Positions 1-64,000 of a stretch of DNA of 64,000 nt are shown in pieces. Numbering within the stretch: the first letter of the stretch is position 1; each line of letters opens with the position of its first letter. Origin of the DNA: Steroidobacteraceae bacterium (GTDB lineage Bacteria; Pseudomonadota; Gammaproteobacteria; Steroidobacterales; Steroidobacteraceae); contig JALORN010000001.1 of NCBI GenBank assembly GCA_025458905.1, positions 124,001 through 188,000 on the forward strand. The letters run 5' to 3'. The notes under the pieces are model-generated. The model made no database searches. It had not been told where the DNA came from and worked only from the letters and a program-made list of their open reading frames with translations. A program made the translations under genes and the position numbers.

Positions 1-1
1 C

Positions 2-4249
<4,248 letters not shown>

Positions 4250-4354
4250 ATGCAAGGGGCGCGCGGCTCATGCGGTGCGGCGCAAGAGGCGCCGGCTGGT
4301 CGCTGCACACCGCAGGTCTGCGATTTGCGGCCCGGGGTCGCGATCCACCGAGCC

Positions 4355-5560
4355 TCAGTCCGTGGGGAACGTGGCAGCCTTGCAATTGCCTGGTCCAGGC
4401 GTGCCCTCGAAGACAGACCGCACCCAGGGAATCGAATCCTGTTGGGAGCGCAGCACGGTGGGACCGTGCATCAGCCCGGGATAGAAGCGGACTTCGAGGG
4501 CGGATCCCAGGTCGCAGGCGCGTCTGGCGCTGTCGAACGAGGCACGCGGGGAGGTCTGCTCATCCTTCAGGCCGATGCCGAGGAACACCGGCACGGTGAA
4601 GGCGAGCGGCGGATAGGCACGATACGGATGCGCGCGCATCTCGAGCGGGCTCGGATCGCGGGCGAACAGCGTGTTCGTGACCGGCTTCTGCTGGAGGAAG
4701 GCCTGCATCCCGGACGACCCGCAGGTGGTTCGGAAGCCTTCGTAGACGGCCTGGCCCGCGGGGGTCAGCACGCTGCCCGGGCGGAACGACGGGTCGAGCC
4801 ACGCATAGGTCGGCAGGAAGCGCAGGTAGAGGATCGCCCAGGGGTCGAAGCCGTCCATCCTGACGGGGCGCATGTCCATCGAACCGGGCCAGCCGGTCAG
4901 GACGATGCCGCGGATCTTCAGCTCGGGCGCGAGTTCGCGCTGCATCAACCCGGCGTTCGCCGCGGCATGTGCGCCTTGCGACTGGCCGACGAGCACCACG
5001 TCCGCGGCGAGCGGATAGCTGCGACGCGCAGCCCGCACCGCATCCAGCACGCCGGTCGCCTCGGAGCGGCTCATCATGTAGGGGTGCGGCCCCTCGGTGC
5101 CCAGCCCTTCGTAGTCGGAGGCCACGACGGCATAGCCCTGCGCGAGCCAGTTGTCGAGATAGGCCGTGTCGCGCTCGGACCAGCCGTCGAAGGATGGCGC
5201 ACAGATGTCCGGGAAGCCGACGGTGCCATGCGCCCAGGCGATGACGGGCCATCCCGTCGCGGGAGCCTTTCCCCGCGGCAGGTAGACGGTGCCGGACACG
5301 ATGATGCCCCGCTCGCCCCGTGGACCGCCGCGGCTCGTGTAGAGAATGCGCTCGCTGACACTCGCCTGCGCGAGCGACTTGTCGGCGGCCAGGGCCTCGC
5401 GACGGACGACGCGCGGCGGGCCATCCGGAATGCTGGAGGTCCATCGATAGAAGGCGTCGACTCCGCCGTCGCCGACCTCTGGATCAGCGAGGGATCGCAA
5501 GGGCGCGATGGCAGCCAGCAAGCACCATGCAACGGCCCGGACTCGTGCAGTGAACGTCAT
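4355..5560 (-). CDS. Secreted lipase/esterase, secretory lipase (LIP) family
   Basis: Alpha/beta hydrolase of 401 residues, probably cleaving carboxylic esters outside the cytoplasm. The start chosen gives a hydrophobic signal peptide (MTFTARVRAVAWCLLAAIAP, then cleavage near SLADP); a longer frame upstream adds 31 residues without signal character. Landmarks are the oxyanion region WPVIAWAHGTVG, the nucleophile elbow VGQSQGAH, YEGLGTEGPHPYM, typical of LIP-family lipases, and a C-terminal GLMHG that can supply the catalytic His. Four or more cysteines in the C-terminal half could form disulfides. It is convergent with uvrA (105-bp gap) and has no operon partner. The exact substrate is unknown. 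Confidence 0.82.
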   Translation of the reverse strand: MTFTARVRAVAWCLLAAIAPLRSLADPEVGDGGVDAFYRWTSSIPDGPPRVVRREALAADKSLAQASVSERILYTSRGGPRGERGIIVSGTVYLPRGKAPATGWPVIAWAHGTVGFPDICAPSFDGWSERDTAYLDNWLAQGYAVVASDYEGLGTEGPHPYMMSRSEATGVLDAVRAARRSYPLAADVVLVGQSQGAHAAANAGLMQRELAPELKIRGIVLTGWPGSMDMRPVRMDGFDPWAILYLRFLPTYAWLDPSFRPGSVLTPAGQAVYEGFRTTCGSSGMQAFLQQKPVTNTLFARDPSPLEMRAHPYRAYPPLAFTVPVFLGIGLKDEQTSPRASFDSARRACDLGSALEVRFYPGLMHGPTVLRSQQDSIPWVRSVFEGTPGPGNCKAATFPTD

Positions 5561-5811
5561 GACGCCAGAACCTCGCCTCGTGGACGGCACCGTGACCATC
5601 GACCGACCGTTGGCGCTGATGACCAACCCATGCCTCGACGGCCGATCCGCCAATCGTCCGAGAGAACGAACCCGACTTCGGCGATCTTGATCGGACTGCC
5701 CGCCGTGCGGGTTCCGGCGGCGAAGTAGAGTTCACGTCCGTCAACCTGCGGATGGCAGGCCCGGCAAGGTACTCCCACCCGCACCAGCGAGACGCATCGA
5801 GCCGGCATGCA

Positions 5812-5829
5812 ACGTTTCCGCGGAAACGT
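5812..5829. promoter_or_regulatory. Perfect 18-bp palindrome (possible operator)
   Basis: ACGTTTCCGCGGAAACGT is a perfect inverted repeat without spacer. It lies about 250 bp upstream of the minus-strand lipase start and so could be an operator for a dimeric regulator. No regulator is adjacent, so its role is open. Confidence 0.35.
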
Positions 5830-5903
5830 CCTCGGCCGGCGCGCCGTTGTGGAAGCAGGTGGCCCGGGGAAGCCGGTCAGCCGTCGTCGGTCCGCGGGAA
5901 TCC

Positions 5904-5930
5904 CACGGTAGGAGCGACGGTCGCGCCGTG
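5904..5930. repeat. REP-like GTAG hairpin
   Basis: The stretch begins CACGGTAGGAGCGA and folds back on TCGC and CCGTG. The GTAG tetranucleotide ahead of a GC-rich imperfect hairpin is the hallmark of REP elements linked to TnpA-REP transposases, and GTAGGAGCG is a common REP opening in pseudomonads and xanthomonads. Only one copy was noticed here, so assignment is tentative. Confidence 0.4.
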
Positions 5931-5934
5931 TGAA

Positions 5935-5978
5935 CGAAAATAAATCTGTCCCCTTTTCGAAAATAAATCTGTCCCCTT
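5935..5978 (+). repeat. AT-rich repeat, two direct tandem copies
   Basis: Two copies of CGAAAATAAATCTGTCCCC followed by a T-run start at 5935 and 5958 (23-bp period). The sequence is strikingly AT-rich for this genome and recurs at 35165-35257, with a related version at 43599-43639. It sits 8 bp past the stop codon of the minus-strand HD-domain gene, so it lies at a gene 3' end like the other loci. Confidence 0.9.
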
Positions 5979-5986
5979 GTGGCGGG

Positions 5987-6547
5987 TCAGGGGCGCAGGC
6001 GGTAGACGTCGTCGAACTTGCGCTCGAGGCGGGCGTTGGTGCCGCGGATCTCGTCGACGACGGACTTGGCCCAGTCGAAGTACTCGCGCTGGCGCTCGAG
6101 CGACCAGTCGCGCGGTGGGTGGGCCTTGATGTCGCGCAGGTTGCAGATCTTGTCGGCGAGCTTGACCAGGCGGGCGCGGCGCGAGGAGCCGGCCGCGCGC
6201 GCGACCTGCAGCTTCTTGCGGGCGCGCTTGCGCAGCCAGGTGACGTCGGTGACCTCCTGCACGACGTCGGCGACGACGGCGCCGAAGGCGCCGCGCAGTT
6301 CGTCGGGGGTGGTCTCGGTGTCCTCGATGGTGTCGTGCAGGATCGCGGCGGCGACGACCACGGGGTCGCGGACGCGGCCTTCGAACCACAGCACGTTCGC
6401 GAGGTCGATCGGGTGGTTGATGTAGGGCACGGACTTCGGGCCCTTGCGGCGCTGGTCGCGGTGCTTCCAGGCGGCGAAGCGCAGCGCCTCGAGGATCAGG
6501 CCGGTGCCCCGCCCCTCGCCCGCCATGCCGGTGAGGCCGCGCGCCAC
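5987..6547 (-). CDS. HD-domain phosphohydrolase, MESH1-like small alarmone hydrolase
   Basis: Likely a metal-dependent (p)ppGpp or nucleotide pyrophosphohydrolase. The 186-residue protein shows the SpoT/MESH1 pattern: AAWKHRDQRRKG, first ligand His in YINHPIDLAN, the HD pair in AAAILHDTIEDTE, and LVKLADKICNLRDI. There is no synthetase, TGS or ACT domain, so it is a stand-alone hydrolase. The frame starts at GTG 6547; an ATG at 6526 (MAGEG) is an alternative. It follows the oxygenase-like gene by 2 bp and is probably co-transcribed. Substrate specificity is inferred from the family. Confidence 0.85.
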   Translation of the reverse strand: MARGLTGMAGEGRGTGLILEALRFAAWKHRDQRRKGPKSVPYINHPIDLANVLWFEGRVRDPVVVAAAILHDTIEDTETTPDELRGAFGAVVADVVQEVTDVTWLRKRARKKLQVARAAGSSRRARLVKLADKICNLRDIKAHPPRDWSLERQREYFDWAKSVVDEIRGTNARLERKFDDVYRLRP

Positions 6548-6549
6548 GG

Positions 6550-7161
6550 TCAGAACCAGCCGAAGTTGAAGCTGATGCTGACGCGCGGGGCGGCGACCGG
6601 GTTCGGGGGCACCTCGTGGCGCAGCCAGCTCTCGAAGAGGATCAGGCGGCCGGCGCGCGCCGGCAGCGTGATCCAGTGGCGTGCGCGCGCATCGGCGCGG
6701 CGCGGCGGCGCCGCCATGAAGCGGTCGAGGCGCGGGTCCTCGAGCTTCAGGCCGGGGGCGCCGCGGGGCGTGCGCACGTAGTAGGTGCCGCTGATGGTCG
6801 ACAGTGGATGCAGGTGCAGGCCATGCACGACCTGGCGCGGCATCACGTTGACCCAGCAGTCCGTCAGGGACAGCGCACGGCCCTCGAGGTCGAGCTCGAG
6901 GGCGCGGGCGTAGGCACGCACGTGCCGCGCGAGCGCGCGGCCGAGGCGCTCGAAGGTCGGCGAGATCGTGTGCATCCGCGACTGCGATCCGTAGGAGGTG
7001 TAGCCGCCGGGGTAGTTGCGTGCCGACCAGCGACGGCCGGCGGCGTCGTCGGCCTGCAGCTGCAGGCTTTCGCGCAGCAGCCGGCGGTTGAGGTCCGCGA
7101 GGCCGGCGCGCTGCAGCGGCGCCTCGTAGACCAGGGTCGGGAACAGGGCTCGGATCGGCAT
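6550..7161 (-). CDS. Putative 2-oxoglutarate/Fe(II) oxygenase, TIGR02466 family
   Basis: About 203 residues starting MPIRALFPTLVYE, the usual opening of this family. A cupin-like double-stranded beta-helix is suggested by the probable iron ligands in HGLHLHPLSTISGTYYV, the distal His in ESWLRHEVPPNP and an Arg in PRVSISFNF that would hold 2-oxoglutarate. The substrate is unknown. An ATG 24 bases upstream (MDDRYPRAM) is also possible. It is the first gene of a two-gene unit with the HD hydrolase. The region toward the divergent methyltransferase gene (7162-7352) should hold both promoters. Confidence 0.75.
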   Translation of the reverse strand: MPIRALFPTLVYEAPLQRAGLADLNRRLLRESLQLQADDAAGRRWSARNYPGGYTSYGSQSRMHTISPTFERLGRALARHVRAYARALELDLEGRALSLTDCWVNVMPRQVVHGLHLHPLSTISGTYYVRTPRGAPGLKLEDPRLDRFMAAPPRRADARARHWITLPARAGRLILFESWLRHEVPPNPVAAPRVSISFNFGWF

Positions 7162-7352
7162 CGCGCGAGGGTAGCGGTCGTCCATGCGAACGTGAAGTGC
7201 CGAACGGCGGTCGCCGGCGATCGGCATTTGAGCGACAATCCGGCGCCGTCCGGCGTGGCCTCGTGCGACGCAGCCCGAACCGGCGTGACCGCGGTTCGCC
7301 CCTTCCGGGGCAGCCGCCCGCGAACCTTCCTCACCCCAGGAGTCCAGGAACG

Positions 7353-8144
7353 ATGAAGCACCCGACCTTCGCAGCGACGCTGGCCCTCGCCGCCGCGCTG
7401 CTGTTCAACGCCACCGGCGCGGTTGCGCAGATGCCGCCGCCCCCGCCGAAGAGCGAGATGGCGCTCGCGATCGAGAAGGCGCTCGCCAGCGACATCCGCA
7501 CCCCCGAGGAGCGGGCGCGCGACGCGCGCGAGCGCAAGCCCGTGCAGACGCTCGAGTTCTTCGGTCTCAAGCCCGACATGACCGTGGTCGAGCTGTTTCC
7601 GGCGGCCGGCTGGTACAGCAAGATCCTCGGCCAGGTGCTCGCGGACAAGGGCAAGCTTTATCTCGCGATCGGCGCCGACCGCCTCGCGCCGCGCCTCAAG
7701 GAGTGGAAGCTCGACAAGGTCGCGGTGGCGCCCGCCAAGGCCGAGCTCAAGCCCTCGGGGCAGTTCGGCGTGTTCCAGGCGGACGCGATCGACCTCGGCG
7801 TGAAGAACGCCGACATGGTCCTGACCTTCCGCAACTACCACAACATGACGCCGGCGACGCGCGCGACGCTCAACAAGGCGGTGTTCGACGCCCTGAAGCC
7901 GGGCGGCGTCTACGGCATCGTCGACCACACGCGTCGCCACATGGACCCGGGCTCCTCGGAGACCTGGCGCCGCATCGACCCGGTGCTGGTCATCAAGGAA
8001 GTGCAGGCCGCGGGCTTCGTGTTCGAGGACTTCAGCGACCTGCACTACCGGCCCGACGACTCGCTGCAGTACGACTCGCAGCGCCCGTCGCTCGCCGGCT
8101 ATTCCGACCGCTTCACGGTGCGCTTCCGCAAGCCCGCCAGGTAG
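7353..8144 (+). CDS. Exported class I SAM-dependent methyltransferase-like protein
   Basis: 263 residues with a clear signal peptide ([20 protein letters not shown], cleavage after AVAQ) and a Rossmann-type methyltransferase body. The glycine-rich SAM loop is VVELFPAAGWYSKIL, followed by LYLAIGADRL, the acidic ADAIDLG, FRNYHNM and LKPGGVYGIVDH. Exported members of this family are common in Proteobacteria but uncharacterised, and it is unclear where SAM would come from in the periplasm, so a non-methyltransferase role is possible. An AGGAA ribosome site precedes the ATG. Transcription probably ends at the strong hairpin immediately downstream. Confidence 0.8.
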   Translation: MKHPTFAATLALAAALLFNATGAVAQMPPPPPKSEMALAIEKALASDIRTPEERARDARERKPVQTLEFFGLKPDMTVVELFPAAGWYSKILGQVLADKGKLYLAIGADRLAPRLKEWKLDKVAVAPAKAELKPSGQFGVFQADAIDLGVKNADMVLTFRNYHNMTPATRATLNKAVFDALKPGGVYGIVDHTRRHMDPGSSETWRRIDPVLVIKEVQAAGFVFEDFSDLHYRPDDSLQYDSQRPSLAGYSDRFTVRFRKPAR

Positions 8145-8160
8145 GCTTCCGCGTCCTGCT

Positions 8161-8187
8161 GCGGCCCCGCCGGATCGGCGGGGCCGC
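8161..8187. terminator. GC-rich hairpin between convergent genes
   Basis: An 11-bp perfect stem (GCGGCCCCGCC / GGCGGGGCCGC) with a 5-base loop lies between the converging methyltransferase and AsmA genes. It lacks a T-tract, so it may be a weak or bidirectional terminator or an mRNA 3' stabiliser. Confidence 0.6.
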
Positions 8188-8213
8188 GCGTTGCCGGACG
8201 CCATGGCGTGCGC

Positions 8214-10361
8214 TCACCGCTTCAGCAAGTCCTGGAGCCGATCCCGCAGCTTCTGCTTCAGTTCCTCCTTCTTCTCCTCGATCTCCGGCCGACGCTTCTC
8301 GAGTTCCTCGCGCAGCCGCGCCTTGGCGAGGCCGGCCAGGTCCGGTCGCACGACCGGGCTGTCCATCGTCCCGGTGACGCGCACCGGCACGACGAGGTCC
8401 ACGAGCTCACGGTCGACCGTGTCGTCCTGCGGGATCCGCAGCACCTTCGCCTCGAGGTTCCAGTCGAGCGCGTCCGAGACCAGGTCGAGGCGGCCGCGGC
8501 CTGCGACGCGCAGGTACTGCAGGTCCATCGCGAGGTCGTCGCTCTGCAGCGCGCCGCCGCCGAGCCGGCCGCTCGCCTGCAACCGCGTGAAGGCGGTGCG
8601 CGGCGCGCCCGTGCCGCGCGCGGGCGGCGGCTCGCGCCGCAGCAGCGAGCGGGCGCGGCGGATCTCGTACCAGAGGTCGGCGCCCTCGATCGCGCCGTCG
8701 GCCACCTCGAAACGCAGCTCGCCGGCCGCGCTGCGCAGCCAGGCGCCGGAGTCGGCACCGCGCGCCTCGCCGCGCACGGTGCCGGTGCCGCGGCCGCTGA
8801 AGCGACGCGTCTCGAACATCGTGGCGAGCAGCGGTCCGAGGTCGATCCCGGTGAGGCTCTCGTCGAAGCGCAGGCGAGGCTCGGCGCCCGAGACGTCGAC
8901 GCGGACGTCGCCGCGGTAGCGACCGCCATGCATTGCGGCTTCCAGCGGGAAGAGCCGCAGCTTCGACTGCTGCGCGTTCACGCCGACGCGTACCGCCGAC
9001 AGCGGCAGGCCGGAGACCTGGCCGCGCGCGAGTTCCAGCAGCCCCACCACGTCGAGGCTGCGCAGGGTCTCGACGGGCAGCGTAAAGGGTTCTTCCCCGG
9101 GCGAGGCTGCGCCCTCCGTCGACGACGCGGGCGTCGCAGCAGCGCCGGCCGACGGTGGCGGCGGGCGGGCGGGGCTCTCGTCGGGCGGCAGGTACCGGTC
9201 GAGGTCCAGACGGTCGACCGCGAGTTCGAACCGCAGCGGCAGGATCCTCGCGTCGAGGTCGGCGATCGCCAGGCGCCCGCTCGCGGTCGAGTCGTCCAGC
9301 CGGAGCTTCGCCGACTCGAGCGCGAGCGTCTTCGCCGTGGCCTCGAGGCGTCCGTCGAAGGCCAGCCGGCCCAGCGCCTTCGGATCGCGCGTCTGCGGCA
9401 CGGCGATGCCGGCGGCGGCGAGCCATGCGCGTGGCGACAGCTCGGCGAGGCGCAGCGGGCCCGAGATCTGCGGGGCGTCGAGCACCTGCCGGCCCGCCAG
9501 CTCGCCTTCGAGCCGTGCGCCGAGCGACTCGACCTTCAGGGCCGGGACCGCGAGGCTCTGCGCCTCGTAGTCGAACTCGATCGGCCCGCTGCTCACCTGC
9601 ACGGGCAGGCCCGCCTCGGGCCAGCCTGCGCCGCGCAGCCGCAGGTCGAATCGCGGTGTCTCAAGACGGACCAGGCTGCGGCCGGGGTCGAGGGCCGCGC
9701 GCGCCGTCAGCGCGGCCTCGATGCGCGACGCCGGATCGGTGCGCCAGGTGAAGCCGCCACGCAGGTCGACGGGCGCGCCGGTGCGCAGCGCGCCGGTCTC
9801 GAGTGCGAGGTCGAGCACCTCGAGCGTGCCGGCGTCACGCGCGTCCGCCAGCGACAGCGCGCCGCCGACGATGCGCAGGCCCGAGAACGCGACCTCGAAC
9901 GGGGCCGGGCCCTCCTCGGGCCCGGGCCCGCCGGCGCTCGCCGGGTCCGCGGACAGCCGCTCCACGAGGTCCGACCAGTTGTCGCGGCCTTCCGCATCGA
10001 TCGCGAGCCGCAGCACCGGGCGCTCGAGCGTCAGGGTGTCGAACTCCAGGCGACGGCGCAGCAGCAGCCCCGAGAGCCGCAGGCCGAGCCGGGCACGGCC
10101 GATCTCGAGGAAGGGTGCAGCGCCGAAGCCCGGGGCATTGCCCAGCATCGCAGGGCCGAACTCGACGGCGAGCCAGGGAAAGAAGGACAGCTCGAGCCGG
10201 CCGGGCAGCTGTAGCGCCCGTCCGGTGCGCTGCTCGACGGCGCGCTGCAGCTGCGCCTTGTAGTCGTTCGGGTCGAAGAACAGCGCCACGCCGCCGGCCA
10301 GCAGCAACAGCAGGGCGACGAGCACGCCGAGGGCGAGGCCCAGGTATCGCAGCATCTTCAT
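8214..10361 (-). CDS. AsmA family protein
   Basis: 715-residue inner-membrane-anchored periplasmic protein of the AsmA family, which is linked to outer-membrane assembly and intermembrane lipid transport. It has a single N-terminal membrane segment (MKMLRYLGLALGVLVALLLL) followed by the family motif FFDPNDYKAQLQRAVEQRTGRALQLPG, and a C-terminal AsmA_2-like region (LRFEVADGAIEGADLW, VPVRVTGTMDSPVVRPDL). The Lys/Glu-rich amphipathic C-terminus is typical. It is followed on the same strand after the metzincin gene with a 12-bp gap, which suggests co-transcription of the two. Confidence 0.88.
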   Translation of the reverse strand: MKMLRYLGLALGVLVALLLLLAGGVALFFDPNDYKAQLQRAVEQRTGRALQLPGRLELSFFPWLAVEFGPAMLGNAPGFGAAPFLEIGRARLGLRLSGLLLRRRLEFDTLTLERPVLRLAIDAEGRDNWSDLVERLSADPASAGGPGPEEGPAPFEVAFSGLRIVGGALSLADARDAGTLEVLDLALETGALRTGAPVDLRGGFTWRTDPASRIEAALTARAALDPGRSLVRLETPRFDLRLRGAGWPEAGLPVQVSSGPIEFDYEAQSLAVPALKVESLGARLEGELAGRQVLDAPQISGPLRLAELSPRAWLAAAGIAVPQTRDPKALGRLAFDGRLEATAKTLALESAKLRLDDSTASGRLAIADLDARILPLRFELAVDRLDLDRYLPPDESPARPPPPSAGAAATPASSTEGAASPGEEPFTLPVETLRSLDVVGLLELARGQVSGLPLSAVRVGVNAQQSKLRLFPLEAAMHGGRYRGDVRVDVSGAEPRLRFDESLTGIDLGPLLATMFETRRFSGRGTGTVRGEARGADSGAWLRSAAGELRFEVADGAIEGADLWYEIRRARSLLRREPPPARGTGAPRTAFTRLQASGRLGGGALQSDDLAMDLQYLRVAGRGRLDLVSDALDWNLEAKVLRIPQDDTVDRELVDLVVPVRVTGTMDSPVVRPDLAGLAKARLREELEKRRPEIEEKKEELKQKLRDRLQDLLKR

Positions 10362-10373
10362 CGCGGCCTCCGC

Positions 10374-12524
10374 TCAGCGCGTGTTGCTCGCCGCCTGCGG
10401 GCGCCGCCGCGCCCGCCCGAGGGTCCGGACACCCGCGCGGCGCAGCGGCGCCCGGGACCCCGACGCCCCGAGCCACCACGACGCGAGGACCAGCAGCAGC
10501 AGGCGATCGAGCGAGCCGCCGCCACCACCACCGCCGCCGGCTGCGGCACCATCACCGACAGCCGCACCGCCCGTCGGCGCCGATGTCGACATGCTGCCGC
10601 TCACCACCGGCGTCGTCGCGGCGAGCACCGCCTGGGCCGCGTTGTTGCCCGGCGCTGGATCCCCGACCGACGCCGAGACCGAGGCGCGCAGCGTGCGGTT
10701 CCCGGCGCCCGCACTGCCGATGGTCAGCGTCACGGCCTGCGACGCGCCAGAGGCGAGCGCCGCGGGCGGGCAGTTGACGGCACCACCCTGGAGCGCGCAG
10801 CCGAGCCCGTTCGCCGCGACTGCGGTGACCGACACTTCCGCGGGCAGATCGAATGCCAGGCGCGCGTCGCCCACCGGATCACCGGCGAGGTGCTGCAAGG
10901 TCGCCGTCAGCTGCGCGCTGCCGCCGGCCACGATGCTCGCGGGCGCGAGCGCGAGGGTCGTCGCGAGGTCCGCGGACGGGTCGATGGTCAGCACCACCTG
11001 CGAGGCGTCGTTGCCGGCGACGCCGTCGTTCGCCGCGGTCAGAGCGACGCGCAAGGTCGGCGCGCCGGCCTGCTGGCCGGTCAGGTTCAGCATGACCGAC
11101 CGCGTCGCCTGTGGCGCGAGCGAACCGAGGGTGCAGGTCAGGGTGCCGTTCGCACCGCTCGCGCAGCTGCCGCCGCCGGCGATCGACGAGCCATTCGCGA
11201 CCACCCCGGCGGGCAGGGTCACCGTGGCGACGAGGCCCTCGACGCTGGCGGCGCCGAGCGAACGCACCTCGAAGCCGTAGTCGAACGCTGCGCCACGCAG
11301 CCGGCGCGGCGCCGGCGGCAGGTCGAGGCCGGCATCCGGCACGCTCAGGGCCGTGACGCAGCTCGCCGCGGCGACCACCGGCGCGATCCGCTCGAGGCTG
11401 CACTGCGAGAACCGGTCGCTGCCGTTCAGGCGCGGCGCCATCAGGAAGGTCGCCGGCGCGGCCTCGCAGGCCGAGCCGGCCTCGGCATCGTGCGGCGCGC
11501 CGAAGTTGTGGCCGATCTCGTGGGCGATCACGAGGGCCGAGTTGGTCTGCGACAGCGTGCCCTGCGTCAGGCCGGCGCCGCCGCGCGGGCTGCAAGGCGC
11601 GCCGAGGAAGGCGATGCCGACGGTCGAGCCGTCGAGGTCGCGGCCGGTCAGCAGGTGGGTCAGCCCGCGGGCGGCCTGCGAGGGCGTGGCGCGCCGCCAG
11701 GTGCCGAGCTCGTTCAGCAGCGTGCTCGCGACCGTGGTGGAGGTGAACGGGTCGGCCTCGCCGCGGAACACGGTGACGTCGGTGACCACGACCCTGACGC
11801 CGACCTGCGACGAGTAGATGCCGTCCACGACGTTCATGCGCGCGGCGATCGCCGCCTCGGGCATGAGGCCGCCCGCGAACGCGAGGGTGCTGAACTCGAA
11901 GTCGCCGACCACCGCGACCTCGATCTGCCGGGTCGGCAGCGTGGCGGCGAGCGCCTGCAGCTGCGCCCCGACCTGCTCGAACGACTGTTCCGCGGTGCGC
12001 GCGCGCAGCGCGGGCAGCGCATCCAGCGACACCACGCCGCAGCTCGCCTCGCCCGGCGGCATCAGCGTGTCGGCGAGCCGGTAGACGACCGGCGCCGTGC
12101 CCCGTGCGGCGACCGGGCCGACGGCGTGCTGCGCAGCGGCCGCAGCGGGCTCGATCGCGTAGAGATCACGTCCGTCGGACAGCAGCCCGAAGAGCCCCGC
12201 CGGGGTGCGCGTCAGCCTGACCCATGAGCCCGGTGCGCCGGCCACGGTGCCGCGCAGTGCCTCGACGCCCGGGGTGCGCGCAGGATCGAGGAAGCGCAGG
12301 CGCTCGTTGCGCTCGAGGCGCAGGTCGAAGCGTCGGCCATAGGCCTCGAAGCTCATCACGCGATGACCGGCCCGGTCGAAGGCCGGCTCGCCGGCCCGGT
12401 CGCCGCCTTGTGGGCCGACCATCTTCATGACTTCGTGCTGCAGTATGCGAAGTCCCACCGGCGGCGCAGCCGACACCACGCCGGCGGCCAGGCAGCAGCT
12501 GAGCAGGAACAGGACGCGGCGCAT
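10374..12524 (-). CDS. Secreted reprolysin-like zinc metalloprotease with GlyGly-CTERM tail
   Basis: 716-residue exported protease. Signal peptide MRRVLFLLSCCLAAGVVSA; propeptide-like region with the family pattern RRFDLRLERNERL; metzincin catalytic site HEIGHNFGAPHD (HExxHxxGxxHD) near residue 385, with the following Met-turn region FLMAP. The second half has two DUF11/CARDB-like beta domains. The C-terminus has a run of eight Gly, then SLDRLLLLVLASWWLG and a basic cluster: this matches GlyGly-CTERM sorting signals cut by rhombosortase. The start was chosen for the signal peptide; a much longer upstream frame is antisense noise. Confidence 0.88.
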   Translation of the reverse strand: MRRVLFLLSCCLAAGVVSAAPPVGLRILQHEVMKMVGPQGGDRAGEPAFDRAGHRVMSFEAYGRRFDLRLERNERLRFLDPARTPGVEALRGTVAGAPGSWVRLTRTPAGLFGLLSDGRDLYAIEPAAAAAQHAVGPVAARGTAPVVYRLADTLMPPGEASCGVVSLDALPALRARTAEQSFEQVGAQLQALAATLPTRQIEVAVVGDFEFSTLAFAGGLMPEAAIAARMNVVDGIYSSQVGVRVVVTDVTVFRGEADPFTSTTVASTLLNELGTWRRATPSQAARGLTHLLTGRDLDGSTVGIAFLGAPCSPRGGAGLTQGTLSQTNSALVIAHEIGHNFGAPHDAEAGSACEAAPATFLMAPRLNGSDRFSQCSLERIAPVVAAASCVTALSVPDAGLDLPPAPRRLRGAAFDYGFEVRSLGAASVEGLVATVTLPAGVVANGSSIAGGGSCASGANGTLTCTLGSLAPQATRSVMLNLTGQQAGAPTLRVALTAANDGVAGNDASQVVLTIDPSADLATTLALAPASIVAGGSAQLTATLQHLAGDPVGDARLAFDLPAEVSVTAVAANGLGCALQGGAVNCPPAALASGASQAVTLTIGSAGAGNRTLRASVSASVGDPAPGNNAAQAVLAATTPVVSGSMSTSAPTGGAAVGDGAAAGGGGGGGGSLDRLLLLVLASWWLGASGSRAPLRRAGVRTLGRARRRPQAASNTR

Positions 12525-12698
12525 GGACTCGGCCCTCCTGGCCGGACTATAGACGTGCACAGCCTGCGGCCCTCGGGGCTGACCGTCCAAATGTCGCCAT
12601 TCGGCGGCAGGAATTCGCCGACAGTGGACGAGCCGGGCGGGCGTGTGGCAGGGACCCGCCGAGCGCGTCGCCGCATGTCGTGATGCTAGGATTCGCGG

Positions 12699-12899
12699 AT
12701 GAATCGCATGCTGATCTTCGCCGGCCTCGCGCTGCTGTTCGCCGGCCTCTTCTGGTCGCGCCTGCGCGCGCTCCCGCTGTTCCGGCTGCCGGGCGACATC
12801 ATGATCGACCGCCCTGGCTTCAAGTTCTTCTTCCCGGTCACGACGATGCTGCTGGCGAGCGTCGTGCTGTCGATCGTGCTCTGGCTGATGCGGCGCTGA
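12699..12899 (+). CDS. DUF2905 family small membrane protein
   Basis: 66 residues with two hydrophobic helices separated by a conserved-looking loop (LFRLPGDIMIDRPGFKFFFP), ending in SIVLWLMRR. This is the usual size and pattern of DUF2905. Function unknown. It lies 4 bp upstream of the next gene and is likely the first gene of the unit that includes the HExxH protein and matB. Confidence 0.85.
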   Translation: MNRMLIFAGLALLFAGLFWSRLRALPLFRLPGDIMIDRPGFKFFFPVTTMLLASVVLSIVLWLMRR

Positions 12900-12903
12900 A
12901 CCC

Positions 12904-13671
12904 ATGTGGCGCGGGCTGCGCGTCGCCGTGCTGCTGGCGGTTCTGGTCGTCGTGGCGGGCGGCGCCTGGGTCGACCGCCGCCGCACGACCGACTGGGACA
13001 GCACGCTCTGGATCGGCATCTTCCCGATCGCGGCGGATGCGCGTGCCGTCACGCGCGAGCACGTCGCGGGACTGCGGCCCGGGACGTTCACCGACATCGA
13101 GCGCTTCTTCGAGCGCGAGGCGCGCGCACACGGCGTGACGCTCGCGCGGCCGATCAAGGTCGAGCTGAACCCACCGCTCGCCGAGGCGCCACCGCGGCTC
13201 GATCCCGACGCAGGCGTCGCGGGGCGGATCCTCTGGAGCCTGCGGATGCGCGCCTATGCCTGGCGGCAGGCCCGCGGCTCGCTCGCCGACATCAGCATGT
13301 TCGTGCTGTACCACGACCCCACGTTGACCCCGGCGGTACCGCACTCGCTCGGCCTGCAGAAGGGGCTGCTCGGCGTGGTCTACGCGTTCGCCGACCCGGA
13401 GATGGACGGCTCCAACGCCGTGGTGATCGCGCACGAGGCGATGCACGCGCTCGGCGCCACCGACAAGTACGACCCGGCGAGCGGCCTGCCGCGCTTCCCC
13501 GACGGCTACGCCGACCCTGACGCCGAGCCGCGTCACCCGCAACAGGATGCGGAGATCATGGGCGGCCGGATCGCGCTCGCGCCCGACGAGGCGGAGGTCC
13601 CGGAGTCGCTCGACGATGTCGTCGTGGGCGCGCTGACCGCGGCCGAGATCAACTGGCCGGGCAGACGATGA
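12904..13671 (+). CDS. Membrane-anchored putative zinc peptidase (HEAMH)
   Basis: 255 residues. One N-terminal membrane segment (LRVAVLLAVLVVVAGGAWV) and a periplasmic domain carrying VVIAHEAMHALGATDKYD, a HExxH motif followed by a likely third ligand, and later QQDAEIMGGR. The C-terminal half resembles conserved hypothetical proteins of Proteobacteria; no experimentally known family is recognised. Its stop codon overlaps the matB ATG (ATGA), so the two are translationally coupled, although no functional link is evident. Confidence 0.7.
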   Translation: MWRGLRVAVLLAVLVVVAGGAWVDRRRTTDWDSTLWIGIFPIAADARAVTREHVAGLRPGTFTDIERFFEREARAHGVTLARPIKVELNPPLAEAPPRLDPDAGVAGRILWSLRMRAYAWRQARGSLADISMFVLYHDPTLTPAVPHSLGLQKGLLGVVYAFADPEMDGSNAVVIAHEAMHALGATDKYDPASGLPRFPDGYADPDAEPRHPQQDAEIMGGRIALAPDEAEVPESLDDVVVGALTAAEINWPGRR

Positions 13672-15203
13672 GCACCGCCGTCGAGGACGCGAGCCTGCAT
13701 CGCGGGATCGACGCGGTCGCGCGCGTCGCGGGCGACCGCCCCTGCTGGATCGTGCCGGGGCGCGGCACCTGGAGCTTCGAGGACTTGCGGGCCGGCGCCG
13801 CGCGGCACGGCGCTGCCCTGCGCGCCGCCGGCGTACGCCCCGGGGACCGCGTGCTGCTGCAGGCGGGCAAGTCGCCCGAGTTCCTGCTGCTCTACCTCGG
13901 CTGCCTGCATGCCGGCGCGGTGTTCGTGCCGCTGAACACGGCGTACACGCCGGGCGAGGCGCGCTACTTCGCGCTCGACTGCGAGCCGCGCGTGATCGTG
14001 GCCGACCCCGCACGGCTCGACGCGCTCGCGCCGGTGGCCGAGGCCTGCAGCGCGCAGCTGTTCGGCCTCGATGGCGAGGGCGGCGGCAGCTGGAGCGACG
14101 CGGTCGCCGCGATCGGCGATGCCACGAAGCCTGCGCACGCCCCGCGCGGTGCCGACGACCTCGCGGCGCTCGTCTACACCTCCGGCACCACCGGGCGATC
14201 GAAGGGCGCGATGCTCTCGCATGGCAACCTCGAGTCGAACGCACGCACCCTGGTGGCGCTGTGGCGCTTCCACGCCGGCGACGTGCTGCTGCACGCGCTG
14301 CCGGTCTACCACGTGCACGGCCTGTTCGTCGCGACGCACTGCGCGCTGCTCGCCGGCGCCGCGACGCTGCTGCTGCCGCGCTTCGACGCCGCCGAGGTGC
14401 TCGACTGCCTGCCGCGCTCGACGGTGTTCATGGGCGTGCCGACCTACTACGTCCGCCTGCTCGAGCACCCGCGTTTCGACCGCCAGGCGACGCGCCGGGT
14501 GCGGGTCTTCATCTGTGGCTCGGCGCCGCTGCTGCCCGGGACCTTCGCCGAGTTCGAGCGCCGCACCGGCCAGCGGATCCTCGAGCGCTATGGGATGAGC
14601 GAGGCCGGCATGATCACCTCGAACCCTTACGAGGGCGAGCGCATCGCCGGCAGCGTCGGCTTCGCGCTGCCGGACGTCGAGGTCCGGGTCGCCGGGCCCG
14701 ACGGTGGCGAGCTGCCGCGCGGCACGCCCGGCGTGCTCGAGATCCGCGGCCCGAACCTCTTCCAGGGCTACTGGCGGATGCCGCAGAAGACCGCCGAGGA
14801 GTTCCGCGCCGACGGCTTCTTCGTCACCGGCGACGTCGCGACCCAGGACGCGACCGGGCGCGTGGCGATCGTCGGGCGCGCCAAGGACCTCGTGATCAGC
14901 GGCGGCTTCAACGTCTATCCGAAGGAGATCGAGCTCGAGATCGACGCCCTGCCCGGCGTGATCGAGTCGGCCGTGATCGGCGTGCCCCACCCGGACCTCG
15001 GCGAGGCGGTGGTCGCGGTGGTGGCGCGTGCCGCCGGCGCGGTTCTCGCCGAGCGGGACGTGCTCGCGGCGCTGCAGGGGCGCCTCGCACGCTTCAAGCA
15101 GCCGAAACGCGTGTACTTCGTCGACGACCTGCCGCGCAACGCGATGGGCAAGGTGCAGAAGGTGCGACTGCGCGAGCAGTACGCGGCAACCTTCGCGGGC
15201 TGA
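13668..15203 (+). CDS. matB: Malonyl-CoA synthetase (MatB-like acyl-CoA ligase)
   Basis: ANL-superfamily ligase of 511 residues that activates malonate with ATP and CoA. P-loop YTSGTTGRSKGAMLSHGNL; LPVYHVHGLFVATHCAL and MGVPTYYVRLLEHPRF are characteristic of malonyl-CoA synthetases; A5 motif RYGMSEAGMITSNPY; A7 FFVTGDVA; A8 GRAKDLVISGGFNVYPKEIE; A10 lysine in RNAMGKVQK. It would make extender units for fatty-acid or polyketide synthesis, or salvage malonate. A related ligase with another specificity cannot be excluded, but the MatB-like motifs are strong. Confidence 0.87.
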   Translation: MSTAVEDASLHRGIDAVARVAGDRPCWIVPGRGTWSFEDLRAGAARHGAALRAAGVRPGDRVLLQAGKSPEFLLLYLGCLHAGAVFVPLNTAYTPGEARYFALDCEPRVIVADPARLDALAPVAEACSAQLFGLDGEGGGSWSDAVAAIGDATKPAHAPRGADDLAALVYTSGTTGRSKGAMLSHGNLESNARTLVALWRFHAGDVLLHALPVYHVHGLFVATHCALLAGAATLLLPRFDAAEVLDCLPRSTVFMGVPTYYVRLLEHPRFDRQATRRVRVFICGSAPLLPGTFAEFERRTGQRILERYGMSEAGMITSNPYEGERIAGSVGFALPDVEVRVAGPDGGELPRGTPGVLEIRGPNLFQGYWRMPQKTAEEFRADGFFVTGDVATQDATGRVAIVGRAKDLVISGGFNVYPKEIELEIDALPGVIESAVIGVPHPDLGEAVVAVVARAAGAVLAERDVLAALQGRLARFKQPKRVYFVDDLPRNAMGKVQKVRLREQYAATFAG

Positions 15204-15241
15204 CGCGGGCCGCGCGCGGCACGGGCCGGCGGCCGTGGCCT

Positions 15242-15847
15242 TCAGTCGCGCGCCGCGCCCTCGGCCTCGTCCGCGCGCGGCGGCTCGTTCCAGCCACGCC
15301 GCAGCTGGCCGCGGATCTCGCCGGCCGGATAGCGAGCGGTGTGCACGTTGGCGTAGGTCACGCCCTTGCGGATCGCGCGCAGCACCTCGTCGAACTCGCC
15401 GGGCGAGATGCCCTGTGCCGAGGGGCCGACCACCTGCTCCGCCGTCAGCTGGCCGGCGACCGTGCCGGGCGCCTCGGGGCAGGCGGGCGTGCCGGGAGGC
15501 CCGGGCAGCGACGCGCTGCCGCAGAGCCAGACCATGATCCCACCGTTCACGCCGGGCTGCGCGGTGTGCAGATGCGCCTGGACGACGGGCGAGTCGAAGC
15601 CCTCGTACTGCAGCTCGTAGCTGATGGTGCTGGCACCCTCGTCGAGAGTCGCGCGGAAGCTGCCGCGGGCGCCCGAGATGATCGGTGGGACTTCCTGCGT
15701 GGACGTGAGCCGCGCCACGACGCGCGGCAGTGGGTTCAGGGTCTCGCGCCGGTCGGTCGCCGCCGGCGCGTACGGGACGAGCAGCGACGCGATGCCGAGC
15801 GACGCGAGCACGGTGGCCGCCAGCGGGCCGATCTGTGCGGGACGCAT
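15242..15847 (-). CDS. Secreted CHRD-domain protein
   Basis: 201 residues with an N-terminal export signal (ATVLASLGIASLLVPYAPAA) and one CHRD domain: LTSTQEVPPIISGARGSF, ISYELQYEGFDSPVVQAHLH, and the terminal YANVHTARYPAGEIRGQL signature. The CHRD domain was defined from chordin; in bacteria its role is unknown. It is convergent with matB and stands alone. A second CHRD protein is encoded at 37486-38124. Confidence 0.85.
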   Translation of the reverse strand: MRPAQIGPLAATVLASLGIASLLVPYAPAATDRRETLNPLPRVVARLTSTQEVPPIISGARGSFRATLDEGASTISYELQYEGFDSPVVQAHLHTAQPGVNGGIMVWLCGSASLPGPPGTPACPEAPGTVAGQLTAEQVVGPSAQGISPGEFDEVLRAIRKGVTYANVHTARYPAGEIRGQLRRGWNEPPRADEAEGAARD

Positions 15848-15958
15848 CGGGGTCTCTCCGGTGGGGGTCGAGACCGGAACTCTGCGCCGCGTGCCGGCCG
15901 CCCGGGAGCCGGATGTGCGGCCCGGGTCACGCTGGACGGCGGATTCCCTCGCGTGCGC

Positions 15959-16510
15959 TCAGGGGGCGGGCGGCGCACCGAGCACGGCCCGCCAGTTGCG
16001 CCAGTCGATGCGACGGGGATGCGCAACGTGACGGTTGTGCGGCGAGTCGAACAGGGCATGGCGCCAGCTCGGCGGATGGCTGCCGGTGATCTCGACCTTG
16101 TCGTCGAGCAGCCAGTCGCCGTGCACCACCGTCTTGTCCGCGGTGAGCACGATGCGCCGGCACCACCCGGCGCCGAGGTGCTGCTCGACCCAGGCGAACT
16201 TCTCGGCGACGCAGTTCTGGTACTGCTCGATCGGCGAGGTGCAGATGCGTACGTTCCAGCCGAGCGCCAGCATCGCCTCGAGCGCCTCGCGCCCGCCCGG
16301 GATCGCCGGCAGGTTGCGGAAGAAGCCGGGCCCGGCATAGACGCGCATCGCCGCGGCGCGCAGCTCGGCAGGCAGGTCGTCGCGCGGGTTCCAGGCGCGG
16401 CGGCGCTCGGCGGTGACGTAAGGGGCCTCGGGATGCGCCGCGCGCCACGCGGCGAGGAAGCCCGCGTCGAAGTCGGCGAGCACGTTGTCCTGGTCGACGA
16501 GGATCAGCAT
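15959..16510 (-). CDS. 5'(3')-deoxyribonucleotidase-like HAD phosphatase
   Basis: 183 residues of the NT5C-type HAD family. Motif I is DQDNVLADFD (nucleophile Asp and general acid Asp), motif II is ICTSPIEQYQNC, a Lys is in LTADKTVVHGDWLLDDK, which also gives motif III (LLDDK). The enzyme probably dephosphorylates deoxynucleoside monophosphates. Start MLILVDQDN is the only sensible one. It is a stand-alone gene. Confidence 0.82.
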   Translation of the reverse strand: MLILVDQDNVLADFDAGFLAAWRAAHPEAPYVTAERRRAWNPRDDLPAELRAAAMRVYAGPGFFRNLPAIPGGREALEAMLALGWNVRICTSPIEQYQNCVAEKFAWVEQHLGAGWCRRIVLTADKTVVHGDWLLDDKVEITGSHPPSWRHALFDSPHNRHVAHPRRIDWRNWRAVLGAPPAP

Positions 16511-16779
16511 GGCGGACGAAGGTGCCGTGGCGGCGTCGCGCGCGACTATAGCGCGTGCCGGCCGACGCGACGCCCGGGGCCCGCCTGCGCCACCGCCGGC
16601 CCGGCAGGGGCCGGCCGCGACGCGCTGGACCGCGGCCTCAGCCCGCCGGCGGGGACGCCCGCGCCGTGGAACAGGGCGATCGCGACCGTCGAGTGGAACG
16701 GCAGCCAGACTGGCGGCCGGCTGTCGTCGCGGGCCTTCAGCGCCGGCAGTTCCGCCGCGGGGCGGCGCGCGCGGCGGCG

Positions 16780-17052
16780 GGGTACCAGACCATCGCGCCG
16801 ATGCCAGCGAGCCGCAGCATCACGCTGGCGATGGAGCCCGGATTCCAGCAGGTCGAGTGCTTCGGACCGGACAACCGCTGCGCGATCACGCGCGCCTGCC
16901 GGCTGCAGGCCATGCTGGCCAGTGCGCTGGCCGAGTTCTTCGGAGTGCTCGACCGCCCCACGCTCGCCGACCTGCTGGACCCGCCCCCCGGCCCGTCCAC
17001 CACCCGCCGCCGGGCGGGGGTCCATGCAACGGGCCTATGGCAGGCACCCTGA
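16780..17052 (+). pseudogene. Remnant of an Rrf2-family transcription regulator (C-terminal part)
   Basis: The frame encodes GYQTIAPMPASRS, then EPGFQQVECF, CAITRACRLQAML and FFGVLDRPTLADLL. This is the end of an Rrf2 regulator (NsrR/IscR type), including the conserved acidic ECF and the FxxVLDxxTLADLL tail, with two of the usual cysteines. The 260 bp between this point and the nucleotidase start is about the size of the missing DNA-binding half, but no frame there encodes a winged-helix domain. The likely reading is a decayed regulator. A much shorter functional protein starting at ATG 16801 is less likely. Confidence 0.6.
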
Positions 17053-17116
17053 TTTCGATTGGCAGCCCGGAGGGCGCGGCGCTCTAATCCGCTCCTGCCA
17101 GCCCCGAGGAACCCCC

Positions 17117-18070
17117 ATGAGCCTCAACCGCACTCCGCTCCGCGCCGTGACCCAGGACGACGTCGACACCTACCAGCGCGACGGCGTCGTGATGCTGCGC
17201 GGCATCCTGAACCAGGAGTGGATCGACACGCTGTTGCCGCTCGGCATGCGCATCGCGGCGGGCAAGGAAGACTTCGGCCTGCTGCCGAGCTACCCCGGGC
17301 GCTACATGTCGCGCTGCATCCCCGAGTTCCGCGAACTCGCGTTCCACTCGCCGATCGCCGAGGCGGGCTGCCGCGTGATGGGCTCGAAGCGCGCGCGCTT
17401 CTTCTTCGACGAGATCTTCGCCAAGGCGCCGCGCTCCACCGAGAAGACCATCTGGCACACCGACCGCATGGGCTGGCCCGTCAGCGGCAAGATGGTGCCC
17501 TCGCTTTGGATACCGCTGACGAAGGTCACCCAGGCGAACTCGCTGGAGTGCATCGCCGGCACCCACACCCAGGACGTGCGCTACTGGCTGTTCTCGCCCA
17601 ACGCCCGCAAGATGATCAAGCCGCCGGACCGCGTGCCGCACCCGGACGGCGAGGCGATGCGCAAGGACCCGAACCTGCGCTTCCTGACCTGGGACATGGA
17701 ACCGGGCGACATGCTGGTGGTGCACCCCTGGACGCTGCACTACTCCCACGGCAACCCGACCGACGGCTGGCGCGTCGCGGTGTCGGTGCGCGTCTTCGGC
17801 GACGACATCCGCTGGGACCCGCGCCCCGACTGCGTCAACCTCGCGGGCGTGAGCTTCGACGAGATGATCCCCGGCGAGCCGCCCGCCGGTCCGCTGTTCC
17901 CGGTGGTCTGGAGCGAGGACGGCGAGCGCGAGGACGACTCCCGCTTCCCGCGCGGCTTCGCGACGACCTGGACGCGCGAGCGTCGCTCGGACGTCAACGA
18001 GTACGACGTCTTCCAGAAGAACTTCGAGGAATCGCGCCGCGCAGGGTCGCCGACGACCACGCCCGCCTGA
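17117..18070 (+). CDS. Phytanoyl-CoA dioxygenase (PhyH) family protein
   Basis: 317 residues, Fe(II)/2-oxoglutarate oxygenase of the PhyH family. Iron ligands HxD in TIWHTDRMGWP and the distal His plus 2OG-binding Arg in LHYSHGNPTDGWRVAVSVRV are present; VTQDDVDTYQRDGVVMLRGIL is the family N-terminus. The substrate is not predictable from sequence: relatives act on fatty acyl-CoAs, ectoine or secondary metabolites. A GAGGA ribosome site lies before the ATG. It is convergent with the chemoreceptor gene. Confidence 0.88.
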   Translation: MSLNRTPLRAVTQDDVDTYQRDGVVMLRGILNQEWIDTLLPLGMRIAAGKEDFGLLPSYPGRYMSRCIPEFRELAFHSPIAEAGCRVMGSKRARFFFDEIFAKAPRSTEKTIWHTDRMGWPVSGKMVPSLWIPLTKVTQANSLECIAGTHTQDVRYWLFSPNARKMIKPPDRVPHPDGEAMRKDPNLRFLTWDMEPGDMLVVHPWTLHYSHGNPTDGWRVAVSVRVFGDDIRWDPRPDCVNLAGVSFDEMIPGEPPAGPLFPVVWSEDGEREDDSRFPRGFATTWTRERRSDVNEYDVFQKNFEESRRAGSPTTTPA

Positions 18071-18133
18071 TCGGCGCCCGCCGCTCGTTCGGGGCCGAGC
18101 GCCGCGCCGAGGGCACGGCGCCAGGGCCCGGCC

Positions 18134-20092
18134 TCAGCGCATCGCGGCCGCCCGCTCCAGCGCGGCGGGCGGCGCGTTCTCAGCAACCGGCGCCGGGTTC
18201 CCGGCGGCCGGCGCGGGCACGGCGACCACCTCGGATGCCGCGGCCCGCCCGGGCGCCGCGGGTGGCGGCACCCCACCACGCGCGACCGCCACCGCCTCGC
18301 CGCCGCGGCTTCGCGTGCGCAGCTTCGGCGCGTTGACGATCACCTCGGGCAGGCGATAGCGGCGCATCAGGCCGGCGAGGTCGGCGGACCGCTCCGCCAG
18401 CGCGCCGCTGGCGAGTGCGGTGCGTTCCACCAGGGCATTGTGGCCGCGGGTGAAGCCCTCGAGCTCGAGCACCGCCCCGTCGATCCGCGCGATGCCCTCG
18501 GCCTGCTGCACGGCCACGGTGTCGATCTGCGCGACGATCTCGGCGACACCCTGCGCCGAGCCGATGATCTGCCCCAGGGCCTGCTCGGACTGCATCACCT
18601 TGTCGCTGCCGGTGGCGACGCAGCCCAGGGTCTCGTCGATCAGCTGCTGTACCTCGCGGGCGGCGCTCTTGCTGCGCGCGGCGAGCGCCCGGACCTCGGC
18701 GGCGACCACCGCGAAGCCACCACCGTGCGGGCCGGCATGGGCGGCCTCGATCGCGGCGTTCAGCGCCAGCAGGTTGGTCTGGAACGCGATGCCGTCGATG
18801 ACGCCGACGACGTCGGCCATCCGGCGGCTGGTGCGCTCGATGGTCGACATGGCCTCGCGGGCGTCGTGCACCACGTCGCCGCCGTGCGCGGCAGACTGGC
18901 GCATCTGCGCGGCGAGGTGGCTCGCGAGGTGTGCGCTCTCGGTGAGCTGGCGGATGGCGGCGGTCACGTCGCGCGTGCTGCGCGCGGTGTCGGCGAGGCT
19001 GTGCGCGGCGCGAGCCGCCTGCTCGCCGAGCTGGCGGTTCTCCTCGGCGATGGCCGCGGCGCCGGCGCTGACCTCGGTGGCGAGCGTCGAGACGGTGCTG
19101 ACGATGCCTGCCATCGCGTCGCCGACCGCGTTCAGCCCGGTGCCGAGGATCGCCAGCGGGCCCGTCGCGCCCTCGAGCGACACCCGGCTCGCGAGTTCGT
19201 AGCGATTGAGGTCGGAGACGACGCCGAGGATCCGCGCCTCGAGGCGCGCGCCTTCGGTGCGGTCCTTCCAGCGGATCGCTGCGCCGAGCGGGCGCCCGTC
19301 CGGGGCGCGCAGCGGCATCGCCCGCAGCTCGAAGCGGCGGCCGTCGAGCTCGAGGATCGCGGTGCCCGGGGCGGCATCCGCCTCCAGCAGCCGCGCGGCA
19401 CGCAGCCCGTCGCCGTCGAAGCAGGCCAGCGGTGCGCCGCGCACCTCGTCCGCACCGACGGCCGAGAGGCGCGCGGCCAGGCCGTTTCCGAGCGAGTCGA
19501 GCATGGCCTGCATCGCGGGGTTCATCGCTTCGATACGCAGCGCCGCATCGGCGATCATCAGTCCGTCGTCGAGCGCGGCGATCGCCGCCGATTCGCGCTC
19601 GCGGCGCGCGGCGGACTGCGCATCGTGGAGTCGCTGCAGATCCTCGGCCCCGGCATCGCGCCACTCGACGAGCAGGCCGTGCGCGGCGTCGCGTCCCTGG
19701 CCGAGCGGTACGCACCTCGCGCCGAGCCGGCGGCCCGAGCGCTCGATGACGCGCTCACGGGGCTCGGCGAGGCCTTGCGTCGGCACCAAGGCGGCGTCGA
19801 GCGCCGCGACGCTGCGCCCCTCCCAGCGTGCCGTCGCCGTGCCGCCGCGTCCGCCCGCGGGAGGCGGGGCCGCCCCGAGCAGCGCTGCCGCGCCCTCTCC
19901 GCAGTGCACGATCGTGCCTGCGGCGTCGGCGAGCACGACGTCGCGGCCGAGGACCGCGAGCGCGGCCTCGGCGCGCGCCGCCCGCTCGCGCAGCGTCTCG
20001 AGGCCTCTGCGGGCCGCCCGCAGGCGACGGACCAACAGGTGAACCGGGAGCGCGCCCGAGAGCAGCACGGGAACCAGCCAGAGCCAGGACAT
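18134..20092 (-). CDS. Methyl-accepting chemotaxis-type sensory protein with PAS domains
   Basis: 652 residues. A single N-terminal membrane segment (MSWLWLVPVLLSGALPVHLL), then two PAS-like regions (around VVLADAAGTIVHCGEGAAAL and IADAALRIEAMNPAMQAML, with a PAC-like LDGRRFELRAMPLRAPDGRP), then an MCP signalling domain with the highly conserved hairpin tip IDGIAFQTNLLALNAAIEAA and GGGFAVVAAEVRALAARS. No HAMP or periplasmic sensor domain is apparent, so it probably senses a cytoplasmic or redox cue. No che genes are nearby. The C-terminus is Ala/Pro-rich. Confidence 0.88.
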   Translation of the reverse strand: MSWLWLVPVLLSGALPVHLLVRRLRAARRGLETLRERAARAEAALAVLGRDVVLADAAGTIVHCGEGAAALLGAAPPPAGGRGGTATARWEGRSVAALDAALVPTQGLAEPRERVIERSGRRLGARCVPLGQGRDAAHGLLVEWRDAGAEDLQRLHDAQSAARRERESAAIAALDDGLMIADAALRIEAMNPAMQAMLDSLGNGLAARLSAVGADEVRGAPLACFDGDGLRAARLLEADAAPGTAILELDGRRFELRAMPLRAPDGRPLGAAIRWKDRTEGARLEARILGVVSDLNRYELASRVSLEGATGPLAILGTGLNAVGDAMAGIVSTVSTLATEVSAGAAAIAEENRQLGEQAARAAHSLADTARSTRDVTAAIRQLTESAHLASHLAAQMRQSAAHGGDVVHDAREAMSTIERTSRRMADVVGVIDGIAFQTNLLALNAAIEAAHAGPHGGGFAVVAAEVRALAARSKSAAREVQQLIDETLGCVATGSDKVMQSEQALGQIIGSAQGVAEIVAQIDTVAVQQAEGIARIDGAVLELEGFTRGHNALVERTALASGALAERSADLAGLMRRYRLPEVIVNAPKLRTRSRGGEAVAVARGGVPPPAAPGRAAASEVVAVPAPAAGNPAPVAENAPPAALERAAAMR

Positions 20093-20285
20093 CGCGTCGT
20101 TTTTCCTCGTCTTTCGGCGTCCCGGCCGTGCCGCGGGGGCCGACGCCTCATCGGTGTCTACGGCCCGGGCATCGGCCGCCGCGGGAATCCCTTAAGGGTG
20201 AGGAGGAGTCCAGGAGTGGGTTGCGGGCAGATCCGCGACGCGCGTCACGCCTGCTGCGCAGCGGGTGGCCGCGGCCCGTGTGTAC

Positions 20286-21386
20286 TCAGCGCCCGGAAAC
20301 GACGATGCGGCCACCGGGGCCGCGGGTCACGACCAGGTCGAAATTGCGCTCCAGCGAGCGCACCAGGCCGTCGATGTCGCCGGACTTGTACACGCCGCCG
20401 ATGCGCATCCGGCGCAGCCGCTCGTCGGGGATCTCGAAGCGGACCTCGCCGTAGCGCGCGACCTCGGCGAGCGCATCCTCGAGCGGTTCGCCGTCGAAGA
20501 CCAGCATGCCCCGCTGCCAGGCGAGGTGGTTCGCGAGCGTCTCGGGCGGCAGCGGCTGCACCGTCCAGCCCAGCTCGCCCGCCCCGGCGGCGAGCAGCTG
20601 CTCGCCGGCGACGACCTCGGCGCGCGCCGGTGCCCCGCCCGGGGCCGAGGGTGCGGCGCCCGCGGGTCGCGTCACGACCACGCGGCCCTCGGTGACGGTC
20701 AGCCGCAACGCACCGTCGCGCGCGAGCCTGACGTTGAAGGCCGTGCCGAGGGCGCGGATCCGCCGCCCCGCGGCGGAGACCACGAACGGCCGCGCCGCAT
20801 CGTGCTGCACCTCGAAGTGCGCCTCGCCCGACACGACCTCGACCCGGCGCTCGCGTGCGCCGAAGGCGACGCGGACGCGCGTCGACGTGTTGAGCTTGAC
20901 GATCGAGCCGTCGGCGAGGACCTCGGTACGCTGTTCCCCGAGCCGCGTCGCATAGGCGGAGCCCTCGCCGGGCGCGGATGTGCCCGCTCCGCCCGATCCG
21001 CCTTCGGCGCCGGTCGCGGGCGATGGCGACGCGGCCGCAGCGGCGGTGCCGGTGCCCGGTGGCCACTGCGGGCGCAGCAGGAACAGCGCGAGCAGGGCCA
21101 GCGGCACGGCGGCGCCGAGCGCGATCCACGGCCAGCGCGCGACCGGCGTCGACGGCCGGCTGCGCGGCGGCAACTCGAGCAGGCCCGAGAGCTCGCGCAG
21201 CAGCTCCATGTCGTCCCAGAGCGCGGCCATCGCCACCAGCGCACGGCCGTGGCGGGCATCGGCCGCCAGCCACTCCCCGAGCTGCGCGCGCTCGTCGGCC
21301 GCGAGCCCGCGATCGAGCCGGCTCAGCCACAGGCTCGCCTCCTCGTCGATGCGTCGCCGGGTCTTGAAGGCCAGCAGGTCAGCCAT
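20286..21386 (-). CDS. FecR-family anti-sigma factor
   Basis: 366-residue inner-membrane regulator that receives a signal from an outer-membrane TonB receptor and controls the partner ECF sigma factor. N-terminal cytoplasmic DUF4880 region (ASLWLSRLDRGLAADERAQLGEWL), one membrane helix (PWIALGAAVPLALLALFLL), the periplasmic FecR domain (LADGSIVKLNTSTRVRVAF, VVSGEAHFEVQHD, FVVSAAGRRIRALGTAFNV) and a C-terminal STN-like DUF4974 part (LAEVARYGEVRFEIPD). Its start overlaps the sigma-factor stop by 8 bp, as expected for a coupled sigma/anti-sigma pair. Confidence 0.9.
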   Translation of the reverse strand: MADLLAFKTRRRIDEEASLWLSRLDRGLAADERAQLGEWLAADARHGRALVAMAALWDDMELLRELSGLLELPPRSRPSTPVARWPWIALGAAVPLALLALFLLRPQWPPGTGTAAAAASPSPATGAEGGSGGAGTSAPGEGSAYATRLGEQRTEVLADGSIVKLNTSTRVRVAFGARERRVEVVSGEAHFEVQHDAARPFVVSAAGRRIRALGTAFNVRLARDGALRLTVTEGRVVVTRPAGAAPSAPGGAPARAEVVAGEQLLAAGAGELGWTVQPLPPETLANHLAWQRGMLVFDGEPLEDALAEVARYGEVRFEIPDERLRRMRIGGVYKSGDIDGLVRSLERNFDLVVTRGPGGRIVVSGR

Positions 21387-21918
21387 GGCCGCGCCCCGCG
21401 ACGCGCCGGCGCGGCGCCGGCATCGCGTCGTGCTCCTGCAGGTAGGTCCAGCAGCGCAGCAACCCCTTGGCGACGTGCTTCTCCACGGTGCTCTCGCTGA
21501 TGCCGAGGTAGGCGGCGATGTCGCGCTGGCTCATGCCATAGACCTTCTTCAGCAGGAACGCGCGCCGGCACTGCAGCGGCAGCTCGCGCACCGCGCGGCA
21601 GAAGAGCAGCAGGCGCTCGTGCGCCTCGGCCTGCGCCTCGAGGTTCTCGCCGCTGGCGATCCGGCCCGCGCCCGGCAGCGACTCGAGCGAATCGGCCAGG
21701 CGGCGCTCGGCGCCGGCGACGTGGTTCAACGCGAGGTTCCACGCGGTCTTCAGCAGGAAGGCGCGGGGATGCTCGATCTTCTGCGAGCGTTCCGCCTCGA
21801 ACGAGCGGACGAAGGCTTCCTGGACGATGTCCTCGATGTCGGCCGGCTGCACGACGCGGCTGACGAGGCGCGCGATCTGCTTGCGAACGCCCGCGAACAC
21901 CTCCGAGACCGATGCCAT
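21379..21918 (-). CDS. FecI-like ECF sigma factor
   Basis: 179 residues from ATG 21918 (MASVSEVFAG); a longer frame adds 33 residues of unlikely composition. Sigma region 2 is DIEDIVQEAFVRSFEAERS with HPRAFLLKTAWNLALNH, region 4 is LPLQCRRAFLLKKVYGMSQRDIAAYLGISESTVEKHV. By family analogy it directs transcription of the divergent TonB receptor and M24 gene at 22131-26403 when FecR relays ligand binding. Confidence 0.9.
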   Translation of the reverse strand: MASVSEVFAGVRKQIARLVSRVVQPADIEDIVQEAFVRSFEAERSQKIEHPRAFLLKTAWNLALNHVAGAERRLADSLESLPGAGRIASGENLEAQAEAHERLLLFCRAVRELPLQCRRAFLLKKVYGMSQRDIAAYLGISESTVEKHVAKGLLRCWTYLQEHDAMPAPRRRVAGRGHG

Positions 21919-22130
21919 CGCCGGTGTCTCCCTCGCGCGGCCCGTCGGCCGATGCCGGCAGTGTAGTGAAGCGGCGCGGCCGCCGCAGCCTCGTTGACGG
22001 TCCGGCAGCCGCGTCACTACTGTGTCGCAGCACCGGCCGCGCCTGGCCGCGATTTTTTTTCGATGGAGTGGAGGATCCGGTCTCGCCAGTGGTCTCTCTT
22101 GTCGTAGCGCGTCGTCCCGCCCGACCCGGG

Positions 22131-24992
22131 ATGCCGGAAGCGGTGCGTCGGCCCTGGGCCGTGTGCCTCGCCCTGCTGCTGCTGGTCGCCCACGGGACGT
22201 CGGTCGTCCTCGCGGCCACGTCGCGGCAGGTCGATTTCGACATCCCGAGCCAGCGGGCCGACCGCGCGCTCACCGCGTTCGCCAGGCAGGCGGGCCTGAC
22301 GCTGGTGTTCCCCTTCGACCGGGTCAGCCGGGCGCGGGCGAACGCCCTCGTCGGCCGCTATGGCGTCGAGGAAGGGCTGGAGCGCCTGCTGAAGGGCACC
22401 GGGCTGCGAGGGGTCGCGGCCGACGGCTCGCAGCTGGTCATCGAGAGAACGACATCCACAGGGGAGAACGACAACGTGAATCGCAGGCAAGCGGGCAGGC
22501 AGGGTCGGATGCTCGGGCTGGTCGTGGCGCTGCTCGGCGGCACGGCCGCGGCCCAGACGGGCACGCAGGGGTCGACGGCGGCGACGGAATCGACCGCACT
22601 CGAGGAGGTCACCGTCACCGCGCGCAAGCGCGAGGAGTCGCTGGTCGACATCCCGGTGGCGGTGTCGGCCTTCTCGGCCGCGCGCATCCAGGAGGTCGGC
22701 GTGCTCGACCTCGAGTCGCTGGCGCGGTTCTCGCCAGGCCTGAGCGTGGTCAACCAGGGCGCGGGCCTCGGCGGCCGCCTCCTCTCGGGCATCCGCTTCC
22801 GCGGCATGAACCCGACCGTGTTCACGCCCTCGACCCAGATCGGCGCGCTGTTCGTCGACGGCATCTTCTTCCTCGGCGGCGCGCAGTCGATCGGCTTCGA
22901 GGACGTCGAGCGCGTCGAGGTGATCCGCGGCCCGCAGGCCGCCTACTTCGGCCGCTCCACCTTCGGTGGCGCCATCAACTACATCACCCGCGACCCCGCG
23001 CGCGAGTTCGGCGGCGACCTGCTGGTCGACTACAGCCCGTCCTACGACAACAACGCGCTGACCTTCGCCGTCGAGGGACCGATCCTCGGCGAGACGCTGC
23101 GCGGCCGCATCTCGGCGAGCACCCGCGAGAAAGGTGCGCAGTATCGCGCCACCGACGGCGGGGAGCTCGGCCGCGAGAAGACCGAGACGCTGGCCGGCAC
23201 GCTGCTCTTCGAGCCCAGCGAGCAGCTGCGCATCAAGCTGCGCGCGAGCTACGCCGAGGAGGACGATGGCCCGCCGCTCGCGAGCATGGTCAGCTTCACC
23301 CGCGTCGGCAACTGCCGCCCCGGCACGCCGATCTCCTACCTCAACGCGGCCGGCAACGTCGTCAACGGCATGCTGACCCAGCCCTTCCACTGCGGCCCGC
23401 TGCCGTTCTCGCGCTCGGCGATCGACAGCAACACCAACTTCCCCGGCGTGCTGCCGCCGGCGCTGTTCGCGCCCGGCCCGGGGCGCCCGCCGCAGAACCT
23501 GCCGCTCGACGTGCGCGCCACGCTGGTCGACAACAGCTTCGGCAGCGGCCTGCTCGCCGAGGCGCCGCGCCTCGGCCGCTTCGGGCTGCTGCGCCGCATC
23601 GAGCGCTACTCGGCGCTGGTCGACTACGAGTTCGCGAACGCCTTCACGCTCTCGGGCGCGATCGCCTACAACGAGCAGAACGGCAACGCGATCCGCGACG
23701 GCGACTTCTCGGCGACCCAGGCGGTCTACATCGGCGCGCCGTCGAAGTTCGAGGACTACAGCGGCGAGCTGCGCCTCGCCTACGACGGCGGCGGCCGGCT
23801 GCGCGCGATGGTCGGCGCCAACTACTACAAGCAGGACACCAACCAGGGCTTCGTCAACGGCGTCGAGGCGACCTTCGGCTTCCGCATCCCGGCGACCGGC
23901 CCGCTGACGCGCCCGAACCCGCTGCAGAACCCCTCGGCGGCCGACGAGATCACGACCACGGGCTTCTTCGGCTCGGTCGACTTCGACCTGCTCGAGCAGC
24001 TGACCTTCACCCTCGAGGCGCGCTACCAGGTCGACGAGGTCGGCCGCTTCTCCGGCAGCGAGCTGATCGGCCTGACCGCCGAGCCGACCTACGAGTCGAA
24101 GGAGTTCCTGCCGCGCGCGATCGTCTCGTGGCGACCGCTCGAGGCCACCACCGTCTATGCGCAGTACGCCCGCGGCACCCTGCCGGGCGACAACACCAAC
24201 CTCGCCGTGTTCCGCACGCTGACGCCCGCGCAGCGCGCCGAGGTGCAGGCGAACCTCGGCGGCGACATCGGCGAGCAGATCGACGCCGAGATCCTCGACA
24301 GCTACGAGCTCGGCATCAAGCAGGAGCTGTTCGATTCGCGGCTGCGCTACGCCCTGACCGCTTACTGGATGGAGTGGAAGAACCAGAAGGCCTCGGCGAC
24401 GATCTTCCTGACCGCCGACAACGGCCGCACGGTCGGCTTCCGCGTGCCCGGCGACTCGGAGATCAAGGGCATCGAGTTCGAGGCCGACTGGGCCGCGACG
24501 GATTCGCTCGCGCTCGGCGCGACGTTCAACTGGACCGACGCGCAGTACACCGACTTCAAGCTCGCGGCCAACGCGGCGTTCTTCGGCGGCACCGCGCTCG
24601 CGGGCTACAACGCCAGGGGCAACACCCAGCCGCGCTTCCCCGAGCTCAACGGCACGCTGTCGGCCACCTACTCGGCGCCCTTCGGCGAGAGCTGGAAGTG
24701 GTCGCTGCGCGGCGACGTGGTCTACACCGGCAAGCAGTACGTGGACGAGCTGAACCTCGCCTGGGTGGATGCGTTCACCACCGCCAACGCGCGCCTGGCG
24801 TTCCGGCGCGACGACAGCTTCACGGTGGAGCTGTACGCCAACAACCTGCTCGACGAGGAGGGCTGGGCCACCGCGGCGGGCGCCGTCGACCTGTCGCTCG
24901 CGCAGTTCGTGACCCTGCCGCTGCAGCGCGGTGCCACCAGCACGCCGATCGACCGGCGCGCCGTCGGTGTGCGGGTCACGTACGACTTCTGA
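22131..24992 (+). CDS. TonB-dependent outer-membrane receptor with N-terminal STN signalling domain
   Basis: 953 residues from ATG 22131. Signal peptide (VCLALLLLVAHGTSVVLAA), then an STN domain (VDFDIPSQRADRALTAFARQ through LKGTGLRGVAADGSQLVIE), as in receptors that signal to FecR. After it comes a second, fully formed signal peptide (NRRQAGRQGR, LGLVVALLGGTAAAQ), then the TonB box and plug (LEEVTVTARKREESLVDIPV, VEVIRGPQAAYFGRSTFGGA) and a 22-strand-type barrel with the C-terminal FTVELYANNLLDEEGW and final aromatic F. An internal GTG at 22476 with a good ribosome site would yield an 838-residue receptor without STN. Substrate unknown; the sequence looks like receptors of the iron-complex or organic-substrate kind. 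Confidence 0.9.
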   Translation: MPEAVRRPWAVCLALLLLVAHGTSVVLAATSRQVDFDIPSQRADRALTAFARQAGLTLVFPFDRVSRARANALVGRYGVEEGLERLLKGTGLRGVAADGSQLVIERTTSTGENDNVNRRQAGRQGRMLGLVVALLGGTAAAQTGTQGSTAATESTALEEVTVTARKREESLVDIPVAVSAFSAARIQEVGVLDLESLARFSPGLSVVNQGAGLGGRLLSGIRFRGMNPTVFTPSTQIGALFVDGIFFLGGAQSIGFEDVERVEVIRGPQAAYFGRSTFGGAINYITRDPAREFGGDLLVDYSPSYDNNALTFAVEGPILGETLRGRISASTREKGAQYRATDGGELGREKTETLAGTLLFEPSEQLRIKLRASYAEEDDGPPLASMVSFTRVGNCRPGTPISYLNAAGNVVNGMLTQPFHCGPLPFSRSAIDSNTNFPGVLPPALFAPGPGRPPQNLPLDVRATLVDNSFGSGLLAEAPRLGRFGLLRRIERYSALVDYEFANAFTLSGAIAYNEQNGNAIRDGDFSATQAVYIGAPSKFEDYSGELRLAYDGGGRLRAMVGANYYKQDTNQGFVNGVEATFGFRIPATGPLTRPNPLQNPSAADEITTTGFFGSVDFDLLEQLTFTLEARYQVDEVGRFSGSELIGLTAEPTYESKEFLPRAIVSWRPLEATTVYAQYARGTLPGDNTNLAVFRTLTPAQRAEVQANLGGDIGEQIDAEILDSYELGIKQELFDSRLRYALTAYWMEWKNQKASATIFLTADNGRTVGFRVPGDSEIKGIEFEADWAATDSLALGATFNWTDAQYTDFKLAANAAFFGGTALAGYNARGNTQPRFPELNGTLSATYSAPFGESWKWSLRGDVVYTGKQYVDELNLAWVDAFTTANARLAFRRDDSFTVELYANNLLDEEGWATAAGAVDLSLAQFVTLPLQRGATSTPIDRRAVGVRVTYDF
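22461..22478 (+). promoter_or_regulatory. Internal ribosome-binding site and GTG start inside the TonB receptor gene
   Basis: GGGGAG at 22461-22466 stands 9 bases before GTG 22476, which opens a classical signal peptide (basic NRRQAGRQGR, hydrophobic core, cleavage near AAAQ). The frame is the same as the upstream STN-coding part and has no stop between. Confidence 0.65.
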
Positions 24993-25005
24993 TAGGGTCG
25001 CCGAC

Positions 25006-26403
25006 ATGGACAGACGCGACCTCCTCAAGGCCGCCACGCTCGCCGGCATCCCGGCGGGCGTGGCGGCGTGCGCCACGAGCCCCACGATGAATACCGCGAC
25101 CCGCGGGGCAGAGCTGCCCCCCGGCCCCTCCCCGGCCGAGATCCTGCGCAAGGCCCCGCCGGTCGACCTCGAGCGCGCGTACGCGACGATGGAGCGCGAC
25201 GGCCTGTCGGGCCTCGTGCTGATGAACCCGGTGAACGTCTACCACTTCACCGGGTTCTGGCCGGCGACCTCGCGGATGGGCTTCCGGCCCGGGGCCTATG
25301 CGCTCGTCAGCCGCGACCCGCGGCAGCCCGTCGCGGTGGTCGCCGCCGAGTTCACCTACTACTACCTGCTCGCCGACAACGCCTACGAATATCCGTTCCA
25401 GGTGTTCCTGTTCACCGGGCCCGCGGATCGCGAGCAGCTGGCCGCGGCGCGCGCCGGGCGCTACCAGGTCGATGCGCCCGCGGCGCCCGCCGGCTCGACG
25501 ATCTTCAAGGACGCCGGGCGCGAGCCCATGATGGACACGGAACGCGCGCGCCTCGCGGCAGCGCAGGCTGCCGTCGCGCGCCAGCCCGTCAGCGCCGACG
25601 CCGAGTTCGCCCTGCTCAAGGCGATCCGCTCGCTCGGGCTCGACCGCGGCAAGGTCGGCATCGACGAGGCCGAGCTCGCGCCGCTGTTCGCCTCGGCCGG
25701 CCTCGCCACCCAGGTCGTGCCCGGCGACGACACGCTGAAGCGCATCCGGATGGTCAAGTCGGCGCGCGAGCTGCAGCTGATGCGCTACGCCGCCACCGCC
25801 AACATGCAGGCCGCGCTCGCCGCCGCGGCAACCGCGCGCGCCGGCGCCTCGTACCGCGAGCTGCGCTCCACGTTCTTCGCGGAAGCGGCGCGCCGCGGCA
25901 ACCGCGGCGTGTTCATGGTGATCGGTGGCATCTCGGCCGAGGGCGTCGACCGGCCGCTGCGTGACGGCGACGCCTTCCTGTTCGACGCGGTCAGCGAGGG
26001 CGCCGGCTACCACGGCGACTTCGCGCGCACCGTGTTCGTCGGCGAACCGCGGCCGACGATGAAGAAGGCCGCCGAGGCCATCACCCTCGGCTGGGCCACG
26101 GTGCGCGACGCGCTGCGCCCCGGCCTGCGGCTCTCCGAGATCACCGCCCTCGGCCGCGACACCCTGCGCAAGGCCGGCTACGACTTCAACGTCGCCTTCG
26201 GCCCGCACAGCGTCGGCCTGTTCCACAGCGACTCCTCCGGCCTCGGCGACGTCGCGCTGGAGCCGGGCATGGTCCTCTCGGTCGACTGCCCGGTGATGCA
26301 GGCCGGCATCGGCGGCACGGCCCACCTCGAGGACCTGACGCTGATCACCCCGACGGGCTCGGAGCGCATCCACCCTGGGGCGGAGACGATCGTCCAGGTC
26401 TGA
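25006..26403 (+). CDS. Tat-exported lipoprotein of the M24 metallopeptidase family
   Basis: 465 residues. Twin-arginine signal (MDRRDLLKAATLAG) with a lipobox-like VAAC, so probably a periplasmic lipoprotein. Pita-bread fold M24 domain in the C-terminal half: metal ligands Asp and Asp 11 residues apart (LFDAVSEGAGYHGDFART), His (FNVAFGPHSVGLF), and Glu (TAHLEDLTLIT). At the place of the usual Glu in VEPG there is Asp (LSVDCPV), also seen in the second M24 protein here. It follows the TonB receptor by 13 bp, so the imported compound may be its substrate or the peptidase may process it. Prolidase, aminopeptidase or a creatinase-like C-N hydrolase are all possible. Confidence 0.85.
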   Translation: MDRRDLLKAATLAGIPAGVAACATSPTMNTATRGAELPPGPSPAEILRKAPPVDLERAYATMERDGLSGLVLMNPVNVYHFTGFWPATSRMGFRPGAYALVSRDPRQPVAVVAAEFTYYYLLADNAYEYPFQVFLFTGPADREQLAAARAGRYQVDAPAAPAGSTIFKDAGREPMMDTERARLAAAQAAVARQPVSADAEFALLKAIRSLGLDRGKVGIDEAELAPLFASAGLATQVVPGDDTLKRIRMVKSARELQLMRYAATANMQAALAAAATARAGASYRELRSTFFAEAARRGNRGVFMVIGGISAEGVDRPLRDGDAFLFDAVSEGAGYHGDFARTVFVGEPRPTMKKAAEAITLGWATVRDALRPGLRLSEITALGRDTLRKAGYDFNVAFGPHSVGLFHSDSSGLGDVALEPGMVLSVDCPVMQAGIGGTAHLEDLTLITPTGSERIHPGAETIVQV

Positions 26404-26427
26404 TCGCCGCGCGCCGCGCCGCGCGAG

Positions 26428-28428
26428 TCAGTCCACCCCGGGCGCCGGCCCCGCCACGCTGTTCGCCAGCCATTGCAGCAGCTGTTCCGGGTCCACCGGC
26501 TTCGTCAGGTGCTCGTCGAAGCCCGCGTCGCGGCTGCGCTGGCGGTCGCGCTCCTGTCCCCAGCCGGTGATCGCCACCAGGCGCGTGGCGACGCCCCAGG
26601 GCTGGCTGCGGATCCAGCGGGCGACCTCGTGGCCATCGAGGCGCGGCAGGCCGATGTCGAGCAGCACGACGTCGGGGCGCAGCAGCTCGGCGACCTCGGT
26701 GGCCGCGACGCCATCGTTGACGGTGCGGGTCACGTAGCCCTCCAGGGCGAGCACGCGCGCGAGCGCATCGGCCGCATCCACGTTGTCGTCGACGATCAGC
26801 AGCCGCGCCTGCCTGCCCACCTGCCGCGGGGCGCCACCGGCCGGGGGTGCCTCGGGCGCAGCGGACGGCGCCGGGGTGCGCGGCAGCGCCAGCGTGAATT
26901 CGCTGCCGTGCCCGCGTCCCTTGCTCGAGGCGTGGAGGCGGCCGCCGTGCAGCTGCGCGAGCTGGCGCGACAGCGGCAGGCCGATGCCGAGGCCGGACTG
27001 CATGCGCTTGCCGGTGTCGGTGCGGGCGAACAGCTCGAAGATCGGCTCGAGCTCGTCGGGCGCGAGGCCGGTGCCGTCGTCGCGCACGCAGAGGCGCACC
27101 TCGTCCGCGTCGCACTCGACCGCCACCTCGATGTGGCCACCGGGTTCGGTGTACTTCGCGGCGTTGTGCAGCAGGTTGCCGACGATCTGCGCGAGGCGGG
27201 TAGGGTCGCCGCGCACGGGCGCGGCGCTCTCCGGCAGGCTGACGCGCAACTCGTGCCGCAGCGCCTCGATCAGCGGCCGGGCGGTGTCGGCGGCCTCGTG
27301 GACGATGGTGCGCAGGTCGAGCACGTCGCTGCGCAGCTCGAGCCTCCCGCGCGTGATGCGCCCGACGTCGAGCAGGTCGTCGAGCAGGCGGGCCATGTGC
27401 GCGACCTGCCGCGCGACCATGCGGCGCGCGTCGGTGGCGACGGGCCCGGGCGTGCCGGGCTCGAGCAGCCGCAGGGCGTAGCGGATCGGCGCGAGCGGGT
27501 TGCGCAGCTCGTGCGCGAGCGTCGCGAGGAACTCGTCCTTGCGGCGGTCCGCCTCGGTCAGCGCCTGGCGGGCATGCTCCTGCTCGCTGACGTCGATCAC
27601 GTTGCCGACGATCTGCTCGAGCCGGCCGTCGGCGTCGCGTACGAACAGCGCATGGTCCCACAGCCAGAGATACTGGCCCGCGGCGTTCAGCGCACGGTAG
27701 CGGCAGCTGATGTTGCCGACCCCGGAGTCGCGAGCCTCGTCCCACAGCCGGCGGATCCGCGGCCAGTCCTCGGGATGCACGCGTGAGTCCCACCACCCGC
27801 TGGGCATCGTCTGCACGTCCTCCCGGTAGCCGAGCAGCGTCTCGAAGCCGGGACTGCGCACCACCGCGCCGGTGGCGACGTCGATCTCATAGAGATAGCC
27901 GCGCAGCGCCTGCGCGGCGAGGCGATAGCGCCGCTCCTCGCGCCGCAGCGCCACCTCGGTCGCACGCTGGGCCTCGATCGCCTGCTCGAGGCGGCGGTTG
28001 ACGGACTCGAGCTCGGCCGTGCGGGCATCGACCAGGCGCTGCAGCTCGGCGGGGGTCTTCAGCTGCAGCGCCTGCGGCATGATCCAGGCGAGCGAGAACG
28101 CGGTGCCGGCCGACACCAGGCCGGTCGCGAGCTTCACCGCGCCGTCGAGGCGGTAATCCGGGTTCCAGATCGTCCAGATGCCCAGCAGATGCGTGCTGCC
28201 GCAGAGCACTATGAAGCCGGCGAACAGCACCGGCATCCACCAGTACGGGATCTCGTTGCGCCGCCGGCGCACGAAGTACCACAGGATCGCCGGGATCGCG
28301 AAGTACGAGGCGCCGATCAGCCCGTCGGCCACCACGTGCAGCCACAGCACCGAGGGCTGCCACAGGTAGCAGTGGCCGTGCGGCATGTAGCTGGCCGAGT
28401 CGAGCAGCCAGGCGAAAGGATTGTCCAT
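26428..28428 (-). CDS. Hybrid histidine kinase with ethylene-receptor-like membrane sensor
   Basis: 666 residues. The N-terminus has three membrane helices resembling the copper-dependent ethylene-binding domain of plant ETR1: ADGLIGASYFAIP, FVRRRRNEIPYWWMP and FIVLCGSTHLLGIW, with Asp35, Tyr42, Cys76 and His80 spaced as in ETR1 (D25, Y32, C65, H69). Then a coiled coil, a PAS/PAC region (LYEIDVATGAVVRSPGFE, WLWDHALFVRD), HisKA with FLATLAHELRNPLAPI, HATPase with NAAKYTEPG, DDGTGLAPDE and GIGLPLSRQL, and a receiver domain with phospho-acceptor Asp in VVLLDIGLPRLDG. It is convergent with the M24 gene, and no output regulator is adjacent. Confidence 0.9.
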   Translation of the reverse strand: MDNPFAWLLDSASYMPHGHCYLWQPSVLWLHVVADGLIGASYFAIPAILWYFVRRRRNEIPYWWMPVLFAGFIVLCGSTHLLGIWTIWNPDYRLDGAVKLATGLVSAGTAFSLAWIMPQALQLKTPAELQRLVDARTAELESVNRRLEQAIEAQRATEVALRREERRYRLAAQALRGYLYEIDVATGAVVRSPGFETLLGYREDVQTMPSGWWDSRVHPEDWPRIRRLWDEARDSGVGNISCRYRALNAAGQYLWLWDHALFVRDADGRLEQIVGNVIDVSEQEHARQALTEADRRKDEFLATLAHELRNPLAPIRYALRLLEPGTPGPVATDARRMVARQVAHMARLLDDLLDVGRITRGRLELRSDVLDLRTIVHEAADTARPLIEALRHELRVSLPESAAPVRGDPTRLAQIVGNLLHNAAKYTEPGGHIEVAVECDADEVRLCVRDDGTGLAPDELEPIFELFARTDTGKRMQSGLGIGLPLSRQLAQLHGGRLHASSKGRGHGSEFTLALPRTPAPSAAPEAPPAGGAPRQVGRQARLLIVDDNVDAADALARVLALEGYVTRTVNDGVAATEVAELLRPDVVLLDIGLPRLDGHEVARWIRSQPWGVATRLVAITGWGQERDRQRSRDAGFDEHLTKPVDPEQLLQWLANSVAGPAPGVD

Positions 28429-28577
28429 CGAGCGCCCCCCGCGACGCGGCGCCGGAGATGCGCCGCGGAAATCGCGCCGATGCTAGTGGACGGGGCGCAG
28501 GACGCTGTGTGGGCGAGCGCACGCAGCCCGGGCGATCGCGACCGGTGGCTCGGCAGGCGAGACCGGGTTGCGCATCA

Positions 28578-29195
28578 TCACGCGGGACGGCGCGGCCCGC
28601 GGCTGCCCGGGGTGAACTGCACGCGGCACGAGTCGCCGACGTCGGCGTCGAGCACCGCGCGGAAGTAGCGCAGGGCGAGCGCGGTGTCGGCGGGACGGCG
28701 CGCCGCGAGGCAGTCGCGCGGGATCACCAGTCGCAGGTCGCGCACGTAGGCGTCGTTGGCGGTGAACAGCACGCACTGGTGGCTGGTCGCGCCGGTCAGC
28801 ACCAGCGTCCGCGCGCCGAGGTACTGCAGCAGCGTGTCGAGCGCGGTCGCGAAGAAGCCGGAATGCTTGGGCTTCAGCACGCGATAGTCCTCGGGCGACG
28901 GCCGCAGCAGCCGCGCGATCGCCGCGCCCGGCTTGCCGCGGCGCGCGCAGCGCCGCAGCAGGCCGCCGAAGTCGGAGCGCCAGCGCCCGCCGTTGTCGTT
29001 GACGTAGATGGTCGGCACGCCGGCGGCGGCGGCACGCCGCTTCAGGGCGAGGATCCGCGGCGCGACGGCGCCCGCCGAGCGCAGCAGCTCGTCGCCGCCC
29101 TCGAACGCGAACTCGGAGATCATGTCGATCACCAGCAGCGCCATCGTCGAGCGGTCGGGCGCAGCACCGTGCAGGTCGTGGTGGGCATCGGGCAT
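28578..29195 (-). CDS. Isochorismatase-family cysteine hydrolase
   Basis: 205 residues. The catalytic triad is readable: Asp in ALLVIDMISEF, Lys in VLKPKHSGFF, and Cys in LVLTGATSHQCVLFTANDAY. Members hydrolyse N-carbamoyl or amide bonds (for example ureidoacrylate, nicotinamide, biuret); the specific substrate is unknown. The start MPDAHHD was chosen because the upstream extension lacks domain character. It is divergent from the SDR gene. Confidence 0.85.
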   Translation of the reverse strand: MPDAHHDLHGAAPDRSTMALLVIDMISEFAFEGGDELLRSAGAVAPRILALKRRAAAAGVPTIYVNDNGGRWRSDFGGLLRRCARRGKPGAAIARLLRPSPEDYRVLKPKHSGFFATALDTLLQYLGARTLVLTGATSHQCVLFTANDAYVRDLRLVIPRDCLAARRPADTALALRYFRAVLDADVGDSCRVQFTPGSRGPRRPA

Positions 29196-29360
29196 GGCGT
29201 GCAGCGGGTACCGGCTCTCCTGACGGTCCGGGCAGCCTAGGGGAGCCTGGGTCGGCACGAGGTCCGTGCAGCGCCTACATCCGCAGTCGTCGCCGGACGA
29301 CAGGGCATCCTCGGCCGACGCACCTACATTGGCAGCCCGCAACCACCCCAGGAGCCCGGC

Positions 29361-30152
29361 ATGGATGCCCGCAATCGCCCTCTCGCCGTCGTCACCGGTG
29401 CCTCGAGCGGCATCGGCTTCGAACTGGCCGTGCAATGCGCCCGGCACGGCTTCGACCTCGTGGTCGCCGCCGACCGTCCGCTCGACGACGCGGTGGGCAC
29501 GCTGCGCGCCTATCGCGCCGGGGTCGAGGCGGTACAGGCCGACCTCTCCACCGTCGAGGGCGTGGATCGCCTGCTCGCGGCGATCGGCGAGCGGCCCGTG
29601 GAAGCCCTGCTGGCCAACGCCGGCCAGGGCGTCGGCAGCGCGTTCCTCGACCGCGAGTTCGACGAGCTACGCCGGGTGATCGACACCAACGTCACCGGCA
29701 CGCTGTACTTGCTGCATGCCGTGCTGCGACGGATGCGTGCCCGCGGCCGCGGGCGCGTGCTGGTGACCGGCTCGATCGCCGGCTACATGCCGGGCAGCTT
29801 CCATGCGGTGTACAACGCCAGCAAGGCGTTCATCGATTCCTTCGCCTGGGCGCTGCGCGACGAGCTCGAGGGCAGCGGCGTGACGGTCACCTGCCTGATG
29901 CCGGGAGCGACCGACACGGAGTTCTTCGAGCACGCGGGGCTGCTGGACACGCGCCTCGCGCAGCAGAAGAAGGATGACCCGGCGATGGTCGCGCGGCTCG
30001 GCTTCGAAGCGATGATGGCCGGCGAAGGGGGCGTCGTCACCGGACTGCGCAACAAGCTGCAGGTGGCCGCGGCGCGGGTGACGCCTGCACCGGCGCTGGC
30101 GGCGCTGCACGGGACGCTGGCGCGTCCCGGCTCGGCGGATCAGAACGCGTAG
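29361..30152 (+). CDS. Short-chain dehydrogenase/reductase
   Basis: 263 residues, classical SDR with NAD(P) loop VTGASSGIGFELA, NAG motif LLANAGQGVGS, catalytic Ser in VTGSIAGYMPG, and YNASKAF (Tyr and Lys of YxxxK). MPGATDTEFFEHAG follows, as in the DltE/short-chain subgroup. A CCAGGAGC ribosome site precedes the ATG. The substrate is unknown. Its last 13 bases overlap the converging DUF481 gene. Confidence 0.88.
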   Translation: MDARNRPLAVVTGASSGIGFELAVQCARHGFDLVVAADRPLDDAVGTLRAYRAGVEAVQADLSTVEGVDRLLAAIGERPVEALLANAGQGVGSAFLDREFDELRRVIDTNVTGTLYLLHAVLRRMRARGRGRVLVTGSIAGYMPGSFHAVYNASKAFIDSFAWALRDELEGSGVTVTCLMPGATDTEFFEHAGLLDTRLAQQKKDDPAMVARLGFEAMMAGEGGVVTGLRNKLQVAAARVTPAPALAALHGTLARPGSADQNA

Positions 30153-30847
30153 ACGAGGTTGACGGTCGTCAGCGTGTCGGTGTTCTGCAGGCCCGCAGGC
30201 GGGTCGGTGTTGTGGCGGACGTCGAGGCCGACCGACAGCGCGAACTTGTCGCTCATCTTCACCTGCAGCGCCAGCACGTTCGACACGAAGGTGTTGTTCG
30301 CGCCGGCCTCGACCACGAAGGTGTCGAGGATCTTCGTGGTGGCGGTCAGCGCATGCTCGAACTTCAGGTCGCCGCGGAAGATGGCGTCGCCCTGGGTCTC
30401 GCCGGTCGGCGTGAGCTTGAGGCGGCGATAACCGACACCGGCCTGGCCACTGAACTTGGTGCGCTCGGTGTCGACGAACTTGTAGCCGTAACCGGTCGAG
30501 GCGCTCGCCTGGTAGTCGAAGCCGCTGAACTCGTCCTGCTCGTAGCGCAGGCCCCCGAACCAGAACGACCGCTCGGTCAGCTTGTAGTCGGACTGCCAGG
30601 CGGCGCCGTAGCGCTCGGCGGTCTTCACGCCGGCGTTGGTCGCGCGCAGCGCGGCGACGCCGAACGCGTGCTTCCAGCGATCCACCTCGCGCGAGGTGTC
30701 GAGCTTCACGTTGGCGGTGTCGGTGTCGGCGTTGCCGCGTGCGAACACGATGCCGACCTCGCCCTTGCCCTTCCATTGCGCGGCGGCGGGGAGGGAGGCG
30801 CCGAGCGCGAGCGCGGCGAGGAGGATCGTCGACAGGTATCGGGACAT
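30140..30847 (-). CDS. DUF481 (YdiY-like) outer-membrane beta-barrel protein
   Basis: 235 residues. Signal peptide MSRYLSTILLAALALGASLPAAAQ, then alternating beta strands (KGEVGIVFARGNADTDTANV, YGYKFVDTERTKFSGQAGVGYR) ending in the barrel C-terminal Phe (TVNLVYAF). Matches DUF481, putative salt- or stress-induced outer-membrane proteins of unknown role. Single gene, convergent with the SDR. Confidence 0.87.
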   Translation of the reverse strand: MSRYLSTILLAALALGASLPAAAQWKGKGEVGIVFARGNADTDTANVKLDTSREVDRWKHAFGVAALRATNAGVKTAERYGAAWQSDYKLTERSFWFGGLRYEQDEFSGFDYQASASTGYGYKFVDTERTKFSGQAGVGYRRLKLTPTGETQGDAIFRGDLKFEHALTATTKILDTFVVEAGANNTFVSNVLALQVKMSDKFALSVGLDVRHNTDPPAGLQNTDTLTTVNLVYAF

Positions 30848-31248
30848 GGGAGGCCTCGGGCGGGTGCGTGGGGAGCGGGCGACGGAACCGCACGGACGCA
30901 GGCAGCACGCGCATCGCAGGGCGATGCCGCGACGACCCGGAACGGGAGATTGCGACGGGGTGCCGGCTTACCCGGCCGGCATGCACCATTTTACTGGGAA
31001 GCGCGGCGGTGTGCGACGGCGCGCGGCGCGCGGACCTTGAACAACTGTCAGGACTGCACCGGCGGCACTCCCGTCGCGAGCCGGGCCGGCAGCCCCCGGA
31101 GCCGGCGCCACGAGGGACCGGGGTAGGCGCTCGCTGACCGCCGGATGCTGCGCCTGCGCCTATCTGGCCACGCCGTGCCGCCCCTAGGCTCGATGCACTT
31201 CCACCGTCCATCCGCGGTCCCGCCGGACCCGCCAGCCAGGAGCCATCC
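30848..31248. other. Intergenic region between divergent genes
   Basis: About 400 bp with no convincing gene. It should hold the promoters for DUF481 (minus) and the hemerythrin gene (plus). An inverted GCCGGC pair (around 30961-30980) next to a relatively AT-rich CACCATTTTACTGGG is the only structure I noticed; I see no recognisable riboswitch. Confidence 0.5.
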
Positions 31249-31860
31249 ATGTCCATACTCGACAAGGTCGTAGCCGCCGTCACGCCTCCGGAGAGCGACG
31301 ACGCCAGACGCGAGGCCCGCGAGAAGGCGCGCAGCGCCGCGCGGCCCGGCGACTGGCTGTCGTCGATCCTGCAGCATCACGAGATGATCGAGTCGGCGTT
31401 CGCGGAGGTGCGCGCAGCCACCGATCCGCAGCAGCGCATCGCCGCCCACAAGCGCCTCGCGCTGATCCTCACCGGTCACTCGATCGCCGAGGAGGCCGTG
31501 ATCTATCCGGCGCTGGCGCGTGCCGACGAGAAGGGGCACTCGACCAAGGCCTACACCGAGCAGTCGGCGGCCAAGGCCCAGCTCGGGCTGCTCGGCAACC
31601 TGCCGCCGATGAGCCAGGACTACCTCGACAAGCTCGAGCACATCCGTGGCGCCGTCCTGCACCACGTCTACGAGGAGGAAGGCGACTGGTTCGTGGACCT
31701 GCGCCAGAAGCTCGGCGAGGACGAGCAGGCGCTGCTCACCGAGCGCTACCTCGAGGAGTTCAATCGCTACATGGGCGACGACGTGCCGAGCGCGGCCGGT
31801 ATCGTGCCGCGCCCGCGCGGTGCGTCGATCGGCAACGCGGCGAGCCCCACGGCCCGCTGA
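31249..31860 (+). CDS. Hemerythrin HHE cation-binding domain protein
   Basis: 203 residues; four-helix bundle with di-iron-type His/Glu residues: ILQHHEMIESAF, LILTGHSIAEEAVIYPAL, LEHIRGAVLHHVYEEEGDWF. Binds O2 or protects iron-sulfur centres in relatives. N-terminus is a charged amphipathic helix without a signal peptide, so cytoplasmic. Stands alone. Confidence 0.88.
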   Translation: MSILDKVVAAVTPPESDDARREAREKARSAARPGDWLSSILQHHEMIESAFAEVRAATDPQQRIAAHKRLALILTGHSIAEEAVIYPALARADEKGHSTKAYTEQSAAKAQLGLLGNLPPMSQDYLDKLEHIRGAVLHHVYEEEGDWFVDLRQKLGEDEQALLTERYLEEFNRYMGDDVPSAAGIVPRPRGASIGNAASPTAR

Positions 31861-31949
31861 TCGATCGGGCGCGCGAGAGCGCGACCCCGCGGCGGCGCGC
31901 GCCGCGGTGGGCGGACTACAATCGGGGCTCCGTTTCCCGGAGCCTCCCG

Positions 31950-32516
31950 ATGCCCGTCAGCCCGTTGGTGCGCGCTGCCCTCACCGTCTCGGACCTAGAG
32001 AGATCGCGCGACTTCTACGTGAACGTCCTCGGCCTCGCCGAGGTGTTCCTCGACAGCTCCGTCGAGGGCGGCAACATGCACGCGTTGATGGGCATGCCGG
32101 CCTCGACCCGCACGCGCATCTGCATCCTGAAGACTCCGGGCACGCCGGCCTACGGCATGGTCGGTCTGTTCGAGCTCACCGATCCCGTGCCGCCGCGCCT
32201 CGACTTCCAGGGCGAGGGCTCGCTGGTCGGGGAACTCTGCCTGGTGTTCTACTGCCCGGACCTCGACGCGGTGATGCGCGAGGTGCAAGCGCGGCGCCTG
32301 GTGGTGGTCGCACCGCCGCTGCCGCTCGAAGTGCGCGGGCGCATCAAGCAGCGCGAGATGACCTTCCGCGGGCCCGACGGCGAGAAGATCAACCTGATCG
32401 AGTGGGACCTCGCGCGCGCCGCAGCCGGTGACCGCCCAGAGAGATGGCCGGGCGAGGCGCCGGCGGTCCCGCGCGCGACCGCGACCTGGCCGACGCCGTC
32501 GCGCGACCGCAGCTGA
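31950..32516 (+). CDS. VOC-superfamily (glyoxalase/dioxygenase-like) protein
   Basis: 188 residues. Vicinal oxygen chelate fold: RAALTVSDLERSRDFYVNVLGL at the N-terminus, ELCLVFYCPDLDAVMREVQA in the second half, and EMTFRGPDGEKINLIEW with the usual C-terminal Glu ligand. The expected first His ligand is an Ala/Leu here (AALTV), so catalysis may be altered. The last 30 residues are low-complexity. Confidence 0.82.
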   Translation: MPVSPLVRAALTVSDLERSRDFYVNVLGLAEVFLDSSVEGGNMHALMGMPASTRTRICILKTPGTPAYGMVGLFELTDPVPPRLDFQGEGSLVGELCLVFYCPDLDAVMREVQARRLVVVAPPLPLEVRGRIKQREMTFRGPDGEKINLIEWDLARAAAGDRPERWPGEAPAVPRATATWPTPSRDRS

Positions 32517-32621
32517 CCTGGTCGACCGGCCGCGCGCTGGCCTACATCCGCTCGTGCCCCGCGCCGACCGCGCGTCGCTGCGGGACGCACGCAGCATCGA
32601 GGGCCCGCCCGGAGTGCCCCG

Positions 32622-32816
32622 ATGTTCGCCTTCGCCCTGCTGCTGCTCGTCGCCGGTTTCGGCACCGGCGTCTACGCGTTCTCCTCGACACCGGCCAACG
32701 ACCCGACGCTGGTCGTGGCCGCCTTCGCGCTGGCGATCGCCGGCGCGGTCGTGCTGCTCTTCAGCCCGCGGCTGGTGCGCCACGACCGGCCGGGATTTCC
32801 CCGCCTGAAGCTCTGA
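32622..32816 (+). CDS. Small two-helix membrane protein
   Basis: 64 residues, two hydrophobic segments (MFAFALLLLVAGFGTGVYAF and LVVAAFALAIAGAVVLLF) and a basic tail. Coding character is convincing, but no family is recognised. Convergent with the cupin-like gene; 12-bp gap. Confidence 0.55.
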   Translation: MFAFALLLLVAGFGTGVYAFSSTPANDPTLVVAAFALAIAGAVVLLFSPRLVRHDRPGFPRLKL

Positions 32817-32828
32817 CCCTCCCGAGGA

Positions 32829-33656
32829 TCACTTCGGGCGGTCGGTCGCCTTGCTCGGGTCGATGGGCCCGGCGCCGATCGGCAGCGCGCTGGTCGTGAC
32901 GAAGCCGCCGCCCTGCACCTCGTCCCAGTTGTGCATCAGGCCGGCGACCTCGCGGATGAAGTCGCCGTCGTTGACGACGAAGCTCTGGCCGTTCTGGTTG
33001 AACTTCATCGGGCCGCCGGTGATGCGGATCAGCGAGTCGGTCTTGGCGCTGTTCGGGCTGGTCTTGAAGCCTTTTTCCATCGAGACCACGCGCACCGAGT
33101 TGCCGGGGAAGTCGTAGCGACGCAGCACGAGGCCCCCCTGGCCGCCCGCCTTGACGTCGGCGCCACGGACCACCGCAGGCGTGGCGCCCGGCGTGAGGCT
33201 GGCGGCCGTCCAGGCGATCACGACCGCGTCGGCCGCCCTGCCCGGGCTGGTCAGCGCACCCTTCGGCAGGCTCGCGAGATCGCCCGCCTCGAGCGTCACG
33301 GGCTTGCCGTCGACCGTGGTCGCGACGCTGCCGGAGAGCACGTAGACCGTGGTCTCGTCGGTCAGCGGGTGCAGCACGCCGCCGCCCTTCCTGGTGAAGC
33401 GCAGTTCCTTGACCGTGGCGGTCGGCCACGGCACGAGCTTGGCCTGGTAGCGCACCGCCTTGCGCGGCGCCTGCCTCGCGGCATCGCCCGACGCGGACTG
33501 CACGGCCTCGCCCTGCTTCCACGCGGCCATCGGCATCGCAGCGAGCGTGTCGCCCTCGACGACGTAGACCGAGTCAGCCAGCGGCGCAGACTGCGCCTGC
33601 AGCGCGGGCGACAGGGACAGCAGGCCGAGCAATGCCAGGGCGGATGGGGCTCGCAT
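32829..33656 (-). CDS. Exported cupin-like protein
   Basis: 275 residues with signal peptide MRAPSALALLGLLSLSPALQAQ. One cupin-type beta barrel is suggested by LHPLTDETTVYVLSGSVATTV, VTLEAGDLASLPKGALTSP; a second, weaker repeat is in the C-terminal half (NDGDFIREVAGLMHNWDEVQ). It probably binds a metal or small ligand in the periplasm. It is divergent from the DUF1838 gene, with a 202-bp shared promoter region. Confidence 0.72.
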   Translation of the reverse strand: MRAPSALALLGLLSLSPALQAQSAPLADSVYVVEGDTLAAMPMAAWKQGEAVQSASGDAARQAPRKAVRYQAKLVPWPTATVKELRFTRKGGGVLHPLTDETTVYVLSGSVATTVDGKPVTLEAGDLASLPKGALTSPGRAADAVVIAWTAASLTPGATPAVVRGADVKAGGQGGLVLRRYDFPGNSVRVVSMEKGFKTSPNSAKTDSLIRITGGPMKFNQNGQSFVVNDGDFIREVAGLMHNWDEVQGGGFVTTSALPIGAGPIDPSKATDRPK

Positions 33657-33858
33657 GGGGGGCTCCTCGAAAGACGGCGGAGTGCCGACAGGCCGCGAGC
33701 ATACCCCCGCGGGCGGCGGGCGGCGCGAGCCGCACGACGGCCTCGTTCCGCCCCGTGGCTCGTTCCCGGTGGCTGCGCGAGGTGGCGCACTGGCCCGCGG
33801 CGCGCTCCGCTGGGAAGATCCGGCACGGAGGGCGGGCGAACCGCCCGAGGAGACGTGC

Positions 33859-34773
33859 ATGACCGATCGATGCCCTGCCGACACGGCACTCGCCCGCGAG
33901 ATCGATGCGACGCGCCGCGGCTTCGTCGTCACCGCCGGGCTCGCGGTGGCCGTGCTGCCGTGGGCTGCGTCGCGCAGCACGGCGGCGAACGCGAAGGCCG
34001 GCGCGGCCGGCAGTGGCGCCGACCCACGGCGTTCGAACACTGGCCTGGTCAAGCTGCTCGCTGCGCTCGACGGTGCGGCAGCGCCCTGGTGGTTCACCGG
34101 CACGCTCTACGGCGTGCCGCCCGGCAGGTCGCCCGTGCCGATGGTGGTCTGCGAGGGTTGCGAGGTCTACTTCGCGCGTCGGCTGCCGAACGGCGACTAC
34201 CTGCTGCGCGGCAACACGCTGACCTTCTTTCGCGACGTGGCGACGCGACGCTGGCTCGACGTCTTCGACAACCCCCTGACCGGGCGGCGCAGCGAGGTCC
34301 GCGCCAACGTGCTGGAGAGCGGCGCGGACTCGGGCTTCCTCTATCCCGCGGACGGCTCGGGCAGCTACTTCGTCGGCTCCATGGGCAAGACCGGGCAGCT
34401 GAACTTCAAGCCGCCGCCGCCGGATGCGAACCAGCCGCGGGGCGAGCTGCGCTGGGAAGAGTCGGGCGACCAGGTGTTCGCCACCACGAGCCGCAGCATC
34501 GCGACGCCGGCGCAGCCGTGGCTCGAGCTCTCGACCAACTTCGTGCCGGCGGGCGCGTTCTTCGATCCTGGCGTGGCGGCGGCGCCGGCGCACGGCACGG
34601 TCTCCTATCTCTCGCCGTGGCTGAAGTGGATGGCGATGGACGAGGTGCCGGGGCACCTGCTCTGGCACTGTGGTGCCTCGAAGCTGAAGTCGCTCGACGA
34701 CCTGCCGCCCGAGTACCGGCGACGTGCGGAGCAGGCGGGGCTCGCGCAGACGCTGGCCGGACCCCGGGCGTAG
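33859..34773 (+). CDS. DUF1838 family exported protein
   Basis: 304 residues. Tat-like N-terminus (TRRGFVVTAGLAVAVLPWAA). The body matches DUF1838: PWWFTGTLYGVPPG, WLDVFDNPLTGRRSEVRANV and LSPWLKWMAMDEVPGHLLWH. Function unknown; the family has a lipocalin-like beta-rich pattern. Divergent from the cupin-like gene, which hints at shared regulation. Confidence 0.8.
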   Translation: MTDRCPADTALAREIDATRRGFVVTAGLAVAVLPWAASRSTAANAKAGAAGSGADPRRSNTGLVKLLAALDGAAAPWWFTGTLYGVPPGRSPVPMVVCEGCEVYFARRLPNGDYLLRGNTLTFFRDVATRRWLDVFDNPLTGRRSEVRANVLESGADSGFLYPADGSGSYFVGSMGKTGQLNFKPPPPDANQPRGELRWEESGDQVFATTSRSIATPAQPWLELSTNFVPAGAFFDPGVAAAPAHGTVSYLSPWLKWMAMDEVPGHLLWHCGASKLKSLDDLPPEYRRRAEQAGLAQTLAGPRA

Positions 34774-34895
34774 CCGGCCGGTCGCGGCGGGGGCGCGCTG
34801 CGGGCGCCGCCGATCCTGACGGGTTCGTCATCGACTCCGGGGCCGGCGGGGCTTAACGTCGGAGGAGATTCCAGAGGGTTGCAACCGAGGGAGCC

Positions 34896-35162
34896 ATGGC
34901 CACTGGCTGGGCCGGGGACGGCGCCGTTCAAGACCAGATCGACGCGACCGTCAAGGACGGCATCCTGCGCGCCAGGAGCCGGCTCGCGGCCGGCCCATCG
35001 CTGTCGCATTGCGAGCACTGCGGCGCGGCCATCCCGGAGCCGCGGCGCCAGGCCTTGCCCGGCGTGCGCCTGTGCGTGCCCTGCCAAGACGCCCGCGACA
35101 AGGAAGACGCGGTGTTCAGCGGCTACAACCGCCGCGGCAGCAAGGACAGCCAGCTTCGCTAG
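34896..35162 (+). CDS. DksA/TraR-type C4 zinc-finger protein
   Basis: 88 residues. The zinc site is CEHCGAAIPEPRR with CVPCQDA; flanking N-terminal helix (QDQIDATVKDGILRARSRL) and C-terminal GYNRRGSKDSQLR fit the short YbiI-like DksA relatives. May bind RNA polymerase. GAGGGAG ribosome site. Its stop codon lies 2 bp before the AT-rich repeat cluster. Confidence 0.85.
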   Translation: MATGWAGDGAVQDQIDATVKDGILRARSRLAAGPSLSHCEHCGAAIPEPRRQALPGVRLCVPCQDARDKEDAVFSGYNRRGSKDSQLR

Positions 35163-35164
35163 GA

Positions 35165-35257
35165 GAAAAAGGGGACAGATTTATTTTCTGGAAGAAAAAA
35201 GGGGACAGATTTATTTTTCGCGGCGCGCCGCGAAAAATAAATCTGTCCCCTTTTTTC
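35165..35257. repeat. AT-rich repeat cluster with perfect 64-bp palindrome
   Basis: One direct copy of GAAAAAGGGGACAGATTTA (from 35165) is followed by a second copy (from 35194) that faces an inverted copy. Bases 35194-35257 form a perfect palindrome with 32-bp arms centred on 35225/35226 (CGCGGCG/CGCCGCG core). Same unit as at 5935-5978. It lies between the 3' ends of the DksA-type gene and the converging histidine kinase, and the kinase reads into it. It can act as a strong bidirectional hairpin with T/A-runs. Confidence 0.93.
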
Positions 35258-36509
35258 CGCGGCCACCGTGCACACCGAGCACGCGCGCGACGATCGCGAG
35301 GCCGATGCCATTGCCGCCCGTGCCGGTGTCGCGCGCCGGCGCGACGCGGAACAGTGGCTCGAAGATCTTCCTGAGGTACTCCTCGGGGACGCCGATGCCC
35401 TGGTCGCACACCCTCACGATGCACCGCCCGTCGGCGCGCGCCGACGACACGCGTACCCGGCCGTGGTCGGGCGAGTAGCGGATGGCGTTGCGGATCACGT
35501 TCTCGAACGCACTGCGCAGCAGGTCGGGGTCGCCGTCGACGACGAGGTCGTCCGGCCCCTCGACCCGGATCTCCACCTCGCGCGCCGCGGCCTCGATCGC
35601 GCAGTCCTGGGCGATGCGGCGCAGCAGGTCGGTGACGTTGACCCGGCCCACGCGCAGCGTCAGCGCCGGGTCGTTGACACTCGCGAGCCGCAGCATCTGG
35701 CCGATCAGCGCATCGAGCCGCTCGACGTCGCGCGCCAGCTGCTCGCTGACCGCCGGAGTGGCCTGCGAGGCGCCGAGCTCGATGCCCATGCGGATGCGCG
35801 TCAGCGGCGTGCGCAGCTCGTGCGACATGTCGCGGATCAGCTGCTGCTTCGACTGCAGCAGCTCGCGGATGTTGTCGGCCATCACGCGGAAGTCGCGCGC
35901 CAGCTGGCCGATCTCGTCGCCCCGACGCTCGAGCGCCGGGGCGACGCCCGAGTCGAGGTCGCCCCGCGCGATGCGGCCCGTGGCGTCGCGGAGCAGCTCG
36001 ATCGGCACGCTGATCGAGCGCGCCACCAGCAGGCAGACGATCGCGAACACCACCGCGGCCAGCGGCCAGAGCGTCAGCGCGATGCGCGGCTCGCCGAGCA
36101 GGCCGAACAGCCGCTGCGTCGGCACCACCACGACCAGGCGCCAGCGCCCGCCGTCCGGGCCGGTGAAGTCGCGGACGAAGCTGTTGCCGGCGCCGCCGGC
36201 GCGCGGTTGCGGCTGCTCGGCGGTGCCGCCGGTCGCCGTGCGCGTCACGCGTGCCCCGGCCGCGTCGAGCACCTCCAGCTGGATCGGGCGCAGGCGCGCA
36301 TTGGTCAGGGCCGCCCAGCCCTTGAGGCCGACCAGGCCCTGCGCGGCAGCGATGTCCTCGGCGTCGCTCGCGAGCTCGGCGATCCTCGGCAGCTGCAGGT
36401 TGCGCTGCTGCGCGGCCACCGCGAGCAGCGACGCACCGACCATCAGCAGCACCACCAGCGCGGTGGCACCGAAGAACGAGGCGAAGATCCGGACCAGCAG
36501 GCTGCGCAT
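35211..36509 (-). CDS. CpxA-like sensor histidine kinase, C-terminus replaced by repeat
   Basis: 432 residues. Membrane helix 1 (FFGATALVVLLMVGASLLAV), periplasmic sensor about residues 30-150, helix 2 (WPLAAVVFAIVCLLVARSIS), HAMP, HisKA with LIRDMSHELRTPLTRIRMGI, HATPase with NAIRYSPD, VCDQGIGVPEEYL and NGIGLAIVARVLGVHGG. After HGG the frame enters the AT-rich palindrome and ends RGKKGTDLFFAARREK, so the last beta strand usual in this fold (roughly 15-20 residues) is lost. Probably pairs with the regulator at 36570-37259. Activity may be reduced or normal. Confidence 0.9.
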   Translation of the reverse strand: MRSLLVRIFASFFGATALVVLLMVGASLLAVAAQQRNLQLPRIAELASDAEDIAAAQGLVGLKGWAALTNARLRPIQLEVLDAAGARVTRTATGGTAEQPQPRAGGAGNSFVRDFTGPDGGRWRLVVVVPTQRLFGLLGEPRIALTLWPLAAVVFAIVCLLVARSISVPIELLRDATGRIARGDLDSGVAPALERRGDEIGQLARDFRVMADNIRELLQSKQQLIRDMSHELRTPLTRIRMGIELGASQATPAVSEQLARDVERLDALIGQMLRLASVNDPALTLRVGRVNVTDLLRRIAQDCAIEAAAREVEIRVEGPDDLVVDGDPDLLRSAFENVIRNAIRYSPDHGRVRVSSARADGRCIVRVCDQGIGVPEEYLRKIFEPLFRVAPARDTGTGGNGIGLAIVARVLGVHGGRGKKGTDLFFAARREK

Positions 36510-36569
36510 CCGCGTGTCCCGGTGTCGGTTCGTGTCGCGTCGCGTCGCGTCGTGCGGCGCCGCGCGGCC

Positions 36570-37259
36570 TCAGCCGGCGACCAGCTGGTAGCCGGTGCCG
36601 CGGATGCTGGCGATCGAGGCGCGCGCTCCGGCCTGGGCGAGCTTGCCGCGGATGTGGCTGACGTGGGTGTCGACGCTGCGGTCGTTGGGCAGCAGCCGCC
36701 GCCCGAGCACCTCCTCGCAGAGCTTGTCGCGCGACACCGCCCGGCCCGGGTTGCGCATCAGCACCTCGAGCAGCCGCAGCTCGGCGCTGGTCAACGGCAG
36801 CGTCGCGGACCCGGCCCGTGCCAGGCGGCGCGCCGGCTCGAGGTGCAGGTCACCGACCGCCAGCACGGCCTCGACCGCGGCGGCAGGCGAGCGCGCCCGG
36901 CGCAGGATCGCGCGCACGCGCGCCAGCAGCTCGCGCGGGTTGAAGGGCTTGGCGAGGTAGTCGTCGGCGCCGAGCTCGAGGCCGCGGACCCGGTCGACGT
37001 CGTCGCCGCGCGCGGTGAGGATCAGCACCGGGCACTCGCTGTAGCGCCGCAGCTCGACCAGCACCTCGAACCCCGACTTCAGCGGCAGCATCACGTCGAG
37101 GATCGCGAGGTCGAACTCGCGCGTCCGCAGGGTGCGCGCGGCAGCCTCGCCGTCGTGCACCGCCTCGACCCGCAGGCCCTGCTCGCCGAGGAAGTTCGAC
37201 AGCATCGCGCACAGCTCGCGATCGTCTTCGACCAGCAGGATCCTCGCGTCGGCGGACAT
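36570..37259 (-). CDS. CpxR-like OmpR-family response regulator
   Basis: 229 residues. Receiver domain with ILLVEDDRELCAML, phospho-acceptor Asp in LAILDVMLPLKSGFEV, Thr in LILTARGDD and Lys in DYLAKPFNPREL. C-terminal winged helix (LTSAELRLLEVLMRNPGRAVSRDKL, RSVDTHVSHIRGKL, IRGTGYQLV). The FNPRELLARVRAILRR linker and LLPNDRSVDTHVSHIR resemble CpxR. Start MSADARIL chosen over a longer frame. The kinase follows 60 bp downstream. Confidence 0.9.
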   Translation of the reverse strand: MSADARILLVEDDRELCAMLSNFLGEQGLRVEAVHDGEAAARTLRTREFDLAILDVMLPLKSGFEVLVELRRYSECPVLILTARGDDVDRVRGLELGADDYLAKPFNPRELLARVRAILRRARSPAAAVEAVLAVGDLHLEPARRLARAGSATLPLTSAELRLLEVLMRNPGRAVSRDKLCEEVLGRRLLPNDRSVDTHVSHIRGKLAQAGARASIASIRGTGYQLVAG

Positions 37260-37294
37260 GGCAGGTGGATGCCCGGCAACGACCCGGGAGGGCC

Positions 37295-37435
37295 CTTTAC
37301 GGAATCCGGCGGGCGCCCGGACACCGTCGGCGGAGACTGTAAAGCAAATCCGCGATGCGGGGCGGCCGGGGCGCCCTGCGAGGCCGCCCTTGGCCGCGCC
37401 AGGGGGCGGCCCCGACGATGTAAAGAAATGATGAG
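37295..37435. promoter_or_regulatory. Three GTAAAG half-sites in the divergent promoter region
   Basis: GTAAAG occurs at 37339-37344 and 37430-37435, and inverted (CTTTAC) at 37295-37300, all between the CpxR-like gene and the CHRD operon. The established CpxR box is GTAAA-N5-GTAAA; only half-sites are seen, so this is a suggestion of autoregulation and control of the operon. Confidence 0.35.
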
Positions 37436-37485
37436 ACCCCCGGCCCGATCTCGACTTCCCCTGGCCCGGCCCGCACTCTTGGCAG

Positions 37486-38124
37486 ATGCCCCGGTTCCAC
37501 CCCGTGTCCCGCCGCGCTCGCGCGCTCCCGGCCCCCGCAGGCCGTCGAGTGTCGTGGCTGCCGGTGCTGCTCGCCTGCGGGGCGGCGGCGCTGCTGGCAT
37601 CCGGCCAGGTCCGCGCGCAGGTGCCGGGGAACGTCCGCAGCGCCGGTCCGGCCGCGGCCGGCACCGCGAAGGCCGCCACGGACACGGCCGCGACCGCCGG
37701 CGCGGCGACGTCCCCGGCGCTGGCCGGTGCGACCGGCAAGAAGCGCTATTTCGTCGCCGACATCTCCTGGGCCAACAACACCTACTACACGCCGAGCGAG
37801 GCGAAGGGCGCGGCGGAGTTCGAGCTCGACGTCGCGAGCAAGACGCTGCGCTGGGTCCTCACCTACCAGGACCTCTCGAGCCCGCCGACCAAGATCACGC
37901 TGCACGCGCCCGCCCAGCCCGGCGCGACCGGCGCCGCGATCCTGGACCTCTCCCCGGGCGGGCCGAAGAGCCCGGCGCGCGGCGAGGGCAAGCTCAGCGA
38001 CGCACAGGTCGAGTACCTGCTGACCGGCTGGTCGTACGCGCTGGTGACGACCCGCAAGTATCCCCAGGGCGAGGCGCGCGGCCAGCTCGACCGCGTGCGG
38101 CAGGCGACGCCGGCGTTCCAGTGA
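37486..38124 (+). CDS. Exported CHRD-domain protein
   Basis: 212 residues. N-terminal export signal (SWLPVLLACGAAALLASGQVRAQ), Ala/Thr-rich linker, then CHRD domain from about residue 85 (FVADISWANNTYY, LRWVLTYQDLSSPPTKITLHAP, VTTRKYPQGEARGQL). First gene of a run of five exported-protein genes; divergent from the CpxR-like gene. Confidence 0.82.
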   Translation: MPRFHPVSRRARALPAPAGRRVSWLPVLLACGAAALLASGQVRAQVPGNVRSAGPAAAGTAKAATDTAATAGAATSPALAGATGKKRYFVADISWANNTYYTPSEAKGAAEFELDVASKTLRWVLTYQDLSSPPTKITLHAPAQPGATGAAILDLSPGGPKSPARGEGKLSDAQVEYLLTGWSYALVTTRKYPQGEARGQLDRVRQATPAFQ

Positions 38125-38195
38125 GGGAACCCGCGCCGCCGGCGCCCGCCAGGGTCGGCTCGAGCGAGGCCAGGCTACCGGAGACGAGGACGTCC

Positions 38196-39377
38196 ATGAA
38201 CGCATTCCAGGGAAACGCCACCTTGCGCGGGAGCGGCCTCGCGGCCTGCGCTGCCGCGGCGCTGCTCGCAGGCTGCGGCAACGCCGGCGGCGGCGGCGAG
38301 TCGCTCGGCTTCGCGGTGATCGGCTGGCGCACGGCGGTCTACGAGACGCCCTTCATGGACGAGTGCCCCGAGGGCCTCGCCCAGGGCAACGACGAGCTGT
38401 GGTGGAAGGGCATCGAGCCGAAGGAGCGCGCCCGCCTCACCGCCGACGGCACGATCGAGCCGGTCACCGGCACCCGGCGCGCGATGTCGGTGCTGCGCGG
38501 CCCGAAAGGCGAGGACGTCTGCTGGCACCCGACCTCGGTCAAGGACCCGCCGCTGCGCGTGGTCGAGGGCGACACCTCCTACGGCCTCGACCTCGACGGC
38601 GACGCGAGCGGCCAGGGCACGCCGATGAGCTGCCCGCACGTCAACTTCAAGTCGCCCGATGGCCAGCCCGGCATCGACAACCAGGTCTACCGCATCCTCG
38701 GCTGCACCTATGGCTGGCGCCACCACGGCTACATCGAGGACAACGCCAACGGCGAGCGGCGCGACACCTCGCACGGCATCGTGCTGATCGAGGTCACCGG
38801 GGTCGACGACCGCCGCAACGACGACGCGGTCGAGGTCGCCTTCTACAAGAAGGCCAACGGCGACACGCTGCCGAAGGACAGCAAGGCGGACATCCTGCCG
38901 CACGCCACCTACCGCACCGACACCACGCCGCGCTATGGCGGCAAGGCCAAGGGCCGGATCGTCGAGGGCGTGCTCGAGACCGACCCGATCGACGTCACCC
39001 TGCCCTTCTACGGCAACCTCACGCACCTGCCGCTGGTGATGAAGGGCATGCGGATGCAGCTGCCCGTGGACCAGCAGGGCGAGCGCTTCGTGCAGGGCAT
39101 GATCGCCGGCTACCAGGATCTCGCGAACTTCTGGGACTTCATCCAGCGCTACGAATACCTGCTGGTCACGGGGCAGTTCAGCTGCCCGGGCATCTACGTC
39201 GCGATGAACGAGCTCGCCGATGGCTACCCCGACCCGCAGACCGGCAAGTGCACGGCGCTGTCGGCGGCCTTCAACATCCGCGTGGTCCCCGCCTTCATCG
39301 AGCACGGCGCCGAGCCGAGCGGCGTGGTGAAGCCGGTGCAGACCCAGCTCGCCTCCGCCACCGAGGTGCGGCGATGA
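38196..39377 (+). CDS. Exported lipoprotein of unknown function
   Basis: 393 residues with a lipoprotein signal (ACAAAALLAGCGNAGGGGES). The rest shows no domain I know. Landmarks are ELWWKGIEPKERARL, DVCWHPTSVKDPPLRVVEG, DGQPGIDNQVYRILGC, HHGYIEDNANGERRDTSHG. Several Cys could form disulfides. Its stop overlaps the DUF1592 ATG (ATGA), so the two are coupled; it probably works with the DUF1592/DUF1552 pair. Confidence 0.75.
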   Translation: MNAFQGNATLRGSGLAACAAAALLAGCGNAGGGGESLGFAVIGWRTAVYETPFMDECPEGLAQGNDELWWKGIEPKERARLTADGTIEPVTGTRRAMSVLRGPKGEDVCWHPTSVKDPPLRVVEGDTSYGLDLDGDASGQGTPMSCPHVNFKSPDGQPGIDNQVYRILGCTYGWRHHGYIEDNANGERRDTSHGIVLIEVTGVDDRRNDDAVEVAFYKKANGDTLPKDSKADILPHATYRTDTTPRYGGKAKGRIVEGVLETDPIDVTLPFYGNLTHLPLVMKGMRMQLPVDQQGERFVQGMIAGYQDLANFWDFIQRYEYLLVTGQFSCPGIYVAMNELADGYPDPQTGKCTALSAAFNIRVVPAFIEHGAEPSGVVKPVQTQLASATEVRR

Positions 39378-41095
39378 GCCGCGCGCTGCGGGCGCGGCGC
39401 CCGGCAGGGGCCCCGCGTGCGGCGCGCATCGCCGGCGCGCTGTTCGCGGGCGTCGCGGCGCTCGCGACGCTCGCGGGCTGTGCCACCGCCGAGCCGCCGA
39501 GCCCGGCGCAGCCGCCGACGCTGCGGCGCCTGACCGAGCAGCAGTACCGCAACACCATCCGCGACGTGTTCGGCCCGGGCATCGTCGTGGTGGGGCGCTT
39601 CGACCCGATCTCGCGCGAGGGTGGCCTGCTCGCCGTCGGCGCGGCGCAGGCCTCGATCACGCCCTCGGGCTTCGAGCGCCTCGGCAAGATCGCCGAGTCG
39701 ATCGCCGGCCAGGTCGTCGCGACCGGCAACCGCGACTACCTGCTGCCCTGCCAGCCGGCGGATGCGGCGGCTGCCGATCCGGGCTGCGCGAGGCGGATCC
39801 TCTCGACCACCGGCCGCCTGCTGTACCGGCGCGCGCTGACCGAGGCCGAGCTCGGCCGCCTCCTCGCGCTGTCCGAGAAGGTCTCGACCACGCTCGGCAG
39901 CTTCCACGAGGGCATCGCGTTCGCGCTGACCGCGATGCTGCAGTCGCCGGAGTTCCTGTTCGTCGCCGATGCGGCCGAGCCGGACCCGGCGCAGCCGGGG
40001 AAGCTGCGCCTCAGTGCGCTGTCGAAGGCGTCGCGCCTGAGCTTCTTCCTCTGGAACTCCAGCCCCGACGAGGCGCTGCTCGCGGCGGCCGAGAGCGGCG
40101 CGCTGCACACCCCCGAGGGCCTGGGCGAGCAGGTGCAACGGCTGCTCGGCTCGCCACGCCTCGAGGACGGCGTGCGCGCGCTGTTCAGCGACATGCTGTC
40201 GCTCGAGAACTTCGACACCCTGCAGAAGGACGCGACCATCTACCCGAAGTTCGGGCTCGAGGTGACCGACGACGCGCGCGAGCAGTTGCTGCGCACCCTC
40301 GTCGACCACCTGGTCGTCAGGGACGCAGACTACCGCCAGCTGTACACGACGCGCCGCACCTTCGTCAGCGGCCCGCTCGGCATGATCTACCAGGTGCCGG
40401 TCGACGACCCGAACGGCTGGACCGCGGTCGAGCTGCCGCGGGAGTCGCCGTACCACGGCATCGTCACCCTGCCGGGCTTCTCGGCGCTGCACTCGCATGC
40501 CGGCCGCAGCTCGCCGACGCTGCGCGGCCGCGCGGTGCGCGAGCTGGTGATGTGCCAGCGCATCCCAGACCCCCCGGCCAGCGTCGACTTCTCCCAGTTC
40601 AACCACGCGAGCCAGCAGAAGGTCAGCACCGCGCGCGAGCGCCTGACGATCCACAACACCGAGAAGACCTGTGCCAGCTGCCACGCGCTGGTCGACCCGA
40701 TCGGCCTCGCGCTCGAGCACTTCGACGGCGCGGCGCAGTTCCGCACCATCGAGAACGACGCGCTGATCGACACCCGCGGCGACCTCGACGGCGTGAAGTT
40801 CGAGGACGCGGCCGGCCTCGGCGAGGCGCTCGCCAAGAGCCCCGCCGTCACGAACTGCCTGGTCAACCGCGCCTTCGCCTACTCGCGCGGCCGCGCCGCC
40901 GGCAAGGGCGACAACGACCTGCTTCAGTGGCTGCACGAGCGCTTCGCCGCCGACGGCTACCGGCTGCGCGGGCTGCTCGAGTCGATCGCGACCAGCGAGG
41001 CGTTCTTCGCGGTGTCGCCGCCCAAGGCGGCGCCCGCCCCCGCATCGAGGACGGCCGGCCTGGAAGCCGCGCCCCAGAGGGAGACACGTTCGTGA
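39374..41095 (+). CDS. DUF1592/DUF1588/DUF1585 exported protein with CxxCH heme motif
   Basis: 573 residues with lipoprotein signal (ALFAGVAALATLAGCATAE). Family order: DUF1587-like RRLTEQQYRNTIRDVFG, DUF1595-like YRRALTEAELGRLL, DUF1592 (FALTAMLQSPEFLF to YRQLYTTRRTFV), DUF1588 with NTEKTCASCHALVDPIGLALEHFD (CxxCH covalent heme motif), and DUF1585 (NCLVNRAFAYSRGR). Best known from Planctomycetes and some Proteobacteria, usually beside DUF1552, as here. Function unknown, but a single c-type heme suggests a redox role. Confidence 0.87.
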   Translation: MSRALRARRPAGAPRAARIAGALFAGVAALATLAGCATAEPPSPAQPPTLRRLTEQQYRNTIRDVFGPGIVVVGRFDPISREGGLLAVGAAQASITPSGFERLGKIAESIAGQVVATGNRDYLLPCQPADAAAADPGCARRILSTTGRLLYRRALTEAELGRLLALSEKVSTTLGSFHEGIAFALTAMLQSPEFLFVADAAEPDPAQPGKLRLSALSKASRLSFFLWNSSPDEALLAAAESGALHTPEGLGEQVQRLLGSPRLEDGVRALFSDMLSLENFDTLQKDATIYPKFGLEVTDDAREQLLRTLVDHLVVRDADYRQLYTTRRTFVSGPLGMIYQVPVDDPNGWTAVELPRESPYHGIVTLPGFSALHSHAGRSSPTLRGRAVRELVMCQRIPDPPASVDFSQFNHASQQKVSTARERLTIHNTEKTCASCHALVDPIGLALEHFDGAAQFRTIENDALIDTRGDLDGVKFEDAAGLGEALAKSPAVTNCLVNRAFAYSRGRAAGKGDNDLLQWLHERFAADGYRLRGLLESIATSEAFFAVSPPKAAPAPASRTAGLEAAPQRETRS

Positions 41096-42426
41096 AACGG
41101 AAACTTCACCGCCGCGCCGTGCTGCGCGGGATGCTCGGGGCCTCCGCCATCGGCGTCGGCCTGCCGCTGCTCGACTGCTTCCTGAACGAGAACGGCACTG
41201 CACTCGCCGACGGCCGGCCGATGCCGCTGCGTTTCGGCACCTGGTTCTGGGGCCTCGGCCACAACCCCGGGCGCGGCATCGCGCCGAAGGCCGGGCCGAT
41301 CGAGTTCCGCGAGGAGTGCCAGCCGCTGGTGCCCTACCAGGACCAGATCAACTACTTCAGTGACTTCAACGCGCCGATGGACGGCCGCGTCAGCGCGGTG
41401 CACTTCACCGGCTGGGTCGCCTGCCGCACCGGCACCGTGCCGCTGCGCGGCGGCGACATCCCCGACCCGACGCTCGACGTGCTGGTCTCGGACGCGATCG
41501 GCGGCTCGACGCGCTTCCGCTCGCTCGACCTCACCTCCGTCGGCGACCCGAAGGACAGCTACACGCTGCGCAGCGCCGGCAGCCGCAACGCCGCGGAGGT
41601 CTCGCCGCTCGCACTCTACCAGCGCGTGTTCGGCGGCGACTTCGTCGACCCGCGGCGCGCCGACTTCAAGCCCGACCCGAAGATCGCGCTGCGCCAGAGC
41701 GTGCTGTCGGCGGTGATGGAGCAGAGCAAGGACTTCGAGAAGACCATCGGCGCCGCCGACCGCGTGCGCATGGACGAGTACTTCACCTCGATCCGGCAGA
41801 TGGAGCGCCAGCTGCAGGCGGGGCTCGAGCGGCCCGAGGTCAGCGCGGCCTGCGTGCGGCCGCCGATGCCGCCGGATGCGCCGGTCGGGGTCGAGCTCGA
41901 GACCGTGGTCGTCACGCATGCGGCGATGACCGACCTGCTGGTGATCGCGCTCGCCTGCAACCAGACGCGCGTGTTCAACATGCTGTTCTCGCAATCGCTG
42001 TCGATGGTGCGGCGGCGCGGCGAGGCGCACACGCACCACACGCTGACGCACGAGGAGCCGGTCGACGCCACGCTCGGCTACCAGGCCGAGGTCGCCTGGT
42101 ACAACATCAAGTCGATGGAGGCGCTGGCGCGCTTCGTCGAGCCGTTCACCAAGGTGCGCGAGGGCGCGGGCACGCTGCTCGACAACACGCTGATCTTCGC
42201 CAACTCCGACACCAACAACGCCAAGGTGCACTCGGTCGACGGCGTGCCGGTGATGACCATCGGCCGCGCGGGCGGGCGCCTGAAGACCGGCCGGCACATC
42301 GTCGGCGGCGGCGACCCGATCTCGCGGGTCGGGCTCACCGTGCTGCAGGCGATGGGCCTGCAGCTGCCGAGCTGGGGCACGGCCTCGCTGCGCACCTCCA
42401 AGACGATCACCGAGGTCCTGGCGTGA
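41092..42426 (+). CDS. Tat-exported DUF1552 protein
   Basis: 444 residues from GTG 41092, which overlaps the preceding stop (GTGA). Tat-like signal KRKLHRRAVLRGMLGASAIG, then DUF1552 pattern: LRFGTWFWGLGHNPG, INYFSDFNAPMDGR, DEYFTSIRQMERQL, LLDNTLIFANSDTNNAKVHS, GRAGGRLKTGRHI. Related to the alkaline-phosphatase-like DUF1501 proteins; the partner of DUF1592. Function unknown. Confidence 0.87.
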   Translation: MKRKLHRRAVLRGMLGASAIGVGLPLLDCFLNENGTALADGRPMPLRFGTWFWGLGHNPGRGIAPKAGPIEFREECQPLVPYQDQINYFSDFNAPMDGRVSAVHFTGWVACRTGTVPLRGGDIPDPTLDVLVSDAIGGSTRFRSLDLTSVGDPKDSYTLRSAGSRNAAEVSPLALYQRVFGGDFVDPRRADFKPDPKIALRQSVLSAVMEQSKDFEKTIGAADRVRMDEYFTSIRQMERQLQAGLERPEVSAACVRPPMPPDAPVGVELETVVVTHAAMTDLLVIALACNQTRVFNMLFSQSLSMVRRRGEAHTHHTLTHEEPVDATLGYQAEVAWYNIKSMEALARFVEPFTKVREGAGTLLDNTLIFANSDTNNAKVHSVDGVPVMTIGRAGGRLKTGRHIVGGGDPISRVGLTVLQAMGLQLPSWGTASLRTSKTITEVLA

Positions 42427-43601
42427 CGCGAGCGGCCGGTGCGCGCGTGCGCGTCGCGGCGCTGCTGGTCGCCGACCTGCTGGCCGTCGCCGCGGCCGCG
42501 GCCGCAGGCTCGCCGCCGGCGGAGCCGGCGCCTGCCGGGGCGGGTGCGGGCGCCGGGGTCGTGTCCGCCGATGCGCGCGGCGAGGTGCCCGCGGGCCTGC
42601 GGCTGCGACCCGTCGGCGACGAGGAGATCCTCACCGACGAGCGCGGCCATTCGCTCTACACCACCGACGAGGACGCGACGCCGAACGTCTCGACCTGCGT
42701 CGACGCCTGCGCCAAGGCCTGGCCGCCTGCGGCCGCGCCCTCGGGCGCAGCACCGGCCGGCGACTTCACGCTGGTGCAGCGCGCCGACGGCAGCCGCCAG
42801 TGGGCCTATCGCGGCAAGCCACTCTACTCGTTCGCGCGCGAGGAATATCCCGGCGGCATCTTCGGCGACGGCGTCGCCAACCGCTGGCGGCTCGCGTTCC
42901 GCGCGCTGCGCACCCCGCCTGGCATCGGCGTGATGAAGGCGCCGATGGGCCGCATCCTCGTCAACGAGCGCGGCCAGCCGCTGTTCACGCCGGCCGCGGG
43001 CAGCGCCACCGCCGGCAAGGGCTGCGACGCGAAGTGCCTAGTCGAGTGGTCGCCGGTCCAGGCGCCCGCGCTCGCCCGTGAGCAGGGGAACTGGTCGCTG
43101 GTCGCCCGGCCCGACGGTACCCGCCAGTGGGCCTATCGCCGGCAGCCGCTCTATGCCTTCCGCGCCGACCGTCGCGTCTCCGACCTCAAGGGCTTCGAGC
43201 CGCGGCACGAGGGCTGGCAGCCGATCGTCGTGCAGCCCGAGCTGCCCGCGCCGGCCTGGGCGACGCTGGTCAAGACGGACGTCGGCCAGGTGTTCGCCGA
43301 CGCCAAGGGCCTGACCGTCTATGCGTTCAACGGTGACCTCGAGAAGATCAAGCGCCTGATGTGCGACGAGGCGTGCCTGCAGCGGGCCTGGACGCGCCTC
43401 GAAGCCGACGCCGACAGTGCGCCGGTCGGCGACTGGTCGGTCAAGAAGGCGCCTGACGGCAAGCGCTACTGGGCCTATCGCGGCGCACCGCTGTACCGCT
43501 TCCACCAGGACCGGGCGCCCGGCGAGGTGCTCGGCAACCAGTTCGCGGCGAGCGCCGGCATCTTCGGCAACTGGTCGCCGATCGTCCGCATGCCCTACTA
43601 A
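42423..43601 (+). CDS. Exported protein with three PF03640-type repeats
   Basis: 392 residues; signal-like N-terminus (VAALLVADLLAVAAAAAAG), then three repeats of the secreted lipoprotein repeat, marked by ILTDERGHSLYTTDED with CVDACAKAWPP; ILVNERGQPLFTPAA with CDAKCLVEWSP; and VFADAKGLTVYAFNGD with CDEACLQRAW. Each is followed by RQWAYRGKPLY, RQWAYRRQPLY or RYWAYRGAPLY. Overlaps the DUF1552 gene (ATGA). Its stop codon is the outer end of the 43599 palindrome. Confidence 0.82.
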   Translation: MTRAAGARVRVAALLVADLLAVAAAAAAGSPPAEPAPAGAGAGAGVVSADARGEVPAGLRLRPVGDEEILTDERGHSLYTTDEDATPNVSTCVDACAKAWPPAAAPSGAAPAGDFTLVQRADGSRQWAYRGKPLYSFAREEYPGGIFGDGVANRWRLAFRALRTPPGIGVMKAPMGRILVNERGQPLFTPAAGSATAGKGCDAKCLVEWSPVQAPALAREQGNWSLVARPDGTRQWAYRRQPLYAFRADRRVSDLKGFEPRHEGWQPIVVQPELPAPAWATLVKTDVGQVFADAKGLTVYAFNGDLEKIKRLMCDEACLQRAWTRLEADADSAPVGDWSVKKAPDGKRYWAYRGAPLYRFHQDRAPGEVLGNQFAASAGIFGNWSPIVRMPY

Positions 43602-43639
43602 ATCTGATTTATTTTCCGCAGGAAAATAAATCAGATTTA
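43599..43639. repeat. Perfect 19-bp-arm palindrome between convergent genes, variant of the AT-rich repeat
   Basis: Arms TAAATCTGATTTATTTTCC and its exact complement are separated by GCA. The unit shares AAATAAATC and flanking TTTTCC/GGAAAA with the other two loci, but has AGATTT where they have TGTCCCC. The outer TAA of each arm is the stop codon of the gene on that strand (PF03640 protein on plus, AMP-ligase on minus). It should work as a bidirectional terminator. Confidence 0.9.
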
Positions 43640-45265
43640 TCTTCCTCGGAGCTGGCGGCGCAGGATCTTGCCGGAGGCGGACTTCGGCACCGCGTCGATG
43701 AAGCGGATGGACCGCAGCTGCTTGTAGTGCGCGACCTGCCCGGCGACGAAGTCGCGTAGCTGCCCGGCCGTCGCGACCTGCCCGGGCTTCAGCACGACGA
43801 AGCCGACCGGCAGTTCCCCGGCCTCCGGATCGGGCTCACCGACCACGGCGGCGTCGGCGACTGCAGGATGCGTGAGCAGCAGCGCCTCGAGCTCCGCCGG
43901 CGGCACCTGGAATCCCTTGTACTTGATCAGTTCCTTGAGCCGGTCGACGATGTAGAGATAGCCGTCGGCATCGAAGCGCGCGATGTCGCCGGTGTGCAGC
44001 CAGCCCTCGGCGTCGAGCGTCGCGGCGGTCGCGGCGGGGTTGTCGAGGTAGCCGGCCATCACCTGCGGCCCGCGGATCCAGAGCTCGCCGTCCTGGCCGG
44101 GGCCGAGCGAGGCGCCGGTGGCGGGGTCGACGATCCGGCACTCGGTGTTCGGCACCGTGAGCCCGGCAGCGCCCGGACGGTTCCGCCCGGGCGGCGTGAA
44201 GTGGCTGACCGGGCTGAGCTCGGTCATCCCATAGCCCTGCACGATCTCGACGCCGATGCGTCGGCTCGCCTCGGCGGCGAGCTCGGCCGACAGCGGGGCC
44301 GCGCCCGAGAGCACGAAGCGCAGCGCACCGAGGTCGAACCGGTCGACCATCGGGTGCTTGGCGAGGGCCACGACGATCGGCGGCGCCACGTAGGTGTGGG
44401 TGACGCGGTACTCCTGGTGCGCGCGCAGGAACCCCTCGAGGTCGAAGCGTGGCATCGTCACCAGGGTGGCGCCCTGCGCGAGGCCGCTGAGCATCGTCAC
44501 TTCCATGCCGTAGATGTGGAAGAACGGCAGCACCGCCATCACCACGTCGCCGTCGCCCAGCGGCACGAGGCTCGCGATCTGCGCCAGGTTCGCGACCAGG
44601 TTGCCGTGGGTCAGCATCACGCCCTTGGACACGCCGGTGGTGCCCGACGAATACGGGAGCGCGACCAGGTCGCGCGGCGAGGCGGCCACCGGCGGCGCGC
44701 CGGCGACGGCGGTGGGCGGCTCGCGCAGCAGCACCTCGAACGCCGTGAGCGCCGGCGCCGGCGCGCCGGCGGCACGGGCGCCGGCGACCGCCGCTGCGAG
44801 CGTCGGGGCATCGGCCCCGACCACCACCAGCTCGGCGACGCGGGTGCCGGCCGCAGCGGTGATCGCGGTCTCGAGCAGCGCCGCAACCGTCACCAGGCGC
44901 GTCGCACGCGCGTCGGCGAGCTGGGCGTGCACCTCGCGCGCGGTGTAGCCCGGGTTCAGCGTGGTGACGACGCCGCCAGCGCGCACGGCCCCGAGGAACG
45001 CGACCGCGTACTCGGGCATGTTCGGCAGCAGCACGCCGAGCACCTCGCCCCGGCGCAGGCCGCGAGCCCGCAGGTTCGCCGCGAAGTGGCCGACCTGCGT
45101 CGCGAGGTCGCCGTAGGAGAGGCGGCGCCCGGAGGCGGCGTCGATCAGCGCCGGGCGCTCACCGCGGCCGGCGGCCTTCGCCAGCACGACCTCGTCGAGC
45201 GGCGCCTGCGGGATCGGCACCGGCGGATACGGGCTCGCGTGGATGTAGGGCGACGCGGCGTTCAT
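43637..45265 (-). CDS. 4-coumarate-CoA-ligase-like acyl-CoA synthetase
   Basis: 542-residue ANL-superfamily ligase. P-loop LPYSSGTTGVSKGVMLTHGNL; LPFFHIYGMEVTMLSGLAQG, FVLSGAAPLSAELA, QGYGMTELSPVSHFTP, LHTGDIARFDADGYLYIVDRLKELIKYKGFQVPPAELE; catalytic Lys in PKSASGKILRRQLR. The motifs fit the plant 4CL/firefly luciferase-like subgroup acting on aromatic or medium-chain acids; the natural acid is unknown. It shares a unit with the b561 gene upstream (9-bp gap). Its stop codon is supplied by the palindrome. Confidence 0.87.
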   Translation of the reverse strand: MNAASPYIHASPYPPVPIPQAPLDEVVLAKAAGRGERPALIDAASGRRLSYGDLATQVGHFAANLRARGLRRGEVLGVLLPNMPEYAVAFLGAVRAGGVVTTLNPGYTAREVHAQLADARATRLVTVAALLETAITAAAGTRVAELVVVGADAPTLAAAVAGARAAGAPAPALTAFEVLLREPPTAVAGAPPVAASPRDLVALPYSSGTTGVSKGVMLTHGNLVANLAQIASLVPLGDGDVVMAVLPFFHIYGMEVTMLSGLAQGATLVTMPRFDLEGFLRAHQEYRVTHTYVAPPIVVALAKHPMVDRFDLGALRFVLSGAAPLSAELAAEASRRIGVEIVQGYGMTELSPVSHFTPPGRNRPGAAGLTVPNTECRIVDPATGASLGPGQDGELWIRGPQVMAGYLDNPAATAATLDAEGWLHTGDIARFDADGYLYIVDRLKELIKYKGFQVPPAELEALLLTHPAVADAAVVGEPDPEAGELPVGFVVLKPGQVATAGQLRDFVAGQVAHYKQLRSIRFIDAVPKSASGKILRRQLRGR

Positions 45266-45274
45266 GCCGGGAGG

Positions 45275-45910
45275 CTACTCCGGCCCGGGGAGTTCGGCGA
45301 GCGGCCACATCCGGCGCAGCACGCCGTCGCGGCGCACGGCGTGGTGCCAGAGCGCGGCCGCGACGTGCAGGGCGAGCAGCGCGAGGCCGAGCCACAGTGC
45401 CCGGACGTGGACGGCGCCGAGCAGGCGATAGCCCATCGGGTCGTCGAACGGCAGCGGCGCCCAGATGCGCGGCAGGAGGCGGTCGAAGCCGAAGAACCAG
45501 AGGTGGGTCGGGCCGAACTGCGGCGAATCGGCCAGGGCCGACAGCGCCGCCCAGCCGGAGAGCGGCACGATCAGCAGCAGCAGCGCGAGCAGGGCATGGA
45601 CGGAGCCAGCCAGGCGGCGCTGCCAGGGTGGGACCGCCGGACCGGCCGGCGGCCGCGGTCGGCGCAGCCTCCGCAGCAACCACGCGAGCGCGGCGGCGAG
45701 CAGCAGCAGGCCGAGCGTGTGGTGGAACTGTGAGGCGAACCGGTGCAGCCCGAGGACGCCTTCGTCCCGGAAGCTCGGTCCATAGGTCGAGGCCATCACG
45801 AAACCGGCCGGGACCTCGAGCAGGATCGCCAGCGCGATGCCCCAGTGCAGCGCCTTGGCCCACGAGTCCCAGCGGGTCGGCGCAATGGTCGAGGTGGCTG
45901 GCGCGTCCAC
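45275..45910 (-). CDS. Cytochrome b561-family membrane protein
   Basis: 211 residues, four hydrophobic helices with heme-ligand-type His residues: WAKALHWGIALAI, FASQFHHTLGLLLL, SVHALLALLLLIVPLSGW, VHVRALWLGLALLALHVAAALWHH. Matches bacterial di-heme b561 electron carriers (YodB/CybB). The frame begins at GTG 45910. Upstream partner of the acyl-CoA ligase. Confidence 0.85.
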   Translation of the reverse strand: MDAPATSTIAPTRWDSWAKALHWGIALAILLEVPAGFVMASTYGPSFRDEGVLGLHRFASQFHHTLGLLLLAAALAWLLRRLRRPRPPAGPAVPPWQRRLAGSVHALLALLLLIVPLSGWAALSALADSPQFGPTHLWFFGFDRLLPRIWAPLPFDDPMGYRLLGAVHVRALWLGLALLALHVAAALWHHAVRRDGVLRRMWPLAELPGPE

Positions 45911-46018
45911 GGGCCGAGTCTAGCCCGCATCGGCCTCGTGGCGTCGAGCGGACACCGCGGTGCACGCATGCCGCCGCGCGCGGGCGCGGCGCCGAAACGG
46001 GCGCGGCGCGCCGGACGC

Positions 46019-46396
46019 CTAGGGTCGGCGGCCGGGCAGGCCCTGCTCGCGGGTGCGCCAGGCGTCGCGGACGGCCTCGCGTGCGTCGTTCCAGCCGAGA
46101 CGGCTCGCGCGCCGCGTCGTGTTCCAGCCCTGGGCGAGATCGGCCTCGACCTCGTCGAAGTCCTGGCTGCCGTACTGCTCGAACGTGTCGTAGCCGTAGC
46201 GGTAGGCCGGTTCGTAGTCCTCCCACTCGCCGCCGGCGCGGAAATAATGCGCGTCGCGGAAGCGGCCCTCGAAGTGGCGCCGGTAATCGTCCGGGCCGAT
46301 CGGCGTGCGTTCGTCGAGCCGGCGGTCGGGCCCGGTGACGCCACTGTGCTGGCCGGTGCGGCGCTCCTCGCTGGTGTCCTTGTTCAGAATCGGCAT
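46019..46396 (-). CDS. Conserved hypothetical protein, charged and aromatic-rich
   Basis: 125 residues, no signal peptide. Contains DDYRRHFEGRFRDAHYF, WEDYEPAYRYGYDTFEQYG, FDEVEADLAQGW and WNDAREAVRDAWR. Proteins with the DYEPAYRYG-to-GW pattern are found in many bacteria, often next to stress genes, but have no known role. Start MPILNKDTSEE chosen. Divergent from the coiled-coil membrane protein. Confidence 0.7.
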   Translation of the reverse strand: MPILNKDTSEERRTGQHSGVTGPDRRLDERTPIGPDDYRRHFEGRFRDAHYFRAGGEWEDYEPAYRYGYDTFEQYGSQDFDEVEADLAQGWNTTRRASRLGWNDAREAVRDAWRTREQGLPGRRP

Positions 46397-46575
46397 GTGC
46401 GCTCTCCGTGGCGTGTGTCCGAGCGGCGAGCATGGCGCGGACGGGACGTGCGCCGCGACGGCCGCGGCTCCTGCCCCGGCGTCGGCCTGCGCCGACGCCG
46501 GGCACGGCCCGGGCACCGTGCGCGCAATGGGCGCCGGCACGCTGGCGAGCCTGGACCGGCGTCTATGATGTGGGG

Positions 46576-48201
46576 ATGCTCCGCCTGCTCGCCCTCGCCC
46601 TGCGCTGGCTCGCCAGCCAGGCCGGACTGCTGCTGCTGATCGTCGCCGTGCTGCTGGTCGCGGGCTGGCTGCGCAGCGAATGGGCGGAGCTGCGCACGCT
46701 GCGCGCGGAGGTCGCGACCCAGGAGCGGCTCGCCGCCAACCTGCGGACCGAGCTCGCCGCGATCGACGCCGCGCTGCGCCGGGAGCAGGCGGCGTGGTCG
46801 CAGCAGGTGTCGGCGGTGACCTGGCCGCTGCGCACCGAGCTCGAGGGGCTGGAGGCGCGGATCGCGCGCGCGCAGCCGCAGTGGCAGGCGGCGCTGCGAC
46901 AGTTCGCCGACCTCGAGCGCCAGGCCACGCGCGCGCGCGAGGCCGCGCGGCGCGCCGATGCCGAGCTCGCGGCGCTGGAGCGCGCGGCCTGGTGGTGGGA
47001 CCGGTTCGTCGACCCGGCGAAGGCGCTGGCGCTCGAACGCGCCCGGGCCCGGGCGCGGCTCCTGCGCGGCAACGCCGCGGCCTGGGGTGCGGCACGCGAC
47101 CGGGTGGCGCCGGCGATCGAGGGCGCGCCGATGCAGGCGCTGCTGGCGCGCGAGGCGGCGCTGCGTGCGCGGATCGACGCGCTTGCCACCGCGGTGTCGC
47201 CGCGCCAGCGCACCCTGCTCGAGGCGCGCGAGCGCAAGGCGTTCGAGGTCACGCAGGTCGAGGCGCTGCTCGGCGCGCAACGCGGGCGCGCGGCGCGCGA
47301 CCCGCGCGAGCGGCTGCTGGCGGCGGTCGGGCGCCAGCTGCCGCTGGCGCTCGGCATCCTCGCGCTGGCGCTGCTCGTGCCGCTGGCGATCAAGGCGCTG
47401 TTCTTCTTCGTGCTGGCGCCGCTCGCCAGCCGCCAGCCGCCGGTGCGGGTGCGCCCGGACCCGGCCGCACCCGGGCTCCCGCCGCCGTCGCGCTCGGCCG
47501 TCTCGCAGGCGATCGAGCTCGCGCCGCACGAGGAGCTGCTGGTGCAGCCGGACCACCTGCAGAGCACCAGCCAGCCGGCGTCGAAACGCACCCAGTGGCT
47601 GCTGAACCCGGCGCTGCCGTTCGCGAGCCTCGCCTCCGGCCTCTACGCGCTGACGCGGATCGCGCCGCCGCCGGGCGGCGGCGGCACGCGCGTCGTGGTC
47701 GCGGCGCGCGCCGACCCGCTCGGCGAGCTCGCGGTCCTCGAGCTGCCTGCGGGCGCCGCGCTGGTGCTGCAGCCGCGGGCGCTCGCCGGCGTGGCGAAGC
47801 CGGCGGCCGAGCCGCTGCGCATCACGCGCCACTGGCGGCTCGCCAGCCTGCACGCCTGGCTGACCCTGCAGCTGCGCTATCTCGTGTTCCACGGGCCGTG
47901 CCGGCTGGTGCTGAAAGGCTGTCGGGGCGTGCGTGCCGAGACGCCGCGCGCCGGCGAGCCGCGGCTGGTCAGCCAGGCGGCGACGCTCGGCTTCAGCGCC
48001 AACCTCGACTACCGCACGACGCGCAGCGAGACCTTCGTCGCCTACCTGCTCGGCCGCGAGTCGCTGCTGAACGACCTGTTCTCGGGCGGCCCGGGCTGCT
48101 TCCTGTACGAGGAAATGCCCGGGCGGCGGCGGCGCGCGGGCGTCACCGGTCGCGGCCTCGAGGGCGTCGCGGACGCGGTGCTGAAGGCCTTCGGGATCTG
48201 A
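46576..48201 (+). CDS. Membrane protein with long coiled coil and C-terminal beta domain
   Basis: 541 residues; function not recognised. N-terminal membrane segment (AGLLLLIVAVLLVAGWL), a coiled coil of about 220 residues rich in Glu/Arg/Ala, a second membrane segment (LPLALGILALALLVPLAIKALFFF), then about 230 residues with a beta-rich look (TRVVVAARADPLGELAVLELP, LQLRYLVFHGPCRLVLKGCRG, SLLNDLFSGGPGCFLYEEMP). The last part slightly recalls AIM24-type domains, but that is a guess. Stands alone. Confidence 0.7.
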   Translation: MLRLLALALRWLASQAGLLLLIVAVLLVAGWLRSEWAELRTLRAEVATQERLAANLRTELAAIDAALRREQAAWSQQVSAVTWPLRTELEGLEARIARAQPQWQAALRQFADLERQATRAREAARRADAELAALERAAWWWDRFVDPAKALALERARARARLLRGNAAAWGAARDRVAPAIEGAPMQALLAREAALRARIDALATAVSPRQRTLLEARERKAFEVTQVEALLGAQRGRAARDPRERLLAAVGRQLPLALGILALALLVPLAIKALFFFVLAPLASRQPPVRVRPDPAAPGLPPPSRSAVSQAIELAPHEELLVQPDHLQSTSQPASKRTQWLLNPALPFASLASGLYALTRIAPPPGGGGTRVVVAARADPLGELAVLELPAGAALVLQPRALAGVAKPAAEPLRITRHWRLASLHAWLTLQLRYLVFHGPCRLVLKGCRGVRAETPRAGEPRLVSQAATLGFSANLDYRTTRSETFVAYLLGRESLLNDLFSGGPGCFLYEEMPGRRRRAGVTGRGLEGVADAVLKAFGI

Positions 48202-48275
48202 GCGGGCGCGCCGGGCGTGCCGCCCGCGCCCGCGCCCGCGCCATCGACTGCTGCCCCGCCTCGCGCCGCGAGCCC

Positions 48276-48755
48276 TCAGGCGGTGGCCGGGGCCTGCGTG
48301 GTCACGACCGCCGCGAGGCGCTGCGCGGTGCGCAGGAAGTGCTCGACGTGCTCGCGGTCGAACTGGTCGAAGTGCTGCGAGAGGCCGTCGGCGACGCGCA
48401 GGTGGCCGCGCGCGTCGCGGCGCACCCAGCCGCGCCGGACCAGCTCCTCGACACGGCGCCGCACCGTCTCGCGCGGGATGCCGGTGGAGCGGCTGATCGA
48501 CAGCGCGTTGCAGGCGCCGAGGGGCACCTCCTGCTGCGCCTCGCGCACGTCGAGCTGCAGCGCCGGGTCGGCCTGCACCTCGGGACTCTCGAAGAACCGC
48601 CGCACGTTGTGCTGCGCGATCTCGCCGAGGACGATCGCGAGCAGTACGTCGCCGTCGTAGCGACGGACGAGGCGCACCAGGTGCGGGACGGTGAACTCGC
48701 TCAGCAGGTACGCGACGTACTGCTGGTGACGCTCGAACTTGTCGGAGTCGATCAT
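48276..48755 (-). CDS. Winged-helix transcriptional regulator
   Basis: 159 residues. A helix-turn-helix is seen in LSISRSTGIPRETVRRRVEELVRRGWVRRDARGHLRV (residues about 90-130), as in MarR/GntR-type winged helices; the family cannot be fixed. Start MIDSDKF is preceded by a purine-rich GGGAAGGGG ribosome site; an upstream ATG is less likely. Divergent from the M24-P450-nitrilase operon across 250 bp, so it may regulate it. Confidence 0.7.
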   Translation of the reverse strand: MIDSDKFERHQQYVAYLLSEFTVPHLVRLVRRYDGDVLLAIVLGEIAQHNVRRFFESPEVQADPALQLDVREAQQEVPLGACNALSISRSTGIPRETVRRRVEELVRRGWVRRDARGHLRVADGLSQHFDQFDREHVEHFLRTAQRLAAVVTTQAPATA

Positions 48756-49005
48756 GCAGGCCCCCCTTCCCGACCCCTTGTTGATTGGTCCATGCACCAT
48801 TCTAGCGAGTTACGCGGGCCGGCCGGATGTTTGCTGAGCCGATGGCCATCGGCCGGCAGACGAACGGACCCGGCCCTGGCGAGGCGCCCCGGTCGCAGCC
48901 CGGCGCCGGGCCGCCCATAATCCGTTGCGCCGGGCCGGCCGCGGAGCGCGGCTTGTGGGCTGGCAGGGCGCCGACGATCATGGCCGGGGAGCCGGAGGTG
49001 GGAAG

Positions 49006-50454
49006 ATGATCGACCGCAGGACGATGTTCGGGGCCATGGCCGCCTCGGTTGCGACGGCGCCGGCCTGGGGCGCGGCGGCGGCAGGCGGTGCGGCGGGACC
49101 GGCCGGGGCGACGCACCCCGGCGCCGCGCCGCGCGGCGCGCGGCCCGACTTCTCGTTCCTGCGCACCGAGCCGCTGGTCAATGCCGAGCGGGCCCGCGCC
49201 GTCATGGCGCGCGCGGGCCTCGACGCCTTCGTGGTCACCCAGCCGGCAAACGTCTTCTACCTCGGCAACCATTGGCCGAACCTCGACCGGATGGGCTTCC
49301 GGCACTCGGTGTTCGTGATCTTCCCGCGCGACCCGCGGCGCCCCGTCGCGCTGGTGATGCAGGGCTTCCTGCACTACTACCGCTATGCCGACGACGTCGA
49401 CATGCCCGACCGCGTCGTGTTCCCGTACACGGCGCCGCTCGCGGCCGGCGCCGACGCCGTCGGCAACACGCCGGACGGCCCGGCGCCGGGGGCGGCGGAC
49501 CCGGGCGGCCGCGAGCCGCCCGCAGCGCCGACCCGCCTGCACCGCATCCTCGACGAGTCGCTGGTGACGCCGCGCGAGCAGCGGCGACGCAGCGTCTCGG
49601 CGGCGGCCGAGCCGCCCTCGGCGACGCCCGACTGGGCGCTCGCCAAGGCGCTGCGCCATCTCGGCCTGGAGAAGGGCACGCTCGGCATCGACGACCCGGT
49701 GGTCGAGGCACTGGTGGCGCGCCGCGGCCTCGCCGCGCGCTGCACCGGCGGCGAGGATGCCCTGCGCCGCACGCGCCTCGTGAAGACACCGGCCGAGCTG
49801 CGGCTGATGCGGCTCGCCGCGCGCAACAACGTCGAGGCGGCCACCCGCACGGTCGCCGCGGTCCGCGAGCTCGGCAGCACCGGCGCAGTGCGCGATCGCT
49901 ACTTCGCCGAGGCGATGCGGCTCGGCAACCAGCCCGTGTTCATCGTCGTCGACGGCTCCTCGTCCGAGATCGCCGACGTGCCGATCCGCGAAGGCCAGGC
50001 GTTCAGCATCGACTGCGTCAGCAGCCTGCTGCACTACCACGGCGACTTCGCGCGGACGATCTTCGTCGGCGAGCCGCACCCGCGGGTGCGGCGCGGCACG
50101 GCCGCGGTGTTCACCGCCTGGCAGGAGATCCGCGGCCAGCTGCGCGCCGGCATGCGCTTCGCCGACGTGCAGCGCATCGGGCGCGAGGCGATGCGGAAGC
50201 AGGGCGCGGACTTCACGGTGAACTTCACGCCCCACAGCGTCGGGCTCTGGCACACCGACCACCCGCAGCCGAGCCTGACCGAGGGCCGCAGCGTCGAGGG
50301 CCTGGTGCTCGAGAAGGACATGGTGCTGAGCGTCGACTGCCCGATCCTCGACACCGGCATGGGCGGCACCGTGCACCTCGAGGACCTGATGCTGATCGCC
50401 GACGACGGCGCGGCGCCGATCCACGACGTGCCGCCGAACGTGTTCGTCGTCTGA
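49006..50454 (+). CDS. Tat-exported M24 metallopeptidase-family protein
   Basis: 482 residues. Tat motif MIDRRTMFGAMAAS and an Ala-rich signal. M24 domain in the C-terminal part: Asp pair in FSIDCVSSLLHYHGDFART, His in NFTPHSVGLWHTD, Glu in TVHLEDLML; the usual Glu of VEPG is Asp (LSVDCPI), as in the 25006 paralogue. Residues 130-210 hold a Pro/Ala/Gly-rich insertion absent from the paralogue. GGAGGTGGGAAG ribosome site. First gene of an operon with P450 (11-bp gap) and nitrilase. Confidence 0.85.
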   Translation: MIDRRTMFGAMAASVATAPAWGAAAAGGAAGPAGATHPGAAPRGARPDFSFLRTEPLVNAERARAVMARAGLDAFVVTQPANVFYLGNHWPNLDRMGFRHSVFVIFPRDPRRPVALVMQGFLHYYRYADDVDMPDRVVFPYTAPLAAGADAVGNTPDGPAPGAADPGGREPPAAPTRLHRILDESLVTPREQRRRSVSAAAEPPSATPDWALAKALRHLGLEKGTLGIDDPVVEALVARRGLAARCTGGEDALRRTRLVKTPAELRLMRLAARNNVEAATRTVAAVRELGSTGAVRDRYFAEAMRLGNQPVFIVVDGSSSEIADVPIREGQAFSIDCVSSLLHYHGDFARTIFVGEPHPRVRRGTAAVFTAWQEIRGQLRAGMRFADVQRIGREAMRKQGADFTVNFTPHSVGLWHTDHPQPSLTEGRSVEGLVLEKDMVLSVDCPILDTGMGGTVHLEDLMLIADDGAAPIHDVPPNVFVV

Positions 50455-50465
50455 CCGGAGGCGCC

Positions 50466-51743
50466 GTGACCGACCCCCGCTACGCCTGCCCGGCCGCGCT
50501 GCGCGGCATGACGATGGCCGACCCGGCGATCAACGAGTGCCCCTACGATTACTACGCGCGGATGCACGCCGAGGCGCCGGTGCACTTCGACGAGAAGATG
50601 GGCCTGTGGCTGGTGACGCGCCATGCCGACATCGTCGAGGCCTCGCACAAGTGGGAGGTGTTCTCGAGCCGGATCGACATGCGCCGCGACGTCTCGACGA
50701 TCGACCCCACCGAGGCCGACCAGCTGTTCCTGCGCGAGGGCTGGCTGGTGGCCGACGTGCTGAGCCAGGTGGACCCGCCGCGTCACACCACCTTCCGCCG
50801 CATGGTCGAGCGGCTGTTCACCGGGCCGGTCGTCAAGCGCATGCACGACTACCTCGACCAGCACGTGCTCGAGCTGATGGCGCCGTTCGAGCGGCGCGGC
50901 CACGCGGACTTCCTGGCCGAGTTCGCGCTGCTGCTGCCGCTCGACGTGATCGCCGACCAGCTGGGGCTGCCGCGCACCGACGGCGCGCTGCTGCGCCGCT
51001 GGAGCGACGCCTTCATCGCCTCCTTCGACCCGACGATCGACGCGGCGCGCAAGCTCGAGCTCTGCCGGATCATCCTCGAGTTCCAGCGCTACTTCGTCGC
51101 CTGGCGGACCCGCAAGGCCGAGCTGCCGGGCGACGACCTGCTGTCGATGCTGGTCGCGACGCGCCGCGAGGACGGCCAGCCGCTCTCGACCGAGGAATAC
51201 CTGGCGCTGTGCGCGCAGCTGATGGTCGCGGGCAGCGAGACCACGCGCAACCACCTGCTGTCGATGATGCTGCTGCTCTGCGACGACCCGGCGCTGCAGC
51301 AACGGCTGCGCGCCGACCCGGCACAGGTGCCGCGCTTCGTCGAGGAGTCGCTGCGCCTCGAGTCGCCGGTGCAGGGGCTCTACCGTCGCACCACGCGCGA
51401 GGTGGAACTCGGCGGCTTGCGGATACCCGCGGGCGCCATCGTGATGGTGATGTTCGGCGCGGCGAACCGCGACCCGGCGATGTTCCCGGAGTCGGCGCGG
51501 CTCGACCTCGGGCGGGCCAACGCCAACCGGCACATGGCCTTCGGCTACGGGATCCACGGCTGCATCGGCCGCACGCTCGCGACCGCCGAGCTCGGCATCG
51601 CGACGCGGCGGCTGCTCGAGCGCCTCGGGCCCATCCGCCTCTCGGCCGCCCATCCGCGCCCGCGGCATGCCTTCCACTTCAACATGCGCGCGCTCGAGTC
51701 GTTGCACATCGAGTTCGACGTGCTGCCGGAGTCCGCCGCATGA
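50466..51743 (+). CDS. Cytochrome P450
   Basis: 425 residues, soluble class I P450 of the CYP101/107-like bacterial type. I-helix oxygen motif LMVAGSETTRNHL, K-helix ExxR in FVEESLRLESPVQG, heme loop FGYGIHGCIGRTLA with the Cys thiolate ligand. GTG start at 50466 with GGAGG just upstream. It needs ferredoxin and reductase, which are not in this window. The substrate is probably the compound processed with the M24 enzyme and nitrilase. Overlaps the next gene (ATGA). Confidence 0.92.
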   Translation: MTDPRYACPAALRGMTMADPAINECPYDYYARMHAEAPVHFDEKMGLWLVTRHADIVEASHKWEVFSSRIDMRRDVSTIDPTEADQLFLREGWLVADVLSQVDPPRHTTFRRMVERLFTGPVVKRMHDYLDQHVLELMAPFERRGHADFLAEFALLLPLDVIADQLGLPRTDGALLRRWSDAFIASFDPTIDAARKLELCRIILEFQRYFVAWRTRKAELPGDDLLSMLVATRREDGQPLSTEEYLALCAQLMVAGSETTRNHLLSMMLLLCDDPALQQRLRADPAQVPRFVEESLRLESPVQGLYRRTTREVELGGLRIPAGAIVMVMFGAANRDPAMFPESARLDLGRANANRHMAFGYGIHGCIGRTLATAELGIATRRLLERLGPIRLSAAHPRPRHAFHFNMRALESLHIEFDVLPESAA

Positions 51744-53614
51744 CCCTGACGATCGCCAGCCTGTCACCGGCACTGCTGCACGGCAGCCAGCCGCAGGTCG
51801 CCGACCGCAACGCCGCGCGGCTCGCGGCCGCGCTGCGCAGCCTGGTGGCAGCGGATTCGGAGCTGCGGATCGCGGTGCTGCCCTTCGGCTGCCTCTCGGG
51901 CGGCGCCGGTCTCGAAGAGCCCTGGTCGGCGACCGGCGCGGTGTCGCAGCTCGCGCCGGTGGCGACGCGGCTCGGCCTGCACCTCGCCGGCGCCGACCGC
52001 TTCGCCGGCGAGGCGCGCGGCTTCGTCGTGGCGCCGGGCCGCGGCGTGGCACTGGAACAGCCCTCGCTCGGCGAGGCGCGCGGCGCGCCCGCGGTACCGG
52101 TGCTCGAGACCGCGGACGGCTGGCTCGCGGTGCTGGTCGGCGACGACGCGCAGCAGCCGGAGTACGCGCGGCTCGCGATGTTCGCCGGCGCCGAGCTGAT
52201 CCTGAACCCCTGCGCGGAACGCCTCGACGAGCGTTCCGAGGCGCGGCGGCTGTCGCGCGGCGCGCGGGCCTGGGAGAACCACGCGGTCGTCGTCGCCGCG
52301 AGCCTCGGTTCGGCCCTCGACGAGCAGGGATTGCCGGCCGCCGCCTTCACCGGGCGCGGCGTGCTCGAGGTCTGGGGCCATTCCGGCCAGCTGCTCGCCG
52401 CGGGCGACGGCCCGGCGGCGACCGCGAGCGTCGACCTGCGCGCGCTGCGCGAGCGGCGGGCGGAACCCTGGGTGAACTTCCCGGCGCAGCTGCGCACCGC
52501 ACTCTATGCGCCCTCCTATGCGGCCGCCGCGCGTGGCGAGCTCGACCCGGGCGCGGCGGCGCGCGCCGCGGCCCCTGCCCCGCCCGCCTACGACGTGCTG
52601 ATGCTGCAGACGCACGAGGCGTTCATCGGCAGCGAGGCGGACCGCGACGCGACCATCGCCGACAACCTCGACCGCGCGTTCGGCCTGGCGCGCCTCTTCT
52701 GCATGCGGCCGACGACGAAGCTGCTGGTGCTGCCCGAGTTCGCGTTGCAGGGCTCGGACGGCCCGCATCCGCAGTCCTACTGGGAGCGGGTGGGCATCCG
52801 CATCCCCGGGCCCGAGACCGCGCGCATCGGCGAGTTCGCCCGGCAGTGCGACGTGTACGTCAGCGCGATGGTGTTCGAGTACGACCCGGAATGGCCGCAG
52901 CGCTACTTCAACACCGCGATCATCGTCTCGCCCGCGGGCGAGGTGATCCTGCGCTACCGCAAGCTGCAGTGCGCCGACCTCAACGGCCTGCTGAACGTGA
53001 CCACGCCCGGCAACGTGTTCTCGCGCTACGTCGAGCGCTACGGCCACGACGCGCTGGTGCCGGTGGTCGACACGCCCATCGGTCGGCTCGGCGCGCTGAT
53101 CTGCTACGACTCGAACTGGCCGGAACTGTGGCGCACGCTCGCGATGAAGGGCGCCGAGGTGATCTGCAACCCGACCAGCGAGATCCACAGCGACCGCCGG
53201 CCCCACTGGTATGCGGCCAAGCGCGCGCACGCCGCGGAGAACCGGCTCTACGTCGCCTCGGCCAATGCCGGCAGCGAGCAGTTCCGCCCGGGCGCGCCGG
53301 TCACCGGCATGAACCGCGGCCATTCGGCGCTGATCGACTACGACGGCCGGCTCGCCGCCTGCGCCGACGGGCCGGGCGTCGTGCCGCTGGTCGGGCGCAT
53401 CGACCTCGGCGCGCTGCGCCGCGCGCGCGCCGCGGCGGCGCAGCGTCCCGGCGCGTTCCGCCCCGAGGCGGTCGCGGATGCCTATGCGCGCTTCGAGGGC
53501 TTCCCGCTCGACTGCTTCCTCGAGCAGCCGATGCTGCAGGCGGCCGAGGGCCCGGCGCGGGTGCGCGCGCACATCGAGCGGCTGTTCGCCAGCGGAGTCT
53601 TCCACCGGCCCTGA
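51740..53614 (+). CDS. Carbon-nitrogen hydrolase with a degenerate N-terminal nitrilase half
   Basis: 624 residues: two nitrilase domains in tandem. The C-terminal half (from about residue 285) has all catalytic residues: Glu in KLLVLPEFALQG, Lys in LRYRKLQCADLNG, Cys in LGALICYDSNWPELW. The N-terminal half keeps the fold landmarks (VLPFGCLSGG, LAVLVGDDAQQPEYARLA and FAGAELILNP) but has Phe for Glu, Gly for Cys and no evident Lys, so it looks non-catalytic. Single-domain members are 270-350 residues. It probably hydrolyses an amide or nitrile of the operon's substrate; the dead half may aid assembly or binding. Confidence 0.88.
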   Translation: MTLTIASLSPALLHGSQPQVADRNAARLAAALRSLVAADSELRIAVLPFGCLSGGAGLEEPWSATGAVSQLAPVATRLGLHLAGADRFAGEARGFVVAPGRGVALEQPSLGEARGAPAVPVLETADGWLAVLVGDDAQQPEYARLAMFAGAELILNPCAERLDERSEARRLSRGARAWENHAVVVAASLGSALDEQGLPAAAFTGRGVLEVWGHSGQLLAAGDGPAATASVDLRALRERRAEPWVNFPAQLRTALYAPSYAAAARGELDPGAAARAAAPAPPAYDVLMLQTHEAFIGSEADRDATIADNLDRAFGLARLFCMRPTTKLLVLPEFALQGSDGPHPQSYWERVGIRIPGPETARIGEFARQCDVYVSAMVFEYDPEWPQRYFNTAIIVSPAGEVILRYRKLQCADLNGLLNVTTPGNVFSRYVERYGHDALVPVVDTPIGRLGALICYDSNWPELWRTLAMKGAEVICNPTSEIHSDRRPHWYAAKRAHAAENRLYVASANAGSEQFRPGAPVTGMNRGHSALIDYDGRLAACADGPGVVPLVGRIDLGALRRARAAAAQRPGAFRPEAVADAYARFEGFPLDCFLEQPMLQAAEGPARVRAHIERLFASGVFHRP

Positions 53615-53630
53615 ACCGGGGCACGAGCCT

Positions 53631-54263
53631 TCAGCCGCGGGCCGGCACTGCCTCCAGGTAGGCATGCAGCATCCCGACGGCCTCGTCGACCAGGCGGCTC
53701 GCCGGCAGGTCCGCGGGCAGTTCCTCGAACAGCAGCGCCGTCTGCAGGGACTGCAGCACGAGGTAGAGGCCGGCCCGCACCGCGACCTCGGGCTGCGGGT
53801 GCGCGATCTCGGCACGACACTCGAGCAGCCAGTCGCGCATCGTCGCCATGCGTGCGCGGGCCGCGTCGAGGTCGGCGGGCCGCAGCGCCAGCTGGGCGTT
53901 GAAGCGGGCGGCGACGAAGGCGCGCAGCAGCCGTCGCCGCAGCAGGTATTGCGCGGCGATGGCGCCCAGCAGCGCCGCGAGCCGCGGCCGCAGCGCGGCG
54001 CGCGCATGCCGCGGATCCTGCAGCAACGCCGCGAGCTGCGCGCTGCCCTGCGCCTCCAGCCGCTGCAGCAGCAGCGGCAGCATCTCGCGCTTGCCGGGAA
54101 AGTGCTTGTAGAAGGCGCCGACGGAGCTGTGCGCCCGGTCGACGATGTCGTCGACCGAGACCTCGCCGTACTCGCGCCCGGCGAGCAGCGCCTCGGCCGC
54201 GGCCAGCAGGCGCTCCCGGGTCCGCTGGCTGCGCGCCTGCTGCGGCACCCGCACGGCTGCCAC
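53631..54263 (-). CDS. TetR-family transcriptional regulator
   Basis: About 210 residues if it starts at GTG 54263 (VAAVRVPQQARSQRTRERLL), the normal TetR length; a longer frame with an ATG at 54398 would add 45 residues of Arg/Pro-rich sequence. HTH region is LLAAAEALLAGREYGEVSVDDIVDRAHSSVGAFYKHFPGKREM, followed by an all-helical ligand domain. Ends 16 bp from the converging nitrilase gene and is divergent from the CPBP gene, which it may control. Confidence 0.82.
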   Translation of the reverse strand: MAAVRVPQQARSQRTRERLLAAAEALLAGREYGEVSVDDIVDRAHSSVGAFYKHFPGKREMLPLLLQRLEAQGSAQLAALLQDPRHARAALRPRLAALLGAIAAQYLLRRRLLRAFVAARFNAQLALRPADLDAARARMATMRDWLLECRAEIAHPQPEVAVRAGLYLVLQSLQTALLFEELPADLPASRLVDEAVGMLHAYLEAVPARG

Positions 54264-54396
54264 GCGCCGCGGCCGCGCGGAGGGCCGCTCGCGGCCCGTT
54301 GCCGCGACGCGCGCCGGGCTCGACGCGGCCTGCGTCGATGGAGAGGTGCGTTCTCCTTTTGCCGGGCTACGGTTCCGGCCAGGAGGTACTGCTGCC

Positions 54397-55056
54397 ATGA
54401 AGACCACCGCAACCGTCGATGCACTGCTGATGATTATCGCCCTCGGGGCCGCGCTCTGGATCGCGAACGCCGCCGCGCTGCCCGGCGCCGGCACCTGGGC
54501 CGTCGCCGCCGGGATCGCCGTCGGGGCCTGGCGCCTGCGGCGTGCCGGCCTCGGATTCGCCGACGTCGGCCTGCGCGGCTCTCCTGCACCCGCCTGGCGC
54601 ACCGCGCTCGGCGCACTCGGGCTGGTCGCGATCGTGATGCTGGCGGTCGGCCTGCTCGTGACGCCGCTCGGCCATGCGCTCGGCTGGCCCGCCCAGGACC
54701 TGTCGCGCTTCGCCTGGATGCGGGGCGACCCGGCCGCCTTCGCCGCCTACCTGCTGCTCGGCTGGGTGGGCGCCGCCTGCGGCGAGGAGCTGCTGTTCCG
54801 CGGGATGTTGATGAACCGGCTGGTCGCCGCTTTCGGCGTCGCGCGGGGCCCGCTGGTGGTCGTGTTGCAGGCCGCGCTGTTCGGCGCCGGCCACGCCTAC
54901 CTCGGCCTGCGCGGGGTCGCAACGGCCACGGTGGTCGGCCTGGTGCTGGGCACGGCCTGGCTGCGCAATGGAGGCCGGCTCGCGCCCCTGGTGCTCGGCC
55001 ACGCCGTGATCGACACCATCAGCCTCACGGCCATCTACGCCGGCGCCGTCCCCTGA
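54397..55056 (+). CDS. CPBP-family intramembrane glutamic endopeptidase
   Basis: 219 residues, six or seven hydrophobic helices. Motifs of the CPBP (Rce1/Abi) family: GEELLFRGML (EExxxR), FGAGHAYLG (His), LGHAVIDT (HxxxD). An AGGAGGT ribosome site stands 9 bases before the ATG. In bacteria the roles vary (immunity to bacteriocins, membrane-protein processing). Its last 22 bases overlap the converging kinase gene. Confidence 0.88.
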   Translation: MKTTATVDALLMIIALGAALWIANAAALPGAGTWAVAAGIAVGAWRLRRAGLGFADVGLRGSPAPAWRTALGALGLVAIVMLAVGLLVTPLGHALGWPAQDLSRFAWMRGDPAAFAAYLLLGWVGAACGEELLFRGMLMNRLVAAFGVARGPLVVVLQAALFGAGHAYLGLRGVATATVVGLVLGTAWLRNGGRLAPLVLGHAVIDTISLTAIYAGAVP

Positions 55057-58049
55057 GCGGCGGGGCGCGGCGCCCGCGGCGCGGCCAGCTGGCGCAGCAC
55101 CCCGACCAGCTGCGCCACCTGGTAGGGCTTGGAGAGGTGGGCCTGGTAGCCGGCCTCGAGGCATCGCGCCCGGTCCACCTCGCGCGCGAAGGCAGTCAGC
55201 GCGAGCGCCCCGAGCCGCTCGGGCCCGAGGCCGAGGGACTCGCGCACCAGGCGCATCAGCGCGTAGCCATCGGTGCCGGGCAGGCCGATGTCGCTGACCA
55301 GGAGATCGAAGGCATCCGGCGCCCGCGCATCGGCGCCATCGTCGGCGACCGGGCCCGCGACGGGGCCCAAGGCCCGGCCCGCGGCGGTGCCCGCGAGGGT
55401 CGCGCGCAGCTGCTCGACCGCGCCCGCCGCGGACTCGACGGCGACCACCTGCGCCCCGTACTCCTCGAGCACGCGGGCGATGTAGGCGCGCATCGACGGC
55501 TCGTCCTCGACCGCGAGCACCCGCAGGCCCGCGAGCGCGCCGGCCTCGAGGATCTCGGCCGCGCCCTGCCCCGCTGCGCCGGCGCCCTCGCCGAGCGCCG
55601 CCGGATCGAGCGCCGGCAGCCGGATCGAGAAGGTCGCACCACGGCCCGGCCCTTCGCTGTGCGCGTGCACGGTGCCGCCGTGCATCTCGACCAGCTGCCG
55701 CACCACCGACAATCCGAGCCCGAGCCCGCCGTGGCGCCGTGCCGCGCCGGCGTCGGCCTGGCGGAAGCGGTCGAACAGGTGCGGCAGGAAGTCCGGAGCG
55801 ATGCCCTCGCCGCTGTCGCGCACGCTGACCTCGTAGCCGGCCTCGAGAGGCGCCAGCGCCACCTCGATCCGGCCGCCGGAGGGCGTGAACTTGAGCGCGT
55901 TCGACAGCAGGTTGCCGAGCACCTGGTGCAGGCGCCCGGCCTCGGCCCTCACCCAGGCCGGCAGCGTCGCGACCGACGGCCGCAACGCGAGCTCGATGCC
56001 GCGCCCCTGGGCGGTCGGCGCCTGCCCGTCCACGGCGTCGACCACGACCTGCCACAGGTCGACCGGGCGCACGTCGAGCGTCAGCTTGCCGGAGACGATG
56101 CGACTCATGTCCAGCAGGTCGGTGATCAGCTGCGACTGCGCGAACGCGTTGTCCATGATCACCTTCAGGCCGCGGCGCAGGTCCGGGTCGGCCGCCTCGA
56201 AGCGCCGCTGCAGCAGCCGGCTCCACGAGATGATCACCGACAGCGGCGTACGCAGTTCGTGCGACAGCGTCGCGAGGAACTCGTCCTTGGCGCGCGTCGC
56301 CGCCTCGGCCGCGCTGCGCGCCGCGCGCTCGCTCTCCAGCAGGCCCTCGCGCTCGGCCTCGAGTCGCTTGCGCTCGGTGATGTCGAGGGTGATGCCGACG
56401 AAGCGGTCGCCGCCGCCGGCCTGCTGGATCACGCGGCCGAAGGCGGCCACCCAGCGCAGCTCGCCGGTGTCGGCGCGCGTGATGCGGTACTCGGGGCGGA
56501 ACACGCCGCCGGTCGCCCGGGCCTGCGCAGCCGCGGCGAGCACCGGCGCCAGGTCTTCAGGGTGCAGCCGCGCGCTGAACGTGCCGCCGGGCACCTGCCC
56601 GTCGGCGGTCGGCGCGAGGCCGAAGATCCGGAACTGCGACTCCGACCAGCGCGCATCGTGGGTGATGACGTCGGCCTCCCAGATCCCGAGCCCCACGCCC
56701 TCGGTCGCGAGCCGCATCCGCGCCTCGCTCTGGCGCAGCGCGCGCACCGCGCGCGCCCGTTCCGACGACGACCAGGTGCGCTCGGCGACCTCGCGCACCA
56801 GCTGCATCTCGTCCTCGGTCCAGCGCCGCGGCCGCGGCTCGTGCACGTAGAGCAGCGCGACCAGGCGCCCGGCCTTGACGAGCGGTGCGGCGAGGCTCGC
56901 GCGCACGCCGCTGCGCGCCGCGTCGGACTCGGCGGCGCACCGCCCGAGGCGCGGGTCGTCGAGCACGTCGTCGAGCCGCAGCACGTGGCCGGCGCGCAGC
57001 TGCCCGAGCAAGGCGCCGCCGGGATCGCCCAGGCGATGCCGTCCACGTGCCTCGGGCAGCGTCCCGTCGTCCCACCCGGGAGCGAGGTGCACGTACTCAC
57101 CGCCCTCGTCGAGCTCGGCGTAGCCGCAGCGCGCGGCCCGCAGGTGCTGCCCGAGCATCCCGGCGGCGGCCTGCATCGCCTCGTGCGGGTCGGTCAGCGA
57201 ACGCAGGCGGTCGCCGAGCGCGAGCAGGAACGCTTGCCGGGCCTGCAGGCGACGCAGCTGCTGCTCGGCGCGGCGGCGCTCCGAGAGGTCCGCGAACGAG
57301 ACCGCGATGCCGTCGTCGGCGCGCGTCGCGACGATCCGCAGGTCGAGCTCGAGTCCCTCGTGCGTGTACACCAACTCGCGCGACCACGTCCGGCCGGAGT
57401 CGACGACGTCCACGTAGGCATCGAACAGGCCCTCGTCCCGGTTGCCCGGCATCTCGGCGAGCAGGCTGCGCCCGGAGAACCAGCCACGCGGCCGGCCGAC
57501 GATCCGTGCGGCGGCCTCGTTGCAGTACACCCAGACGAAGTCCACGACGCGCCCCCCGGCGTCGCGCACGCTGCGCAGCACCATGAAGCCGTCGATCGCC
57601 GACTCGTGCACGGCGCGGAACTGCGCCTCGATGTCGGTGATCGTGCCGAACCAGCGCAGCACGCGGCCGTCGCCCCCGCGCACCGGCAGCGCCCGCGCCA
57701 GCTGCCAGCGCCAGGCGCCGTCGCGGCGGCGCAGCCGGAAGTCGGCCTCGTACGGCTCGCCGGCGCCGAGTGCGCGACGCCACAGCAGCAGCGTCCGCTC
57801 GCGATCGTCCGGATGCAGCAACGCATGCCGCACCTGCGGCGACGGCTCCTCGACCCCGGTGTACTCCGCCCAGCGGCGGTTGGTGACCTCGTTCGAGCCG
57901 TCGGCCTCGCAGGTCCAGACGATCTGCGGCAGCGCGTCGATCAGCGCCATCGACTCGGCCGGGTCGGCGCCGATCGCCGGCACGGACGCCGGCGCGCGCG
58001 CCAGCGACGCGCCGCGGTGGCCGTCCTTCGGTAGCGGTTCGAAGCCCAT
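55035..58049 (-). CDS. Multi-sensor hybrid histidine kinase (PAS-PAS-GAF-PAS-HK-REC)
   Basis: 1004 residues, soluble. PAS 1 (LIDALPQIVWTCEADG to FGTITDIEAQ), PAS 2 (ESAIDGFMVLRSVRDAGG to VSFADLSERRR), GAF-like (AAAGMLGQHLRAARCGYAEL to LLYVHEP), PAS 3 (RMRLATEGVGLGIWEADV to FVGITLDITERK), HisKA with FLATLSHELRTPLSVI, HATPase with NALKFTPSGG, VRDSGEGIAP and GLGLGLSVVRQL, receiver with LRVLAVEDEP and phospho-acceptor Asp in LLVSDIGLPGTDGYAL. The receiver has an Ala/Gly-rich insert of about 30 residues before the acceptor strand. Start MGFEPLPKDG has a weak AGGA site; a much longer frame upstream is antisense to the flavoprotein. Confidence 0.88.
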   Translation of the reverse strand: MGFEPLPKDGHRGASLARAPASVPAIGADPAESMALIDALPQIVWTCEADGSNEVTNRRWAEYTGVEEPSPQVRHALLHPDDRERTLLLWRRALGAGEPYEADFRLRRRDGAWRWQLARALPVRGGDGRVLRWFGTITDIEAQFRAVHESAIDGFMVLRSVRDAGGRVVDFVWVYCNEAAARIVGRPRGWFSGRSLLAEMPGNRDEGLFDAYVDVVDSGRTWSRELVYTHEGLELDLRIVATRADDGIAVSFADLSERRRAEQQLRRLQARQAFLLALGDRLRSLTDPHEAMQAAAGMLGQHLRAARCGYAELDEGGEYVHLAPGWDDGTLPEARGRHRLGDPGGALLGQLRAGHVLRLDDVLDDPRLGRCAAESDAARSGVRASLAAPLVKAGRLVALLYVHEPRPRRWTEDEMQLVREVAERTWSSSERARAVRALRQSEARMRLATEGVGLGIWEADVITHDARWSESQFRIFGLAPTADGQVPGGTFSARLHPEDLAPVLAAAAQARATGGVFRPEYRITRADTGELRWVAAFGRVIQQAGGGDRFVGITLDITERKRLEAEREGLLESERAARSAAEAATRAKDEFLATLSHELRTPLSVIISWSRLLQRRFEAADPDLRRGLKVIMDNAFAQSQLITDLLDMSRIVSGKLTLDVRPVDLWQVVVDAVDGQAPTAQGRGIELALRPSVATLPAWVRAEAGRLHQVLGNLLSNALKFTPSGGRIEVALAPLEAGYEVSVRDSGEGIAPDFLPHLFDRFRQADAGAARRHGGLGLGLSVVRQLVEMHGGTVHAHSEGPGRGATFSIRLPALDPAALGEGAGAAGQGAAEILEAGALAGLRVLAVEDEPSMRAYIARVLEEYGAQVVAVESAAGAVEQLRATLAGTAAGRALGPVAGPVADDGADARAPDAFDLLVSDIGLPGTDGYALMRLVRESLGLGPERLGALALTAFAREVDRARCLEAGYQAHLSKPYQVAQLVGVLRQLAAPRAPRPAAQGTAPA

Positions 58050-58304
58050 TCCTGCCTGCACGGTCGTCGGGGCCAGGGCGCCCGCGAGGATGATGCGGCA
58101 GGGGCGCGGGCCGGCCAACGCGCGGCGCGCCCTGCCGCGCCGCTTGCGTGACCTTCCGCACCTTGCGTCGCGCGCTGGCGACGCCCTGCCCGGCCGGTGA
58201 GACCGTGACTGCTGCCCGGCGCCGGCCGCGAACGCGACCCGCCGGTCGCTCGTGTACGCTTGCGCACGGGCGGCCCCGGCCGCGATGCAAGCGAGGCAGG
58301 ACGG

Positions 58305-59714
58305 ATGAGCGGGAACTGGGACGTGATCGTGATCGGCGCGGGCTCCGCGGGATTGCCGCTGGCGATCCGCGCCGCGGAGCGCGGCGCGAGGGTGCTGCAG
58401 CTCGAGGCGGACTACCGCGTCGGCGGCACGCTGTACTGGTCCTCGGGGCAGATCGCGGCGGCCGGCACCCGGCTGCAGCAGCAGCACGGCATCGACGACA
58501 GTCCCGACGAGCACTATCGCGACGCGCAGCGCATCGCGCACGGCCGCATCGACCCTACGGTGCTGCGCCTGACGGTGGACAACGCCGCCGGCACGATCGA
58601 CTGGCTGATGGACCTCGGCTTCAAGCCGGCGCCCGGCACGCCGGTGGCGGGCGAGGCGCACGAGGCCTATTCGACGCGCCGCTACCTCTGGGGCGCGAAC
58701 AAGGGGATCTCGATCCTCGAGACGCTGAAGCCCGCCCACGACCGCCTGGTGCAGGCCGGCCGGATCGACCTGCGGCTGCAGCACCGCTTCACGACGCTCG
58801 TCACCGACGCGCGCGGCGCGGTCACCGGCGTGCGCGCCACGACGCCGAACGGCGAGGTGGAGTTCGCCGGCAAGAACGTGGTGCTCGCGAGCGGCGGCTA
58901 TGCCGCGAACCCCACGCTGTGGAAGGCGCTGACGCCTCGCGTGCCGCTGTGCTCGCATGCCAACCCCTATTCGCGCGGCGACGGACTGCAGGCCGCGCGC
59001 CAGCTCGGCGCCGTGGTCGACGGCAGCGAGAAGTTCCTCTGCACCTTCGCCGGCTTCCTCGAGAAGGCCGACGACCCGCGCAGCGGCAACTTCCTGGCGC
59101 TCTCGCCGGGCGCACGCAAGGTCTGGGAGATCTTCGTGAACTCCGCGGGCCGGCGCTTCATGCAGGAGGATCACCCGAGCATCGACTACCGCGAGCGCTC
59201 GCTGCTGCAGCAGAAGGGCATGCAGATGTTCGCGATCCTCGACCACGGCATCCTGCAGAACGCCGCGTCGATGACCCTCGACGCGCCGGCAGATTACAAG
59301 GCACGCTTCGGCCGACACCCTTGCTTCGTCAAGGCGAAGACGCTGTCGGAGCTGGCGAAGAAGCTGGACCTCCCGGCGGCGAACCTGCGGCGCACCGTCG
59401 CGGACTACAACCGCGCGGTAGAAGCCGGCGTCGACCGCAAGTGGGGCAAGCAGTTCCTGATCCGCAGGATCGAGCAGGGCCCGTTCTACGGCATCCGCGC
59501 GCAGGGCATCACGGTGCTGAGCCCGGCGGGCCTGAAGGTCGACCGGGAGCTGCGGGTGATCGGCGGCAACGGCCGGCCGATCCCGAACCTCTACGCCGCC
59601 GGCGAGGTGCTCGGCTTCGGGCGCACCTCGGGCGACGCCTTCGTCGGCGGACTTTCGCTGACGCCGGCGCTCGCCTTCGGCAAGATCCTCGGCGAGCGCC
59701 TGCTGAGCTGGTGA
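58305..59714 (+). CDS. FAD-dependent oxidoreductase (fumarate reductase / 3-ketosteroid dehydrogenase-like)
   Basis: 469 residues. Dinucleotide-binding start VIVIGAGSAGLPLAIRAAERG, GGTLYWSSGQI, VVLASGGYAAN, EVLGFGRTSGDAFVGGLSLTPALAFGKILGE at the C-terminus, all typical of the FAD_binding_2 family. Could be a ketosteroid or fumarate-type reductase or dehydrogenase; the sequence does not distinguish. No signal peptide, so cytoplasmic. Confidence 0.85.
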   Translation: MSGNWDVIVIGAGSAGLPLAIRAAERGARVLQLEADYRVGGTLYWSSGQIAAAGTRLQQQHGIDDSPDEHYRDAQRIAHGRIDPTVLRLTVDNAAGTIDWLMDLGFKPAPGTPVAGEAHEAYSTRRYLWGANKGISILETLKPAHDRLVQAGRIDLRLQHRFTTLVTDARGAVTGVRATTPNGEVEFAGKNVVLASGGYAANPTLWKALTPRVPLCSHANPYSRGDGLQAARQLGAVVDGSEKFLCTFAGFLEKADDPRSGNFLALSPGARKVWEIFVNSAGRRFMQEDHPSIDYRERSLLQQKGMQMFAILDHGILQNAASMTLDAPADYKARFGRHPCFVKAKTLSELAKKLDLPAANLRRTVADYNRAVEAGVDRKWGKQFLIRRIEQGPFYGIRAQGITVLSPAGLKVDRELRVIGGNGRPIPNLYAAGEVLGFGRTSGDAFVGGLSLTPALAFGKILGERLLSW

Positions 59715-59739
59715 GTCGCCGCCGCGGCGCGGCGGCGAC
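59715..59739. terminator. GC-rich hairpin between convergent genes
   Basis: 11-bp perfect stem (GTCGCCGCCGC / GCGGCGGCGAC) with a 3-base loop immediately after the flavoprotein stop and before the end of the YcnI-like gene. No T-run; probable bidirectional terminator. Confidence 0.5.
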
Positions 59740-59753
59740 CCCGGCGCGGGCCG

Positions 59754-60359
59754 CTACTTCGGTCCGCCGCCGCCGCCGCGCTTCGCGCGCTCGGCGCCGA
59801 TCTGCTGCATCGTCGCGCCGAGCTGCGGTCCCGGCGCCTTCTGCAGCTCGATGAACGGCGACGGTGCCGGGGCCGCCCAGATCTTCCAGGCCGGCTCGCC
59901 CTCGGCGACCGTGTCGACCCAGCGCACCTCTTCCTTGCCGCACGTCTGGATGGTCTTGAAGTAGAGGATCTTGCCGGGCGCGTCCGGCATGCGCGCCAGC
60001 ATCGTGAAGAGGCCGAGGCGGTCGGTCGGCAGCGAGCCCCCGCTCCAGATCACCTCGTCGACGACCTCCGACAGCCGGGCCCCACCCTCAGCCGCGACCG
60101 GCGCCGGCAACTTGCGCTTGACCACGCGGGTGGTCCAGCCCGCCTTCTCCTCGGGCACGACGATCACGATGCCGTCGGGGATCTTGACCCGTACCGACGT
60201 CGTCGGCGCCTCGCCGCAGCCGTGCGGCACGACCAGCGTCACGTACTCCTGGTAACCCGCGGGCGCGACCCATTTCTGCAGCACCACGTGGCCCGAGGCG
60301 AGCGGCGCGAGCAGCGCCAGTGCGAACCCGGCCACGACGGGCCGGACGATAGCTTGCAT
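59754..60359 (-). CDS. YcnI-like DUF1775 copper-associated exported protein
   Basis: 201 residues. Signal peptide MQAIVRPVVAGFALALLAPLASG, and mature N-terminal His (HVVLQKWVAPAG), which in YcnI proteins binds Cu(II). LVVPHGCGEAPTTSVRVKIPDG and VVPEEKAGWTT are the DUF1775 core. Ends in a Gly/Lys tail. Last gene of the copper operon, 56 bp after the ATPase gene. Confidence 0.85.
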   Translation of the reverse strand: MQAIVRPVVAGFALALLAPLASGHVVLQKWVAPAGYQEYVTLVVPHGCGEAPTTSVRVKIPDGIVIVVPEEKAGWTTRVVKRKLPAPVAAEGGARLSEVVDEVIWSGGSLPTDRLGLFTMLARMPDAPGKILYFKTIQTCGKEEVRWVDTVAEGEPAWKIWAAPAPSPFIELQKAPGPQLGATMQQIGAERAKRGGGGGPK

Positions 60360-60415
60360 GTGGAGACCTCCCTTGTTGCCGGTCGACCGGCCTGCGTAGA
60401 CCGTCGTTCGCCGGA

Positions 60416-62854
60416 TCAGACCGACGCGCGGCGCAGCCGCAGCGCGTTGCCGATCACCGATACTGAGGACAGGCTCATCGCCAGCGCCGCAGCGATCGGG
60501 CTCAGCAGCCACCCCGTGAACGGATACAGGACCCCGGCAGCCAGCGGGATGCCGAGCGCGTTGTAGCCGAAGGCGAATACCAGGTTCTGGTGGATGTTGC
60601 GCACCGTGGCGCGCGACAGTCGCCGCGCGCGCACCAGCCCCTCGAGGTCGCCCTTGACCAGGGTCACCGGCGCGCTCTCCATCGCGATGTCGGTGCCGTT
60701 CCCCATCGCCACGCCGACGTCGGCGCGCGCCAGCGCCGGGGCGTCGTTGATGCCGTCGCCGGCCATCGCGACGCGGTGGCCCTCCCGCTGCAGGCGCGCG
60801 ATCACGTCGGCCTTGTCGGACGGGCGCACGTCGGCGATCACGTCGTCGATGCCGAGATCGCGCGCGACCGCGCTGGCGGTGACCGCATTGTCGCCGGTCA
60901 GCATCACGATCTGCAGGCCCGCTTCGCGCAGCGCGCGCAGCGTGGCGGCGGCCTCGGGCTTCACCGGGTCGCCGACGGCGATCCAGGCGGCCAGGCGGCC
61001 GTCCTGCGCGAGGTACATCACGGTATGGCCGCGACCGCGGGCCGCGTCGGTCTCGGTCGCGACCGGCGCGACGTCGACGCCGTGCGCGGCCATCAGCGCC
61101 GCATTGCCGAGCGCCAGCGCACGGCCCAGGTGGCGGCCAGTCACGCCCTGCCCCGTCACCGACTGGAAGCCCTCGATCGCCGCCGGCGCCAGGCCGCGCG
61201 CGGCGGCGCCCGCGACCACGGCGCGCGCGATCGGGTGCTCGCTCGGCTGCTCGAGGCCCGCGGCGAGCGCGAGCGTCGCGGCCTCGTCGGCGCCACCGAG
61301 CGTCGCGAAGCGCTCCAGTGCAGGCCGCCCGAGCGTCAGCGTGCCGGTCTTGTCGACCACCAGCACGTCGACCTCGCGCAGCTGCTCGATCGCGGTCGCG
61401 TCGCGGAACAGGATGCCGAGCTGCGCGCCGCGGCCGCTCGCGACCATGATCGAGATCGGCGTCGCGAGCCCGAGCGCGCAGGGGCAGGCGATGATCAGCA
61501 CCGCCACCGCCGCGACCAGCGCCGAGCCGAGGCGCGGCTCGGGCCCGAACGCATACCAGGCGCCGAACGCGAGGACCGCGATCCCGATCACCGCCGGCAC
61601 GAACCAGGCTGCGACGCGATCGGCGAGGCGCTGCAGCGGTGCGCGCGAGCGCTGCGCCTGCACCACCAGCGCCACGATCTGCGACAGCAGGCTGTCGCGG
61701 CCGACGCGTTCGGCCTCCACCACCAGGGCGCCGGTCTGGTTGACCGTGGCACCGACGACCTTGTCGCCCGGGACCTTGTCGACCGGCAGCGGCTCGCCGG
61801 TGAGCATGGACTCGTCGACCGTCGAGCGGCCCTCGAGGATGCGCCCGTCGACCGGCAGCTTCTCGCCCGGCCGCACCCGCAGACGGTCGCCAGCGACCAC
61901 GGACTCGACCGGCACGTCCTCCTCGGAGCCGTCGCCACGCAGCCGGTGCGCGACCTTGGGCGCGAGGCCCAACAGCTGGCGGATCGCGGCGCTGGTGCGG
62001 CCGCGCGTCGTCAGCTCCAGCCACTCGCCGAGCAGCACCAGCGCGACGATCGCCGCCGCGACCTCGAAGTAGACGCCGACGCGGCCGTGCGCATCGCGCA
62101 TCGCCGCAGGGAAGGCCCCCGGCGCGAGCGTCGCGAGCACGCTGTAGCCGAAGGCGACCAGCACGCCGAGGCCGATCAAGGTGTACATGTTCGGCGACCC
62201 ACGGCGTAGCCCCTGCCAGCCACGGCGGTAGTAGTCGGCGGCGAGCCACAGGACCACCGGTGCCGACAGCAGCATCTGGGCCCAGAGCAGCAGGTCGCCG
62301 GTCGCGTGCGACATCGTCACGCCACCGAGGTGCGGCAGCATCGCGGCCGCGACCACCGGCAGCGCCAGCAGCGCTGCGAGCCACATCCGCCGTCCGACTG
62401 CGCGGCGCTCGCCGTCGTCCCGTTCGAGCGTCGGCGCCTCGGGTTCGAGCGCCATGCCGCAGATCGGGCAGCTGCCGGGCCCTGCCTGGCGGATCTCCGG
62501 GTGCATCGGACAGGTGTAGATCGTGCCGGCGGCGGCCGGGCCCTGCGGTGCGGCGACGCGCGGCGCGGCGTGCGTGCCGTGACGGGCGGGCCCGGGCTCC
62601 CCACCGTGGTGCTGGTGGTGCGCGGCGTGCCCGCCGGTCGCGGGCTCGAGGTAGCGCGACGGCTGCGCGACGAACTTGCTGCGGCAACCGGCGCTGCAGA
62701 AGAAATAGGTCTCGCCCGCGTGCGTCGCCGAATGCCTGGATCGCGGCGCCACGGTCATGCCGCAGACCGGATCGCGCAGTGCCGGCCCCGGCATGATGGA
62801 CGGAGTCGGCCCATCGGCGGGGCCTGGCTCGCGGCGCGTGTCGATGCCGTTCAT
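60416..62854 (-). CDS. copA: Copper-translocating P-type ATPase (CopA-like, YHS and HMBD N-terminus)
   Basis: 812 residues. N-terminal YHS domain ([23 protein letters not shown]) and heavy-metal-binding domain ([22 protein letters not shown]) rather than HMA domains. Eight-helix P1B core: TGE loop LTGEPLPV, metal site [11 protein letters not shown], phosphorylation DKTGTLT, hinge MLTGDN and [11 protein letters not shown]. The YN in FAFGYNALG and MSLSS in the last helices mark a Cu(I) pump. It exports copper to the periplasm. Its ATG overlaps the end of the broken cueR (ATGA). Confidence 0.93.
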
Positions 62855-63106
62855 GATGCCGTCCTGCGCTCCGGACCTTGCTCCAGCGCGAGGTCATCGA
62901 GGATCCTGCGGTCGAGGTCCCCGACGTGCCGCGCGGCGGATGAACCGCAGCATCTGGATCTCCCGCTCGCCGTAGGTCCGATAGTTGGCGGCCGTGCGCC
63001 GCGGCGCCGGCAGCAGGCCGATCGCCTCGTCATGGCGCACCATCTTTGCCGTCACGCCGCTGGCGTCGGCCGCCTGCCCGATGTTGAGTCGACCCGTGAT
63101 GCCCAT
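62851..63106 (-). pseudogene. cueR: Broken CueR-type MerR regulator
   Basis: Start MGITGRLNIGQAADASGVTA, then EAIGLLPAPRRT, YRTYGEREIQMLRFIRRA, a CueR DNA-binding domain. After RRA the frame reads nonsense to an early stop, but another frame continues [17 protein letters not shown] and ends in an ATGA overlap with copA. In intact CueR about 35-40 residues lie between RFIRRA and the HVxELxRRI helix; here they are deleted and the frame is shifted. The tail lacks the usual metal-binding Cys loop. Arg-His-Asp replaces the usual RxYE in the first helix region. Confidence 0.8.
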
Positions 63107-63133
63107 GCCGGTTCCCCTCGAGAAGAGATCCAC

Positions 63134-63164
63134 AGGGTGCACCTTCCCGTCGTGGGAAGGTCAA
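63134..63164 (-). promoter_or_regulatory. CueR-type copper operator and promoter
   Basis: 8-bp inverted repeat ACCTTCCC / GGGAAGGT with a 5-bp spacer (63141-63161), the classical CueR/MerR-family operator. On the minus strand TTGACC (-35) overlaps its right end, and the poor -10 (CACCCT) follows after a 19-bp spacer, the over-long spacing MerR proteins act on. It drives the broken regulator, copA and ycnI-like gene. Confidence 0.8.
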
Positions 63165-63272
63165 GCGGCAGATCCACGTGGGCTGGAAGGGGCTGGCCCG
63201 CTGGCCGGGATGCCGGACCGGACGGCACACCGGCCGCCGGGCCGGGGAACCGGCCGCGAGCACGGACCGGCG

Positions 63273-64000
63273 TCAGTCGAGCCTCTTCCTGAAGCGCGCC
63301 ACGGCGACGATCATCATGATCGCGAAGAAGGCTGCCAGCTTGGCCACCTGCGGCCAGACGTCGCCGAGCGTGGCGCCGCGCAGCACGATGCCGCGGATCA
63401 TCACGTTGAAGTGCGTCAACGGCAGGATCTCGGCGAGGCGCTGCGCGACGACCGGCATCCCCTCGAACGGGAACATGAACCCCGACAGCAGGATCGACGG
63501 CAGCATGGTCAGGAACGCGAGCTGGAACGCCTGGAACTGGGTCTGCGCCAGCGTCGAGACGAACAGTCCCAGCGACAGGGTCGCGGCGATGAACAGCAGC
63601 GACGCGAGGTAGAGGTCGACGAAGCGGCCGGCGACGGGCACGCGGAACAGCAGGTGCCCGACCAGGAGGATCACGCTCGCCTGCACCAGGCCCACGACGA
63701 CGAACGGCAGCAGCTTGCCGACCATCAGTTCCAGGGGCGTCAGCGGCGTCGCGATCAGCAGCTCGAGGTTGCCGCGCTCGCGCTCGCGGACGATGGCCCC
63801 GGCGGTGAACAGGACCATGGTCATCGACAGGATCACGCCGATCAGGGCCGGCACGATCTGCACCGCGGTGCGCTTCTCGGGGTTGTACAGCGTGCGCACC
63901 TCGAGTCGCCGTGCGGCCTCGCGGCCCCGTTCACCGCGCTCCCCGCGCGCACCGTGGCGCAGCAGCAGCGGCATCGCGCCGAGCGTGCCCACCACCGAGG
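63273..64000 (-). CDS. ABC-2 type transporter permease (5' end outside window)
   Basis: At least 240 residues of an ABC-2 permease like YbhS/YbhR. Visible segments: VPALIGVILSMTMVLFTAGAIV, then RERERGNLELLIATPLTPLELMVGKLLP (coupling region), and four more hydrophobic helices ending ILPLTHFNVMIRGIVLRGATLGD and FFAIMMIVAVARFRK. Full members have about 370 residues, with a first membrane helix and a large extracytoplasmic domain; those lie beyond base 64000. Function is export of an unknown compound with a cognate ATPase. Confidence 0.85.
   Translation of the reverse strand, partial: SVVGTLGAMPLLLRHGARGERGERGREAARRLEVRTLYNPEKRTAVQIVPALIGVILSMTMVLFTAGAIVRERERGNLELLIATPLTPLELMVGKLLPFVVVGLVQASVILLVGHLLFRVPVAGRFVDLYLASLLFIAATLSLGLFVSTLAQTQFQAFQLAFLTMLPSILLSGFMFPFEGMPVVAQRLAEILPLTHFNVMIRGIVLRGATLGDVWPQVAKLAAFFAIMMIVAVARFRKRLD

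Follow-up and report, generated by a model that had tools for sequence, protein, structure and literature searches.

Perfect palindromes of a transposase-linked repeat at gene ends in a Steroidobacteraceae bacterium, one of which encodes the end of a histidine kinase

The palindrome and the kinase that ends in it

We analyzed a window of 64,000 nucleotides (positions 124,001 to 188,000 of contig JALORN010000001.1) from the assembly of a Steroidobacteraceae bacterium, GCA_025458905.1. Within it, a DksA/TraR-type zinc-finger gene and a CpxA-like sensor kinase gene converge on a small array of a repeat unit, GGGGACAGATTTATTTT. See Table 1 for the coordinates of all features. A first-pass annotation had described two direct units and one inverted unit here, along with a perfect palindrome that has 32-bp arms, and we confirmed both from the sequence. 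The stop codon of the DksA/TraR gene lies 8 nt ahead of the first unit. The window holds five copies of the unit, all exact in a search that allowed up to three mismatches, and 100 shuffled sequences held none. The palindrome is the longest of five in the window (arm at least 11, loop at most 8), and five Markov shuffles of the window gave 0–3 such palindromes each. The unit also recurs at two further gene ends, as had been claimed. One is a cluster of two minus-strand copies (5937–5976) located 10 nt from a minus-strand stop, and the other is a degenerate palindrome (43599–43639) that spans precisely from one stop codon to the other of two convergent ORFs. An Rfam search of positions 34500–36000 gave no matches at the gathering threshold.

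Table 1. Positions of repeat units, palindromes and neighboring genes in the window
Feature	Position	Strand	Remarks
DksA/TraR C4 zinc-finger gene	34896..35162	+	NF008243, 146.6 bits (cut-off 96)
Unit copy 1, outer, without inverted partner	35171..35187	+	exact match; A-tract 35166-35170 before it
Perfect 64-bp palindrome	35194..35257	none	32-bp arms, no loop; terminator-like on both strands
Unit copy 2, left arm of the palindrome	35201..35217	+	exact match
16-nt spacer	35218..35233	none	perfect palindrome in its own right
Unit copy 3, right arm	35234..35250	-	T-tract 35251-35256 next
CpxA-like sensor histidine kinase	35211..36509	-	HAMP, HisKA, shortened HATPase_c
Repeat-encoded kinase tail GKKGTDLFFAARREK and stop TAA	35211..35258	-
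Response regulator ORF upstream of the kinase	36570..37739	-	start provisional
Unit copy in -- cluster behind minus-strand gene	5937..5953	-
Second unit copy of the same cluster	5960..5976	-
Degenerate relative with TCTGATTTATTTT core	43599..43639	none	19-bp perfect arms, 3-nt loop

The kinase ORF runs through ...HGGR and then continues as GKKGTDLFFAARREK to its stop, with the last 15 residues encoded by the repeat and the TAA sitting in the far arm of the palindrome. The repeat-coded residues start at 418 (boundary 417/418 of 432), and the HATPase_c alignment reaches profile position 90 of 111. Among the matches listed, all non-identical homologues from the genus search align only to query residue 416–418, and those from the family search only to residue 416–419 of 432. 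We fetched 27 homologue loci, 19 from the genus search (one being another kinase of the same genome) and 8 from the family search. Between the G2 box and the stop lie 38–94 residues in 27/27 of them versus 34 in the window kinase, and a GL-x-hydrophobic strand present in all 27 is absent from the window kinase. This bears out the claim that the kinase ends inside the palindrome and lacks its last strand. The homologues do not end at the equivalent place. A close orthologue with an intact tail for a before-and-after alignment was sought among 24 genomes of the genus and 200 of the family, and nothing above 44% identity was found.

Outward of the palindrome's right arm, the sequence ttttttc mirrors the left linker, ctggaagaaaaaa, before kinase codons take over. 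Because these seven bases are shared with the expected mirror linker, a deletion step suggests itself. In the simplest history, the starting state would have been an ancestral ++-- array (direct units as +, inverted units as -), from which a single deletion would have taken out the right-hand outer unit, the rest of the intergenic sequence and the final kinase codons, leaving ++- and a kinase that ends in the palindrome. The kinase was therefore probably shortened by a deletion reaching from the element into the gene rather than by simple insertion. In a separate locus (L050), the right-hand ORF ends ...EEKGT within the outer palindrome arm.

Copies at gene ends across the genome and in relatives

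The unit is found well beyond this locus. The genome (G000; 4.28 Mb in 109 contigs, 86% complete) contains 162 copies at up to two mismatches, and a reversed-pattern control gave none. The stretches around 100 of the 162 copies, together with those around all 45 exact G-variant copies, resolve into 67 clusters: 24 of type +-, 11 ++--, nine +, seven ++, five --, four +--, four -, two ++- and one +---. A +- pair is contained in 42 of these and the other 25 have a single orientation; the two ++- clusters include the window locus. Orientation is fixed outward, with no - unit preceding a + unit in any of the 67. The general layout of a pair is an A-tract, GGGGACRGATTTATTTT, a spacer, the inverted copy and a T-tract. 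At L007:1501-1570 and L010:1501-1591, a truncated 13-nt piece (ccGGATTTRTTTT) stands in tandem behind some units, perhaps as a product of slippage.

Twelve of the 67 clusters are found at contig ends (L013, L023, L024, L027, L041, L042, L043, L045, L049, L058, L061 (2586) and L074), and three pairs of them (L024/L058, L027/L049 and L043/L061) each lead into one and the same palindrome, so these hairpins seem to be where the assembly broke. Some contig-end clusters are thus probably two ends of one palindrome, and the number of separate loci is somewhat below 67.

The clusters sit close to the ends of genes. Stop codons were placed by a caller that relies on codon usage learned from the window and overlooks short genes, the window's DksA gene among them; the two window clusters were excluded. 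A called stop lies within 45 nt at 74 of 106 G-facing cluster sides (median 8 nt), with none nearby at the remaining 32, and the T-facing sides of single-orientation clusters have a called stop in 4 of 24 cases. Outer A-rich and T-rich tracts flank 39 of the 42 pairs. On both strands the window palindrome has a folding energy of -50 to -53 kcal/mol (z -8.7 to -10.8), and each strand carries three overlapping terminator registers (6 versus 0.5 in shuffles, counting consensus matches only). A stem-loop followed by a T-tract is present on the transcribed strand. The pairs thus have the shape of bidirectional terminators, and the hairpins probably stop transcription on both strands, in which case they would serve convergent genes as bidirectional intrinsic terminators. 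Like such terminators, they combine an A-tract, a GC-containing stem and a T-tract on both strands between convergent genes; unlike them, they have a stem that reaches ~30 bp or longer, and their sequence is linked to a transposase.

Two convergent gene pairs allow a comparison with relatives. Between citrate synthase (gltA) and its neighbor, the 80-nt gap in our genome is pure element. Loci were in hand for 29 of the 37 relatives with a match, and in 27 of these 29 the gap measures -4 to 49 nt; the exceptions are L245 (-1332, stop not placed) and L256 (407 nt). Gaps of 20–49 nt occur in 18 relatives, and the longest perfect arm in them was 2–8 bp in 16 of 16 tested, versus 39 bp in our genome. 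The gap between ettA and purL is 132 nt in our genome. Both genes lie convergently in the fetched stretch in 8 of 28 relatives, with gaps of 4, 6, 10, 51, 64, 800, 1307 and 1336 nt, and the evidence from this pair is weaker because the gaps are scattered and only 8/28 relatives are comparable. Judging from these loci, relatives that share the two gene pairs mostly appear to have short, element-free gaps, in most cases at gltA and in several at ettA/purL.

A bracketed Y1 transposase and its relatives

A search for transposases detected a single Y1_Tnp gene in the genome (E 7.4e-14, above cut-off; PF01797 at 51.6–53.6 bits, cut-off 23). The first-pass annotation had suggested looking for a Y1 transposase linked to copies, and this one is bracketed by units, with a +- pair on each side. 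The ORF (G000 C84:124750-125487) has readable HVH and YVELNP (Y---NP) motifs and ends inside a unit; like the kinase, it closes with repeat-coded residues (...EKGTDLISRPEK, L031:1129-1170). A C-terminal HTH-like extension is a mark of TIRYT subclass 2.1; in our protein, Y1_Tnp is the only Pfam match at E ≤ 1e-3. The score against NF047646 (REP_Tyr_transpos) is 65.8 bits, below the cut-off of 80. Units of the form GGGGACAG fit the published consensus GGGGWSAS, and the left outer unit at the transposase is a GGGGACGG variant whose last letters depart from it. No GT[AG]G-tagged hairpin was seen at the transposase ends in the L031 sequence. A contig search with the transposase as query gave one distant match at 36% identity. 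The assembly is 86% complete, so other transposases, or the SbcD discussed below, could be in its gaps.

Among the 296 genomes of the order that were searched, 98, including our own, encode homologues of the transposase (1e-20). We built a tree of 30 transposase loci, comprising 29 homologues and our own gene, with end labels assigned by hand. One clade (100/98), with GGGGAC ends, unites our transposase with the three homologues closest to it (L093, L094 and L095), and the 11 transposases with GGGGTC-type ends form another (100/100). Bracketing by inverted repeats on both sides was found for our gene, L094, L095 and L104, and L093 has one clear unit with a degenerate partner on the other side. 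L104 (genome G083) likewise has GGGGAC ends, yet the tree places it outside the GGGGAC clade, and G083 contains one exact copy. Two of the 30 loci carry no assignable end label. A further 12 of the 30 (L096, L097, L099, L101–L103 and L105–L110) have GGTG-type ends, either GGTGTCAGGTTTATTT or GGTGCC-type, which depart from GGGGWSAS and are possibly further types of terminal inverted repeat (TIR).

The exact sequence GGGGACAGATYTATTT occurs in 11 of the 296 genomes and in none of the other 285. Our genome has 75 copies, G129 has 73, G033 has 71 and G229 has 15, and these four genomes (15–75 exact copies) are those with a GGGGAC-clade transposase. Lesser counts were obtained for G058 (8), G045 (4), G071 (2), G092 (2) and for G083, G243 and G192 (1 each). 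G058, G045, G071 and G092, all of f10, have copies without a transposase match at 1e-20. A search with the R pattern found it in 3 of 60 genomes including our own, with 15 copies in G058, and in 0 of 23 same-genus genomes.

On this evidence, the unit is quite probably the TIR of a Y1/HUH transposase of the TIRYT type, and the dispersed pairs would be REPIN-like, non-autonomous miniatures mobilized in trans. The TIRYT would be what transposes the units. The earlier guess of a mobile REP/MITE-like element or a spread terminator family agrees well with 162 copies, a bracketed Y1 transposase and a terminator-like geometry at gene ends.

The kind of element is known, as TIRYTs, GGGGWSAS ends and TIR families are already in the literature. 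Di Nocera et al. 2013 (PMC3733652) describe TIRYTs as RAYT-like Y1 genes bracketed by inverted repeats with GGGGWSAS (the TIRtron), describe moderately abundant TIR families, and consider TIRYTs possibly less productive than RAYTs; for their subclass 2.1, Quentin et al. 2018 (PMC6006769) report no REP-like sequences. Our elements look like this kind more than any other, and their copies look like miniature REPIN-like derivatives rather than canonical GTAG REPs. They share with the TIRYT/TIRtron the bracketed RAYT-like Y1 gene, ends that fit GGGGWSAS, and repeats that occur as singles, dimers and clusters; they differ in their abundance (162 copies), in forming paired hairpins, many with perfectly palindromic spacers peculiar to the locus, and in having nested arrays that are mirrored. 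REPINs, whose spacers show compensatory changes (PMC3116915), and RAYTs (PMC2817692) offer a second comparison. Like REPINs and GTAG REPs, our pairs are inverted doublets of ~70 nt with a set spacer length, variable spacer sequence and compensatory changes, located at 3' gene ends and with ends that supply stop codons, a property of REP ends that PMC3733652 also mentions. Unlike them, they have no GTAG head, the single unit is not self-complementary, and at many loci of our genome the whole spacer forms a perfect stem. They resemble MITEs in being short, terminally inverted, non-autonomous and present in many copies beside one apparently autonomous copy, with the difference that the transposase is Y1, not DDE. 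Literature searches for GGGGACAGA with transposase and for GGGGTCAGA with repeat/palindrom returned papers that were off-topic by title and abstract start. Among the papers listed by further searches, we recognized no account of mirrored locus-specific palindromes, of nesting at their centers or of a terminator role for such elements, although their absence from the literature is unproven.

Mirrored arms and the origin of the hairpins

The two arms of a pair resemble each other more than they resemble other copies. Identical arms were found in 23 of 42 pairs, compared with a mean of 9.0 for shuffled partners and a maximum of 18 in 10,000 shuffles. Spacers were divided into a short class (<20 nt; 11 of 41 in our genome, one pair with masked bases being left out) and a long class (≥20 nt), the medians of which are similar, at 31–39 nt, in six genome sets. 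Long spacers are fully palindromic in 17 of 30 cases in our genome and not in the other 13. Among fetched loci of the other genomes, the count is 2/4 in G129 and 0/26 elsewhere (G033 0/10, G229 0/3, f10 0/8, G276/G238/G290 0/5). In 22 pairs selected for an inner stem of at least 4 bp that is perfect up to a loop of at most 8, so that the stems are perfect by criterion, we counted 5 mismatches over 659 bp, all of them in the units. The inner stems are unrelated between loci except for L018/L059/L021 and L014/L016, and the differences within these groups occur in both arms. We rejected the idea that the stems are copies of one shared spacer, since those two groups alone beat the shuffled maximum among 153 stem pairs.

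In nested ++-- arrays the mirror symmetry extends to the linkers: 18 of 19 loci have the same linker in both arms (11/11 in our genome, 6/7 in G033, 1/1 in G129), and most linkers differ from locus to locus. The linker of the seventh G033 array has one mismatch in 20. In five of the seven G033 arrays (L172, L174, L180, L181 and L182) the outer units belong to the family GGGGACATGCCTATTT and the inner units to another, for which the simplest account is insertion of the inner element at the center of the outer palindrome. At L143 in G129, the mirrored flanks are of another repeat that fits a GTAG-type REP, a label that is our reading.

New copies would enter at the tip of DNA hairpins, and copying of one arm onto the other would homogenize the arms, most simply by template switching during replication. 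Such copying would rewrite one arm, its spacer and part of the flank from the opposite arm, and it might proceed either by template switching or by hairpin processing by the transposase itself. Long palindromes are cut by SbcCD, so its absence would be permissive, although this is a correlation only. No match to SbcD (TIGR00619) was found in our genome (86% complete), one of 30 lineage genomes searched; 1/30 scored above cut-off and 5/30 gave any match, and of 14 control genomes 13 matched, 8 of them above cut-off. The 25/30 lineage genomes without a match at E ≤ 0.001 hint at a possible lineage-wide loss. Arm copying is perhaps tolerated as SbcD, and so possibly SbcCD, seems absent. For the mirroring, template switching is our first choice; it is reported to create and repair perfect hairpins (PMC8794818; see also PMC7202029). 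Part of the arm identity could come from selection for hairpins, to which compensatory changes in REP-type hairpins have been ascribed (PMC2817692, PMC3116915). Put together, a Y1 miniature may enter the centers of dyads, arm copying may rewrite the arms, and a lineage without SbcCD may accumulate perfect, locus-unique terminator hairpins that sometimes erode gene ends. We regard this full chain of events as plausible but tentative.

It is unlikely that units were instead added singly behind stop codons, with the variable inner stem being ancestral intergenic sequence or a native terminator. Such a history agrees with units that lie right beside stop codons (a median of 8 nt away where a stop was called) and leave hardly any old intergenic DNA outside, with the 25/67 clusters of one orientation, and with gaps in relatives (mostly 0–49 nt) near the longer inner spacers in length (26–41 nt). 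However, spacer medians of 36–39 nt recur in G033, f10 and G276/G238/G290, two pairs of G276 loci share spacer sequence (L259 twice; L283/L285), two-family nesting at the five G033 loci (L172, L174, L180–L182) requires insertion at the center, and perfect arms are just 2–8 bp in the gaps of relatives (16 of 18). That the palindromes are artefacts of metagenome assembly is barely credible. Two distinct, genuine genes flank them, in the order found in relatives, and nested mirrored arrays also occur in G129 and G033 (in the latter, 12 fetched stretches on one 4.65-Mb contig); the 12/67 clusters at contig ends do show that assembly struggled.

We also considered whether the hairpins are a host terminator family, spread or kept by selection or gene conversion, with the link to a transposase being coincidental. 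Position at gene ends, A/T tracts and a two-strand terminator shape would all be expected of it, and some genomes do have copies without a transposase match. It is nevertheless very improbable, as the ends follow transposase clades across genomes, units are nested inside other repeats in G129 and G033, and the exact unit is missing from all 23 same-genus relatives searched, which is odd for such a family. A canonical GTAG REP/REPIN family with an ordinary RAYT would account for an inverted doublet of ~70 nt, a bracketed RAYT-like gene, a location at 3' gene ends and compensatory changes, which PMC3116915 and PMC3733652 report for REPINs. We rejected it as a candidate: GGGGACRGATTTATTTT has no GT[AG]G tag and is not self-complementary. 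GTAG and CGTC tags are both absent, the single unit is no palindrome, and the ends fit GGGGWSAS, the TIRYT motif (PMC3733652), making this reading more improbable still.

In this genome, whole locus-specific spacers and linkers are mirrored base for base and a single matching transposase was detected, so selection and arm copying can be tested against each other. The copies in this genome suggest that a TIR family can attain REP-like copy numbers, and the window kinase would be a concrete case in which such an element ends a signaling protein early.
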